From: Natrialba swarupiae
GTDB taxonomy: Archaea > Halobacteriota > Halobacteria > Halobacteriales > Natrialbaceae
Reading direction: 5' to 3'
Length of the DNA stretch: 48,650 nucleotides
NCBI RefSeq assembly: GCF_008245225.1
Contig: NZ_VTAW01000027.1
Coordinates: 1 to 48,650, forward strand
Shown: positions 1-48,650 of the stretch, piece after piece
Layout: each line of letters begins with the position of its first letter
Position numbering within the stretch: the stretch's first letter is position 1
Program-made: the position numbers and the translations under genes
The notes under the pieces: generated by a model
Told to the model about the DNA's origin: nothing
The model's database searches: none
What the model saw: only the letters and a program-made list of their open reading frames with translations

Positions 1-240
1 AGCCGCCGTCACCGTCCGAGGCGTAGTGGATGCGTATGCTCTCCGTGCCGGAATACGGCCGGAGAACGCGGCGACCGCGCCGCGTCGTTCGTATTCATGA
101 CGAGGTCCGGGTCCATACATAAGGCCGTCGTCTCGAGGCCCGACTGAGCCACGTTGGGTAGTCTCGAGGTGACTGTTCACAGGGCCGCGATGAGAGGACG
201 GTCCAGTAGGACTTAGCGACCGGAAATGCTACCCGCGCGT
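1..240. other. Left-edge region without an assignable gene
   Basis: Several frames stay open at the left edge. On the minus strand one stretch covering positions 3-92 reads like haloarchaeal protein (a segment ending SIRIHYASDGDGG), but it is cut by the window edge and has no convincing start. I see no RNA gene or repeat here. The interval upstream of 241 probably carries the promoter of the small membrane protein gene. Confidence 0.3.
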
Positions 241-462
241 ATGGACAGACAGGGGTTCGTCACACTCGCGATACTCGGGTTCGCCCTCGTGATCGCGAGT
301 TTCTTCGTCCGGGGGTTCGGTCAGCTCCTTCTCGGCCGAGGAATCGCCGAAGTTCTCCAGTCACCGATCGTGTTCGCCGGATTTGGAATACTCGTCTACC
401 TCTTCGTCAGAGCGACCCTCGACGCGGTTGGCGTCTGGACAGTCGAAGATTCGGACGGGTAG
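241..462 (+). CDS. Small two-helix membrane protein
   Basis: Predicted 73-residue protein of unknown function. It starts with a short basic segment (MDRQG) followed by a hydrophobic helix at about residues 6-24, a short loop, and a second helix at about residues 41-58, ending in an acidic tail. Both termini probably lie on the same side of the membrane. An in-frame ATG at 226 would add MLPAR; I prefer 241 because the first helix then begins right after a typical positively charged start. It lies 42 bp upstream of hisD on the same strand, so cotranscription is possible, although hisD has its own TATA-like T-run. No link to histidine synthesis is evident. Confidence 0.6.
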   Translation: MDRQGFVTLAILGFALVIASFFVRGFGQLLLGRGIAEVLQSPIVFAGFGILVYLFVRATLDAVGVWTVEDSDG

Positions 463-504
463 CGGAAGGAAACGGTTTTTCGCCCGCCGCCCGAACGCGG
501 GCGT

Positions 505-1803
505 ATGAGTATCGAGGTGCGGGAGACGGCCGAACTCGGACCGGACGAACGCGCGGCGTTTTTCGACCGCGACGCCGGCATCGAGTCGGTCACAGGAGAC
601 GTTCGGGAGATCGTCGAGCGAGTCCGCGAGGAGGGAGACGTCGCCGTTCGCGAGTTCTCGAGTGAGTTCGACGGTGTCGACGTCGGAAACCTCGAGATTA
701 CCGACGAGTGTGAGCGCGCGTACGACGATCTCGACCCGGAGCTTCGGGAGGCGATCGACGCCGCAGCGGCGAACGTCAAGGAGTTTCACGAGGCCCAGTT
801 GCCCGAAGACTGGCGACGTGAGTTCGCGGATGGGCGCGAACTCGGACGACGATTCCGGCCGATCGATCGGGTCGGCGTCTACGTCCCCGGTGGCTCGGCG
901 GCCTATCCCTCGAGTGCGATCATGGGTGTCGTCCCAGCGGTCGTCGCGGGCGTCGACCACGTCGCGGTCGTCACTCCGCCGGCCGAGGAGATCAGTCCGG
1001 CGACGCTCGCGGCAATCTACGCCGCTGGTGCCGACGTGGTCTACCAGGTGGGGGGTGCACAGGCGGTCGCGAGTCTCGCCTACGGGACGGAGACGATCGA
1101 TCGGGTCGAAAAAATCGTTGGTCCCGGGAACAAGTGGGTGACCGCCGCGAAGGCGGTGGTCCGAGGTGACGTCGAGATCGATTTCCTCGCTGGCCCGAGC
1201 GAGGTGGTCGTCGTCGCGGACGAGACGGCTGATCCTGAACTCGTCGCGGCCGAGTTACTCGCCCAGGCCGAACACGATCCGAACACCTCGGTCGTCGCCG
1301 TCACCGATGACGAGGCGACCGCGGACGCGATCACGACCGCGGTCACCGAATTGGTTCGCGCGCGCGAGCGGAAAGACGTGATTCGAGAAGCACTCGAGAA
1401 CGACGCCAGCGGCGTCTTGCTCGCACGGTCGATGAGCGAGGCGATCCTCTTCACCGAGGAGTACGCACCCGAACACCTCTCGATCGTCGCCGACGACGAC
1501 GAGTCGATCCTGTCACGGATCGATAGCGCTGGAAGCGTCTTTCTGGGGCCGAACACGCCGGTTGCCGCGGGCGACTACGCCAGCGGCACGAACCACGTCC
1601 TGCCGACGAACGGTGGGGCTCGGGTCACGGGCGGTCTCTCGGTCGAAACGTTCCTGCGGTCGACGACCGTCCAGCGCCTCTCGGGTGACGGACTTGCCGA
1701 CGTCGGCGAGACGATCACGACGCTTGCCGACGCCGAGGGACTCGAAGCTCACGCGGAGAGCGTTCGCGTCCGACTCGAGCGGATCGAAGACGGGAGTTCG
1801 TAA
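505..1803 (+). CDS. hisD: Histidinol dehydrogenase
   Basis: Catalyses the last two steps of histidine synthesis, oxidising L-histidinol via the aldehyde to L-histidine with two NAD+, as a cytoplasmic Zn2+-dependent homodimer. At 432 residues it has the usual family length. Recognisable segments are the YVPGG motif near residue 128, the IVGPGNKWV loop near 205, the AGPSEVVVVAD stretch near 229, and the catalytic Glu-His pair in EYAPEHLS (about residues 323-324). The ATG at 505 follows a T-rich TATA-like element at about 473-479, giving a leaderless or near-leaderless transcript. No other his genes are adjacent, as is common in haloarchaea where his genes are scattered. Confidence 0.97.
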   Translation: MSIEVRETAELGPDERAAFFDRDAGIESVTGDVREIVERVREEGDVAVREFSSEFDGVDVGNLEITDECERAYDDLDPELREAIDAAAANVKEFHEAQLPEDWRREFADGRELGRRFRPIDRVGVYVPGGSAAYPSSAIMGVVPAVVAGVDHVAVVTPPAEEISPATLAAIYAAGADVVYQVGGAQAVASLAYGTETIDRVEKIVGPGNKWVTAAKAVVRGDVEIDFLAGPSEVVVVADETADPELVAAELLAQAEHDPNTSVVAVTDDEATADAITTAVTELVRARERKDVIREALENDASGVLLARSMSEAILFTEEYAPEHLSIVADDDESILSRIDSAGSVFLGPNTPVAAGDYASGTNHVLPTNGGARVTGGLSVETFLRSTTVQRLSGDGLADVGETITTLADAEGLEAHAESVRVRLERIEDGSS

Positions 1804-1952
1804 ACGACACGTTCACACCCAATACGGACTGCGATACACCGGTCCCGGTCGATTACACAACGGTCGGTGATCGATCGGCAATCAGTCATCGCAGACAGTC
1901 TCAAGGATTTGGCTGGCAGTTTTACGTCACTGGAGAGTGGAGTCGCTTTCTG
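1804..1952. other. Intergenic region after hisD
   Basis: A 149 bp gap. A T-rich stretch at about 1919-1924 may be the TATA element of the next gene. I see no repeat or strong hairpin. Confidence 0.3.
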
Positions 1953-2204
1953 ATGCAACCGTGTGAGGTCGATCCAACCGACGGACGCATCCTCGAGCGC
2001 AACTACGATTACGCCCAACGAAACGTCTGGCTACTCTCGATGTGGTACGAGTGTGAGACCAAACGGATGGTCGAGTTGCTCGCGAAACGGGGAATCGGAC
2101 TCTCGAGCAACGACGAGCGCCAGTTCGGCGAGTATTATCGGTCGGTCAAGCGCCGGGAAAACGGGGTTGGTGAGAGTGGCTCGCTCGAAACCGGTTCTGG
2201 CTAG
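1953..2204 (+). CDS. Small haloarchaeal protein of unknown function
   Basis: Predicted 83-residue soluble protein that I do not recognise. The first 65 residues are rich in Tyr, Trp, Arg and acidic residues and look helical (NYDYAQRNVWLLSMWYECET), followed by a low-complexity Gly/Ser tail. There is no signal peptide, membrane segment or metal-binding cysteine pair. A TATA-like T-run about 30 nt upstream of the ATG and coding-like composition support a real gene. An overlapping frame (1963-2235) is also open but has Ser/Thr/Arg-rich shadow composition. Function unknown. Confidence 0.6.
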   Translation: MQPCEVDPTDGRILERNYDYAQRNVWLLSMWYECETKRMVELLAKRGIGLSSNDERQFGEYYRSVKRRENGVGESGSLETGSG

Positions 2205-2260
2205 GTGCGAACGTACGGAATGGCGTCAAGGTTAACATCGTTGCGCGGGAAAGGGGATGT

Positions 2261-2635
2261 ATGAGTACGGACAGTCTGGATGGTGGGGAATCGGCGACCC
2301 GCCCCGAGATCGAGGTGACCGAGGAGGCGGCCGAGCAGGCTCTCTCGTTGCTCGAGGGAGAGGGACTCGACTGCGGAGAGGCCGGACTCCGGCTTTTCGT
2401 CCAACAGGGTGGGTGTGCAGGTCTGTCTTACGGGATGCGATTCGACGACATGCCCGACGAGGACGACACGATCTACGAACATCACGACCTTCGGGTGTTC
2501 GTCGATCCGGCGAGTCTGAAGTACATCGAGGGAAGCGTCCTCAACTACGAGAGCGGGTTGCAAGCGGAAGGGTTCCACGTCGAGAACCCGAACGTCGTCA
2601 GCGAGTGTGGCTGTGGCGAATCATTCCGGACCTGA
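2261..2635 (+). CDS. A-type iron-sulfur carrier (HesB/IscA/ErpA family)
   Basis: Binds an Fe-S cluster or iron through three conserved cysteines and hands it to apo-proteins. The 124-residue protein shows the family pattern: a single cysteine in QQGGCAGLSYG (C52) and a C-terminal C-G-C pair (C116 and C118, in SECGCGESF). The N-terminal 15 residues are a haloarchaeal acidic extension. It has its own start 56 bp after the preceding gene. A second open frame beginning at 2257 is a shadow. Which apo-proteins it serves cannot be told from this neighbourhood. Confidence 0.93.
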   Translation: MSTDSLDGGESATRPEIEVTEEAAEQALSLLEGEGLDCGEAGLRLFVQQGGCAGLSYGMRFDDMPDEDDTIYEHHDLRVFVDPASLKYIEGSVLNYESGLQAEGFHVENPNVVSECGCGESFRT

Positions 2636-2744
2636 TCTCCGTCGCTGTCCCTGGCGGCGTAGTGGCTGGGTAACTGTTGTCCGAGATATCGGTGTCGCCA
2701 CGGACGAGTTGCGAGGTGGTAGAAACGAGTTGCGAGATGCGGTT

Positions 2745-2945
2745 CTACTCTTCGAGTTCGAACGCGACGGTGACCTCGGCTTGGTACTCACGATTGTCGG
2801 CGGTTGCGATCTCGACTCCGAGTTCGTCGACTTCGATCCACTGGACGTTTTGCAGTGTCTCTTCGGCCCGATCGATCGCGTCGTCCGCGGCGTCGTCGAA
2901 ACTCTCTGTGCTCGTGCCGATGAGGGTGATCTTCTTGAAAACCAT
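2745..2945 (-). CDS. Dodecin, flavin-storage protein
   Basis: Small protein (66 residues) forming a dodecameric hollow sphere that stores or buffers flavins; the Halobacterium homologue binds riboflavin and lumichrome. The sequence matches the family over its full length: an N-terminal [11 protein letters not shown] strand, a helix with repeated D/A residues, the flavin-sandwiching tryptophan W36 in NVQWIEVDE, and a C-terminal [13 protein letters not shown] strand. It is transcribed convergently with the Fe-S carrier gene. A TATA element at 2974-2982, about 30 nt upstream of the ATG, predicts a leaderless mRNA. Confidence 0.95.
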
Positions 2946-2973
2946 CGCCTCGGCAACTACGTGTCATCGGAAC

Positions 2974-2982
2974 TTAAATATA
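2974..2982 (-). promoter_or_regulatory. TATA box of the dodecin gene
   Basis: On the minus strand this AT-rich element reads TATATTTAA inside otherwise G+C-rich DNA. It is centred about 33 nt upstream of the dodecin start codon, the spacing expected for a leaderless haloarchaeal promoter. Confidence 0.6.
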
Positions 2983-3065
2983 GGCGGTGGTCCACTCGCT
3001 GGAAGGCCGTTCACGTTTCGGGAGTTTTATGAACGTTTTTGGGGATAGGACCACAGTTTTAGTTC

Positions 3066-4271
3066 ATGCAAACCGGTGAAGATTCGAGAGAAATGTCAGA
3101 TATCGACGAGTTGGTGCCGCCGAACCGGACCCTGATGGGACCAGGTCCGAGCGACGTTCACCCACGCGTGTTGCGCGCGATGAGTACGCCACTTGTCGGT
3201 CACCTCGACCCGTCGTTCGTCGAGATCATGGACGAAGTTCAGGAACTGTTGCGATACACGTTCCGGACGGACAACCAGTGGACGATCCCGGTCTCTGGAA
3301 CCGGCTCCGCGGCGATGGAGGCGGCGATCGGGAACGTCGTCGAGCCCGGCGAGACGATGCTCGTCCCGACAAACGGCTACTTCGGCGGACGAATGGCCTC
3401 GATGGCGCGTCGTGCCGGCGGCGAGGTCGTCGAAGTCGACGCCCCGTGGGGGGAGCCACTCGATCCGGACGACGTCGCCGACGCGCTGGCCGAATACGAT
3501 CCGGACGTCTTCGGTTTCGTCCACGCCGAGACGAGTACGGGCGTTCTCCAGCCCGACGTCTCGGAGCTCACCGCCGCGGCCCACGATCACGACGCGCTGG
3601 TGATCGCCGACACCGTCACCTCGATCGGTGGCGTCGAACTCCGCGTCGACGAGTGGGGGATCGACGTCGCCTACGCGGGCCCACAGAAATGTCTCTCCTG
3701 TCCGCCGGGAGCGAGTCCGCTCACGCTGTCGGACGAGGCGATGGAGAAAGTCCTCTCACGCGAGGAGGAACCCCGTTCGTGGTACCTCGATCTCTCCTTG
3801 CTCGAGGGGTACTGGGGCGACGACCGATCGTATCACCACACCGCACCGATCACGAACGTGTACGCGATCAGAGAGGCGCTGCGACTCGTCGCCGAGGAAG
3901 GCATCGAGAACCGGTGGGCACGCCACGAGCGACTGGCGGGTGCACTGAAAGCTGGCGTCGAGGCGATGGGCCTCGAGATGAACGCACCGGACGAGTACTG
4001 GCTTCCGAGCTTAAACGCCGTCCGCGTCCCGGACGGGATCGACGACGGCGAAGTCTGTGCCGAGTTGCTCGAACGGTACGACCTCGAGGTCGCAAGCGGT
4101 CTGGGCGACTTAGACGGCGAGATTTTCCGCATCGGTTGTATGGGCTACTCCGCGCGTCCGAAGAACGTCGTCTACGTGGTGACTGCGCTGGGTGACGTTC
4201 TGGAAGATATGGGTGCCGACGTCGATCCGGGTCGCGGCGTAACGGCGACGCGGCGTGCACTCGAAGGATAG
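3066..4271 (+). CDS. Class V PLP-dependent aminotransferase (serine/alanine-glyoxylate type)
   Basis: Predicted cytosolic aminotransferase that converts glyoxylate or pyruvate with an amino donor. The family start is clear in NRTLMGPGPSDVHPRVL; the PLP-binding lysine is in YAGPQKCLSCPPG (about K208), and the cofactor Asp sits in the DTVTSIGG segment about 25 residues before it. At 401 residues it has normal family length. An alternative ATG at 3093 (MSDIDELV) would remove nine residues. The upstream TATA-like element near 3026-3033 fits the first start better. Substrate choice (serine-glyoxylate, alanine-glyoxylate or serine-pyruvate) cannot be fixed from sequence alone. Confidence 0.92.
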   Translation: MQTGEDSREMSDIDELVPPNRTLMGPGPSDVHPRVLRAMSTPLVGHLDPSFVEIMDEVQELLRYTFRTDNQWTIPVSGTGSAAMEAAIGNVVEPGETMLVPTNGYFGGRMASMARRAGGEVVEVDAPWGEPLDPDDVADALAEYDPDVFGFVHAETSTGVLQPDVSELTAAAHDHDALVIADTVTSIGGVELRVDEWGIDVAYAGPQKCLSCPPGASPLTLSDEAMEKVLSREEEPRSWYLDLSLLEGYWGDDRSYHHTAPITNVYAIREALRLVAEEGIENRWARHERLAGALKAGVEAMGLEMNAPDEYWLPSLNAVRVPDGIDDGEVCAELLERYDLEVASGLGDLDGEIFRIGCMGYSARPKNVVYVVTALGDVLEDMGADVDPGRGVTATRRALEG

Positions 4272-4286
4272 AATCCCGACCGTTCG

Positions 4287-4610
4287 TCAGGCCGAGACTC
4301 GAGGCCCCGGCGGCGCTCGTTCGACCTGATACTCCTCCCCGTCGACGACGATAATCGCCCATTCGTAGCTCGGATCCACGCTGGTGAGTCGTGTCTCGAG
4401 GGTGTCTGCGTCCTCCGGCTGTGCGACGAAACAGTGGAACTGACCGGACGACGCCGTCGGCAGCGTTTCGTTCTCGAGGACGGTGTTTACGTGGACCACT
4501 TTCCACGCGCGTTCGGCTCGAAATTCGGGGCCGTCTCCCTCGACGGTGTATCCAAGCTCTGCGAAGATCGACCTGGCCTGCTCGACGAGTCGCATGTTAA
4601 CAGGACCCAT
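4287..4610 (-). CDS. DUF7116-like haloarchaeal protein
   Basis: Small acidic cytosolic protein of about 107 residues, resembling a haloarchaeal family I recall as DUF7116. It reads MGPVNMRLVEQ, then an alternation of strands and helices with EWAIIVVDGEEYQVERAPPG near the C-terminus. The frame is open to 4754, but the upstream part has no coding character. I chose 4610 because a TATA-like element (TTTATG on the minus strand, about 4637-4642) lies ~30 nt upstream; the next start is 4595. It converges on the aminotransferase gene with 15 bp between stop codons. Function unknown. Confidence 0.75.
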   Translation of the reverse strand: MGPVNMRLVEQARSIFAELGYTVEGDGPEFRAERAWKVVHVNTVLENETLPTASSGQFHCFVAQPEDADTLETRLTSVDPSYEWAIIVVDGEEYQVERAPPGPRVSA

Positions 4611-4781
4611 TCGGTACGGATATACACGGCCATCCAGCATAAATGTTCGTATATGAAAACTATCTGTAAGATGGGATGAAATTCGTTCGGAAGGAACCGA
4701 CAGAGAGAGACAAATGTACCCTCTGACCGGCGAAAAACGATTAGTAATAGCCAATTACGTCGGATGGCGAACTCGGCTCCA

Positions 4782-5021
4782 TTACTCGTGGGCGGCGTCC
4801 CACTCCGTGGGTTTCCGAAAGTTACCACACGAGTTGCATTTGATTCGACCCATGGCATCCATCGCGTTATCAAAACTTTCACAGTTAGAGCAGAACCAAC
4901 CGTAGCGACTCACCCCGTCCTGAGACTCGTATGCAACGAGAAACGGTCCCTTCGACCCACGGTCACCGTCGGTGTTCGATACGTAGACTGTCTTCCCGCC
5001 TTCGGTTACAGTCGGTTGCAT
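4782..5021 (-). CDS. DUF5816-like small zinc-binding protein
   Basis: Protein of 79 residues with two CxxC pairs (WFCSNCESF and IKCNSCGNF) that should bind one zinc ion, followed by RKPTEWDAAHE at the C-terminus. I recognise it as a conserved haloarchaeal family (DUF5816). The start at 5021 (MQPTVTEGG) is preferred over 5036 because a TATA-like element (CATAAACC on the minus strand, about 5043-5050) then sits at the leaderless distance. Function unknown; a structural or nucleic-acid-binding zinc ribbon is the likely fold. Confidence 0.75.
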   Translation of the reverse strand: MQPTVTEGGKTVYVSNTDGDRGSKGPFLVAYESQDGVSRYGWFCSNCESFDNAMDAMGRIKCNSCGNFRKPTEWDAAHE

Positions 5022-5320
5022 ACCCGAACTATCCACGCGTTCGGTTTATGACTGTTCCCTGTTTAGAGTCCAGTCCCGCGGTTCGAGTGTGGTTGAGTGA
5101 GTCCACGATGGGATACTGTGCATTCTAATACGAGCATTTATGCTTATATGTCGGTGAATCAATATAACGATGTACAGTGGTGCCCGTTGACAGTCGGTGT
5201 CGGCCGATCGTCCAACGGTGGATCAAACCGGACGTGGAGGGGAGCCGGTATGCGACGATTACGCACGATGGGGTATCGAGACTGAAAAGTTTACCCGCAC
5301 GGGAATCGTTCGAGTGTGTA
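5022..5320. other. Divergent intergenic region
   Basis: About 300 bp between the DUF5816-like gene (minus) and the stress protein gene (plus). It holds an inverted repeat AGCAT-TT-ATGCT at about 5135-5146 in an AT-rich patch and, at 5285-5293, the likely TATA element of the downstream gene. No gene is supported; an open frame reading into the stress protein from 5177 lacks coding character. Confidence 0.4.
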
Positions 5321-5728
5321 ATGGCGCTCGTCGTGGTTCCCGTTCGGTATCCGTTGACAAAACACTCGAGACGAACGCTCGAGCGAGCGATCGAAGTCGC
5401 TCGAGAGCGTGATGCGGCGTTGACAGTGGTTCACGTCGACCTCTACCAGAGCGGGCGGAAAGTAACACGGATTGACCTGAAAAATGCAGTCGAACGGACG
5501 TTCGGACCGCTCGAGAACGTCCGGTACGTGGTTCGGACGGGGTTTCTCGTCGAGGAGAGCATCCTCGACGAGGTCGCCGCCGAGGGCGCTGATGCAGTCG
5601 TGATCGGCGGCCAGCAGGCCAGCCGCCTGCGCCGGATCTTCCGACGGTTCACCGACAACCCGAACATCGATCGATATCTGCGAACCCACCTCGACTGCGA
5701 AGTCATCACGGTCGAAGCGACGGCCTAA
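5321..5728 (+). CDS. Universal stress protein, UspA family (short form)
   Basis: Predicted 135-residue cytosolic UspA-fold protein: an N-terminal strand MALVVVPVRYP, helix LERAIEVARERDAALTVVHV, and a C-terminal DAVVIGGQQ segment where ATP-binding members carry GxxGx9G(S/T). Here the glycine pattern is incomplete and followed by a basic stretch (SRLRRIFRRF), so nucleotide binding is doubtful. The start at 5321 coincides with the first strand of the fold and lies about 30 nt downstream of a TATA-like element. A second Usp gene lies in the facing orientation 207 bp downstream. Confidence 0.85.
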   Translation: MALVVVPVRYPLTKHSRRTLERAIEVARERDAALTVVHVDLYQSGRKVTRIDLKNAVERTFGPLENVRYVVRTGFLVEESILDEVAAEGADAVVIGGQQASRLRRIFRRFTDNPNIDRYLRTHLDCEVITVEATA

Positions 5729-5935
5729 CCGCCGGAAGCCGAGTAGAGATCAGGGGAGTTGTCCTGGCTAACCGAACGTGTCGCCGATTGTCTGTCGACA
5801 CCGTGTTTCGATCGACGGACAGATGATCTATGAAGTTCTACGATAATCCCTCGCATACGGATTGCTGTCCCTGTGTACCGCTGCGCCCAGGGCTCGTTCT
5901 CCGGAAGCGGCAGTGATGACCGACAGAAAACCGTC
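5729..5935. other. Convergent intergenic region between two Usp genes
   Basis: About 207 bp between converging stop codons. A CTGTC ... GACAG inverted repeat (about 5791-5822) could form a hairpin terminator. No reading frame here looks coding. Confidence 0.3.
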
Positions 5936-6385
5936 TCAGTTAGCGGTCGTTTTGTCGGGATCACGAACGACGAATACTGGGATCGACGCGTTGTCGACGA
6001 CCCGTTCCGAGACGCTCCCGAGCGACGTCACCTTCTCGCGCGGGCTCTTGCCTTTCGTTCCGATGACGACGAGGTCGATGTCCTGTTCGTCGGCGTACTC
6101 GAGAATCGTCTTGGCGGGCGTCCCCTTGCGGACCTCGGTGACGGTCTCGAGTCCCGCCGCCGACGCACGTTCGTCGACGGCTGTGACTGCGTCGCGACCA
6201 TCGGCCTCAAGCGATCGTTCGATCGAGGGACTGTTCTCCTCGCCCCCTGCGGCGGTGATTCGGCTGTCGACCACGTACAGCGCGTGGACCGTTGCATCGT
6301 TAGCTACGGCGATCGGGAGACCGTGGGTGAGCGTCTCGGCTATCGTATCGCTCCCGTCGGTAGGAACGAGGACGTCGTCGTACAT
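5936..6385 (-). CDS. Universal stress protein, UspA family
   Basis: Predicted 149-residue UspA protein with a complete ATP-binding pattern: MYDDVLVPTDGSD at the N-terminus (acidic Asp of the first loop) and VVIGTKGKSPREKVTSLGSV near residue 115, matching GxxGx9G(S/T). Such proteins act as cytosolic ATP-binding stress regulators. The start at 6385 is the canonical MYDDVLVP start; the longer open frame to 6502 overlaps the neighbouring channel gene and lacks coding character. A TATA-like element (TTTTATCC on the minus strand, about 6416-6423) lies ~33 nt upstream. Confidence 0.92.
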   Translation of the reverse strand: MYDDVLVPTDGSDTIAETLTHGLPIAVANDATVHALYVVDSRITAAGGEENSPSIERSLEADGRDAVTAVDERASAAGLETVTEVRKGTPAKTILEYADEQDIDLVVIGTKGKSPREKVTSLGSVSERVVDNASIPVFVVRDPDKTTAN

Positions 6386-6473
6386 CGTGGATCGATCTCG
6401 AGTTCGGACGGGAACGGGATAAAAGATCCGTCGAATCGAGTCGTGATCCCACACGCAGTGATCGACACCGTCG

Positions 6474-7478
6474 TCACTCGTCGCTCGTTCCGGTCGTGTC
6501 ACTGTCGGCTCCCCCGACAGTCGATGGCCGCTCTCGAGTCTCGTCGCCGGAGTCAGGGTCGCCCCGCGAGTCGACTGCCAGCCGTCCGACCCCGCTGGTG
6601 TCGTCGAAAACGTGGTGGCGGTGGGGGTAGGCGAACTCGATGCCGTTATCGAGAAACCGTTCTCGAACGGCCGTGTGGACTGCCGATCGGGCGATCTGTT
6701 GTTTGTATGGGTGCTCGATCCAGAAGAACAACTCGAGGAGAACCCCGTTGTCGGCGTACTCCTGGACGGTACAGACCGGTGCGGCCGCGTATCGGGCGCT
6801 TCCGATCCGAATGTCTGGGCCGCCGGAGATGACGTTGTCGACGCCGCGAGCGGAACGTTCGGCGTGACGGCGAGCGGCCTCGAGATCGCTCTCGTAGGTA
6901 ATCTCGAACGCGACGGAGATCCGGGTTCGTTCGTCCTCGGCGGAGTAGTTGATGACGTCGCGCTGTTGAATCTCGGAGTTCGAAATGACGATAAAGGTGT
7001 TCTGGAGGGTGAAGATCTTCGTGTATCGCATCGTGATGTCCTCGACGAACCCGCGATGGCCCTCGTCGGTGACTTCGATCATGTCACCGATCTCGTATGG
7101 CCGGTCTGCGAGGACGAAAAAACCGTTGATGAAACTGCTGACGAGCGGTGCGAGGACGACTGCGATCACGGCCGACACGACCGTAACCGAGAGGAAAATC
7201 TGGCCACCGCTGAGGCCGAGAATTGCACCGACGACGAGGACGGTAACGAAGAGAACAGCGACTCGAACGCCCCGTAATACGGTTCGAGTGACGCTTGGAC
7301 GCTCGATACGCCGTGCGACGGTCCGTCCAACGAGTCTGACGACGAGTTTCGAGAAAAACCAGCCGACGAGCAGAACGACGAGCGCGAGGGCGAGCTCCGT
7401 GACCGTTGGAAGCGAAGACGGGAGAATCCCGTTTACTTCGTCGCCGACAGCGTCGGTAGACTGCAATACCTCGCGCAT
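6474..7478 (-). CDS. MscS-family mechanosensitive channel
   Basis: Predicted cytoplasmic membrane channel that opens on hypo-osmotic shock. The 334-residue protein has a short N-terminal region, a membrane helix at about residues 26-48, two more between about 68 and 122 with the Gly/Ala-rich pore-lining segment, then the MscS beta domain ([12 protein letters not shown]...[15 protein letters not shown]...[13 protein letters not shown]) and the alpha/beta C-terminal domain ([28 protein letters not shown]). The last ~40 residues are an acidic, disordered tail typical of haloarchaeal members. It may be cotranscribed with the Usp gene 88 bp downstream, which would fit a shared stress context. Confidence 0.93.
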
Positions 7479-7618
7479 GCCACCACTGTCATGCCCGCGG
7501 AGGTTAAGGGTTCTGTCCCCATTGGGGCGTGCGATTTCCGACTCGGGTGTCGGACGTGGATCGTCGACTCATCGAGCAACTTAATTTCGGAACTAGATGC
7601 TACTCGGAATATAATAAA

Positions 7619-7627
7619 TTCTTTATC
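7619..7627 (+). promoter_or_regulatory. TATA region of the trmB-like gene
   Basis: An AT-rich tract (about 7608-7627) ends in TTCTTTATC, centred 27 nt upstream of the ATG at 7650. This supports leaderless transcription and the choice of that start. Confidence 0.6.
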
Positions 7628-7649
7628 TATCGGGTCCGTGGAGACGCGT

Positions 7650-8714
7650 ATGGCATCAGACGAACTTCGCTCGACCGTCGAGCACGTCGGGGATCGGTTC
7701 AACCTCGGCGAGTACGAGATCGACGCGTATCTGACGGTCCTGGGTCAGGGCCAGCTCACGGCGAGTGAAATCTCGGATCGAACGGACATTCCACAGCCGC
7801 GGGTCTACGACACCGTTCGGAGCCTGAGCGACCGAGGACTGGTCGAGCTTCGCGAGTCGAGACCGATGAAAGTCGTCGCGATCGATCCCGGCGACGCGTT
7901 CGACGACGTCCAGGATTCCCTCGAACAGATGATCGACGAACTCGAGGCCCGGTATACGGCACCCGCCCGAGACACCGAAGCAGTCTCCCTGGTCAAGTCG
8001 CGATCGACGATCCTCCGGTACCTAGAGGAGATCATCGACGCCGCGGAGTACGAGCTGTCGCTCTCGTTGACGCCCGACCTGTTGATGCGGTTCGAGGAGG
8101 AGTTACAGGCAGCGGTCGACGACGGCGTGAGCGTCGATCTGGTCGTTACGCCCGCAACCGACGCGCCCGCACCCGCCGAGTTCGACTATTTGGCGGTCGC
8201 GACCTCGGCGCGAGCCCGCCGCGGGATCACGACGCCGGTCATCGCCGTCGCCGACGGAAACTATTCGATCTATGCGACCCAGGACGCCCTTCGTGACGAT
8301 CAGGACCGCTACGGCGTCATCTTCAACCGGTCGGCCCTTGGCTTTCTCGTCTCCGGCTTTTTCGGAACCGTCCTCTGGACGACCGCAGAGGAAACCCTCG
8401 GCGAGGACGAGTCGGCGCGATCGTATCCCCGCCGATACGCCTCGATTCGACGGTGTGTGAAAGATTTACTCGACGAAGGTGGGGAGTTTTACGCCACGAT
8501 CGACGGCCGGGATGTCGAGATCGGTGGTTCGCGAGTCGTCCGCGGAAAGGTCCGCGAGGTCTCCTTCGAGGTCAGCGAGGAGGTCGCGAACCTCACCCTC
8601 GAGAGCGAGGATGGCGAGGAGATCACCGTCGGCGGTCGCGTCGCCGCCCTCGAGGACGTCGAGGCCCACGAGATCCACATCGGCCGCCACGAGCCCCCGA
8701 CCATCGAAGAGTAA
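7650..8714 (+). CDS. TrmB-family transcriptional regulator of sugar metabolism
   Basis: Predicted sugar-sensing DNA-binding regulator of 354 residues. The N-terminal ~75 residues form the TrmB winged helix ([40 protein letters not shown]), followed by a short coiled coil ([17 protein letters not shown]), a central effector-binding domain starting near [13 protein letters not shown], and a C-terminal beta-rich domain. In known TrmB proteins these bind sugars and release or move the regulator on the promoter. It sits directly upstream of the sugar ABC transporter genes on the same strand, so that operon is the likely target; local or global control cannot be decided. Upstream in-frame codons from 7491 are discounted because of the TATA position. 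Confidence 0.92.
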
Positions 8715-8738
8715 TAGGGACTGCTGTCCCGACTCGCG

Positions 8739-8768
8739 GCGCACCCGTCCAGGGGGTCGAGGGTGCGC
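8739..8768 (+). terminator. Candidate hairpin terminator after the trmB-like gene
   Basis: A perfect 8-bp inverted repeat (GCGCACCC at 8739-8746 and GGGTGCGC at 8761-8768) with a 14-nt loop lies 25 bp after the stop codon. A smaller GGGAC-TGCT-GTCCC hairpin lies just before it (about 8717-8730). Neither is followed by a T-run, so termination is inferred from position only. Confidence 0.35.
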
Positions 8769-8848
8769 GGAGCTAACGGATAGGAAACCGTACGAGTGAA
8801 CCTGCGGATCCAGTTTGGGCCCGCTGGGCCGCAGACGTTCGTAATCGA

Positions 8849-8862
8849 CCGCGCCGGCGCGG
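8849..8862. promoter_or_regulatory. 14-bp palindrome upstream of the sugar ABC operon
   Basis: CCGCGCCGGCGCGG is a perfect palindrome located ~75 bp upstream of the operon's TATA-like element. It could be an operator for the adjacent TrmB-like protein or another regulator. In DNA this rich in G+C it may be chance, and it does not match the TACT-N7/8-GAGTA motif known from Halobacterium TrmB. Confidence 0.25.
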
Positions 8863-8932
8863 ACTGGCAACGATTCGTTAGACCAGTATTCGATCCCGAC
8901 AGTCGTCGTTAATTGCATTTGTCCAGGCACAC

Positions 8933-8940
8933 GATTAAAC
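8933..8940 (+). promoter_or_regulatory. TATA element of the sugar ABC operon
   Basis: GATTAAAC lies about 30 nt upstream of the ATG at 8967 and supports that start over the in-frame ATG at 8913, which lies upstream of it. Confidence 0.5.
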
Positions 8941-8966
8941 GGTGCGAGCGCCTGCTAGTAGATCCG

Positions 8967-10436
8967 ATGGGCGGGCAACCGGCGGATCGAAACGGACGGT
9001 CGACGCGCCGAGCGTTCGTGACGACCGCATCGACGGCGGCCGTCGTCGCTGGCATCGGCGTCGCCGGCTGTCTCGGTCAGACGCGAGACGAGCGGACGAT
9101 CGTGATGACCGGCGATACCGATTTTCAGGACATCATGCACACCGACGACGGCGAGCCGTCGGTCCAGGAGGCGCTGTGGGATGCCGGTCTCGACGAGGAC
9201 GTCACCGTCGAGGTCCAGGCGAGCGTCGACGACTCCGCTCAGCGGATGCAACAGTACCAGTCGGCGCTCCAGGCTGGCCGGTCGCCACCCGATATCTTCA
9301 TGATGGACAGCGGGTGGACGATCCCGTTTATCCTGCGCGAGCAGACGACGAATCTGACGGAGGTGTTACCGACGGACGTCCGCGATCGGGTCGAAGACGA
9401 GTACCTCGAGGCGGCTCTCGAGACGGCGCGTGATCCGGAGACGGGAGATCTCCACGCGATCCCGCTGTTTCCCGACTTCGGAACGATGCTGTACCGGCGG
9501 GACCTGATCGAGGACGCCGGCTACGAGACGGACGGCTGGGGAACCGACCCGCCAACCTGGCAGGAGTTCGCCGAGGCGACGAGCGAAGCGCAGAGTGTCG
9601 CCGGCACCCAGTACGGATTCACCACGCAGGCGGCCGCCTACGAGGGACTCGCCTGCTGTTCGTTCGTCGAGGTGATGTCGACCTGGGCTGGTGCATACTA
9701 CGGCGGCACGGAGAACCTGTTTACCGCCGGCGACCGCCCGATTACCGTCGACGAGGGGCCGGTTCTCGACGCGATCCGGATGATGCGGGCGTTCATCCAC
9801 GGAAGCGAGGACGATCACGCACTCGAGGGCTACCCACAGATCTGTCCGTCGGCGATCGTCCAGTGGTCCGAACAGGAGTCGCTCGACCCCTTCGCCGACG
9901 GGAACGCCGTTTCCCACCGCAACTGGCCGTTCGCGATCGCCGAAACCGGTGGCGAGGACGTCTTCGGCGAGGATCTCGGCGTCATGCCGATGCCGTACGC
10001 CGTCCCCGAGGACGAATCGGCGTACGAGGGCGTCGGCGGCACCGCCGCCGCACTCGGCGGCTGGCACCTGACGCTCAACCCGAACACCGAACGGGACGAG
10101 CGGGCACTCGAGGTACTCGAGGCGTTTACCCACGACGACGTGATGCTTACGATCTTCGAACTTCAGGGCTTTCTCCCGCCGATTCTCGATCTCGTCGAGG
10201 AGGCCGATCCCGACGAGATCGGCCCGGTCGCACGCTACGTCGACCAGATACGGATCGCCGGCGAGAACGCGGTTCCGCGACCGGTGACCGACGTCTGGCC
10301 GGAGCAGTCGGCGCTCATCTTCCAGGAAGTCCACGCCGCCTACCGCGGTGCCAAGAGCCCCGAAGCCGCGATGGACGACCTGAGCGGACGACTCGAGCGA
10401 AGCGAGCGGGACGTGGAGGGACAGAATGGCGACTGA
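8967..10436 (+). CDS. Sugar ABC transporter substrate-binding lipoprotein (family 1, Tat-exported)
   Basis: Cell-surface binding protein (489 residues) that captures a sugar and delivers it to the permeases encoded downstream. The N-terminus carries a twin-arginine signal (STRRAFVTTAS) and a lipobox ending in AGC (about residues 32-37), so the mature protein is a membrane-anchored lipoprotein folded before export, as usual in haloarchaea. The body matches family 1 sugar-binding proteins: PPDIFMMDSGW, LPLFPDFGTMLYRRDL-like segment, PPTWQEFAE. Its last codons overlap the next gene by 11 bp, showing an operon. The sugar is not determined; similarity in layout suggests a CUT1 oligosaccharide or glucose-type system. 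Confidence 0.93.
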   Translation: MGGQPADRNGRSTRRAFVTTASTAAVVAGIGVAGCLGQTRDERTIVMTGDTDFQDIMHTDDGEPSVQEALWDAGLDEDVTVEVQASVDDSAQRMQQYQSALQAGRSPPDIFMMDSGWTIPFILREQTTNLTEVLPTDVRDRVEDEYLEAALETARDPETGDLHAIPLFPDFGTMLYRRDLIEDAGYETDGWGTDPPTWQEFAEATSEAQSVAGTQYGFTTQAAAYEGLACCSFVEVMSTWAGAYYGGTENLFTAGDRPITVDEGPVLDAIRMMRAFIHGSEDDHALEGYPQICPSAIVQWSEQESLDPFADGNAVSHRNWPFAIAETGGEDVFGEDLGVMPMPYAVPEDESAYEGVGGTAAALGGWHLTLNPNTERDERALEVLEAFTHDDVMLTIFELQGFLPPILDLVEEADPDEIGPVARYVDQIRIAGENAVPRPVTDVWPEQSALIFQEVHAAYRGAKSPEAAMDDLSGRLERSERDVEGQNGD

Positions 10437-11487
10437 GTCCGACGCCGACGCGCGCTCGGAGACTCCCATCGACGTACTCACCAGCGGAGACCGAACGCGT
10501 GATCGCGATCGGACGGGGAACGCCGTCGTCAACTGGATGGAGAATTTGAGCGAGCGAGCGTACGCGTACCTCCTCTTGTTTCCGGCGTTCGCGCTGTTGG
10601 CACTGATCGCCTTCTATCCGCTCGTGATGACGTTCGTCATGTCCCTGCGTGAGGACCGAACGCGGGGACTCGAGCCGTTAGGCGGGTTCGTCGGCGCTGA
10701 AAACTACGTCGACATCCTCACTGGCAACGCCCGGCTCGCCAGGCAGTTTATGGATGTTACGGTGTCGGCGTCGTTTCCGTTCGTCGAGTTCGGGGTCCCG
10801 TTTCTCCAGCAGGCGCTGTTCGTCACGCTCGCGTTCGCCGTCATCAGCGTGCTCCTCGAGACGGTGATCGGGTTCGCGCAGGCGTACGTGCTCGATCAGG
10901 ATTTCCGAGGCCGTCGATGGGTTCGGGTCGCGATCATCCTCCCGTGGGCGGTGCCGATCGTCATCCAGGGGATGGTCTTCTTCCTCCTGTTCCAGCCCAC
11001 GGTCGGCTTCGGGAGCGATCTGATGCAGTGGCTGGGCCTGTTCGGTCCGGACCCGCTCGCCGACAGCCAGGACGCGTTCGTCATCATCCTCATCGCGGAC
11101 GTCTGGAAGTCGGCGGCGTTCATGGCCCTGCTGATTCTCGCAGGCCTCCAGAGCGTCGATCGAAGCCTGTACGATGTCGCGCGCGTCGCGGGCGCGTCGC
11201 CCTGGCAGCGGTTCAAGATGATCACGCTCCCGCTGGTGATGCCGGCGTTGCTCGTCGCGATGTTGTTCCGGACGATGGACGCGATGCGCGTCTACGGGCT
11301 GATCGAGTCGACCGCCGGCTGTACGACCGTGCCGTCGCTGACCTGTCTCGTCGTCGAAGCGATGTTCGGCGGGACTCGCATCTACGGAACGGCCGCCGCC
11401 GTCGCGTTCGCGACCGCGCTCGTGATCGGCCTGATCATCTCCGTCTACGTCTTCTTCTTCCGCGATACAGAAGGAGGGCTCTACTGA
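10426..11487 (+). CDS. Sugar ABC transporter permease, MalF-like
   Basis: Integral membrane subunit (353 residues) of the sugar importer. After an acidic, disordered N-terminus of ~45 residues come six predicted membrane helices, the first at about 50-70 (AYLLLFPAFALLALIAFYPLV). The EAA loop that docks on the ATPase is visible as LYDVARVAGASPWQRFKMITLPLVMPAL near residue 250. The start overlaps the end of the binding-protein gene, and its stop codon overlaps the start of the next permease (TGATG), indicating translational coupling. Confidence 0.93.
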   Translation: MATESDADARSETPIDVLTSGDRTRDRDRTGNAVVNWMENLSERAYAYLLLFPAFALLALIAFYPLVMTFVMSLREDRTRGLEPLGGFVGAENYVDILTGNARLARQFMDVTVSASFPFVEFGVPFLQQALFVTLAFAVISVLLETVIGFAQAYVLDQDFRGRRWVRVAIILPWAVPIVIQGMVFFLLFQPTVGFGSDLMQWLGLFGPDPLADSQDAFVIILIADVWKSAAFMALLILAGLQSVDRSLYDVARVAGASPWQRFKMITLPLVMPALLVAMLFRTMDAMRVYGLIESTAGCTTVPSLTCLVVEAMFGGTRIYGTAAAVAFATALVIGLIISVYVFFFRDTEGGLY

Positions 11488-12686
11488 TGACCGGCGAACG
11501 ACGCGATCGGGACCGAGTCGACTCGAGCGGACCCGGGCGTGACCGAACCGATCCGGGCGGAGACGGACCCGGGCGAATAAACCCGGACGGAGACGACCGA
11601 ACTGGCCCGGACGAACGCGGGCGAAGCCGCCCGGATGACCGTTCCGGGAGCCACGTTTCCCGTGGCACCGAGAACGTCTCGAGACGCGATTCCCGGGCCG
11701 ATCGACTCCCCGACGGCGGGCGAGTCGAGGGCGAACCGGCGGATCGAGGAACGATATTCGAGGACGATCGGGAGGTCGAACTCGACCGGGGCCCCTTCCA
11801 GCGGTGGGTCGCGAACGCGATCTCGAACCCCCGACGGGTGTACCGGTCGATGTTCTACGTCGCGACGATCTTCTTTCTCGTGACGACGCTGTTTCCGTTC
11901 TACTGGCTGCTCATGGTCGCACTCACGCCGGAAGGGCGCCAGCAAGACATCATCCTCACGCCGAACGGCTTCAACCCCGGCGCGTTCGTCGAGGTCTTCC
12001 AGGTTCTCCCCTTCCACTGGTACATGTTCAACAGCTTCGTCATCGCGACCGCCTCGACGATCATCGTGTTGGTGATCGCCAGCCTCGCGGGCTACGCCTT
12101 CGGTCGCCTCGAGTTTCCCGGGAAAGTGCCACTCATGCTGTTGGTGCTGGTGATCTCGTTTTTCCCGCCGGCAGCCTTCTTCATCCCCCTGAACGACCTG
12201 TTCAACACGCAGTTCGTCGCCCTCGAGCCGATCACGGGTGACGGAAGCCTCTACAACACGCCCGGTGCGATGGTGTTGCCGCTGTCTGCGATCTTCATGC
12301 CGCTGGCAATATTTATCCTCACGACGTTTTACTCACAGATTCCGGACGGACTCGAGGACGCGGCCCGCGTCGAGGGGACGACTAGACTCGGTGCCCTGTT
12401 CCGAGTCATTATCCCGCTTTCGGCGCCGGGCGTCGCGACCGCCGGTGTGTTGACGTTCATCGCCGTCTACAACGAGTTCTTCTTCTCGTTTCTGATGACC
12501 GACGGCCAGCCCGAAAACTGGGCGCCGATTCTCGAGGGGATCCTCGGATACCAGGGCCAGTACGAGGTGTTGTACAACCTGATGGCGGCGGCGAGCATCG
12601 TCGGCGTGATTCCGGTGGCGATCCTCGTGATCGTCGCCCAGGAGAAGATCGTCAGCGGACTGACTGCGGGCGCACTCAAAGAGTAA
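11487..12686 (+). CDS. Sugar ABC transporter permease, MalG-like, with long disordered N-terminus
   Basis: Second membrane subunit (399 residues) of the importer. The transmembrane part begins near residue 125 (SMFYVATIFFLVTTLFPFYWLL) and includes the EAA loop LEDAARVEGTTRLGALFRVIIPLSAPGV. Unusually, about 100 residues precede it, made almost wholly of Arg, Asp, Gly, Pro and Ser and encoded by degenerate DNA repeats (about 11505-11640). Typical MalG proteins are near 280-300 residues, so this is an extra cytoplasmic, intrinsically disordered tail. Later in-frame starts at 11635 (MTVPG is in another frame) do not replace it convincingly; the TGATG overlap favours 11487. It lies 3 bp upstream of the ATPase gene. 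Confidence 0.9.
   Translation: MTGERRDRDRVDSSGPGRDRTDPGGDGPGRINPDGDDRTGPDERGRSRPDDRSGSHVSRGTENVSRRDSRADRLPDGGRVEGEPADRGTIFEDDREVELDRGPFQRWVANAISNPRRVYRSMFYVATIFFLVTTLFPFYWLLMVALTPEGRQQDIILTPNGFNPGAFVEVFQVLPFHWYMFNSFVIATASTIIVLVIASLAGYAFGRLEFPGKVPLMLLVLVISFFPPAAFFIPLNDLFNTQFVALEPITGDGSLYNTPGAMVLPLSAIFMPLAIFILTTFYSQIPDGLEDAARVEGTTRLGALFRVIIPLSAPGVATAGVLTFIAVYNEFFFSFLMTDGQPENWAPILEGILGYQGQYEVLYNLMAAASIVGVIPVAILVIVAQEKIVSGLTAGALKE
11505..11640 (+). repeat. Degenerate CCCGG-rich repeat encoding the permease N-terminus
   Basis: A low-complexity stretch with recurring CCGGRCGGAGACG and CCCGGGCG blocks at uneven spacing, right after the stop codon of the upstream permease. It is translated as a D/R/G/P-rich tail of the next protein. 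It resembles the post-stop tandem arrays seen elsewhere in the window but is more degenerate. Confidence 0.5.
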
Positions 12687-12689
12687 CCC

Positions 12690-13877
12690 ATGGCACGAGT
12701 ACGACTCGAAAACGTCACGAAACGCTTCGAAGACGTCACCGCGGTCGACGACGTCAGCCTCGAGGTCGAAGACGGTGAGTTCGTCACCTTCGTCGGCCCC
12801 TCGGGCTGTGGCAAGTCGACGACGATGGAGACAGTTGCCGGACTGACCAAACCGACCGAAGGACGGGTCTTCATCGGCGACGACGAGGTGACAAATCTCG
12901 CGCCGAAAGACCGCGGCGTGGCGATGGTGTTCCAGAACATCGCCCTCTTTCCCCACATGGACGTCTTCGAGAACGTCTCCTTCGGCCTCCGACTCCGGAC
13001 GTACGACGACGACGAGATCAGACGACGGGTCGAGAGTGCCGCGGAGATCGTCCAACTCGAGGGGATGCTCGAGCGGATGCCCGACGAGTTATCGGGCGGG
13101 CAGCGTCAACGCGTCGCGATCGCCCGCGCGATCGTTCGCAATCCCGACGTCTTCCTGATGGACGAGCCGCTCGCGAACCTGGACGCGAAGCTTCGGGTCC
13201 ACATGCGAACCGAACTCCAGCGACTCCACCGCGAACTCGGGACGACGATCATCTACGTCACCCACGATCAAGCCGAGGCGATGACGATGTCGGACCGGAT
13301 CGCGGTCCTGAACGAAGGCCGACTTCAGCAGATCGCGCCGCCGCTGGTCTGTTACAACGAGCCCGCAAATCGGTTCGTCGCGGGCTTTATTGGCTCGCCG
13401 TCGATGAACTTCGCCGAGGGAACGGTCACGAACGGGCACATCGAAACCGCGCATTTCGACGTCTCGCTTGCTCGCGCCGCCGTCCCGGAGACCGCCGTCG
13501 GCGACGAGATAACAGTCGGTATCAGACCGGAAGACGTCCACGTCGCGGAGAACGCAGACGTCCTGGACGAGCCGTCGGAGCCGATCGACGTACGGACCGA
13601 CGTTCTCGAGCCGATGGGAGACGAAGTGTTCGTCTACCTCATGCTCACCGACAGCGCGGATCACTCGATGGAGGAAGACCCCACATCGTCGTCCGACCAG
13701 TTGCTGATGAGCGTTACACCCGATACGGAGATCCGAGAGAACCAGTCCGTCGACGTCGTCCTCGATCGGTCGAAGGTCCACCTCTTCGAGACGGAGACCG
13801 GTACCGCGCTGGCCCACGGCATCACCGACCGTTCCGAGCGAGAATCCGGGCCGGCGACGGGAGAGGCCGACAGTTGA
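12690..13877 (+). CDS. Sugar ABC transporter ATP-binding protein, MalK/UgpC type
   Basis: Cytoplasmic ATPase (395 residues) that powers the importer. Walker A is GPSGCGKST (residues 36-44), the Q-loop is VFQNIALFPH, the ABC signature is LSGGQRQRVAIARA (about 135-148), Walker B is DVFLMDEPLANLD, and the H-loop is in YVTHDQAEAMTMSD. Residues from ~240 on form the MalK-type regulatory OB/TOBE domain (GIRPEDVHV). The sequence ends in an acidic tail. It is the last gene of the tightly packed transporter operon; such ATPases are sometimes shared by several sugar systems. Confidence 0.95.
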   Translation: MARVRLENVTKRFEDVTAVDDVSLEVEDGEFVTFVGPSGCGKSTTMETVAGLTKPTEGRVFIGDDEVTNLAPKDRGVAMVFQNIALFPHMDVFENVSFGLRLRTYDDDEIRRRVESAAEIVQLEGMLERMPDELSGGQRQRVAIARAIVRNPDVFLMDEPLANLDAKLRVHMRTELQRLHRELGTTIIYVTHDQAEAMTMSDRIAVLNEGRLQQIAPPLVCYNEPANRFVAGFIGSPSMNFAEGTVTNGHIETAHFDVSLARAAVPETAVGDEITVGIRPEDVHVAENADVLDEPSEPIDVRTDVLEPMGDEVFVYLMLTDSADHSMEEDPTSSSDQLLMSVTPDTEIRENQSVDVVLDRSKVHLFETETGTALAHGITDRSERESGPATGEADS

Positions 13878-13899
13878 TGCTCGCCACCGCTCGACCGAT

Positions 13900-13919
13900 T
13901 CTCCGTTTGGCGACGGAGA
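13900..13919 (+). terminator. Candidate hairpin terminator of the sugar ABC operon
   Basis: TCTCCGT and ACGGAGA form a perfect 7-bp stem with a 6-nt loop, 23 bp after the ATPase stop codon. There is no following T-run, so its role as a terminator is inferred from position. Confidence 0.45.
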
Positions 13920-13946
13920 GAAGAGGGGTGAGTACATACGTTCTAC

Positions 13947-13963
13947 ATAGCGATATTGGCTAT
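13947..13963 (+). promoter_or_regulatory. Promoter/operator of the oxidoreductase gene
   Basis: ATAGC and GCTAT form a 5-bp inverted repeat separated by 7 nt, overlapping an AT-rich stretch suited as TATA region about 35-45 nt upstream of the ATG at 13996. A GGAGTACTCC palindrome (13982-13991) lies immediately before that ATG. Either could be an operator; both are short enough to be chance. Confidence 0.3.
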
Positions 13964-13995
13964 ACGTGTGGGAACACGGACGGAGTACTCCTCCG

Positions 13996-15063
13996 ATGAC
14001 ACCGAATAAATACGACACTCGAACCGGAATCGTCGGCCTCGGCAACATCGGACAGTTCCACGCCGAACGTCTCAGAGAGCTCGGCGTCGAGCTCGTCGGC
14101 GGAATGGACGTTGCCGCCGAGGCGAGAAACCGCTTCGCGCGTCGCTACGACGTCGACGTCTACGACGACCACCAGAAACTGTACGACACCATCGACGCCG
14201 TCATCATCACGACCCCAAACAGATTCCACGAAGAGTACGCAGTCGACGCCTTCGAGCGCGATCTCCACGTCCTCCTCGAGAAGCCACTCGCACACTCGAT
14301 CGACAGCGCACGGCGAATCGCCGATGCGGCGTCATCGTCCGATACCCACTGTGCAGTCGGCTTCAACAACCGATTTGCGAACACGGTACAGATCGTGAAA
14401 AATCGGATCGATCGTGGGGACCTCGGCAAGGTGACGCACATCGAAGCAAACTACGTCCGGCGACGAGGAATCCCCGGCCGGGGATCGTGGTTTACCAGAC
14501 GACAGATCGCGGGCGGTGGTGCACTCATCGATCTCGGTGTCCACGCGGTCGACCTCGCGATGTATCTGCTCGACTATCCGGACACCAAGGAGGTAAACGG
14601 CGTCACACGAAGCGAGTTCGGATCGCGCGAAGAGTACGCCTACCTCGAGATGTGGGCCGACGACTCCGGGCCCGGAGGATTCGACGTCGATGACTCGGCG
14701 AGCGCGTTCGTTCGGTGTGCGGGCGACGAGACCATTAGCCTCGAGGTCGCCTGGGCGACGAATCGGCCGGCGAACCACGAGTTCGTCGTTCGTGGCACGG
14801 ACGCCGCAGCCACGTTCGATCTACTCGAGGGAACGCTCAGTTTCCACTCGGCGAGTTCGATCGGGCCGGATCACCTCGAAGATACGGTCGTCGAGACCCA
14901 CCAGAACGATACGCACACCGACGAACTGCGGGCGTTTTTCGACGAGATCGTCGAGGGACGCAGCGACGACGACAGCATCGCACAGGCTCTTGCCGTCCAG
15001 GAGATCATCGACGCGGTGTACCGATCGAGCGGGGCCGGCCGAACGATCTCGCTCGAGGAGTGA
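13996..15063 (+). CDS. Gfo/Idh/MocA-family oxidoreductase
   Basis: Predicted NAD(P)-dependent sugar or inositol dehydrogenase of 355 residues. It shows the Rossmann nucleotide-binding motif GLGNIGQFH near the N-terminus, the family EKPLA motif (HVLLEKPLAHS) near residue 95, and the DLGVHAVDLAMYLL segment near 182 typical of the C-terminal alpha/beta domain. The in-frame ATG at 13966 lies on top of the promoter region, so 13996 is preferred. It follows the sugar ABC operon on the same strand with its own promoter and probably oxidises the imported sugar or a derivative; the exact substrate is unknown. Confidence 0.9.
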   Translation: MTPNKYDTRTGIVGLGNIGQFHAERLRELGVELVGGMDVAAEARNRFARRYDVDVYDDHQKLYDTIDAVIITTPNRFHEEYAVDAFERDLHVLLEKPLAHSIDSARRIADAASSSDTHCAVGFNNRFANTVQIVKNRIDRGDLGKVTHIEANYVRRRGIPGRGSWFTRRQIAGGGALIDLGVHAVDLAMYLLDYPDTKEVNGVTRSEFGSREEYAYLEMWADDSGPGGFDVDDSASAFVRCAGDETISLEVAWATNRPANHEFVVRGTDAAATFDLLEGTLSFHSASSIGPDHLEDTVVETHQNDTHTDELRAFFDEIVEGRSDDDSIAQALAVQEIIDAVYRSSGAGRTISLEE

Positions 15064-15132
15064 TCGACGGTCGAAATGCAGTGACACTGACGGGTGTGGC
15101 GTTTTTTGCATCCCGGACCCGTAGCGATTGGT

Positions 15133-15456
15133 ATGCGGATCGAACGATCACTGGTACTCGAAGGCGTTCCCCGTGAAGTGCCGGTCGACACACCGATCAC
15201 CGTTTGCGTCCGGGACCGGGCCAACAGACCGGTCGAGGGGGCGATCGTCGACCTCGGAACCAGACGGGTTCGGACGAACGCTCGCGGACGGTGTGAGATC
15301 ACGGTTCGCTCCCCCGGTTTCTGGAAGATCGTCGCGGAAAAAGCGCCGACGGATCGCGTCGTCTACGAGCCGGCTACGGCGCTCGTGAGGGCGGTCCCAC
15401 GGACGAACCACCGGCGTACGAGAGTAGAGCGCTCACGGAAGCCACTCCGAGTGTAA
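15133..15456 (+). CDS. Small beta-sandwich (carboxypeptidase-regulatory-like) protein
   Basis: Predicted 107-residue cytosolic protein. Residues ~20-85 read as an Ig-like or carboxypeptidase-regulatory-like beta sandwich (PITVCVRDRANRPVEGAIVDLGTRRVRT followed by GRCEITVRSPGFWKIVAEK). The last ~20 residues are Arg-rich and disordered. A T-run at about 15101-15107 lies ~30 nt upstream of the ATG at 15133, supporting that start over 15094. No signal peptide is present, which is odd for this fold, usually found in surface proteins. Function unknown. Confidence 0.7.
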   Translation: MRIERSLVLEGVPREVPVDTPITVCVRDRANRPVEGAIVDLGTRRVRTNARGRCEITVRSPGFWKIVAEKAPTDRVVYEPATALVRAVPRTNHRRTRVERSRKPLRV

Positions 15457-15494
15457 TCTGTAAGTGTTTCCGTAAACAGTGATAGGAGCCCGTC

Positions 15495-16370
15495 TCAATC
15501 GCCGTCTGCTCGTCCGGTCCGGTTGAACCCGGTACCGAGATACTGTCGTACCGATCCGGCGATCTCCTGTACGGTGTAGTTGCGACCGACGTACACGCTG
15601 ACGACTGCGAGAATCGTTCCAGCAACCACGTCCGAAAACCAGTGGATCCCGAGATACATCGTTGAGACGACGACGCTAATCGCGAGAACGCCCGAAATCG
15701 GAACCCATACCGGATACTTTCGACGGGTCAACACCGCGAGGAAGAAGACGGTCATCGAAAGCGACGTGTGCAACGAGGGAAAGACGTTCGTGCTCTGATT
15801 GACCTGATTCGTGAGCATCCGCGATTGCGGAAACGCATCGTACAACAGCCCCTCGAACAGGAGTGGATCGAAGTTTCGCGGCCCGTAGGCGATAAAGAAA
15901 ACGTAACAAACCAATCCGATCGCATAGTTCGCCGTGAACGCGAGGATCAACGTCCGGAGCTCCTCGGCATCCTCCAGGGCGAAGTAAGCGATGAACGGGA
16001 ACAACAACAGAAAGGCGTATCCGTAGATGTAGACGAAGACGAAGAAACTAGTCAGCTCCGGTGACTGAAACGACTGGAGCACGATAACGGGGTTCTCCGG
16101 AAAGACCGCCTGCTCGATCTCGAAGAGGATCGGAGTGATGTTCGTTCCAAGAACGCGCCGCTCTAGACGCATAACGACGTCGACGGTCGACCACCGAATC
16201 GCCAACACCGTAACGAGCGCGACGACGGAAAGCAAACACACCCTGAACCGCCACCGAAAGTCACGAATCGCAGCAGATAGCCGTCTCGGGCCGACGAAGA
16301 CGAGTGTTGCAGTCGCAAGCATCGCGACAACAACGAAAGCGAGTTCGATCACCACGCCGAGAAGCGACAT
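15495..16370 (-). CDS. PAP2-family membrane phosphatase (inositolphosphotransferase-like)
   Basis: Integral membrane protein of 291 residues with about six helices, starting with MSLLGVVIELAFVVVAMLA. The phosphatase motifs lie in the second half: FPSLHTSLSM (the PSxH motif) near residue 190 and STMYLGIHWFSDVVAG (the GxHxxxD motif) near 240, both facing the outside in this family. It probably removes or transfers phosphate on a lipid head group such as a prenyl or archaeal phospholipid intermediate. The start at 16370 follows a TATA-like element (TATTAAT on the minus strand, ~16403-16409). Substrate unknown. Confidence 0.87.
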   Translation of the reverse strand: MSLLGVVIELAFVVVAMLATATLVFVGPRRLSAAIRDFRWRFRVCLLSVVALVTVLAIRWSTVDVVMRLERRVLGTNITPILFEIEQAVFPENPVIVLQSFQSPELTSFFVFVYIYGYAFLLLFPFIAYFALEDAEELRTLILAFTANYAIGLVCYVFFIAYGPRNFDPLLFEGLLYDAFPQSRMLTNQVNQSTNVFPSLHTSLSMTVFFLAVLTRRKYPVWVPISGVLAISVVVSTMYLGIHWFSDVVAGTILAVVSVYVGRNYTVQEIAGSVRQYLGTGFNRTGRADGD

Positions 16371-16385
16371 TGGATCCGATCCCAA

Positions 16386-16562
16386 CTACGGTCCTCGGGA
16401 CATTAATAGCGATCGGTCACGCACCACGGGTCGAGGACACGACCACAACAAGGGTGGCTGCGAAACCGATCACCTCCCTCGCGTCGTTCACCGAGTCAGT
16501 TTGTACGAACCGCTATGAGCTGTTCCGGTCGATCGCAGGTCGGTGAGGGATCGACCGGCAAC
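16386..16562. other. Intergenic region upstream of the PAP2 gene
   Basis: Holds the PAP2 promoter near 16403-16409 and otherwise unremarkable sequence up to the start of the 19-bp tandem array. Confidence 0.4.
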
Positions 16563-16676
16563 CAGTCGTCCCAGACCGTATCAGTCGTCCCAGACCGTAT
16601 CAGTCGTCCCAGACCGTATCAGTCGTCCCAGACCGTATCAGTCGTCCCAGACCGTATCAGTCGTCCCAGACCGTAT
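16563..16676. repeat. Perfect 19-bp tandem repeat, six copies
   Basis: Six identical, head-to-tail copies of CAGTCGTCCCAGACCGTAT without spacers. On the minus strand the array begins at the stop codon of the binding-protein gene: the T at 16676 is both the last base of the sixth unit and the final base of the TGA triplet read on that strand. Perfect identity implies recent expansion or active homogenisation. Not a CRISPR, since units abut directly. Confidence 0.95.
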
Positions 16677-18412
16677 CACTCGAGGAGAACACCGTTTTCG
16701 TACTGGTAGCCGGCATCCTCGAAGAGCGATCGAACCCGGTCGACGTCTATCTCGCCGTCCGTACCGGGAAATCGAGGGATAACTGGCTCGGAACGATGGT
16801 CCCACTCGTCGTCGCGGATGCCGACCAGCGAACTGAACGATTCCGCTGGTTCGGCGTAGCCGTCGATCAGTTCGGTAACTGTATACTCCCGGTCGATCAA
16901 CCGGGAGAGGATTCGCCGGAAGTGTGGGTTGCCGAGTTCCGGATGGTGGATGTTGTACCCGATCATGTAAAACGAATCCGTCGCGGAGCTCACCAGTCGA
17001 ACCGACTCGGACTCCTGGACCGTCTCGACTACGCTCGGTGGGATGGTCGTCGCCGTGATATCGGTCGTATCCTCCTGGAGCGATTCGATCATCGCACCGG
17101 GGTTCGGGTCAACGGTGAACCGAATCCCGGAAAACTGGGAGAACCCCTCGAGAACCGTTGGTCGACTCCCGTCGTCGGTACGAAAGACGTGAGCGTCGTA
17201 CGGATCGAGGGAGATCGATCCGGGCGAGACCTCGACGAACTCGAACAGTCCGGAGCCAACGAGGTCCTCGTCTTCGACCACGAGCGCCTCGGTCTGACGG
17301 TCGGCGACGACTTCCGATCTCGGTTCCCAGATGTGTTCGGGAAACAGCGGGATCGTCAGCGAACGGGCAGCCGCTCGACGAGCGGTGTTACCGAACGAAA
17401 ATCTGACCGTGCGCGCGTCGATGCGGTCGACGGTTTCGACGATGGCCTGTCGGCCCCGATATCGTGGCGCTGGCAACCCACCTTCGATCTCGCCGAGTGA
17501 CGTGTCCGCGAGAAACCGGTGAGTGAAAACAACGTCGTCGGCGTCGAATTCGGTGCCATCGTGCCAGGTCACTCCGTCGCGCAGGGTGATCGTCGCTTCC
17601 GTCCGAGCGGATTCTTCCCAACTAATGTCGGTCGCCAGCCACGGAACGTACTCGTCGTCCAGTCGACGGAACAACGGATCGTACACCAGTTCAGTCAACC
17701 CCTCGATTCGGCTTCGGTCGACGATCAACGGGTTCAATCGATCCGTCAGTCCTTCACCGTAGACACCGACCTCGAGGGGCGTCTCCCGCGGGCCGTCCGA
17801 CGGTTCCAACGACATGACCTGGACGTACTCGAACGAGCGTTGGGGGATAATCGACGCCGGTAGCTCCCGTCTGATGGCACCGAGGCTGTGTGGAAAGGCG
17901 ACGACCGTATACGGGGCAGTCTCCTCGAGATACTCGAGGAGATCGACGATCACCTCGTCGCGGCCGTCTGTCATCGTTCGCTGACTCTCGAGGAGATCGT
18001 CGACGGTTACGTCCGAGAGGTGAAACGGGTTCTGCCAGCCAACGTCGCTTACGAACTGCGAGTGAAGCATTCCGTACAGCGCATCGGTGTCGTCGAACCC
18101 CGGATGGCGAACGACGAACACGTCGTAATCACCCTCGAGGAGGACGTCACGGTACAACTCTGCCTCCGCGATCGGTTCGTGAAGCGCGTCGATACCCGCC
18201 GCCTGGAAGTTCTCCCGAAGGTGGCTCATGATCTTGGCGGCGACCGCATCGTCGTCGGCCGGAACCGTCTTGATCGTTAACTCGATCTGCTCGGGAGCCG
18301 TGTTCTCCGCGTGAGACCAGAATCGTTCGGAACATCCCGCGAGGGCGCTCGCGGCGATCCCGCTTGCCCCTGCAAGCAGTTCTCGCCGCCCGGTCGACGT
18401 GCCCTCTGTCAT
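16676..18412 (-). CDS. Oligopeptide/nickel-type ABC substrate-binding lipoprotein (SBP family 5), orphan
   Basis: Surface binding protein of 578 residues. The N-terminus has a twin-arginine-like start (STGRRELLAGASG) and a lipobox LAGC near residue 27. The body matches DppA/OppA-type binding proteins (LTELVYDPLFRRLDDEYVPWLATDISWEES; TITLRDGVTWHDGTEFDADDVVFTHRFL). No permease or ATPase genes are adjacent, so it must work with transporter subunits encoded elsewhere or serve as a sensor. The first ~190 residues before the family domain contain a second, poorly matching segment, making it longer than usual (~500). Its 3' end runs into the 19-bp tandem array. Confidence 0.88.
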   Translation of the reverse strand: MTEGTSTGRRELLAGASGIAASALAGCSERFWSHAENTAPEQIELTIKTVPADDDAVAAKIMSHLRENFQAAGIDALHEPIAEAELYRDVLLEGDYDVFVVRHPGFDDTDALYGMLHSQFVSDVGWQNPFHLSDVTVDDLLESQRTMTDGRDEVIVDLLEYLEETAPYTVVAFPHSLGAIRRELPASIIPQRSFEYVQVMSLEPSDGPRETPLEVGVYGEGLTDRLNPLIVDRSRIEGLTELVYDPLFRRLDDEYVPWLATDISWEESARTEATITLRDGVTWHDGTEFDADDVVFTHRFLADTSLGEIEGGLPAPRYRGRQAIVETVDRIDARTVRFSFGNTARRAAARSLTIPLFPEHIWEPRSEVVADRQTEALVVEDEDLVGSGLFEFVEVSPGSISLDPYDAHVFRTDDGSRPTVLEGFSQFSGIRFTVDPNPGAMIESLQEDTTDITATTIPPSVVETVQESESVRLVSSATDSFYMIGYNIHHPELGNPHFRRILSRLIDREYTVTELIDGYAEPAESFSSLVGIRDDEWDHRSEPVIPRFPGTDGEIDVDRVRSLFEDAGYQYENGVLLE

Positions 18413-18872
18413 CCGGCCTGAAATAAGCCATCGGCGTGTATAGGGCTTACTCTCGAGGTTGTTCCGGCAGTGATTCGGTCACAGGTCGGATTTTTACTGT
18501 GTCAGCCTTAGTTCAACACCGAATTATCTCGGTAGATTCTCCGACCGCGTCGAGGACGTACGGACGCGGTATTCGTCGTCTACCGATTCGATTCGTCGAC
18601 AGTCGCCATCGAGTGAGAGTCGTTAATCGACGACTATACTGACGTGTAACCAGCTCGAACGGCTCAGGAACTGTCGTTTGAGCCGCCTGAGATGCTCGGG
18701 GCGGTCCGCGAGAACCGAGCGAATAGGCCTCCGAGATGGCTGTCGACCCGGCAGATCTATGCGGACCATAACAATGGTAGTCAGTGGAATCCACCGGGAC
18801 GTGGCATCCGTTTCCGCGGTTTGGCGGTCACTTCGGTGTGGTCGCCACCGGAAACGGCCACGAGAGACAACC
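18413..18872. other. Long intergenic region upstream of cetZ
   Basis: About 460 bp between divergent genes. It contains TATA-like ACTATACT near 18634-18641 and CATAACAAT near 18768-18776, and a CGGCTCA/TGAGCCG inverted repeat (18660-18666 with 18679-18685) able to form a 7-bp hairpin. A frame open from 18678 into cetZ lacks coding character. The length leaves room for regulated transcription of cetZ or a leader RNA. Confidence 0.4.
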
Positions 18873-20033
18873 ATGAAACTCGCACTAATCGGCTTCGGTC
18901 AGGCAGGCGGGAAGATCGTCGACGAATTCCTCGCGTACGACGAGGCGATCGATGGCGGATTCGTCGAAACGGCGATCGCGGTCAACTCGGCAACGACGGA
19001 TCTCCACGGACTCGAGCGAATTCCGAAACGGAACAGAGTCCTGATCGGTCAGGCACGCGTCAAGGGCCACGGTGTCGGCGCCGACAACGAACTCGGCGCC
19101 GAAGTTACCGAGGAGGACATCAGCGAAGTACAGGGCGCGATCGATCGCATCCCGATTCACGAGATCGACGCGTTCCTCATCGTCGCCGGGATGGGTGGCG
19201 GAACCGGCTCCGGCGGTGCTCCGGTCCTCGCGACACATCTCAAACGGATCTACACGCAACCGGTGTTCGGACTCGGGGTTTTGCCCGCAACCGACGAGGG
19301 TGGGATCTACACCCTCAACGCGGCACGATCGTTCCAGACGTTCGTTCGCGAGGTCGACAACCTGCTCGTCTTCGATAACGAGGTCTGGCGCGACGCCGGA
19401 GAGACGGTCGCCGGCGGATACGACCGGATCAACAAGGAAATCGTCGAGCGGTTCGGGCTGTTGTTCGCGGCCGGAGAGGTCCACCACGACGACCACGTCG
19501 CCGAGAGCGTCGTCGACTCCTCCGAGATCATCAACACGCTCGAGGGAGGGGTGTCGACGATCGGGTACGCACGCGAAACCGTCGACAACGCGGACGATGG
19601 ACTCCTCTCGACGTTTCGGGAGACCGAGACGTTCGACGAAGGAACCGCGACGAACCGGATGACGAGTCTCGTCCGAAAGGCGACGCTCGGACGACTCACC
19701 CTCCCGTGTGACGTCGCAAGTGCCGACCGGGGACTGGTCGTCTCGACCGGCCCGCCGGAGCACCTAAATCGCAAGGGGGTCGAGCGGGGACGTCAGTGGC
19801 TCGAGGACGAAACCGGGAGCATGGAGATTCGCGGCGGCGACTACCCACGGCCGAACCAGGACGAAGTCGGAGCGATCGTCCTCCTGTCGGGCGTGACGGA
19901 CGTCCCGCGAATCGACCAACTCCAGCAGGTCGCGATCGAAGCACAGGACACCACCGAGATGGTCCAGGCGAGAGCCGAAGAGGACCTCACCTCGCTAGTC
20001 GATACCGGCGGCGAGCTCGACGCTCTGTTTTGA
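18873..20033 (+). CDS. cetZ: CetZ, tubulin/FtsZ-superfamily cytoskeletal protein
   Basis: GTP-dependent polymer-forming protein of 386 residues. CetZ proteins shape haloarchaeal cells, for example in rod formation and motility, rather than divide them. The nucleotide-binding fold is clear: MKLALIGFGQAGGKIVDEFL at the N-terminus, NSATTDLHGL, the T4 tubulin signature GMGGGTGSGG near residue 110, and the T7-region FDNEVW/NKEIVERFG segments. The motif form and lack of an FtsZ-like C-terminal peptide place it in CetZ, not FtsZ. The start is set by the conserved first strand. No ftsZ or division gene is nearby. Which CetZ subgroup (CetZ1 or other) needs a tree. Confidence 0.94.
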   Translation: MKLALIGFGQAGGKIVDEFLAYDEAIDGGFVETAIAVNSATTDLHGLERIPKRNRVLIGQARVKGHGVGADNELGAEVTEEDISEVQGAIDRIPIHEIDAFLIVAGMGGGTGSGGAPVLATHLKRIYTQPVFGLGVLPATDEGGIYTLNAARSFQTFVREVDNLLVFDNEVWRDAGETVAGGYDRINKEIVERFGLLFAAGEVHHDDHVAESVVDSSEIINTLEGGVSTIGYARETVDNADDGLLSTFRETETFDEGTATNRMTSLVRKATLGRLTLPCDVASADRGLVVSTGPPEHLNRKGVERGRQWLEDETGSMEIRGGDYPRPNQDEVGAIVLLSGVTDVPRIDQLQQVAIEAQDTTEMVQARAEEDLTSLVDTGGELDALF

Positions 20034-20370
20034 ACCACCACCGGTCGGTTCGGCACCCCCGTCGCTGACGAAGGTTTTCCGATCGCTCCCGTTGACGCAG
20101 TCGACAGCCGAGTCCGTAACCCTCCTCGAAAACGATTTTCCCCTTCTTCGAACGGTCGAGAACGTCGATAGCTGCCCACCGAGACCACCGCAAGTAGCGG
20201 GACCGATATCCGCCAGTACTGTTGGGACGACGTTCACCCTCGAGTGACACTCAAGAAACGAGAGCTTTCCATCGATGGAGAGAACATTCAGTTTGTAAAG
20301 ACTGTTCAGCTGTAATGTCAATCACGGTAGCCCGACAATAACGAACTACGATATCGGTAAGCGTTGGGTC
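20034..20370. other. Intergenic region after cetZ
   Basis: About 337 bp without a supported gene. It holds a perfect 12-bp palindrome TCCATCGATGGA (20268-20279) followed by an AT-richer stretch (20281-20320), perhaps a promoter/operator for the small zinc ribbon gene. A CACCCCCGTCGC dodecamer at 20054-20065 resembles the origin repeats but lacks their second half. Confidence 0.4.
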
Positions 20371-20562
20371 ATGAGCGGCAAACGACGAACCAATCGAACC
20401 ACGCAGTCGGCGATGCGTCGAGCAGTCAAATCGGTTCTTCTCCGAACGGACGGGGAAACGACGGTCGAGGAGTGTCGTCGGTGTGGAAAGACGATCGAAA
20501 ACGCGACGGCGGATTGCCCGGTCTGTGGCTGTGACGATATCGTCACGTACCGAATTCAGTGA
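20371..20562 (+). CDS. Small zinc ribbon protein
   Basis: Protein of 63 residues with a C-terminal zinc ribbon: EECRRCGKTIENATADCPVCGCDD gives two CxxC pairs (plus one extra Cys). The N-terminal half is basic (SGKRRTNRTTQSAMRRAVKS), suggesting nucleic acid contact. A shorter start at 20413 (MRRAVKS) is possible. It converges on mptE, overlapping its 3' end by 20 bp. Haloarchaea have many such small zinc finger proteins with regulatory roles, but no specific function can be given. Confidence 0.65.
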   Translation: MSGKRRTNRTTQSAMRRAVKSVLLRTDGETTVEECRRCGKTIENATADCPVCGCDDIVTYRIQ

Positions 20563-21235
20563 CGAACTCGTCGCCTGTCCCCTCGAGTAGCTCGAATCGG
20601 TCGTCGCGTCGTCGCTCGAGCCAAGAGAGTAACCGGCCAGCCCACTCGAGTTTGCGCGCCTTGACCGGTCCGACGTCGGGATCGTCGAATTCCCATCCCG
20701 CGAACACGAGTCGATCGGCACCAAGATAGTCGGCGAGAAACGCCGCCCTGTCGCCGTCGGTGAACCCACCGACGTTTCGGACCGGGCCACGCGGTTTCGC
20801 CTGGGTCGTCGGAAGAACGTACTCGTCGTCACAGTCCGGAACGACCCGTCGAACGGCCGGAACGTTGTCGCCGTGAGCGTGAACCGCGACCGGGATCCTG
20901 CGTTCGGTGAACCGACGAACCGATTGGGGGTTTTTATCGAGATCCGTGACCATGCAGTCGACTTCGATTCCTCGTCGGTCGAGAACGTCGGCGGCGGTCG
21001 ACGCCGCGAAGACGACGTCAGCCTCGCGTGCTCGCTCGAGTTCCGCGGCCGTCTCGAGCGACGGTGCCGCGCCGACGACGGCGACGGTTGCCCCTCGAGC
21101 CGCCGAGAGCTTCTCGAGGTCGAACGAGTCGGTCATCGACGCGAGGACATCGCGTGCTCGCTCGTCCGCCCCTCGATCGTACCCGAAATCGTCGACGATG
21201 GCCTCGTAGATCGGTTCCCACTCCTCGAACTCCAT
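20543..21235 (-). CDS. mptE: 6-hydroxymethyl-7,8-dihydropterin pyrophosphokinase, MptE type
   Basis: Archaeal (DUF115) enzyme that transfers pyrophosphate from ATP to 6-hydroxymethyl-dihydropterin, giving the substrate for dihydropteroate synthase in folate or methanopterin synthesis. The 230-residue protein has the conserved VAVVGAAPSLETAAEL segment near residue 52, TDLDKNP near 98 and VHAHGDN near 118, and VFAGWEFDDP toward the C-terminus. The start at 21235 (MEFEEWEPIY) is the family start; the frame stays open 84 more codons upstream through a structured region. folP lies upstream on the same strand, matching the next pathway step. Confidence 0.9.
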   Translation of the reverse strand: MEFEEWEPIYEAIVDDFGYDRGADERARDVLASMTDSFDLEKLSAARGATVAVVGAAPSLETAAELERAREADVVFAASTAADVLDRRGIEVDCMVTDLDKNPQSVRRFTERRIPVAVHAHGDNVPAVRRVVPDCDDEYVLPTTQAKPRGPVRNVGGFTDGDRAAFLADYLGADRLVFAGWEFDDPDVGPVKARKLEWAGRLLSWLERRRDDRFELLEGTGDEFVTEFGT

Positions 21236-21405
21236 GGCGTCAGCGTTCGGGCTCGAGCGGTGAGTGTGTTTCCATCGGAGGTGAGAAAGGGACAAGTCTC
21301 CCCTGGGATGACGGACGTTCGGCCCAGGCCGACGGTCGGGACCACGAGCGAAAGTGAGCGGTTGATCGGAACCGTCGGGGGGCGTAGCCACTAATCGACG
21401 TAACT

Positions 21406-21427
21406 CCACAATAATTCCGTGTTGTGG
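21406..21427 (-). ncRNA. Candidate leader hairpin II, abutting hairpin I
   Basis: CCACAA and TTGTGG form a 6-bp stem with a 10-nt loop, directly adjoining hairpin I with no spacer. Its CCAC arm is the same sequence that can extend hairpin I, so the two pairings exclude each other, as in attenuators or riboswitch expression platforms. Inferred from pairing only. Confidence 0.35.
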
Positions 21428-21473
21428 GCCGGGAATCGCCTCCAAAGTACCCCTACCCGGGAGGCCGCCCGGC
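21428..21473 (-). ncRNA. Candidate structured leader RNA, hairpin I (mptE upstream region)
   Basis: On the minus strand GCCGGG (21473-21468) pairs with CCCGGC (21433-21428), and inside it GCCTCC (21465-21460... read 5' to 3' on minus as GCCTCC) pairs with GGAGGC (21443-21438), separated by a small internal loop (2 and 4 nt) and closed by a 16-nt loop. A further GTGG (21479-21476) can pair with CCAC (21427-21424). A TATA-like element at 21503-21510 predicts transcription starting near 21480, exactly at the hairpin's 5' side. No known RNA family was recognised. Confidence 0.4.
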
Positions 21474-21592
21474 GTCCACTCCCCCATTTCGAAGCCTCCG
21501 TCATAAGCTTTCTCTTACTGCAGTACATTGTCGAGTTCGTCGAGTGGGAGCCTTCGAAACGGCTATTTCCCCTCGAGACGGCGTCTCCGCGG

Positions 21593-22465
21593 TCACCTGG
21601 TTGGGCGATCGCCGAAGGCCGATCCGATCAACGCGGCATCGCGTGTCTCGGCGACGTCATGCGTCCGTATGACGTGGACGCCGCGTTCGACGGCGAGCGG
21701 CGTCGCCGCCAGACTCGCGGGGAGGCGCTCGTCCGTTTCCCGGTCGACGACGTCGCCAAGGAAGTTCTTTCGGTTGATCGAGACGAGTATCGGCCGCTCG
21801 AGCGATCTAAACTCTCCAAGACGGCGAAACGTTTCCCGATCGTCCGCCAGGGTCTGTGCCTCGCTCCACCCCCCGAACGCGGGGTCGACGATCGTCTTCT
21901 CCGTGAACCCGTTCTGTTTCAATGCCTCGAAGACCTGATCGACGTAGTCCGCACGGTCGGCCCACCCCGGGGATTTTCGCGCCGCCCAGTCGGTCTCCCG
22001 AACAGCACCTGGGCGCTCGAGGTCGGGTGGGCTGGCCATCTTCACGACGGCGGCGTCGTGTTCGGTACAGACCGTCGGCATCTCGGGATCGGCGAACCCG
22101 CAGATGTCGTTGACCATGTCGAACCCCCGTGAAAGTGCCTCGTCTGCCACGTCCGCATAGCGGGTTTCGATCGAGAACACCGCGTCGCCGGAGACGCTCT
22201 CGATGGTCTCGAGGGCTACGTGAAGGCGGTCGAGTTCCTCCTCGGCAGAGAGGACGCCGAACCGTTTGTTGGCCGACTCGAGGCCGACGTCGACGATGTC
22301 AGCTCCTTCGTCGATCAGCTCCTCGTCGACGTATCGGGCCGCCTCACCGGGATCGTCGTAGACGCTCGGATCGTACGGCGACTCCTCGCTGACGTTCAAC
22401 ACGCCCATGATCCGGGGCGGATACTCGTCTCCGATACCGAGCCCGGCCGCATCGACGCTGTTCAT
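21593..22465 (-). CDS. folP: Dihydropteroate synthase
   Basis: Condenses 6-hydroxymethyl-dihydropterin pyrophosphate with p-aminobenzoate (or the archaeal equivalent). The protein (290 residues) has the TIM-barrel segments RIMGVLNVSEESPYDPSVY (family usually NVTPDSFSD), GADIVDVGLESANKR, SIETRYADVADEAL, DMVNDICGF, VVKMASPPDL, IVDPAFGGW and the C-terminal RTHDVAE. The departures from the bacterial consensus are of the kind seen in archaeal members, whose pterin substrate may differ. It precedes mptE on the same strand and follows the ANL-like gene by 102 bp. Confidence 0.9.
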   Translation of the reverse strand: MNSVDAAGLGIGDEYPPRIMGVLNVSEESPYDPSVYDDPGEAARYVDEELIDEGADIVDVGLESANKRFGVLSAEEELDRLHVALETIESVSGDAVFSIETRYADVADEALSRGFDMVNDICGFADPEMPTVCTEHDAAVVKMASPPDLERPGAVRETDWAARKSPGWADRADYVDQVFEALKQNGFTEKTIVDPAFGGWSEAQTLADDRETFRRLGEFRSLERPILVSINRKNFLGDVVDRETDERLPASLAATPLAVERGVHVIRTHDVAETRDAALIGSAFGDRPTR

Positions 22466-22567
22466 ACCTCGAGTGAGGAGAGCAGACGGAAAGGGGCCTC
22501 GATTGCGGCCATCGCCGCCATCGGAACCGATCGTCTCAGGGCGACCGCTCCGCTTCGAACTGACTGC

Positions 22568-23851
22568 TCATCCCGACACGCCGGGTGTGGATCGAATTTC
22601 CTCCGTACCAGTAACGTAAATCGCCCCGTCACGGTAGCACCCGGTGAGCCCCGTTCGGATCCAGAACCGGTCGTCGACGACGGCAACGGTCCGTTCCGTC
22701 AGTTCCGGGCGTTCGACGTACCCGCTCATCGTCGACGGTCCGGCGAACGCAACCTCCCCGACACCGCCGTCGGGTTCACCCGCTGTGTCTCCGACCATGG
22801 CAGCATCGCCACCCAACCCGCTTTCGTCCCCATCCCCGCCGAACTCGAGGAGCCGTGTCTCGACGTCGGGGAGGGTCGTTCCGAGCAGTCCCGACTTGCG
22901 GTGGGCAGTCGTCCTCCCGTGTGTGATTCCCGTCTCGGGTAACGCGTAGAGATGGACGACGTCCTCGTTTGCATCCGTTGAAGACTCCGCCGAATCCCCC
23001 GTCGTTGCCCGTGGTGACCGGATCGGGACGACGCCCTCGTCGACGGCCCCGAGTGACATGAGATCGCCGTACTGGGAGGGCGTCACGAACGTCCGATCGA
23101 CGTCAGAAGACTCGAGCGCCGTGGAGATAGTCTCGGCGTCCCGACGGTTTACTGGTAGGTATTGCCCGCCCGAACGAATCGTCCCGTTCAATCCGTACGC
23201 GAGTTCGGTCGGATCCGTCGGACGAAGGGATCCGAGATGGGTTCGCGACTCACCGGAAAACGTTATCGACGATCCGACCGACGCACCAGCGTGCAAACTC
23301 GAGTGGGTGTGAGCGATTCCGACCGGTCCCCGTTCGTCCCGTCGTTCGTACGCGATCAGGCCGAGTTCCGTGCTCCCGCGACCGACGACGTCGATCCCGG
23401 TCCGTGACCCCGATCCGTTCATCCCCTCGTTATCGAGAAACGCCGACCAGTCGATCCCAAGCCCGCCATCGGAGTCGACAGTGATGGCGACGCGCAACTC
23501 GTCTACGTCGGCCAAGATTCCCATTATTCGGCGCTTGTCGACGACGAGCGCGGTACAGTTCGTCTCGGTCAGCGCCGCAGTAATGTCCTCGTCGTCGAAA
23601 TTCGACGGAATGGTCACAGGAACGCAGCCGTTTCGAAGGACACCGTAGAACGCGATGGCGAACGTCCGTGGCGACGAGAGATGGATTCCGACCGCGTCAC
23701 CGGCAGAAAGATCCCGCCGACGGAGTCCACCAGCGAACGCGTCAGTCGCCGACCAGAGCTCTGAGAACGTCATTGGCTCCGAACCGCCGATGGCGACGGC
23801 ACGCTGGTTTCGCATTACCGTATCCCGAATCGATCGTACGAAGTTCGTCAT
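22568..23851 (-). CDS. Divergent, truncated ANL-superfamily (acyl-CoA synthetase-like) protein
   Basis: Protein of 427 residues related to AMP-forming acyl-CoA synthetases: MTFSELWSATDAFAGGLRRRDLSAGDAVGIHLSSPRTFAIAFYGVLRNGCVPVTI at residues ~27-82 is a clear N-terminal domain match, and IAHTHSSLHAG near 180 resembles the segment after the P-loop. The adenylate-forming P-loop (family [ST]SGTTGxPKG) is replaced by YERRDERGPVG, and the chain ends at VTGTEEIRSTPGVSG, at the point where the ~110-residue C-terminal domain with the catalytic lysine should begin. It is therefore probably not a normal ligase: either a regulatory homologue or a decaying gene, although the frame is intact. Confidence 0.7.
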   Translation of the reverse strand: MTNFVRSIRDTVMRNQRAVAIGGSEPMTFSELWSATDAFAGGLRRRDLSAGDAVGIHLSSPRTFAIAFYGVLRNGCVPVTIPSNFDDEDITAALTETNCTALVVDKRRIMGILADVDELRVAITVDSDGGLGIDWSAFLDNEGMNGSGSRTGIDVVGRGSTELGLIAYERRDERGPVGIAHTHSSLHAGASVGSSITFSGESRTHLGSLRPTDPTELAYGLNGTIRSGGQYLPVNRRDAETISTALESSDVDRTFVTPSQYGDLMSLGAVDEGVVPIRSPRATTGDSAESSTDANEDVVHLYALPETGITHGRTTAHRKSGLLGTTLPDVETRLLEFGGDGDESGLGGDAAMVGDTAGEPDGGVGEVAFAGPSTMSGYVERPELTERTVAVVDDRFWIRTGLTGCYRDGAIYVTGTEEIRSTPGVSG

Positions 23852-23990
23852 CTGGTTGCGATCAGCGGTCGTGTTTGTTAAGCCCTCTCACTAAGTAGAA
23901 CTTAATCGTCGGTTTTCTACCAGGAAATATAATCGATTATAGGAGCGTCCCAACAGCAACCGGACGGTCGCTACCGAGGACCGCTGTCGA

Positions 23991-25229
23991 TCACTCGTCG
24001 TCGTCTCCGTTCTCGAGAACGGCGAGACGCGAGTCGCGTAACAGCACCTTCTTGACGATCGACGGGTTCTCGAGCAGGCGGTGTTTGGCGTGAGCACCGC
24101 GACCACGCCCACGACCCTCGCGTTCGGACTGGATGACGTTGAGGAAGTTTTGCTCCTGGAGAATCTCCTGGACCCGGCGTTCCGAGAGCACGTCGAAGTC
24201 GAGTCGGCGAGCGATCTCCTTGTACTGGTTGTAGATGATCTTCGTCGGAAACTCCTTTTGCGAGCTGTTTTCGGTCAAAATCGTCAGCGAGTAGAGGATC
24301 GCCTTCGCTTGCTGGGGGGAGCCTTCGATCAGTTCGTTGAATCGGTCGGCTTCGGTCTTCTCTTTCGCGTCGCGAACGTGTTCTGCCGTGACTCGGGTAT
24401 CCGTCTGCTTTTTCGCGATTCGACCCGCGTTTCGAAGGATGTCGATCGCCTTTCGGGCGTCACCGTGTTCCTGGGCAGCGAGTGCAGCCGTAAGCGGAAT
24501 GACGTCGTCCGCGAGGACTCCGTCGTGGAAGGCGTCCCGCCGTTTCTCGAGGATTTCGACCAACTGGTTCGCATCGTAGGGTGAGAAGACGAGTTCGTCC
24601 CGAGAGAGGCTGGATTTGACCCGCTCCGAGAGGTGATCCGGGAAGTCGATCTTGTTCGAGATGCCGATGATACCGATACTCGAGTTCGAGATACGGCGGT
24701 TCTCGCCCGCCCGCGAGAGTTTTCGGAGCACTTCGTCGTCTTCGAGCATATCGATCTCGTCTAAGATCACGATCGTGACGTCGGTACAGCGGTCGACGGC
24801 CTGCCAGAGGCGTTTGTAGTAGTCGCCGGTTCCGAGCCCCCGATCCGGAACGGAGACGCCGCTCTCGGCGGGTTCGTTGACGAGTTGGGCGATCGTCTTG
24901 ATGATCGACGCCTCGGTGTTCTGTTCCCCGCAGTCGATGAAGGCGTACTTGACCGTGACGTCGTCGCGTCGGGCCTCCGAGATCACTCGTTTGGTGACCG
25001 ACCGAGAGATGAGTGATTTACCGGTACCAGTCTTGCCGAAGATGAACAGATGGTTGGGTTCGCTCCCGAAGATAGCCGGGTTCAGGGCATCCGCAACCCG
25101 TTGCATCTGCTCGTCGCGGCCGACGATCCGGTCCGGGCCGGGCAGGTGCGTGATCTCGAGCAACCGCTCGTCGGCAAAAACCGGATCGTCGTACCGAAAC
25201 AGCGGATCACGATCGTCGTTAGCGGACAT
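23991..25229 (-). CDS. cdc6: Orc1/Cdc6-type replication initiator
   Basis: Origin-binding AAA+ ATPase of 412 residues that recognises origin repeats and helps load the MCM helicase. Walker A is GKTGTGKS (65-72), Walker B is VILDEID (154-160), sensor 1 is IIGISNKIDFPDHL (about 188), and the C-terminal winged helix covers roughly 310-412 (SLTILTENSSQKEFPTKIIYNQYKEIARRLDFDVLSERRVQEILQEQNFL). The gene points away from the adjacent gene-free region that holds inverted G-string repeats, the usual arrangement in which an initiator lies beside its own origin. Its TATA element (about 25261-25266) lies close to an ORB-like repeat, so autoregulation by binding is plausible. Confidence 0.96.
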   Translation of the reverse strand: MSANDDRDPLFRYDDPVFADERLLEITHLPGPDRIVGRDEQMQRVADALNPAIFGSEPNHLFIFGKTGTGKSLISRSVTKRVISEARRDDVTVKYAFIDCGEQNTEASIIKTIAQLVNEPAESGVSVPDRGLGTGDYYKRLWQAVDRCTDVTIVILDEIDMLEDDEVLRKLSRAGENRRISNSSIGIIGISNKIDFPDHLSERVKSSLSRDELVFSPYDANQLVEILEKRRDAFHDGVLADDVIPLTAALAAQEHGDARKAIDILRNAGRIAKKQTDTRVTAEHVRDAKEKTEADRFNELIEGSPQQAKAILYSLTILTENSSQKEFPTKIIYNQYKEIARRLDFDVLSERRVQEILQEQNFLNVIQSEREGRGRGRGAHAKHRLLENPSIVKKVLLRDSRLAVLENGDDDE

Positions 25230-25260
25230 TGCAGTGAACCGTGTCTTTCCCCCGGATTGA

Positions 25261-25270
25261 TATAAATGTA
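25261..25270 (-). promoter_or_regulatory. TATA element of cdc6
   Basis: TACATTTATA on the minus strand, with TTTATA centred about 34 nt upstream of the cdc6 start codon. The degenerate ORB-like copy at 25271-25293 directly adjoins it. Confidence 0.55.
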
Positions 25271-25293
25271 TAGGGATCTATCGCGGATGTAAA
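25271..25293 (-). repeat. Degenerate ORB-like repeat beside the cdc6 promoter
   Basis: Contains TCGCGGATGTAA (25281-25292), identical to the distal half of the two minus-orientation ORB copies, but the C/G-string half is replaced by TAGGGATCTA. Weak copy; may allow initiator binding at its own promoter. Confidence 0.45.
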
Positions 25294-25410
25294 ATGTGCA
25301 CTGTAACGGCTGGAAACGCTGATTTCGGCCACTCATTGAAATAGGGCCAGAAGACCCACATCGCGCTTCTAACGGCGGCCGGTCTCGAGGATCGATCGAC
25401 GGGCGGTCGA

Positions 25411-25437
25411 CACCGACACCCCCGTCGCGGATGTAAC
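25411..25437 (-). repeat. ORB-like repeat 1
   Basis: On the minus strand it reads GTTACATCCGCGACGGGGGT followed by GTCGGTG: an origin recognition box-like element with a G-string. The 21-bp core is identical to the copy at 25703-25729. Confidence 0.8.
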
Positions 25438-25702
25438 TGGGGAGAGACCGGCGGATTCGGCGGAGACCGACTCGATCACATCGCTCATCCGGTTGACGGA
25501 CCGATTTCGTCTCCCATCCGATAGCTACCGATGGGGGGCTGTCGGTCACCAACTGTCGCCGGATACCCCGTCTCCACCGACACTCGAATGTCAAGCGTCG
25601 CTCGAGGCCAACGAGGCGAGCCCAGTGGCGTTCGGTTTCGCACGAATCCGCCTGCGAGCGTCGATCGTCTCGAGAGCCAGAAACGGGGCCGTGCGATCAC
25701 GA

Positions 25703-25729
25703 CACCCACACCCCCGTCGCGGATGTAAC
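25703..25729 (-). repeat. ORB-like repeat 2
   Basis: Same orientation as repeat 1, 292 bp away, with the identical core ACATCCGCGACGGGGGTGT on the minus strand. Located between repeat 1 and the oppositely oriented copies. Confidence 0.8.
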
Positions 25730-25793
25730 GGAAACGGCCAGTGGGTGGTCGAGAAACTCGACAAAATCGATCGGTTCACGAAATTTCCGGGTC

Positions 25794-25821
25794 GTTTTTC
25801 ATCCGCGACAGTGGTGTGTTC
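25794..25821 (+). repeat. ORB-like repeat 3 (degenerate)
   Basis: Plus orientation; CATCCGCGACAGTGGTGTG matches the core with two changes in the G-string. Faces repeat 2 at a distance of ~65 bp. Confidence 0.65.
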
Positions 25822-25849
25822 TCGACGAAAACCTTCACACGCAATCGGC

Positions 25850-25876
25850 GTTACAAACGCGACGGGGGTGTGTGTC
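25850..25876 (+). repeat. ORB-like repeat 4
   Basis: Plus orientation; GTTACAAACGCGACGGGGGT followed by GTGTGTC, with an intact G-string and changes only in the ATCC part. With repeats 1-2 it forms the inverted arrangement typical of haloarchaeal origins. Confidence 0.75.
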
Positions 25877-25974
25877 CCGTACTGGCATCGATCGACCATC
25901 TACTCGCAGTCTCCATCTACTATCTATCGATACTCGGAGGCCGACAGTGGCGTGATCAACAGTGACACAACCCT

Positions 25975-26035
25975 CTAGTCTAGTTATCACTAGTTCTAGA
26001 TTAGTAACTAGATTAGATAAATTATAAACAATAAC
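25975..26035. other. AT-rich tract, candidate DNA unwinding element and trmJ promoter
   Basis: A stretch rich in CTAG, TAGT and TTA motifs with far lower G+C than its surroundings, containing several short repeats of CTAG(T/A)TTA type. It may be the duplex unwinding element of the origin. Its right end (AAATTATAAAC, 26019-26029) lies ~33 nt upstream of the ATG at 26057 and can also serve as TATA box. Confidence 0.6.
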
Positions 26036-26056
26036 TCGAGACGTAACCAACAACTA

Positions 26057-26905
26057 ATGAACACCGAACCGATCACAAACCGCTACGGACCGACAAATCG
26101 AAACGGTAACAGACTGGCCGTCCCGAGGGTAAACCGAATGACCGAGCAGCCGTCAGCCGACGACCCATCGACTCGGTCGACGGCTCCTACAGTGGCGGTC
26201 GTCGACGCCCAGTCGCCAGGCAACGTCGGAACGATCGCTCGAGCGATGAAGAACTTCGGCTTCGAGGACCTTCTGCTGGTCGACCCGCCAGAACTCGATC
26301 CCGACGGCGAAGCGTACGGCTTCGCGGGCCACGCTCGAGAGGACGTCCTTCCGAACGCGACCGAGATCACGTTCGACACCCTCGTCGAGAACTATCACAC
26401 CGTCGGATGTACGGCAGTTACCAACGAGGACGACCGCAGTCACGTTCGGTTTCCGTTCTCGACGCCGGCAGGCCTCGCCGATCGACTCGCGTCGGTCGAA
26501 ACCCGAACCGCCGTCGTCTTCGGTCGAGAGCGTGTCGGTCTCACTAACGACGAACTGGCTCGTCTCGACGAGATCTGTGCGATCCCGGCGAACGCGGCCT
26601 ACCCCGTCCTCAATCTCGGCCAGGCGGCCACAGTAACGCTGTACGAACTCAGAACGCTCACACTGGGCGACGAGGACACACAACTGCCGGACGTGGAACG
26701 CGTACGGGCCACACCGCCGACCGAGGATCGACTCTACGAACAGTGGTCGTCACTCCTCGAGGAACTCAACCACCCCGAGGAGAAACGCGAGAAGACCATG
26801 CGGATGATACGTCGCGTCTACGGGCGGGCAGACCTGACCGAGCGGGAAGCGAACACGTTCATCGGGCTCCTCCGTCGAGCGACCGAACGTCCCGACCTCG
26901 AGTGA
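26057..26905 (+). CDS. SPOUT RNA methyltransferase, TrmJ-like
   Basis: Predicted S-adenosylmethionine-dependent 2'-O-methyltransferase; archaeal TrmJ modifies position 32 of tRNA. SPOUT motifs are visible: SPGNVGTIARAMKNFG near residue 53, VVFGRERVGLTNDELARLDEICAIP near 152, and PVLNLGQAATVTLYEL near 181, whose knot binds the cofactor. A C-terminal helical extension (EEKREKTMRMIRRVYGRADL) matches the dimer/tRNA-binding domain. The ATG at 26057 is ~33 nt from a TATA element, but the first 27 residues are not family-like, so 26138 (MTEQPSADD) is a serious alternative start. It borders the predicted origin and converges on the DUF7504-type gene. Confidence 0.9.
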   Translation: MNTEPITNRYGPTNRNGNRLAVPRVNRMTEQPSADDPSTRSTAPTVAVVDAQSPGNVGTIARAMKNFGFEDLLLVDPPELDPDGEAYGFAGHAREDVLPNATEITFDTLVENYHTVGCTAVTNEDDRSHVRFPFSTPAGLADRLASVETRTAVVFGRERVGLTNDELARLDEICAIPANAAYPVLNLGQAATVTLYELRTLTLGDEDTQLPDVERVRATPPTEDRLYEQWSSLLEELNHPEEKREKTMRMIRRVYGRADLTEREANTFIGLLRRATERPDLE

Positions 26906-26921
26906 CGGTCGCCGGCATCGA

Positions 26922-27746
26922 TCACTGCTCGAGAACGAATCGCTCGCCCGTCGCGGATATCCTGAGGTCGAACAGCTCGCCGATGAGGTTTATCGTGGGC
27001 TTCGAACGGGCCTGAGAGTTACAGTAGTAGTGTGAGAGCGCGTCGACGCTTTCGATCCGCGAGTTGAGCAGGTGAATGAACCGAAACACCTTCTCGAGTT
27101 CGTACGTGTCGATGATCTCCGAGAGGACGTCGAACTGGACGGCAATATCTCCGTCCGTCGTCTCGTGTTCGGCGATCACACGCGAGATGGTCTCACCGAG
27201 CCCTGCGATTCCGAGACCCTTGTCCAGTTGAACGATCTCGAGCGGGACGGACGCGATATCTACGTCCTCAACGCCGGCCAACGGATCGGTTTTCGTCGTC
27301 ACGACGATCGTCTTCGCGGGCCACTCCTCGAGGCGACGGCCGAGCAACTCCAGACGGTCGGCGACGTTCATCGTCACCAGTATCGCAACGTCGTTGGGTG
27401 CGGTAAAATGGACTCGGGCGTTGTTCGCACCGTCACTTTCCGGCGGAGCGAGCACCAACACGTTACCGGTGCCACCGACTTCGTCCGTAACGTGGGCGCC
27501 AGTCTGTAGGAGTTGCTTTGCGTGTCCAAACAGATGATCCCTGAACGCCCTGACGGCCGCCGATTCGTCGTGGTCGAGCCCACTATCGTCGCAGTACGGA
27601 CACCTCCAGTGCACCTGGAACCCATCCTTCGAGAGACGCTGGCGATGATGATCGACGAGATGATCCTGGATCGCAGAACGGATCTCGTTCCCGTTTCGAG
27701 ACCAGACGACAAACTCACAGCGTCGACACCGCCAGTTGTACACCAT
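26922..27746 (-). CDS. DUF7504-type protein with N-terminal zinc fingers
   Basis: Protein of 274 residues. The first ~75 residues contain CxxC (WRCRRCEF) and CxxC (RCPYCDD) pairs with downstream histidines (DHLVDHH; DHLFGH), i.e. two C2H2-like zinc fingers. From about residue 92 (GNVLVLAPPES) it matches a haloarchaeal family I recall as DUF7504: a RecA/DUF835-like alpha-beta fold without a Walker A lysine, ending in VFRFIHLLNSRIESVDALSHYYC. Probably a regulatory or protein-binding module. Its gene follows the HEAT-repeat gene on the same strand with an AT-rich promoter-like element at 27779-27788. Function unknown. Confidence 0.75.
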   Translation of the reverse strand: MVYNWRCRRCEFVVWSRNGNEIRSAIQDHLVDHHRQRLSKDGFQVHWRCPYCDDSGLDHDESAAVRAFRDHLFGHAKQLLQTGAHVTDEVGGTGNVLVLAPPESDGANNARVHFTAPNDVAILVTMNVADRLELLGRRLEEWPAKTIVVTTKTDPLAGVEDVDIASVPLEIVQLDKGLGIAGLGETISRVIAEHETTDGDIAVQFDVLSEIIDTYELEKVFRFIHLLNSRIESVDALSHYYCNSQARSKPTINLIGELFDLRISATGERFVLEQ

Positions 27747-27893
27747 GCGACTCGAGTTCCACTCGTTCGTTCACGCCGATATATATTATGGGCGTCACAC
27801 GTCGGTCGATGCGTCGTACCGAGCTCGGACCATCCAGGGGTGAAGGTAGACGAACTCAGTGCGGTCTCGACGCCAGATCCACGGTTCAGTGGG

Positions 27894-29153
27894 CTACTCG
27901 TCCCGTTTGTCGGAGGACTGCTCGCGCTTTTTCCGCGTATAATCGGCCGGATCGGTTACGTACGTGAACTCGACGGAGTTCGTGACGGCCTCGCGAGACG
28001 GGCTAGACTTGACCCGCTCGAGGACGAACTCGGCTCGCCGCTTCGTCGCGGACGTGTCCGGTTCGTCACGGATCAACCGGCGCAGTCGCGACTCGAGCGA
28101 CGGATCGCCAAGCTGGACGAGAGCTGTCATCGCGAACTTCGCCGTAATTTCGTCGGAATCGTCGAGCGCGCGGAGCAGACACTCCTGGACGTCCGCTCGG
28201 TGTTCGTCGCCGGCGATGCGGCCCAGCAACCACGTCCCGTTTCGCCGAACGTACTGCGGTGGGTTCCCGCTCAGTAACGTAACCAGTTGTTCGACGAGCG
28301 ACGCTGTATCGCCCGTCGTGAGTTCGTCGGAGACAGCCTCCCGGATTTCGTGGCTTCTGTCCGACGGTGCGTTCGCGAGCAACTCCAGTAACGACCGCGC
28401 GGCCGTCCGCCTGACGAGGTCGCTTCGGTCCTCGAACGAGTCCACGAGGGCGGACACCGGCACCAAGTTTCCGAACCGACCGAGTTCACCGACCGCGATC
28501 ACCCGAACCGATTCAGTGGACGAGCGGGTCGCCGGGATCAGTGCCTCGAGGGCATCCCGAGTTCCGATCTCGGCGAGCGCAGCGGCCGCCGCGCGCCTGA
28601 CCTGTTCGCTCCGATCCGCGAGTCGATCCGCGAGTACGTCGACGGAGCGCGGATCGCCGATCGTTCCGCACGCTCGGATCGCACGCGTTCGAACCCGAAG
28701 GTCCGAGTCCGTACAGGCCTCGAGGAGATCGGGTATCGCGTTGTCGTCGTCGATTCGGCCGAGTGCTGCGGCTGCCAGCATTCGGAACTCCGGATGCTCC
28801 GCCTCGAGCCAGTCCGTCGTTCGATCGATCTCCGCCCACTCGGGAGTGTCGTCGATGCTCTCTCCCGCGAGATCCGCGACGAGTTGCTCGAGGCTGTCCT
28901 CGTCTCGGAGGTAGATCGCGTCGATGGCGGAGGCACGCACCGAATCGTTCTCGTCGTGTCTGGCCGTCCGGAGGAGAGCGCGCAGGACACGATCGCGATC
29001 GTCGTCGTTCGTGCTCGAGGCCAGGCCGCCGAGAATTTCGGCTGCCCGATATCGGATGATCGGCTTCTCGGAGCCAGTCAGATACTCGAGTAGCTTCAGC
29101 TCCTCCGAGTTACGTGCGAGTTCGTACAGAAACGTCGGATCTTCCTCTGACAT
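27894..29153 (-). CDS. HEAT-repeat protein
   Basis: Cytosolic alpha-solenoid of 419 residues built from about ten HEAT/PBS-lyase-like repeats of ~31 residues, e.g. EQVRRAAAAALAEIGTRDAL, DLVRRTAARSLLELL and EITAKFAMTALVQLGDPSL. The solenoid is a protein-interaction scaffold. The C-terminal ~40 residues are charged and likely disordered. Starts at 29153 (MSEEDPTF) or 29165 (MIDRMSEE) are near-equal; the upstream frame to 29297 lacks coding character. HEAT-repeat proteins take part in haloarchaeal taxis signalling (OE2401F type), but no taxis genes are nearby, so partners are unknown. Confidence 0.87.
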   Translation of the reverse strand: MSEEDPTFLYELARNSEELKLLEYLTGSEKPIIRYRAAEILGGLASSTNDDDRDRVLRALLRTARHDENDSVRASAIDAIYLRDEDSLEQLVADLAGESIDDTPEWAEIDRTTDWLEAEHPEFRMLAAAALGRIDDDNAIPDLLEACTDSDLRVRTRAIRACGTIGDPRSVDVLADRLADRSEQVRRAAAAALAEIGTRDALEALIPATRSSTESVRVIAVGELGRFGNLVPVSALVDSFEDRSDLVRRTAARSLLELLANAPSDRSHEIREAVSDELTTGDTASLVEQLVTLLSGNPPQYVRRNGTWLLGRIAGDEHRADVQECLLRALDDSDEITAKFAMTALVQLGDPSLESRLRRLIRDEPDTSATKRRAEFVLERVKSSPSREAVTNSVEFTYVTDPADYTRKKREQSSDKRDE

Positions 29154-29556
29154 TCGATCGATCATCGGCCGGCAGGCCGGAGACTCCACCCCGATGGGTC
29201 GACGACGAACACTCCTCGTCCCGTCGTACACACCACATCTCGTGAAGGGTACACACAGAAAGACATGTGTTCGTTTACATAACTGTTTGGGTTCCAACGC
29301 CGGCAGAGAGCCACGAAACGGGATCGGGGGGAACTGATACGCCTGTCTCGCTATAATATTTACTGGGTGGTCTGTGATACCATCGGTAACCGGATCTGCC
29401 GGGAGCGATCACGATCTCTCATACGGTTTACTGTACGTCAGTTCCGGCGCAACCGCGACCCGGGCGGCGGTTGCGCCGGTACATCGTTACAGGAATCCGT
29501 ATCAACCGAGCAGGAAATCGTAGCAAACCGGATGGTCGCTCGATCGGGCGACGGGT
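29154..29556. other. Intergenic region with a strong inverted repeat
   Basis: About 400 bp upstream of the HEAT gene. AT-rich patches at about 29272-29284 and 29350-29364 may be promoter elements. The notable element is the hairpin at 29444-29479. No reading frame is convincingly coding. Confidence 0.4.
29444..29479. terminator. Perfect 13-bp inverted repeat
   Basis: CCGGCGCAACCGC (29444-29456) and its exact reverse complement (29467-29479) enclose a 10-nt loop, predicting a very stable hairpin in either transcript. It lies ~160 bp downstream of the stop codon of the minus-strand zinc-ribbon gene and may terminate its transcript; it could instead be a regulatory site or a remnant of a mobile element end. 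Confidence 0.45.
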
Positions 29557-29634
29557 CGAGTCGCCGTTTACGTGGACGGTGGACCGAGTCGTCGTTTACC
29601 TGGCCGGTGGACCGAGTCGTCGTTTACCTGGCCG
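29557..29634. repeat. 28-bp tandem repeat, about 2.8 copies
   Basis: Units at 29557-29584, 29585-29612 and 29613-29634 share CGAGTCGTCGTTTACCTGGC with few changes. The array begins 7 bp downstream of the stop codon (29642) of the minus-strand gene to its right. No spacers. Confidence 0.85.
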
Positions 29635-29641
29635 ATACGAG

Positions 29642-30301
29642 TTACCGGGAACGGTCGATCAGGGCGTTCCTGGCCCGCTCGTCGTCCCCGGAGCCGCCCG
29701 ACGGAACTGGGCTGGCGACGTACTCGCCCGATTGCGTCGTCGCGCCGACCCATCCACAGTCCGAACACGCGAACAGCCCCTGCCCGTCGATCAATTCGCC
29801 ACCGCAGTCGGGACACGTGTCCTCGCTTGCGTGTGCTCGATACACGGATTCCGTCCCGAGCGGCGTCGGCTGCTCGCCGGTTCGCAACGCCGCGATCGCC
29901 TCGTCGGTCGTGTACGTCTCCTCGCCGTCCGAGTGGGGGAACACCCCGACGAGCTCCTCGTCGACGTAGACCTCGAGACAGAGCAGCGGCGTGACGAGCA
30001 GTTCCGTCGTCTCGCCGGTAATCTGTGACGTGCTGGTTCGTTCTCGAAACGGTGGCCGGACGCTTACGCCCCGGCGCTTGGCCCACCGCTCGAACCGGTC
30101 GAACGTCTCGAGAACCTCGGCGTGTGGGCTCTCGGTCGACCGTTTCACCTCCTTGGGCCAGCTACGGAGCAACAGCTCGTCGATCGCCCTCTCCGACTCG
30201 CAGGCCTGGAGGGTCTCGACCTGTCTGTCGACCGGCTCGAGAAGCAGCGGCGCGCGAACGTGGCACACCGCGGTCACGTGGTTTCGTTCCCTATCGCTCA
30301 T
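29642..30301 (-). CDS. Haloarchaeal conserved protein with C-terminal zinc ribbon
   Basis: Protein of 219 residues. The body (RNHVTAVCHVRAPLLLEPVDRQVETL to LCLEVYVDEELVGVFPHSDGEETYTTDEAIAAL) matches a haloarchaeal family often annotated as HTH-domain protein, with an alternating helix/strand pattern and a conserved ITGE.TxLLVTPLLCL segment. After residue ~155 a zinc ribbon follows: CPDCGGELIDGQGLFACSDCGWVG (two CxxC pairs). The start at 30301 (MSDRERN) is set by a TATA-like element (TTTATTAC on the minus strand, about 30334-30341). It is flanked by tandem arrays on both sides. Function unknown; a transcription-related role is only a guess. Confidence 0.75.
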   Translation of the reverse strand: MSDRERNHVTAVCHVRAPLLLEPVDRQVETLQACESERAIDELLLRSWPKEVKRSTESPHAEVLETFDRFERWAKRRGVSVRPPFRERTSTSQITGETTELLVTPLLCLEVYVDEELVGVFPHSDGEETYTTDEAIAALRTGEQPTPLGTESVYRAHASEDTCPDCGGELIDGQGLFACSDCGWVGATTQSGEYVASPVPSGGSGDDERARNALIDRSR

Positions 30302-30388
30302 CGTTTCACCGTCCAGGTGGCCAACGTCTACTGTAATAAACATATTGCCGATCGTAATGATTGCAGCTCCCAGACCGGCCGGACCGTC

Positions 30389-30460
30389 GTCGGAACCGAA
30401 AAGAATGGACGTCGGAACTGAGGAGAATCGACGTTGGAACCGAAGAGAAACGACGGCGAA
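30389..30460. repeat. 22-bp tandem repeat, about 3.3 copies
   Basis: Units at 30389-30410, 30411-30432 and 30433-30454 plus a partial copy share G(T)CGGAACCGAAGAGAA.CGAC. The array starts ~10 bp after the gatE stop codon (30470, minus strand) and lies upstream of the promoter of the next gene on that strand. Confidence 0.8.
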
Positions 30461-30469
30461 ACCGATCGA

Positions 30470-32344
30470 TCAGGCTCGGTTCTGGATCTCCTCGCGGAGC
30501 AACTCACTCACGAGGTCGCCGTCGGCTTTCCCGCGAAGTGCCCCCATACACTCACCCATGAGACCGGAGAACGCCTGCATTCCCTCGGCTTGGACCTGGC
30601 TCTCGTTGCGCTCGACGACCTCGACGACCGTCTCTCGCACGGCATCCTCGTCGGCCCCGCCGAGCCCCGCTTCGTCGGCCGCCTCCGCTGGCGTACGATC
30701 GGGGTCGTCGGCGAGTGCCGCGAGCAGATCGCCGACGCCCTCGTTGGGCAGGTCGCCATCTTCGACCATCCGGAGCACCCCGTTCAGGTGTCGGTCGGTC
30801 AGGTTCGCGACCGGAACGTCGTCCCGACGGAGTTCCGTCAGCGTGGACTCGAGGGTCGACGCCGCGAGGGTCGGATCGATACCGTCGGCGACGCACTCTT
30901 CGAACAGCGGCATGTACGTGCCGTAGGCGACCTGTTCGGCCAGTCCCGCACCGAGATCGTACTCGTCTTGGTAGCGTTCGACCTTCTCGGTGAGCAGTTC
31001 CGGTTCGGGTACCTCGCTCGGATCGGGTTCGACCGGCGGCACGTCCGTCTCGGGGTACATCCGCGCCGCGCCGGGGAGTGGACGCAGGTAGCGGGTCGTC
31101 CCGTCGTCGTTCGCACCGCGGGTTTCCTCGGGGACGCCCTCGAGTGCGGTCTCGGCGCGCTCGACGACGGCTTCGATGGCGGCCTCCGCGACGGGGGTCT
31201 CGTCGGCGACGATGGCGACGGCGTCCTCGGGATCCGCACCGACGGCTTCCCGCAGGTCCGCGACCTCCTCGTCGGTGACGCCGTAGGCCGGCAACTCGTC
31301 GGTGTGGAAGATACCACCCGCGCCGTGGCGTTTCGCGTGATCGGAGAACTCGGTTCCGAGGCGACGGTCGGGTGCGATCTCCCGGCCAACCTGTCCGTCG
31401 AAGCCGTACAGCGGGACGGCCATCACGGAGCCGCCCGAGTTGAGGGCACCTTGAATGACGCCGCTGTCGGTGTCCACGAAGACGTCAGTGACGTCCTCGG
31501 GTTCGCCAACTGTGGCTTCCTGCTCACCGAGTTCGTCGCGGATCGCGACGAGCTCGACCTGTCTCGCGACCTCGTTACGGACGATATCGTCGATGTCGTC
31601 GAGACTCTGGACGCCCTTGATCTCGACGCGTGCGCCCTCCTCGATCGAGACGTTGACGTCCTGGCGGATCGTCCCCAGGCCGCGTTTGACCTTCCCCGTC
31701 GAGCGCAGTAGCATCCCAATTCGCTCGGCCGCTTCGAGGGCCTGTTCTGGCGAGCGTATGTCCGGACTCGTGCCGATCTCGACAAGCGGAATGCCGAGTC
31801 GGTCGAGGCTGTAGCGCACCCCCGACTCCGTCTCCGCGACGCGCTGGGCGCTTTCCTCCTCGAGCAGGAGATCCTCGATGCCAACTGCGCCGTCGCTGGT
31901 CTCGATTTCGCCGTCCGTCGCGATGAGACTCGAGCGCTGGAAGCCGGTCGTGTTCGAGCCGTCGACGACGATCTTTCGCATAACCTGTGCCTGGTCGACG
32001 GGACGCATCTCCAGGAGCTGGGCGATCTCGAGGGTGGTCTCGAGGGCCTCCTCGTCGAGTTCGTGGGGCGGTTCGTCGTCTTCCTCGACGAGACAGGTGG
32101 AGTCGTACCCGAGATACTCGAACTCCCGGTCGACTTTGCTCTCCTCGACGGCGGCGGCGTCGAGTTCGCCCAGTTCGCTCCGGGTGGGGTGGAGATATCG
32201 GGTGAACGTCCGCGTCGCCTCCTCGGGTTCTCGGAGTTCGGTCGGACACTGACAGAACAGCTTCGTCGCCGTGTCGAGTTGCTGGTGGATCTCGAGTCCG
32301 GCGACGAGTCCGAGCGCATCGTAGTCGTACTCGGTCTCGGTCAT
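30470..32344 (-). CDS. gatE: Glutamyl-tRNA(Gln) amidotransferase subunit E
   Basis: Archaeal enzyme (624 residues) that, with GatD, converts Glu-tRNA(Gln) to Gln-tRNA(Gln). The N-terminal cradle domain starts LVAGLEIHQQLDTATKLFCQCP and contains FTRYLHPTRSELGELD and GSNTTGFQRSSLIATDG; an AspRS-like insertion domain covers roughly residues 270-420 (GFDGQVGREIAPDRRLGTEFSDHAKRHGAGGIFHTDELPAYG), which is what separates GatE from GatB. The C-terminal helical/YqeY tail binds tRNA. The start lies ~30 nt from a TATA-like element on the minus strand (about 32370-32380). gatD is not in the window. A 17-bp tandem array lies upstream of the promoter. Confidence 0.97.
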   Translation of the reverse strand: MTETEYDYDALGLVAGLEIHQQLDTATKLFCQCPTELREPEEATRTFTRYLHPTRSELGELDAAAVEESKVDREFEYLGYDSTCLVEEDDEPPHELDEEALETTLEIAQLLEMRPVDQAQVMRKIVVDGSNTTGFQRSSLIATDGEIETSDGAVGIEDLLLEEESAQRVAETESGVRYSLDRLGIPLVEIGTSPDIRSPEQALEAAERIGMLLRSTGKVKRGLGTIRQDVNVSIEEGARVEIKGVQSLDDIDDIVRNEVARQVELVAIRDELGEQEATVGEPEDVTDVFVDTDSGVIQGALNSGGSVMAVPLYGFDGQVGREIAPDRRLGTEFSDHAKRHGAGGIFHTDELPAYGVTDEEVADLREAVGADPEDAVAIVADETPVAEAAIEAVVERAETALEGVPEETRGANDDGTTRYLRPLPGAARMYPETDVPPVEPDPSEVPEPELLTEKVERYQDEYDLGAGLAEQVAYGTYMPLFEECVADGIDPTLAASTLESTLTELRRDDVPVANLTDRHLNGVLRMVEDGDLPNEGVGDLLAALADDPDRTPAEAADEAGLGGADEDAVRETVVEVVERNESQVQAEGMQAFSGLMGECMGALRGKADGDLVSELLREEIQNRA

Positions 32345-32400
32345 TGGCGAGGACTCGGGGGCGGAGGGGTAAAAAACCGTCCAGTTGCGGTCGGGCGGCG

Positions 32401-32502
32401 AGCGGTTGGCTGTGTTCAGCGGTTGGCCATGTTCAGCGGTTGACCATGTTCAGCGGTTGACCATGTTCAGCGGTTGACCATGTTCAGCGGTTGGCTGTGT
32501 TC
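32401..32502. repeat. 17-bp tandem repeat, six copies
   Basis: Six head-to-tail units (32401, 32418, 32435, 32452, 32469, 32486); the three central ones are identical AGCGGTTGACCATGTTC, the outer ones differ at two or three bases (GGCTGTG). A seventh, degenerate AGCGGTTGG copy lies at about 32523. The array sits ~110 bp downstream of the ABC ATPase stop codon and ~55 bp upstream of the gatE start, between two codirectional minus-strand genes. Confidence 0.92.
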
Positions 32503-32609
32503 GGACGAGCGTACGGTCGAGTGAGCGGTTGGTTACGGTCTGGAGGGCGTTCTGGAACCGTCCGGTCGTGACGTCCACTCCGGTTTCGACCGCTCGAGGT
32601 CGATTTCGG

Positions 32610-34007
32610 TTACTCCCCAGCCTCCGAGTCGGGGTCAACACGGCGGTCGAGTCCATCGCTCTCCTGGCGCCGTTCGAGTGCGGCACGAACCGCCTCGAGC
32701 GTGGACTCTACCGTCGCTTCCCGCCCGCGTTCGCGACACGTTTCGTATCGCCGACGCCACGCGTCGCTTCTCTCGTCCCCGACGATCCGGTCGTCAGCCG
32801 CTCGTCGGTGTACGACGACGAGCGGATCCGCGTCTTCTATCGTCTCGAGTACGTGACGGCGTCCCGCGTCGGATCCGATCACGACGTCGGCGGCCACGGT
32901 CACGTCGGCGGCGCTGACTCGCTCCTCGAGTCGCGAGCGAACCGCCGGGGGCGGCGGCGAGAACGGATCGACCTCGAGAGACTCGACTCCGAGATTCCGC
33001 GCGGCTTCGGCTGTGATCCCGTCCGCGGGAACCGGTCCGATCGAGACGGAGAGATCGTCGACGTCGAGGCGAGCGAGAACGCCTGCGGCCGTCGTCCCCG
33101 TGCCCACTACGTGAACCGTGGGGGTCGTCGATCCGTCGCCACCGTCGGTTCGCCCGCTACCAGCGTCGACGTCCGTGGCTTGTCGATCGGGTAGCGCGGT
33201 AACGGTCGGCGTCCCCGTGATCGGATTCGGTGTGACCGTTGCGTTCGCGTGGAACGCCGCCGCGAGAGTCTCGCTCGTCAGGACGTCGGACGGTGAGCCG
33301 TCGGCATGGAGGGTCCCGCCGGCCAACATCACGAGCCGATCACAGTATCGGGCCGCCAGGTCCAGATCGTGGATCGCCGCGACGACCGTCCGGCCGTCGT
33401 CGACGAGTTCACGGACCAACTCGAGGGTTTCGATCTGGTGGTTGATGTCCAGACTCGCCGTCGGCTCGTCCAGCAACAGGACGGGCGTCTCCTGTGCGAC
33501 GGCACGCGCGAGGACGACCCGCTGGCGCTGGCCGCCGCTGATCTCGTCGATCGGTCGATCCGCGAGTTCCGCGGTTCGGGTTCGCTCGAGGGCGTCTTCG
33601 ACCGCGAGGCGATCGTCGGCCGTCGGCGGCGAGAACCGCGAGCGGTGGGGGTGTCGGCCCATCTCGACGACGTCGCGAACGGGAAACGAAAACGAAAGCG
33701 AGGTGTCCTGGGGGACCGCGGCGACGAGCCGACTCGACTCCCGTGAGGAGACGTCGTGAACGTCCGTTCCGCCGATCTCGATCGTCCCCGTTGTCGGCTC
33801 GAGCGCACCGCTAATCGCGCGCAACAGCGTCGTCTTCCCCGCGCCGTTCGGGCCGACGAAGCCGACGAACTCGCCGGGTGAGACGGAGAGGGAGACGTCC
33901 TCGAGCACCCGGAGCTCGTCGAAGGAAAGCGAGACGGTCTGGACGGTGATCGCGGCCGGCTCGGGCCCGGGGCGAGTATCCTGCCCGCTGTTGGGTGGCG
34001 ACGTCAT
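32610..34007 (-). CDS. btuD: Cobalamin/heme-type ABC transporter ATP-binding protein with C-terminal extension
   Basis: ATPase of the FecCD/BtuCD-type importer, 465 residues. The ABC domain covers residues ~22-270: Walker A GPNGAGKTT (52-60), signature EISGGQRQRVVLARAVAQ (about 158), Walker B VLLLDEPTASLD, H-loop AAIHDLDLAARYC. Standard members end near 260; here ~180 further residues follow, an alpha/beta segment (VHVVGTGTTAAGVLARL ... ADVTVAADVVIGSDAGRRHVLETIEDADPLVVVHRR) resembling a nucleotide- or cobalamin-related Rossmann-like domain of unclear role. The start codon overlaps the btuC stop (ATGA), showing an operon. Heme versus cobalamin specificity is not certain. Confidence 0.9.
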   Translation of the reverse strand: MTSPPNSGQDTRPGPEPAAITVQTVSLSFDELRVLEDVSLSVSPGEFVGFVGPNGAGKTTLLRAISGALEPTTGTIEIGGTDVHDVSSRESSRLVAAVPQDTSLSFSFPVRDVVEMGRHPHRSRFSPPTADDRLAVEDALERTRTAELADRPIDEISGGQRQRVVLARAVAQETPVLLLDEPTASLDINHQIETLELVRELVDDGRTVVAAIHDLDLAARYCDRLVMLAGGTLHADGSPSDVLTSETLAAAFHANATVTPNPITGTPTVTALPDRQATDVDAGSGRTDGGDGSTTPTVHVVGTGTTAAGVLARLDVDDLSVSIGPVPADGITAEAARNLGVESLEVDPFSPPPPAVRSRLEERVSAADVTVAADVVIGSDAGRRHVLETIEDADPLVVVHRRAADDRIVGDERSDAWRRRYETCRERGREATVESTLEAVRAALERRQESDGLDRRVDPDSEAGE

Positions 34008-35104
34008 ATCGCGTGCACCTCCCGTCGGACGAGCAAGAAGAGGAAGAACGGTGCGCCGAGTGCGGCCGTGACGATCCCGACCGGCACCTCGGCGGGTCCT
34101 GCGCGAGCGATCGTGTCGGTCGCGACCAGAAACGACGCGCCGGCGAGCGCACTCGTCGGGAGCAGGATGCGGTGATCCGGTCCGACGATCAGGCGCATGA
34201 TGTGGGGGACGACGAGGCCGACGAAGCCGATGACGCCAGCGACCGCGACCCCCGCGGCGGTGACGAGACTCGAGAGCGCAAGCAAGAGGAGCTTGGTCCG
34301 TTCGACGTCGACGCCGAGGTGGTGGGCGTCCTCCTCGCCGAGTAAGAGGACGTTCAGATCACGGGCGTACGAGAGCAAGATGAGGACGCCGACGATGGTA
34401 AACGGGAGAGCGAATTGGACGTCGCCCCACGTGCTGTTGTGGAGGTGACCCATCATCCAGATCACGGCCTGTCGGAGGTCGTCGCCGCTGTGGACCAACA
34501 TGTACGAGATCATCGCACCGAGAAAGGCCTGGACGGCGACGCCGGCGAGTAAGAGCGTTGCGACCGGCGTTCGACCGCCGTCGGTCGCGATCGCGTAGAC
34601 GAGAAACGCGGTCGCGAGCGCGCCGACGAACGCCGACAGGTGGAGGCTCCCGAACGGAACGAGCGCCGGAAACGCGATCGCGGCCACCGCACCCGCCGCC
34701 GCGCCGGAGGAGACGCCGATGATCGACGGATCCGCGAGCGGGTTCCGGAAGAATCCCTGCATCACCGTTCCCGCGGCGGCGAGTGCACAGCCGACGATCG
34801 CCGCGAGGACGATCCGCGGCAGGCGGATGCTGGCAACGATCGTCTGGTGGGTGTCGGGCACGTCGAACGAAAACACGGGGACGTACTCGAGTCCCGGAAC
34901 CGGAACCTGCCAGCCGACGACGGGGACCGTCGTCGCACTCTGTGTGATGACGTCGGTCGGAATCACGAGCGCGTTGAGCATCGCCTTGACGACGGTCACC
35001 GGCTCGATTCTGACCGGACCGAGTGCAGCGCTAACGACCATCATACCGAGGAGGACGACGAGCAAGCCGACCGTCCACGTGATCGTGCGGGTCGGCGAGA
35101 GCAT
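34004..35104 (-). CDS. btuC: Cobalamin/iron-siderophore-type ABC transporter permease (FecCD family)
   Basis: Integral membrane subunit of 366 residues with about ten helices. Family segments are RLPRIVLAAIVGCALAAAGTVMQGFFRNPLADPSIIGVSSGA (about 90-130) and GFVGLVVPHIMRLIVGPDHRILLPTSALAGA near the C-terminus, including the cytoplasmic loop that docks on the ATPase. The start at 35104 (MLSPTRTITW) follows a palindromic TATA element by ~30 nt; the open frame to 35191 runs across the divergent promoter. It is cotranscribed with the ATPase gene and divergent from the binding-protein gene. Confidence 0.93.
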   Translation of the reverse strand: MLSPTRTITWTVGLLVVLLGMMVVSAALGPVRIEPVTVVKAMLNALVIPTDVITQSATTVPVVGWQVPVPGLEYVPVFSFDVPDTHQTIVASIRLPRIVLAAIVGCALAAAGTVMQGFFRNPLADPSIIGVSSGAAAGAVAAIAFPALVPFGSLHLSAFVGALATAFLVYAIATDGGRTPVATLLLAGVAVQAFLGAMISYMLVHSGDDLRQAVIWMMGHLHNSTWGDVQFALPFTIVGVLILLSYARDLNVLLLGEEDAHHLGVDVERTKLLLLALSSLVTAAGVAVAGVIGFVGLVVPHIMRLIVGPDHRILLPTSALAGASFLVATDTIARAGPAEVPVGIVTAALGAPFFLFLLVRREVHAI

Positions 35105-35128
35105 ACACACAACCCCGGTTGCAGTAGC

Positions 35129-35138
35129 CAAATATTTG
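35129..35138. promoter_or_regulatory. Shared palindromic TATA box of btuC and btuF
   Basis: CAAATATTTG is a perfect palindrome. Its centre (35133.5) is exactly 29.5 nt from the first base of both start codons, at 35104 (btuC, minus) and 35163 (btuF, plus). One TBP-binding site can therefore drive leaderless transcription in both directions. A direct repeat TACGTG lies on the btuF side (35145-35150 and 35155-35160). Confidence 0.7.
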
Positions 35139-35162
35139 TTGAAGTACGTGGTCGTACGTGTG

Positions 35163-36299
35163 ATGGGCAACCTACGCACAACGCTGCTCACCGCGCTGCT
35201 CGTCGTCGGAACGATCGCGTTCGCGACGGGTGGTGTGGCCGCGGCCGGCGAGGTCGGTGCGATCGCTACCGAACCGACCGCATCGACGGGCGTCGCGACG
35301 CAGGCGATCGACGCCGATTGCGAGTACCCCCTCGAGCGAACCGACGCCCGCGGAGAGACGATCGAACTCGCTGACGAGCCCGAGGCGGTCGTCGCCCTCT
35401 ACCCGGGCGACGCACAGCTCGCCTACCAGATCGGTGCCGAAGACCGCGTCGTCGGGATGCCGATCGGTCCCTACACCGACGACCTCGAGGGAGGCGACCG
35501 GACCGACATCACCGGCGACGATGGGGTGACGCCCGTCGCCGAAGAGATCGTCGCACTCGATCCGGACGTCGTGCTCGCGGCGAACGTCGCCCTCGCGGAC
35601 GAGGAACTGGTCGACCAGCTGGAAGACGCCGGGATTCCGGTGTACGTTCTCGACACCGCCACGTCGATCGACGACGTTCGCGAGAACGTCGAGACGACCG
35701 GCGAACTGACCGGCGAGTGCGACGGTGCCGAGGAGGCCCTCGATCGGATGGACGACCGCCTCGCCGTGATCGAAGACGCGCTCGCAGACGAGGAGGAACC
35801 GCTCGCCTACTACGTCAGCGACGATCAGGGAACGACGCCCGGAACGGAGACGTTCCAACACGAGGTGCTGACGACCGCCGGACTCGAGAACGTCGCCGAA
35901 CGGGCCGACATCGAGGGCTGGCAGGAGATCAGCGCCGAGGTCGTCGTCGACGAGGATCCGGCGTGGATCGTCTACCCCGACTGGACCGACGAGCCGCCGA
36001 TCGCAGAGAGTATCGAGGAGACGACCGCTTACCAGGAGGGGAACGTCGTCGCCGTCGACGACGACGCGATGAGCCAGCCCGCCCCGGGGATCGTCGACGT
36101 GATCGTCCACCTCGTCGAGACCGTCCACCCCGACGTCTACGCCGAGATCGAGAGTGATCTCGAGTCGATCGACGAAGTCGACTCGAACGACGACGGCGAG
36201 ACCGACGGCGACGGGGCGTTCGCGATCCCCGGATTCGGCGCCGCCGCCGCGGTAATCGCACTCCTCGCGTTCGTCGCCGTGCGGACCCGATCGGACTGA
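35163..36299 (+). CDS. btuF: Cobalamin/heme-type ABC transporter substrate-binding protein with PGF-CTERM anchor
   Basis: Surface protein of 378 residues. It has a Sec-type signal peptide (MGNLRTTLLTALLVVGTIAFATGGVAAA), a class III (BtuF/FepB-like) binding domain from EYPLERTDARGETIELADEPEAVVAL to the TYxxG-like VETVHPDVY region, then an acidic linker and a C-terminal PGFGAAAAVIALLAFVAVRTRSD: the PGF-CTERM signal cut by archaeosortase and replaced by a lipid anchor. It delivers cobalamin or a related chelate to the btuC-btuD system divergently transcribed. Unlike the other binding proteins in the window it is Sec- rather than Tat-exported and not a lipobox protein. Confidence 0.92.
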   Translation: MGNLRTTLLTALLVVGTIAFATGGVAAAGEVGAIATEPTASTGVATQAIDADCEYPLERTDARGETIELADEPEAVVALYPGDAQLAYQIGAEDRVVGMPIGPYTDDLEGGDRTDITGDDGVTPVAEEIVALDPDVVLAANVALADEELVDQLEDAGIPVYVLDTATSIDDVRENVETTGELTGECDGAEEALDRMDDRLAVIEDALADEEEPLAYYVSDDQGTTPGTETFQHEVLTTAGLENVAERADIEGWQEISAEVVVDEDPAWIVYPDWTDEPPIAESIEETTAYQEGNVVAVDDDAMSQPAPGIVDVIVHLVETVHPDVYAEIESDLESIDEVDSNDDGETDGDGAFAIPGFGAAAAVIALLAFVAVRTRSD

Positions 36300-36313
36300 T
36301 CGCTCGACGGCGA

Positions 36314-36387
36314 TCGACCACTATCAGGTCCGGTATCGACCACCATCCGGTTCGTGACCGATCGCTGTACGGTTCGTGACCGACCCA
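36314..36387. repeat. Degenerate 22-bp tandem repeat, about 3.3 copies
   Basis: Units at 36314-36335, 36336-36357 and 36358-36379 plus a partial copy; period 22 is set by TCGACCAC (36314 and 36336) and GGTTCGTGACCG (36349 and 36371). It begins 14 bp after the btuF stop codon on the plus strand and ends before the srp19 promoter. Confidence 0.7.
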
Positions 36388-36433
36388 TTTCGGCCCCGCG
36401 GAGGGGAGGAACTCGAGCGTCCCGTTTTGAAAA

Positions 36434-36441
36434 GGGTTTAC
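36434..36441 (+). promoter_or_regulatory. TATA-like element of srp19
   Basis: GGGTTTAC centred ~28 nt upstream of the srp19 ATG, preceded by an A-run; fits leaderless transcription and the choice of start at 36466. Confidence 0.5.
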
Positions 36442-36465
36442 TCGTCGGCCTGTCGAGATGAACAC

Positions 36466-36747
36466 ATGGTCGAGAACGTCATCTGGCCCGCCTATCTCGA
36501 TGCGGAGCGCTCGCGGACCGAGGGACGACGCGTATCGGAGGATCTCGCGGTCGACGAACCGACGGTCGACGAGATCGCCAAGGCCGTCCAACAGATCGGA
36601 TACGACGCCACGATCGAACGCGACAAAGCCTACTCGAGGGAGCCGTGGGCCGACCGCGGTCGCGTCGTCGTCCGGGGTTCGGACGACTCCTCGAAGAACG
36701 ACCTCGTCCAGGCCGTCGCGGCGTACGTCGTCGCGATGCGAGAGTGA
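36466..36747 (+). CDS. srp19: Signal recognition particle 19 kDa protein
   Basis: Binds 7S RNA and promotes SRP54 assembly in archaeal SRP. The 93-residue protein has the family pattern: [20 protein letters not shown] at the N-terminus (WP-Y-D-..RTEGRR), and [38 protein letters not shown] further on. The start at 36466 gives the typical MVENVIWP N-terminus. The stop codon overlaps the gar1 start codon (TGATG), so the two are cotranscribed; this srp19-gar1 pairing recurs in haloarchaea. Confidence 0.95.
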
Positions 36748-37007
36748 TGCGCCGGGTTGGCACCGTCGTCCGGACGGCCCAGGGACTCGCCGTTCTCCGT
36801 GTCGACGACACGGACGACCCGACGAACGCCGACGATGGCGGCGACTATCGGGACACGATCGGTACGATGGTCCTCGACGACTCGCTCGAGGAGGTCGGCC
36901 GCGTCGTCGACGTCTTCGGCCCCGTTTCCCGACCGTACCTGGCGATGACGCCCGACGACGACGTTCACCTTCCCGCGCTGGTCGGATCGACGCTGTACGC
37001 GAGGTAA
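36747..37007 (+). CDS. gar1: H/ACA ribonucleoprotein subunit Gar1
   Basis: RNA-protein component that helps position and turn over substrate in H/ACA-guided pseudouridylation with Cbf5, Nop10 and L7Ae. The 86-residue protein matches the Gar1 core: [20 protein letters not shown], then GTMVLDDSLEEVGRVVDVFGPVSRPYLAM (the G.V.DVFGPV.RPY signature) and a short C-terminus LVGSTLYAR. The GAR repeats of eukaryotes are absent, as expected. Start overlaps the srp19 stop. Confidence 0.94.
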   Translation: MRRVGTVVRTAQGLAVLRVDDTDDPTNADDGGDYRDTIGTMVLDDSLEEVGRVVDVFGPVSRPYLAMTPDDDVHLPALVGSTLYAR

Positions 37008-37084
37008 GCGTCGGTGGCCTCCCTCTCCCGACCCGGGAACTCGAGAAGAAAACACCCATAGGAACGGGGTGCAAACGCGGGTCC

Positions 37085-38161
37085 ATGAACCACCGGACGC
37101 GGATTCTCGCGGCCATCGGGGTGACGCTGGTGCTCTTTCTCGGCGTCCAACTCGGCGCGCTCGCGTTGATCGAGCCGTTCCACGAGTCCGAACGCCACGC
37201 CGTCGACAACCCCGAGGATCCGACGAACAGTTTTCTCTACTTCGGAATTATTCTGGTCGCGACCGTTCTGATGCTCGCAGCGTTCAAGTACGACCTTCAG
37301 TGGATGATCCGCGCGCTGATCGTCGGCGTCAGCGTGATGCTCGCCTGGTTCGTCTTCACGGAGTTGATCCCGCCGGTCGTCACCGCCGGACCGGCCAACG
37401 TCCTCGCCGTCCTCGCGGCCCTCGGGGTGGGGATCGCGCTGCTCGTCTACCCAGAGTGGTACGTCATCGACGCCTCGGGGGTGTTGATGGGCGCCGGTGC
37501 AGCCGCGCTGTTCGGCATCAGCTTCGGACTGCTCCCCGCGATCCTCCTTCTGTCCGTCCTCGCGGTCTACGACGCCATCAGCGTCTACGGCACCGAGCAC
37601 ATGCTCGACCTCGCCGAAGGGGTGATGGACCTCAAGATCCCGGTTATCCTCATCGTGCCGATGTCGCTTTCGTACTCCTATCTCGCGGCGGGAACGACCG
37701 ACGACGTCGTCGAGGGCGACTCCGAAGAGAGCCAGGATTCTGCCACAGCGCCCACTGAGGGGGGAGCTGACGACGAGATGGTCCCGGAACCCGGTGACGC
37801 CGACTCGAGCGGGTCCGACTCACACCACGCCGAGTCCGACTCGGAGTCGGATGCGGACGACGGCGTCGACCGCGACGCGTTCTACATCGGGCTGGGTGAC
37901 GCGGTCATCCCGTCGATCCTCGTCGTCAGCGCCGCGTACTTCATCGACGTCGGCACCCTCGAGGTGCCGTGGATCGCGCTCAACATGGCTGCACTCGGCG
38001 CGCTGGTCGGGACGCTCGCGGGCCTGCTCGTGCTCATGTACATGGTCGTCAAGGGACGTCCACACGCCGGATTGCCGCTTCTGAACGGCGGTGCAATCGG
38101 CGGCTACCTGATCGGGGCGACCGCGAGCGGCCTCTCGGTGGTCACCGCGCTCGGGCTGTAA
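37085..38161 (+). CDS. Presenilin-like intramembrane aspartyl protease (PSH family)
   Basis: Polytopic membrane protease of 358 residues with about nine helices that cleaves substrates within the membrane. The two catalytic aspartates are in AVYDAISVYGTEHM (about D163) and FYIGLGDAVIPS (about D272, the GxGD motif), and the PAL-like segment is GLPLLNGGAIGGYLIG near the C-terminus. Between helices 6 and 7 lies a ~55-residue acidic, Ser-rich cytoplasmic loop, longer than in minimal homologues. It lies 77 bp downstream of gar1 on the same strand; a functional link to SRP-dependent membrane insertion is only suggestive. Confidence 0.93.
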   Translation: MNHRTRILAAIGVTLVLFLGVQLGALALIEPFHESERHAVDNPEDPTNSFLYFGIILVATVLMLAAFKYDLQWMIRALIVGVSVMLAWFVFTELIPPVVTAGPANVLAVLAALGVGIALLVYPEWYVIDASGVLMGAGAAALFGISFGLLPAILLLSVLAVYDAISVYGTEHMLDLAEGVMDLKIPVILIVPMSLSYSYLAAGTTDDVVEGDSEESQDSATAPTEGGADDEMVPEPGDADSSGSDSHHAESDSESDADDGVDRDAFYIGLGDAVIPSILVVSAAYFIDVGTLEVPWIALNMAALGALVGTLAGLLVLMYMVVKGRPHAGLPLLNGGAIGGYLIGATASGLSVVTALGL

Positions 38162-38208
38162 CCGCCGAACTCGCCGGGGAAGCGATCCTGGTCGGTCGGA
38201 TGGTCTCC

Positions 38209-38895
38209 TTATGCGTCGATGATCTCCGCGTCGACGTCGTCGCCGTGTTCGATCGCTCCGATCATCGCATCGATTCGATCGATTTCGGCGTCCGCGTCGA
38301 GTATCGGGACGTCCGGGAACGCGGCGGTGATCACGAAGTGGTCCCCGTCGCGGTCGGGCTGTGAGATATCGACGAACACGTCGACGTCGTCGGTTCCCTG
38401 GAACGTCGCCTCGCCCTCGAACGTCTCGACCGTGATCGTCTCCCCCAGCATCTCGACCGACCGACGCGCCGTCGGCTCGCTGTCGATCTCGAGTTCCTCG
38501 TACTGGCTCTGGACGCGTCCGACGATCTGCTCGGGAGTCAGCTCACCGATCGGGTTGAACTGTTCGTCGCCGATCGAAACCTGTGGCGTCGTGAGAACGC
38601 CGAAGACGCCCGCCTCCGTCTCGTCCTCGTCGAAGATATCGAGCGGAACCTCGACCGTTCGCCGATAGGTGCTGGCGTAGTTTCTCGTCTCGACGAGCCC
38701 ACGGGCGACGTCGTGTTCGCGGACGACTTCTCGGGTCCCCTGGTACTCGTATCCGGTTTCGGCCGTCGACTGTTGAGAGACGACGGCTGGCGAGGCCGAA
38801 AACGTGGTGACCTCCTCGAGGGTCTCCTCGAGACACCCCGCCGTCGCGCCGACACAACACGTCGCGATCGTCGCAACGAACAGCCGCCGGTCCAT
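38209..38895 (-). CDS. DUF6517-like lipoprotein
   Basis: Predicted surface lipoprotein of 228 residues. The start MDRRLFVATIATCCVGATAGC has a twin-arginine-like RR and a lipobox ending in AGC. The mature part matches a haloarchaeal family I recall as DUF6517 (ASPAVVSQQSTAETGYEYQGTREVVRE, with ETRNYASTYRRTVEV). The frame begins at 38934, but the lipoprotein signal fixes 38895. It converges with the protease gene and follows cysS with its own promoter. Function unknown. Confidence 0.8.
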   Translation of the reverse strand: MDRRLFVATIATCCVGATAGCLEETLEEVTTFSASPAVVSQQSTAETGYEYQGTREVVREHDVARGLVETRNYASTYRRTVEVPLDIFDEDETEAGVFGVLTTPQVSIGDEQFNPIGELTPEQIVGRVQSQYEELEIDSEPTARRSVEMLGETITVETFEGEATFQGTDDVDVFVDISQPDRDGDHFVITAAFPDVPILDADAEIDRIDAMIGAIEHGDDVDAEIIDA

Positions 38896-39009
38896 ACGCC
38901 GCCGACCACAGATCGGCGCATAAGTACCGACCACACATTCACCCGCCGACGAATGGTAATCACCGGCTCCCGTGAGTATACGGGCTGCTTACCGCCTTTC
39001 TTCGACTCG

Positions 39010-40536
39010 TTACTCCTCCGAGGGAAGCCGGTAGCTCGGCCCCTCGTCGGTGTCCTGGATCTCGATTCCCATCGCCTCGAGTTCGTCTCGCAACTCGTCG
39101 GCACGTTCGTAGTTGCCGTCCCCGCGCTCGCGTTCGCGGACGTCGAGGACGAGTTCGACGACGTCTCCCGCCAGATCCGCCGTCCCGGTCGTCTCGCCGA
39201 CGAACGAGAGTCCGAGCACGTCGCCGAGTTCCTCGAGGCTCTCGACCGCGCGCCGAAGCCCCCGGTAGTCGTAGCCGCCCTCGGCCCTGCCGTCGTCTCC
39301 CGCAGCGTCCGCTGGCTCCTCTACGTGGCGGTTGATCGCCGTCGCGATCGAGAGCAACGCCGACTGTGCCTCGCGCGTGTTAAAGTCGTCGTTCATCGCG
39401 GCCGTGAACGTCTCGCGAGCGTCCGCGACCGCCGTTCGAAGCTCCTCGTCCTCGAGTTTGGTCCGCGCCGCCGGCGCGTCCAGTCTCTCGACGGCCGAGT
39501 CGTAGGCCCGCTCGAGGCGTTCCCACCGTTCCTCGGCTTCGGCGATCGTTTCGTCGGAGTAGAGCTGTTTGCTGTTGTACGACCCCGCTGTCAGGAACGT
39601 CCGGAGGACGTTCGTTCCCCACTGTTCGACTGCATCCGCGACCGTGACGAAGTTCCCCAGACTCGAGGACATCTTCTCGTCGTCCATCTGGAATAACTCG
39701 CAGTGGAGCCAGTAGTTCGCGAACACCTCGCCGGTCGCGGCCTCGGACTGGGCAATCTCGTTTTCGTGGTGGGGGAAGACGAGGTCCCGCCCGCCGACGT
39801 GGAGATCGAGCGTCTCGCCGAGGTGAGTCATACTCATCGCCGAGCACTCGATGTGCCAGCCCGGTCGGCCCTCGCCCCACGGCGAGTCCCACGTCTGAGC
39901 CGTCGTGTGGGCACACTCGAAATTGACGCCGTCGTGTCGGTGCTCGAGGACTGCCTTCTCGTCGACCCCGCCAGCCTTCCAGAGCGCGAAGTCCGCCGGA
40001 TTGCGTTTCTCCGTTCGTTCGTCCGGATCGCCCTGGGATTCGATCTCCTCGAGTTCCTGATTCGAGAGCTTGCCGTAGTCGTCGAAACTCGTCACGTCGA
40101 AGTAGACGGATCCGTTGGATTCGTAGGCGTAGCCCTTCTCGACGAGCGTCTCGACGAGATCGACGATCTCGGGAACGTGTTCGGAGACGCGCGGATAGAC
40201 CTCCGCGCGCAGGAGGTTCAGCGAGCGCATATCCGAGAGTGTGCGCTCGATGTACGTCCGTGCGACTTCGCGTTCGTCCTCGCCGAGGTCGTCCTCGCCG
40301 ACGCGGGCGACGATCTTCTCGTTGATATCCGTAAAATTCTCGACGTGACGAACGTCGTAGCCTGTGTACTCGAGCCACCGGTGCATGACGTCGACGTGGA
40401 CCCACGAGCGGGCGTGGCCCAGGTGGGGCGGATCGGAGACCGTCAGGCCACAGTAGTACAGGAGGACGTTATCGGGATCCTGTGGCTCGAACGGCTCCGT
40501 CTCGCCCGTCAACGTGTTCGTCACGTGTAGGGTCAT
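39010..40536 (-). CDS. cysS: Cysteinyl-tRNA synthetase
   Basis: Class I aminoacyl-tRNA synthetase (508 residues) that charges tRNA(Cys). The HIGH-type motif is DPPHLGHARSWVHVD (about 36-50), the zinc ligands include the Cys in YYCGLTV (C29) and CSAMS, with WHIECSAM and HHENEIAQSEA further on, and KMSSSLGNF near residue 288 is the KMSKS loop. The C-terminal anticodon-binding region ends in GIEIQDTDEGPSYRLPSEE. Long acidic stretches are typical of halophilic homologues. It is preceded on the same strand by the patatin-like gene and a 20-bp tandem array. Confidence 0.97.
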   Translation of the reverse strand: MTLHVTNTLTGETEPFEPQDPDNVLLYYCGLTVSDPPHLGHARSWVHVDVMHRWLEYTGYDVRHVENFTDINEKIVARVGEDDLGEDEREVARTYIERTLSDMRSLNLLRAEVYPRVSEHVPEIVDLVETLVEKGYAYESNGSVYFDVTSFDDYGKLSNQELEEIESQGDPDERTEKRNPADFALWKAGGVDEKAVLEHRHDGVNFECAHTTAQTWDSPWGEGRPGWHIECSAMSMTHLGETLDLHVGGRDLVFPHHENEIAQSEAATGEVFANYWLHCELFQMDDEKMSSSLGNFVTVADAVEQWGTNVLRTFLTAGSYNSKQLYSDETIAEAEERWERLERAYDSAVERLDAPAARTKLEDEELRTAVADARETFTAAMNDDFNTREAQSALLSIATAINRHVEEPADAAGDDGRAEGGYDYRGLRRAVESLEELGDVLGLSFVGETTGTADLAGDVVELVLDVRERERGDGNYERADELRDELEAMGIEIQDTDEGPSYRLPSEE

Positions 40537-40620
40537 TACGCCATCTTACCCCCGGACTGTAGTTAAACGCTATCAATATCAGACACGGCACGTTGCTCGA
40601 ACGAACCGGGGTTCCTCGAG

Positions 40621-40740
40621 TCGGCGACAGATCGATCACGACCCAGTCATATCGACCACGGCCCAGTCATATCGACCACGACCCAGTCGTATCGACCACG
40701 GCCCAGTCTCATCGACCGCGAATCAGCCGTATCGGTCACG
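40621..40740. repeat. 20-bp tandem repeat, about six copies, overlapping a stop codon
   Basis: Units start at 40621, 40641, 40661, 40681, 40701 and 40721 with consensus ACCCAGTC(A/G)TATCGACCACG; the outermost copies are degenerate, and a similar block continues at 40741-40760 inside the coding region. The TGA of the minus-strand patatin gene (40736-40738) lies within the last unit, so the repeat supplies the C-terminal codons and the stop. Confidence 0.85.
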
Positions 40741-41734
40741 ACCCGGCGTCGTCGATCGCGTCAGGTTCGCGGCCGTCGAGAAACGCCGCCGCCGCCGACT
40801 GACCCCGTTCGATCAGTTCCGCGATGAAGTCGGCGTCCCGATTCGTCTTGCTCGCGTAGTGATACCCCTCGAGTTGGATTCGACGCACGTTCGTCGTCGT
40901 GTACTCGGGATGGTCGAAGTAGCCGTCCTCGATCCACTCGTTGATCCGCTCGATCATCCGGAGTTCCTGATTCAGCGAGATGTTCCCGCCGAGTTCGTTT
41001 CGTCTGTCGCTGATCGCCGACAGTTTCGTCGGCGTTCGCTCTCTGTGCTGTGGGTTGATCTGTACGACCCAGAGTTCCTCCGGCGTCCGTTCGCCGGGAA
41101 CCGACATGAGATCCTTGACCGGCGGGTTCTGCGAGAACAGTCCATCCCAGTAGCCCCGACCGTCGATCTCGACCGCTTCAAAGAGCGTCGGAATCGCCGC
41201 GGAGGCGAGCACTGCGTCGGGAGTGACGTCCTCGTTGGTAAACGTCTCGAAGGTGCCGTCGTTGACGTTGACCGCACCGACGACGAGTTCCGGCTCCTCG
41301 TACGCACAGAGTTCCGGAATCTCGTCGAACCGAACGTGTCGCTCGAGGACCTCCACGATGCGCTCTTGGCCCCAGTCTGCGGCCGGCGAGCAGTAGGGGC
41401 TGACGTGGGGAACGGCCAGGCCTTCGCTCTGGAATCGCGAGTACAGTGACACCCACTGGTTGATCATCCGGTCGGGATAACCTCGCGCGGCGAGGTCCTC
41501 CCAGACCCCATCGAGGGCGTCGATTGCGGCGGCCTCGTCGTCGGTGACGAGTCCGTACCAGACGGCGAGGGCGTTGAACGCACCGCCGGAGGTGCCGCTA
41601 ATGCCGACCAGTTCGAACTCCTCGGTCCAGTCGAGTTCCGACAGCAGCGTTCGGAGGACGCCGGCGGTGAAAGCCGTGTGACTGCCACCGCCCTGACACG
41701 CGATCGCCACCTGCGTCCGATCGTCGTCCGTCAT
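40736..41734 (-). CDS. Patatin-like phospholipase/PHA depolymerase
   Basis: Serine hydrolase with catalytic Ser-Asp dyad. Measured from the upstream ATG at 41776 the protein has 346 residues; from 41734 (MTDDDRTQVAIACQ) it has 332. Oxyanion motif GGGSHTAF, nucleophile in GISGTSGGAFNAL (GxSxG), and the Asp in RGYWDGLF (about 210 in the longer numbering). The first 14 residues of the longer version (MTEQANEDETNEQT) are encoded by a DNA repeat. The Haloferax mediterranei PHA depolymerase PhaZh1 is patatin-like and its gene lies beside a 3-hydroxybutyrate dehydrogenase gene, exactly as here, so PHA granule degradation is the likely role. Confidence 0.85.
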   Translation of the reverse strand: MTDDDRTQVAIACQGGGSHTAFTAGVLRTLLSELDWTEEFELVGISGTSGGAFNALAVWYGLVTDDEAAAIDALDGVWEDLAARGYPDRMINQWVSLYSRFQSEGLAVPHVSPYCSPAADWGQERIVEVLERHVRFDEIPELCAYEEPELVVGAVNVNDGTFETFTNEDVTPDAVLASAAIPTLFEAVEIDGRGYWDGLFSQNPPVKDLMSVPGERTPEELWVVQINPQHRERTPTKLSAISDRRNELGGNISLNQELRMIERINEWIEDGYFDHPEYTTTNVRRIQLEGYHYASKTNRDADFIAELIERGQSAAAAFLDGREPDAIDDAGS

Positions 41735-41888
41735 CGTTTGCTCGTTCGTCTCGTCTTCGTTCGCCTGTTCTGTCATCGTTTGCTCGTTCGTCCCGTCTTC
41801 GTTCGTTCGCCTGTTCTGTCATCGTTCGCCCGTTCGTCCCGTCATCGTTCGTTCGTCCCGTCTTCGTTCAGTCGTCCGGTCATCGATT
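41734..41888. repeat. 42-46-bp tandem repeat carrying start codons
   Basis: Copies beginning CATCGTTTGCTCGTTCGT at 41734 (42 bp) and 41776 (46 bp), then shorter CATCGTTCG copies at 41822 and about 41845, ending before the dehydrogenase stop codon (41890). Each copy starts with CAT, i.e. an ATG on the minus strand, so the patatin gene has stacked candidate starts at 41734, 41776 and (out of frame) 41822. The array fills the whole gap between the two genes. Confidence 0.85.
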
Positions 41889-41889
41889 C

Positions 41890-42753
41890 TCACTCGTAGG
41901 TCGTCGTGTAGCCCCCATCGAACAGGAGGTCTCCCCCGTTCAGATGGTTTGCGTGCCTGGAGAAGCCGAAGACGAACAGGTTCGCCACCTCCGCCGGCGT
42001 CATCATCTCTTTCGTCTGGGCCGGCCCGAGCATCACGTCCTCGAGCACCGCCTGCTCGGAGATCCCGCGTTTCTCGGCCGTATCCGCAATCTGGTCTGCC
42101 ATCAGGGACGTCAGCACGTAGCCGACGCTGACGCTGAAGCTCCGGACGTCGCCGTTGCCCTCCGCGGCGATCGACTTCGTCAACCCGTTGATCGCATGTT
42201 TGGCCGTGATGTACGCCGCCTTATCGGTCGTCGCGTCGTGTCCGTGAACCGAGGACATGTTCGCGATCGCGCCAGTTCCGTCACCACACTCCCGGATGTG
42301 TGATATTGCATGCTTGGCGAGCAAGAACGGTGCTCTGACCATCACCGACTGCAGCAGATCGTACTGTTCGATCGGATACGACTCGAGTGGATCGATGTGT
42401 TGGATGCCGGCGACGTTGGCGACGAACGAGAGGTCCCCCTCCTCGGCCGCGGCCGTGACGAGTGTTGCCACGTCGTCGCCGTCGGTCAGGTCCGTCGGGA
42501 CGGAGCGATACTGGCCATCGCGATCGAACGAGTCGACGATGGCCGCGGTTTCCTCGAGGCCCTCCTCGTCGACGTCGGCACCGACGACGGTCAGCCCGTT
42601 CAGCGCGAGCGCGGTCGACAGCGACTGGCCGATCCCCGAGGCCGCCCCGGTCACGACGGCGACCGTTTCGGGATGGAAGTTCGGATCGTCGAGAACGAAA
42701 AAATCGTCTACAGTCGCCTCCGGCGGTTCGAGATCGTGAGTCGACGATGACAT
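41890..42753 (-). CDS. bdhA: 3-hydroxybutyrate dehydrogenase-like SDR
   Basis: Short-chain dehydrogenase of 287 residues. The cofactor motif VVTGAASGIGQS (about 34-45), NVAG motif (SFVANVAGIQHIDP), catalytic Ser in ANMSSVHG and Tyr-Lys in AAYITAKHAINGL are all present, and the C-terminal GGDLLFDGGYTTTYE is typical of the family. A ~28-residue acidic N-terminal extension precedes the fold. Its position directly upstream of a patatin-like PHA depolymerase gene on the same strand points to oxidation of 3-hydroxybutyrate released from PHA; other 3-hydroxyacyl or sugar substrates cannot be excluded. Confidence 0.87.
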   Translation of the reverse strand: MSSSTHDLEPPEATVDDFFVLDDPNFHPETVAVVTGAASGIGQSLSTALALNGLTVVGADVDEEGLEETAAIVDSFDRDGQYRSVPTDLTDGDDVATLVTAAAEEGDLSFVANVAGIQHIDPLESYPIEQYDLLQSVMVRAPFLLAKHAISHIRECGDGTGAIANMSSVHGHDATTDKAAYITAKHAINGLTKSIAAEGNGDVRSFSVSVGYVLTSLMADQIADTAEKRGISEQAVLEDVMLGPAQTKEMMTPAEVANLFVFGFSRHANHLNGGDLLFDGGYTTTYE

Positions 42754-42787
42754 CTCGAATGAACGATCGGTTTCGACGCAAATAAAC

Positions 42788-43294
42788 TCACTGTGGACTC
42801 TCTCGAATCGAGTTCTCGAGCGCTCGTTCGACCGCGCGAACGGCGTTTGCGCCCTCGAGACGCTCGACGACGACGATCATCGTCCCGTCACCGACGGCCG
42901 CCGTTCCCGGATCGATCCCCTCGAGTGTGAGACGCTTGAGCGCGTCTCCGAGCGCCGCCGCGTCGACCTCGCCAGTGGCGACGATCGCCGTCCGATCCCC
43001 GCCGTCTGCCCCGAGGGAGACACCGCCGACGGAGACGAGTGCGTCGTCGGTTTCTGGATCGACGGGCCCGACGCCACTTTCCATCCGAACGCGAGCCTCT
43101 CGTGGCGACGTCTCGTACGCCGGGAGTTCCGATGCGTATCGTCGGAGGGCCGTCGCGACCGCGTCCGTCTCGCCGTCGACCGCGAGAAACCGGGCAGCGG
43201 CGGTGTAGTTGACGACGTCGGCGCGAAGCGCCGCGACGAGAAACGGATGCTCGTCGACGGCGCGTCGAGTTGCTGCTGCCAGTGACATGCTCAT
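42788..43294 (-). CDS. DUF7523-like haloarchaeal protein
   Basis: Protein of 168 residues of a haloarchaeal family I recall as DUF7523. It begins MSMSLAAATRRAVDEHPFLVAALRADVVNYTAAARFLAVDGETDAVATALRRY in pieces that recall the N-terminal helix-turn-helix-like part of amino-acid-binding regulators, followed by a beta-alpha-beta region (VSVGGVSLG ... DRTAIVATGEVDAAALGDALKRL ... MIVVVERLEGANAVRAVERAL) that looks ACT-like. A ligand-sensing role is an inference. No operon partner is evident; it is divergent from bolA. Confidence 0.7.
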   Translation of the reverse strand: MSMSLAAATRRAVDEHPFLVAALRADVVNYTAAARFLAVDGETDAVATALRRYASELPAYETSPREARVRMESGVGPVDPETDDALVSVGGVSLGADGGDRTAIVATGEVDAAALGDALKRLTLEGIDPGTAAVGDGTMIVVVERLEGANAVRAVERALENSIRESPQ

Positions 43295-43425
43295 CAGCGG
43301 GGGCTACGACATCATAAACGCAACGCCCGTCTCTCGAGCAGGGGAGACGAAGCGTGATATCGCACGGATGTGGTCGACGCAGACAGACCGCGGCGTTTTT
43401 GCCGCGAGCGCACGTTCGATCCGGT

Positions 43426-43677
43426 ATGAACCTCGACGACGTCGAAGCGCTCATCGAGTCGGAACTCGAGGACGCCGATGCGACAGTCACGCACGCCCGC
43501 GACGAGCACGACGACGACCACCTCGCGGCGACGGTCGTCTCGCCCGCGTTCGAGGGACTCCCGCTGGTCCAACAACATCAGACGGTGTACGACGCCCTCG
43601 ACGGCCACATGACGACGGATATCCACGCGCTCGAGCTTTCGACGTACACGCCCGAGGAGTACGAGGAGGGAACGTAG
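43426..43677 (+). CDS. BolA-family protein
   Basis: Small protein (83 residues) of the BolA/IbaG fold, which in other organisms partners monothiol glutaredoxins and Fe-S trafficking. The match runs over the full length: MNLDDVEALIESELEDADATVTHARDEHDDDHLAATVVSPAFEGLPLVQQHQTVYDALDGHM in segments, with the AFEGLPLVQQHQTVY core (family F.G.S...RHR.V) and a C-terminal IHALELSTYTPEEY. The start at 43426 fits the first helix. A separate A-type Fe-S carrier is encoded at 2261, far from here. Confidence 0.9.
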   Translation: MNLDDVEALIESELEDADATVTHARDEHDDDHLAATVVSPAFEGLPLVQQHQTVYDALDGHMTTDIHALELSTYTPEEYEEGT

Positions 43678-43803
43678 CCAGTGGCTCGTTCGCGAGACGT
43701 TTCGATTCCCCGATACGAAACGACGGTTCGAACCGGAGTTCGAGGCGTCTCACGGGCTGAACGGAACCGCAGGTTTATTCTTCGCTCCTGATACGATACT
43801 CGT

Positions 43804-44265
43804 ATGGAATCGCTTCATCCGCGGATCCGGCTGCTCTGGATCGCACAGTGGGCGATCGCGGTGGTCGTCCTCGGCGCGATCATCGCCGTCGTGAGCCGGC
43901 TATTCGTCGACGTCCCCTCCGTCGCTCTCGGGGTGATCGTCGTCGCCGGAATCGCGATCGCGGCCGGTTACGCGATTCGTCTCTACCAGGCCTGGCGATT
44001 CGAACTTCAGTCCGACGCACTCTACCTCGAGCGCGGCGTGATCACGTTCGTCGAGACTGCGGTGCCGTTCGTTCGCGTCCAGCACGTCGACACGCAGTTT
44101 GGCCCCATCGAGCGTCTACTCGGTCTCTCGAGTGTGGTCGTCTACACTGCCGGTTCCCGAAACGCAGACGTTCGGATCCCTGGGCTCACGCCGGATCGTG
44201 CGCGGGATTTACAGGATACGCTCCGCGAACTCGCCGTCGAGAGCGAAGCCGACGACGCCGTCTAA
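43804..44265 (+). CDS. Bacterial-type PH-domain membrane protein, YdbS-like
   Basis: Protein of 153 residues with two N-terminal membrane helices (about 15-35 and 38-60) and a PH (bPH2) domain: LQSDALYLERGVITFVETAVPFVRVQHVDTQFGPIERLLGLSSVVVYTAGSRNADVRIPGL in segments. It lies 1 bp upstream of a larger protein with related PH domains, an arrangement matching bacterial ydbS-ydbT pairs. The two probably form a membrane complex. In bacteria ydbST relates to envelope stress/antimicrobial tolerance; for archaea no function is established. Confidence 0.87.
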   Translation: MESLHPRIRLLWIAQWAIAVVVLGAIIAVVSRLFVDVPSVALGVIVVAGIAIAAGYAIRLYQAWRFELQSDALYLERGVITFVETAVPFVRVQHVDTQFGPIERLLGLSSVVVYTAGSRNADVRIPGLTPDRARDLQDTLRELAVESEADDAV

Positions 44266-44266
44266 C

Positions 44267-45949
44267 ATGAATCGACTCCACCCACTCAGTGCAGTGACGA
44301 TGGTGATCCAGCAGGCGATCACGTGGGTGACGATTCCGTTCTTCCTCGTCGTCTTTCTCTCTGGAATCGTCGACGTCGTCGAGTACTCCTGGGTGTTCGT
44401 GCTCGTGCCGCTCGGATTGCTCCTGGGCACCACCTACGCTCTCGTGTACTACTACCGCTTCGAGTACGGGATCACGCCCGACACGTTCGACGTCCGTTCG
44501 GGCGTCTTCTCCCGTCGGTCCCGGGAGATTCCCTACGGTCGAATTCAGAACGTCGACATCGCCCGTGGCGTCGTCCAGCGGTTGCTGGGACTCGCCGTCG
44601 TCTCGATCGAAACCGCAGGCGGCGGAAACACCGAGGCGACTCTTCGGTTCGTCAGCGAAAGCGAAGCGAATCGCCTGCAACACCAGATCCGACGACGAAC
44701 CGCCGAGGCGACGGAACGCCGTCGCCGGCGAGCCGACACCGACTCCGATGCGGTCGAATCCGGCGAGTCACCGCTTCCCGACGATTCCGTGGCCGGAACG
44801 CCCGGCGAAGAGTCGGCTTCGGATCCGGACTTCGAACGCGCCGACGGGACAGCGACGGCCGAATCCGGTCCCCAGATATCCGAATCCGACTCGCGGACGT
44901 ACGAATCCCGCCGTCGACGGCTGTTCGACCTCGAGGCGAGGGAACTGCTGCTGTACTCGTTTACGTCTTTTCGACCCGCAGCGGTCGCCGCAGTGCTGTT
45001 CGTCTTCTTTCTCGCGACGGACACGATCCTCGACGTTCTCGTTACGATCGCCCAACCCGTCGGCGGCCCCGAGGATCTCGAAAACGGGACGACGGGCAGC
45101 TACGGCGTGCTCACGATCGTCTCGATGGTCAACGGGCTCGTGATCACGTACCTGTTGAGTGTCGCGTACACGTTCGCGACGTACTACGACTTCCAACTCG
45201 GACGGATCGACGAGGACTTCGTCTACGAACGGGGACTCCTCCAGCGCTACAGCGGATCGATCCCCGTCGAGAAGGTCCAGTCCGTGACGGTCACCGCCAA
45301 CCCGGTTCAGCGGCTCATCGAATACGCGGGTCTCTGGGTCGAAACCGCGGGATACGGGCCCGACAGCGGATCCGGGAGCCAGTCGGCCGTTCCGCTGGCC
45401 GATCGAAGACGAGTGTACGCCTTTACCGAAAATCTCACCGGCGTCGAACGACCGAGATTCCACACCCCACCCTCCATCGCTCGGCGCAGGTATCTCGTCC
45501 GCTACTCGCTGATCGCGGCGGCCATCGTCGCAGTCGCGTTCGGAACCGCCTGGGCGACACCCCTCGAGCGGTGGTATCTCGCCGCGGTCGTCTTCCTCGT
45601 CGTTCCGCCTGCCGCTCACTTGCGGTACGTGAACCTGGGGTATTACGTCGGCGAGGACCACCTCGTCGTTCGACGCGGGTTCTGGCGACGACGGACCACC
45701 GTGATCCCGTACTACCGGATCCAGACGGTCTCGACGCGCCGATCGATCTTTCAGCGTCGCCTCGGTCTCGCCTCGCTCGTGATCGACACTGCCAGTTCGC
45801 GCACGTTCTACTGGGCGACGCCGACGATCTACGATATCGACCTCGAGGACGCACGAGAGGCTAACGGGGTCGGTCGAACGCGTCTGCAGTCGGCGCTTCG
45901 GGAACGGGCGCAGTCTGACGACGTCGGACTCTCCGTCGATTTCACCTGA
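44267..45949 (+). CDS. Multi-PH-domain membrane protein, YdbT-like
   Basis: Protein of 560 residues that pairs with the preceding YdbS-like gene (1 bp gap). It has several membrane helices in groups (about 18-58; ~235-260; ~280-305; ~405-450) and three bPH2 domains, recognisable by repeated R-I-Q-N/T-V-x signatures: IPYGRIQNVDIARGVVQRLLGLAVVSIETAGG, IPVEKVQSVTVTANPVQRLIEYAGLWVETAG and IPYYRIQTVSTRRSIFQRRLGLASLVIDTA. A ~90-residue acidic, Ser/Glu-rich linker (about 145-225) separates the first domain from the rest. Likely a cytoplasmic-face membrane platform; function unknown. Confidence 0.88.
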   Translation: MNRLHPLSAVTMVIQQAITWVTIPFFLVVFLSGIVDVVEYSWVFVLVPLGLLLGTTYALVYYYRFEYGITPDTFDVRSGVFSRRSREIPYGRIQNVDIARGVVQRLLGLAVVSIETAGGGNTEATLRFVSESEANRLQHQIRRRTAEATERRRRRADTDSDAVESGESPLPDDSVAGTPGEESASDPDFERADGTATAESGPQISESDSRTYESRRRRLFDLEARELLLYSFTSFRPAAVAAVLFVFFLATDTILDVLVTIAQPVGGPEDLENGTTGSYGVLTIVSMVNGLVITYLLSVAYTFATYYDFQLGRIDEDFVYERGLLQRYSGSIPVEKVQSVTVTANPVQRLIEYAGLWVETAGYGPDSGSGSQSAVPLADRRRVYAFTENLTGVERPRFHTPPSIARRRYLVRYSLIAAAIVAVAFGTAWATPLERWYLAAVVFLVVPPAAHLRYVNLGYYVGEDHLVVRRGFWRRRTTVIPYYRIQTVSTRRSIFQRRLGLASLVIDTASSRTFYWATPTIYDIDLEDAREANGVGRTRLQSALRERAQSDDVGLSVDFT

Positions 45950-46113
45950 GACGGTCTGTCGTCCGTCGGTGCCGGTGGGCACGCGTCCCGTTTTGCAGAC
46001 CCACCGGCGACCGGTCCAGTAGTCCGTACGAGACGCGTCAAACCCGTGTGAACGTCGACACCTGACGTGGTCGTTTCGGTGGATTTTACCCCACCCACCG
46101 TGAGCCTCCGACT

Positions 46114-47529
46114 ATGAGTGACGAAGACGATTATCGAATCGAAGCGGACAGTCTCGGCGAGATGCGCGTTCCGACGGACGCCTACTGGGGGGCACAGACG
46201 CAACGTGCCATCGAGAACTTCCCCATCTCGGGAATCTCCTTCGGGCGACGGTTCGTCCGTGCACTCGGCGTCGTAAAGAAGGCGGCGGCACAGGCGAACC
46301 GCGATCTCGGGCTGATCGACGACGACGTCGCCGAGGCGATCATCGAAGCGGCCGACGAGGTCATCGCCGGCGAACACGACGACCAGTTCCCGGTCGACGT
46401 CTTCCAGACCGGCTCCGGGACGTCCTCGAACATGAACGCGAACGAAGTCATCGCCAACCGCGCTGCCGAGATCATGGGCGCGGATATCGGCGACCGCGTC
46501 GTCCACCCGAACGACCACGTCAACTACGGCCAGTCGTCGAACGACGTCATCCCGACCGCGATGCACGTCGCCTCCCTCGAGGCCGTCGAGAAGGACGTCA
46601 TTCCCGCGCTGGATACCCTCCGCGAGTCGCTCGAGCAGAAAGAGGGTGAGTTCGACGACGTCGTCAAAACCGGCCGCACGCACCTCCAGGACGCGACGCC
46701 GGTCACGCTCGGTCAAGAGTTCTCGGGTTACCGCACGCAGGTCGAGAAGGGGCTGGCCCGCGTCGACAAGGTCCGCGAACACCTCGCAGAACTCGCCCTC
46801 GGCGGCACCGCGACCGGCACCGGACTCAACACCCACGAGGAGTTCCCCGGCCGCGCCGCAGAGTACATCACCAAAGAGACTGGCGTCCAGTTTCGCGAGG
46901 CCGACAACCACTTCGAGGCCCAGGCGGCCCACGACGCGATGTCGGAAGCCCACGGGGCCCTCCGGGTGGTTGCGGGCTCGCTGAACAAGATCGCCAACGA
47001 CCTCCGACTGCTCGCGTCCGGTCCGCGAAACGGCCTCGGCGAGATCGAACAACCCGAGAACCAGCCGGGTTCGTCGATCATGCCCGGCAAGATCAACCCC
47101 GTCGTCGCCGAAGCCGTCAATCAGGTCCACAAGCAGGTCGTCGGCAACGACGCTGCGGTTTCGGCTGGTGCCGCCGAGGGTCAGATCGACCTCAACCTCT
47201 ACAAGCCCGTCCTCGCGCACAACTTCCTCGAGTCCGCAGAACTCATCTCGAACGCGAGTACCGTCTTCGCCGACCGCTTCGTCGACCCGCTCGAGGCTAA
47301 CGAGGAGTACTGCACAGAGCGCGTCGAACAGTCGATGGCGATGGCCACCTCGCTGAACGTCCACATCGGCTACGACAAAGCCAGTGAGGTCGCGAAGACC
47401 GCGATCAAAGAGGACAAGACGGTCCGCGAAGTCGCCCTCGAGAAGGATTATCTCGACGCCGAGGAGGCCGACGAGGTGCTCGACCCCGCGAAGATGACCG
47501 AGCGCGGAATCCTCGGCCGCGACGAGTAG
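46114..47529 (+). CDS. fumC: Class II fumarate hydratase
   Basis: Iron-independent fumarase of the citric acid cycle, interconverting fumarate and malate as a cytosolic homotetramer. The 471-residue protein has all signatures: TGSGTSSNMNANEVIANRA (about 110), HVNYGQSSNDVIPTAMH, GRTHLQDATPVTLGQE (His of site A) and the superfamily loop GSSIMPGKINPV near residue 320 with the catalytic serine. Related enzymes of the aspartase/argininosuccinate lyase superfamily share the loop, but the overall match is to FumC. Start at 46114 follows an AT-richer TTTTACC element ~27 nt upstream. Confidence 0.96.
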   Translation: MSDEDDYRIEADSLGEMRVPTDAYWGAQTQRAIENFPISGISFGRRFVRALGVVKKAAAQANRDLGLIDDDVAEAIIEAADEVIAGEHDDQFPVDVFQTGSGTSSNMNANEVIANRAAEIMGADIGDRVVHPNDHVNYGQSSNDVIPTAMHVASLEAVEKDVIPALDTLRESLEQKEGEFDDVVKTGRTHLQDATPVTLGQEFSGYRTQVEKGLARVDKVREHLAELALGGTATGTGLNTHEEFPGRAAEYITKETGVQFREADNHFEAQAAHDAMSEAHGALRVVAGSLNKIANDLRLLASGPRNGLGEIEQPENQPGSSIMPGKINPVVAEAVNQVHKQVVGNDAAVSAGAAEGQIDLNLYKPVLAHNFLESAELISNASTVFADRFVDPLEANEEYCTERVEQSMAMATSLNVHIGYDKASEVAKTAIKEDKTVREVALEKDYLDAEEADEVLDPAKMTERGILGRDE

Positions 47530-47762
47530 CCTGGGACTGTCAGCATACTGTTTGTATTCTGCCATAGCGTGTCACCGGATACGCCGCGGGGTCAGTTCGA
47601 CCGAACCTGACACGCAACGAACCGTCGACTCGAGTCCGAGAACCTGCTGGGAGATTCTCGTTCGGCGATACCCGAATCGCCGTAGCAGGGCCAGATCACC
47701 GACGTTCACGGCGGAATAAACAAACCCAAGCAGTTTTGGGGGATGCTGGCGTCAGACGACAT
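47530..47762. other. Intergenic region after fumC
   Basis: About 230 bp with no supported gene. GAATAAACAAAC at 47714-47725 may be the TATA region of the zinc finger gene, though spacing to the ATG at 47763 (about 42 nt) is longer than usual here. Confidence 0.35.
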
Positions 47763-47996
47763 ATGCACACCTGTCGTAACTGCAACCAGTCGTTTCAGAC
47801 CGAGCTGGCCCTCGAGTTACACCGGGACACCTGTAAGAACGGAGAACTATTCTGTCAGCTCTGCGGTGACAGATTCCGCGAGCGGGATGCGACCCAGGAC
47901 GGGTGGCACTACGACTGCCCGAACGAAGACTGCGAGGGCGAAGGACTCAAGGAGGATCTGTATCACGTAGACGACGTTCGGACGGCCACGCACTGA
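47763..47996 (+). CDS. Small C2H2-type zinc finger protein
   Basis: Protein of 77 residues with two zinc-binding parts. The first is HTCRNCNQSFQTELALELHRDTC, a classic C-x2-C-x12-H-x3-C finger. The second is LFCQLCGDRFRERDATQDGWHYDCPNEDC, with a CxxC, a histidine and further cysteines. The charged C-terminus (KEDLYHVDDVRTATH) is likely disordered. Such small haloarchaeal fingers are thought to bind nucleic acid or proteins; no specific target is indicated. An upstream in-frame start at 47736 is less likely. Confidence 0.82.
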   Translation: MHTCRNCNQSFQTELALELHRDTCKNGELFCQLCGDRFRERDATQDGWHYDCPNEDCEGEGLKEDLYHVDDVRTATH

Positions 47997-48623
47997 TCGA
48001 TTCTGTTCTCTCCGCTCGATTGATTCTACGAAGTCCCGTCTCGACGTTCGGCGTCCAGTTCGACGTTCAGGCGTTCGGTCACGGCGGTGTACCTGAGGAC
48101 GGTCGCTTACCGATCGATCTCTGTTCGGCAGTATCGAGAGCCGGTGCCCCGAATGGGTGCGCTTTCGACCGCGTTCGGAACGAGCCCTGAATCACTCCCG
48201 CCGAATGAAGAGTACAGACACATTATCGATATAGCATTATTTGATTTATTTGGAAGGACACCATCACTCGAGGCGGCCACGTCGTTTGAGCGACGATTGC
48301 ACACAGACGACCGCTGTCGCCACCGATCCGTGACCTCCCGGGCACCCGGTTCCAGCGGTGTACTCGGCTGCGCCCCGATTGCGTCGTCGTCCCGATATCA
48401 TGGTGGACTCACAGACTGAGACCGGTTCCCCGCCAATCTTCCGTTTATCGCCGTGTAGAGAGAGAGTCCCCGACGCTGGCGACGGTGACGTGACGCGTCA
48501 CGTGTTGATCATACTGCGCACGTCGGTTTAGGCAACCGAACGTGATTCGAGTCGCCTGTCTCCCCTAGTACCCTCCCAACCGTGGACAGCTAGGTTATAT
48601 CCTCTGGGCACGTATCTCTAGGA
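47997..48623. other. Right-hand intergenic region
   Basis: About 630 bp without a convincing gene. Open frames at 48087-48419 (plus) and 48107-48304 (minus) lack acidic haloarchaeal composition. An AT-rich island at about 48216-48262 contrasts with its surroundings, and GGTTATAT at 48593-48600 is a good TATA element for the gene at 48624. A short remnant of a decayed gene in 48180-48300 cannot be excluded. Confidence 0.35.
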
Positions 48624-48650
48624 ATGAGCCGAAAGAAGTACACTGTCGAT
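48624..48650 (+). CDS. Start of a gene cut by the window edge
   Basis: ATG followed by codons for SRKKYTVD, with a TATA element (48593-48600) ~27 nt upstream, as in the other leaderless genes here. Only nine codons are visible, so no product can be named. Confidence 0.5.

Follow-up and report, generated by a model that had tools for sequence, protein, structure and literature searches.

Several haloarchaeal replication origins lying beside an orc1/cdc6 gene have been described. In Natrinema sp. J7, the vector pFJ5, which carries ARS-5 (predicted oriC9), was recovered as a replicating plasmid at <10 cfu/ug, while pFJ2 gave no transformants and other origins gave some (PMC5350488). In Haloarcula hispanica, oriC2-cdc6E serves the chromosome as a second origin, equipped with an initiator and ORBs of its own, and 11 ORBs are found downstream of cdc6E (oriC2D, PMC3936714). 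The oriCa and oriCb families are also adjacent to orc/cdc6 genes and are scattered over chromosomes and plasmids, in contexts mostly described as not conserved (Wu et al. 2012, PMC3528665); membership of such a family is set at 80% or more identity to its Orc/Cdc6 proteins. Finally, CTAG clusters upstream of haloarchaeal orc1/cdc6 genes, tied to an orphan methyltransferase, were reported earlier (Blow 2016, PMC4752239; also PMC5867850, PMC6471742).

We analysed a stretch of 48,650 nucleotides of Natrialba swarupiae DNA, called the window hereafter. The oriC interval, 25230-26056, is the gap between a leftward cdc6 gene (23991-25229) and a rightward TrmJ-family gene (26057-26905). We conclude that this locus is very probably an origin from which the main chromosome is replicated bidirectionally and in dependence on Orc1/Cdc6, and that it ranks second to oriC1. 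Its features are the following:

23991..25229, minus strand: orc1/cdc6 initiator gene, encoding a 412-aa AAA+ ATPase with a lid and a C-terminal winged helix
25260..25267, minus strand: probable TATA box of cdc6 (sequence reading, and CTTTATTTC at about the same distance in relatives)
25281..25292, plus strand: half-ORB (TCGCGGATGTAA lacking the C/G run), adjoining the cdc6 promoter on its upstream side; probably an operator for autoregulation
25414..25439, plus strand: ORB1 (26-nt weight matrix)
25706..25731, plus strand: ORB2 (26-nt weight matrix)
25732..25793, no strand: segment between the inverted ORB pairs (62 bp), whose length hardly varies among relatives; may be where unwinding or assembly occurs
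25794..25819, minus strand: ORB3, a weaker copy (26-nt weight matrix)
25848..25873, minus strand: ORB4 (26-nt weight matrix)
25975..26035, no strand: AT-rich tract with five CTAG (25975, 25980, 25990, 25996, 26008); may be an unwinding element and a target of CTAG methylation
26057..26905, plus strand: TrmJ-family RNA methyltransferase gene (TIGR00050, above cut-off), the right neighbour conserved in most Natrialbaceae

The cdc6 gene is intact (TIGR02928 match, 411 bits) and the solved structures nearest to its product are the archaeal Orc1/Cdc6 chains 2v1u and 2qby; read from its sequence, the protein clearly has the initiator fold. No RNA families or tRNA were found in the 48.6-kb window. 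A gene for the tubulin-like protein CetZ lies near the origin, at 18678-20033, and a neighbouring gene in Natrinema thermotolerans is annotated FtsZ.

An earlier note on this DNA had described at least four G-string repeats in opposed orientation between 25411 and 25876, two of them with an identical core. The weight matrix bore this out: four ORB-type repeats, made of the core TCGCGGATGTAA and a C/G run, stand beside cdc6 in the order ++--, and the 22-nt core ACACCCCCGTCGCGGATGTAAC is identical between ORB1 and ORB2. Over the whole window the four ORBs scored 32-41 bits, against 6.3 bits for the next best place. When ACACCCCCGTCGCGGATGTAAC was searched at up to 3 mismatches in the 4.2-Mb genome, three sites were found, ORB1, ORB2 and ORB4, all at the cdc6 locus; ORB3 has 4 mismatches to the 22-mer and hence falls outside this search, and a reversed control pattern of the 22-mer gave 0 matches. 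All four full ORBs are located 185-645 bp upstream of cdc6. In contrast with H. hispanica oriC2, the weight matrix detected in the window no ORB-rich titration region, and indeed no ORB, downstream of cdc6. An ORB-type origin is expected to have an adjacent cdc6, at least two inverted ORBs with a G-string, repeats conserved beside orthologous initiators, and an AT-rich element flanked by the ORBs; it should also replicate autonomously or give a marker-frequency peak, and a GC-skew inflection would be a supporting sign rather than a defining one. Here, an intact cdc6 lies directly beside four ORBs with the G-string, two facing two, and the repeats are kept beside orthologous initiators. The AT-rich tract was found outside the ORBs, while the centre between them (25732-25793) is moderately AT-rich, with an AT fraction of about 0.48-0.50 against a background of about 0.36.

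The same note had remarked that the core is unlike the classical oriC1 ORB and had proposed a separate origin class with its own initiator, to be checked by placing the Cdc6 in an Orc tree and comparing adjacent ORBs. Both ideas held. The oriC1 of N. swarupiae is on contig C26; it shares with the window origin facing inverted ORBs with C/G runs, an adjacent cdc6 of its own and a CTAG cluster, but its ORB core is the classical TTTCGAGTGGAAAC instead of TCGCGGATGTAA and its initiator is about 42% identical. Taking the window origin for oriC1 was therefore rejected, since its core is not of the TGGAAAC type and the oriC1 initiator is another gene. The other cdc6 loci of the genome carry the ORB types ACACCGGGTTTCCGGTGAA (C91) and TTACAACTCGAAAACGGGGGG (C16), so that each Cdc6 of the genome has its own ORB type; this linkage of initiator and ORB is observed directly, as is the separate oriC1. 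In the tree, in which the longest branches are unsure, window-type initiators formed one clade of 32 rows (SH-aLRT 99) apart from the three other Cdc6 proteins of the genome, with three Haloprofundus-type rows placed just outside. Since oriC1 lies on a separate contig and differs in both its ORB and its initiator, the window holds a second origin class with its own initiator. Besides the window origin and oriC1, origin-like repeats lie next to cdc6 in two places, L039 2832-4002 and L040 3145-3837 and 5494-5616, each set having an ORB type of its own; this makes four origin classes in the genome.

Beyond the family, initiators 64-77% identical to that of the window in Halorussus, Haladaptatus, Haloferax, Haloprofundus and Halomarina come with the same kind of ORB. 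Beside the Halomarina initiators L070 and L071, the core is changed to TCGCCGCTGTAA and the promoter half-copy is CCGCCGCTGTA, as expected if initiator and ORB change together. The recurrence of the core beside such distant initiators, with its TCGCCGCTGTAA form in Halomarina, argues for an origin. So does the position of the locus: this cdc6 and the oriC1 cdc6 are about 42-55% of the chromosome apart, roughly half a chromosome, in six complete relatives (29% in Natribaculum breve).

A protein search found a cdc6 82-97% identical to that of the window in about 100 of 125 same-family genomes; the initiator is 94-97% identical across many genera, and the nearest named relatives are two Natrarchaeobius strains. 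We compared 75 distinct upstream sequences, 72 of which were long enough to judge ORB order. The earlier note had held that a lack of these repeats beside orthologous cdc6 genes would speak against an origin, and this was not what we observed: the ++-- order was kept in 67 of the 72 Natrialbaceae loci. The start-to-start distance from ORB2 to ORB3 was 88-92 bp in 68/70 loci and that from ORB3 to ORB4 was 54 bp in 54/70 (52-57 in the others), while the ORB1-ORB2 spacing was variable. The weight matrix was trained on part of these loci, which makes the presence of ORBs partly circular, but neither their order nor their spacing is built into it. An intact initiator, ORBs unique in the genome, and an order and near-constant spacing that the matrix did not impose thus point to an origin; this anatomy and its conservation are direct observations. 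In loci with an initiator at least 89% identical, trmJ is in the same place and mostly folP too where the flank is long enough, giving the synteny trmJ - ori - cdc6 - folP. Compared by description, such conserved synteny in Natrialbaceae sets the window origin apart from oriCa and oriCb; the 71 loci found included no contig of Haloferax volcanii or Halobacterium, two taxa with named members of these families. In one locus, L048 (G084), with an initiator 87% identical, the upstream region has one full ORB only and no CTAG, and is possibly a decayed or rearranged origin.

The earlier note had looked for support to GC skew and to autonomous replication in related strains. A clear skew inflection was not found. 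There is no GC-skew minimum at the origin in the window, nor within 200 kb on either side of the ortholog in the complete genome of relative G062. In relative G034, of which 80 evenly spaced 20-kb samples were taken, the global skew minimum is beside oriC1 and the ortholog of the window origin gave no more than a weak step over a short range, which ranks 3-4 of 80 when taken at 150-200 kb. GC skew was dropped as a proof of origin, being weak and contradictory between the two relatives. Autonomous replication fared better. The J7 oriC9 locus, from a different genus, has the same cdc6 and the same neighbours; the PARS-5 primers (PMC5350488) match the N. gari ortholog (L119) at 4990 and 7292 with 0 mismatches, and the 2.3-kb amplicon takes in the entire cdc6 together with the CTAG tract and the half-ORB; it also has four full ORBs, where the authors had called one. 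The origin class is hence already known as a kind, and it is from others' work on the ortholog, cloned as a weak autonomously replicating sequence (PMC5350488), that weak autonomous replication is established. That these primers span ORBs and cdc6 in N. gari, and that pFJ5 replicated, supports an origin.

Two results count against this conclusion, the absent or weak skew signal and the low yield of pFJ5, meaning that, where the host keeps its own copy, the ortholog works poorly as a plasmid origin. Both would also be expected of an origin that is dormant or weak, one that is intact and could fire yet usually stays silent or seldom fires, most chromosome replication being left to oriC1; the skew inflection is unclear in the window and in G062, pFJ5 yielded few transformants (PMC5350488), and both Haloarcula hispanica and Haloferax mediterranei are known to have orc/cdc6 origins that are dormant (PMC3528665, PMC4595724). 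We regard such dormancy as possible but somewhat unlikely, since the near-invariant geometry and the closely similar initiator in many genera argue for steady use. In addition, the pFJ2 forward primer matches the oriC1 region of N. swarupiae (L038:8813) with 2 mismatches in 29, against 10 for the best background match, while the reverse primer has no match in that region; from these primer matches, pFJ2 appears to carry oriC1. As it gave zero transformants, poor transformation is probably shared by the main origin and need not mean poor use. It may reflect incompatibility with a copy already present in the host, which has been demonstrated for H. hispanica oriC2 (PMC3936714) and would explain both cases.

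A half-copy of the repeat at the cdc6 promoter, also mentioned in the earlier note, was located at 25281-25292. It is present in 75/75 distinct relatives, at the same base in 66 of them, and sits 50-56 bp upstream of the cdc6 start in all 75 loci, immediately upstream of the TATA-like CTTTATTTC. The half-ORB is found in Haloferax and Halorussus too, and its pattern has 5 occurrences in 1.6 Mb of background. Judged by this position, it is most likely an operator for Cdc6 autoregulation. A half-ORB abutting the promoter at every locus, together with the known ORB-rich titration regions (oriC2D, PMC3936714), would also suit repeats that serve only as an autoregulatory operator of cdc6 or as a Cdc6-titrating site, with no origin. 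This is highly improbable in our view, because four full ORBs hundreds of bp upstream, inverted and at fixed spacing, exceed the needs of an operator, the unit recurs on plasmids, and the ortholog supports plasmid replication (PMC5350488).

For the chromosomal origin that we favour, we infer binding, melting, autoregulation and use on the chromosome along these lines. Cdc6 from 23991-25229 would bind the four ORBs, which face inward with ORB1 and ORB2 opposite ORB3 and ORB4, and an initiator complex of fixed geometry would assemble over the 62-bp centre, open nearby AT-rich DNA and then load MCM. Cdc6 would probably repress its own gene via the promoter half-ORB. The CTAG array beside ORB4 would be a part of the origin, either as melting DNA or as a mark on new origins made by the conserved CTAG-type methyltransferase.

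Orthologous units are carried on plasmids in Haloferax, Haladaptatus, Haloprofundus, Natrononativus and Natronosalvus. Several of the distant copies sit on plasmids between 48 and 768 kb in size (e.g. 344 kb in Haloferax larsenii and 768 kb in Natrononativus), and trmJ and folP are absent from the distant copies within the flanking DNA examined. That plasmid copies keep the origin without trmJ or folP again argues for an origin. In Natrinema thermotolerans A29, a close copy is found on a record of 987 kb that is labelled plasmid, although its neighbours are the chromosomal ones. The plasmid units could suggest a remnant of an integrated plasmid kept by chance, which is most improbable given that the chromosomal synteny trmJ - ori - cdc6 - folP is maintained and that initiator and ORBs are undecayed. 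Plasmid ancestry is plausible, yet the unit is under selection; the simplest story is that a plasmid-type origin settled in an ancestral Natrialbaceae chromosome, the direction of the move being an assumption.

The AT-rich tract that had been pointed out at 25975-26035 was recovered as well, its best 60 bp being 77% AT. Five CTAG are packed into 38 bp inside it (25975-26011), among 17 in the entire window; the sole other dense CTAG place in the window is the contig end, with three CTAGs in 57 bp (48565-48621). CTAG is rare, at 0.33 per kb in relative G034, about a third of expectation, and the densest CTAG cluster in 1.6 Mb sampled of G034 is at oriC1. Over 69 loci, CTAG density peaked at 35 per kb, 150-200 bp beyond ORB4, while the coding flank has some 0.3 per kb. 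Of all 256 tetranucleotides, CTAG was the most strongly enriched versus dinucleotide-keeping shuffles (354 vs 114, sd 10). The array near ORB4 is retained in Haloferax and Natrononativus copies without trmJ, and the AT tract as a trmJ promoter alone was rejected on this ground. An orthologous methyltransferase (N6_N4_Mtase), presumably CTAG-specific, was present in 18/18 genomes searched; an NCBIfam search of the enzyme assigned no name. Its presence is not sufficient to explain the array, since it is also found in genomes of Natribaculum and Halorussus, which lack the array at this origin.

As in the clusters of Blow 2016 (PMC4752239), the CTAG cluster thus lies upstream of orc1/cdc6, and the genome has an orphan methyltransferase of putative CTAG type. 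What is new here is that the CTAG positions have been mapped to the base with respect to the ORBs, and that the cluster stays with the origin on plasmids. At oriC1 (L038 8081-8419), two inverted classical ORBs were observed with six CTAGs, all between the ORBs, whereas those of the window origin are outside. Tentatively, and with a good deal of doubt, we propose that the CTAG array may be a functional origin module, a methylation-gated unwinding element, in which m4C set by the conserved orphan methyltransferase and hemimethylation after firing would control melting or re-initiation. By analogy, it would do in archaea what Dam/SeqA control does at E. coli oriC. Under the same doubtful proposal, the position of the module may differ, between the ORBs or outside them, and the module would travel with the origin between plasmid and chromosome.

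Altogether, these results provide an unusually clear, base-level anatomy for a second chromosomal origin common to most Natrialbaceae genomes searched, with four ORBs at fixed spacing, a half-ORB and a CTAG array, and they tie the poorly annotated published plasmid origin pFJ5 to a conserved origin class. The occurrence of this class on plasmids of other families makes it a good case for plasmid-type origins turning chromosomal. In the TCGCCGCTGTAA ORBs of Halomarina, initiator and site have apparently changed together, a natural experiment on how specific recognition is. At the window origin, the role proposed for CTAG methylation in the replication of archaea can be put to a direct test, and of most interest there is the possibility that the CTAG array acts as a methylation-controlled unwinding or sequestration element.
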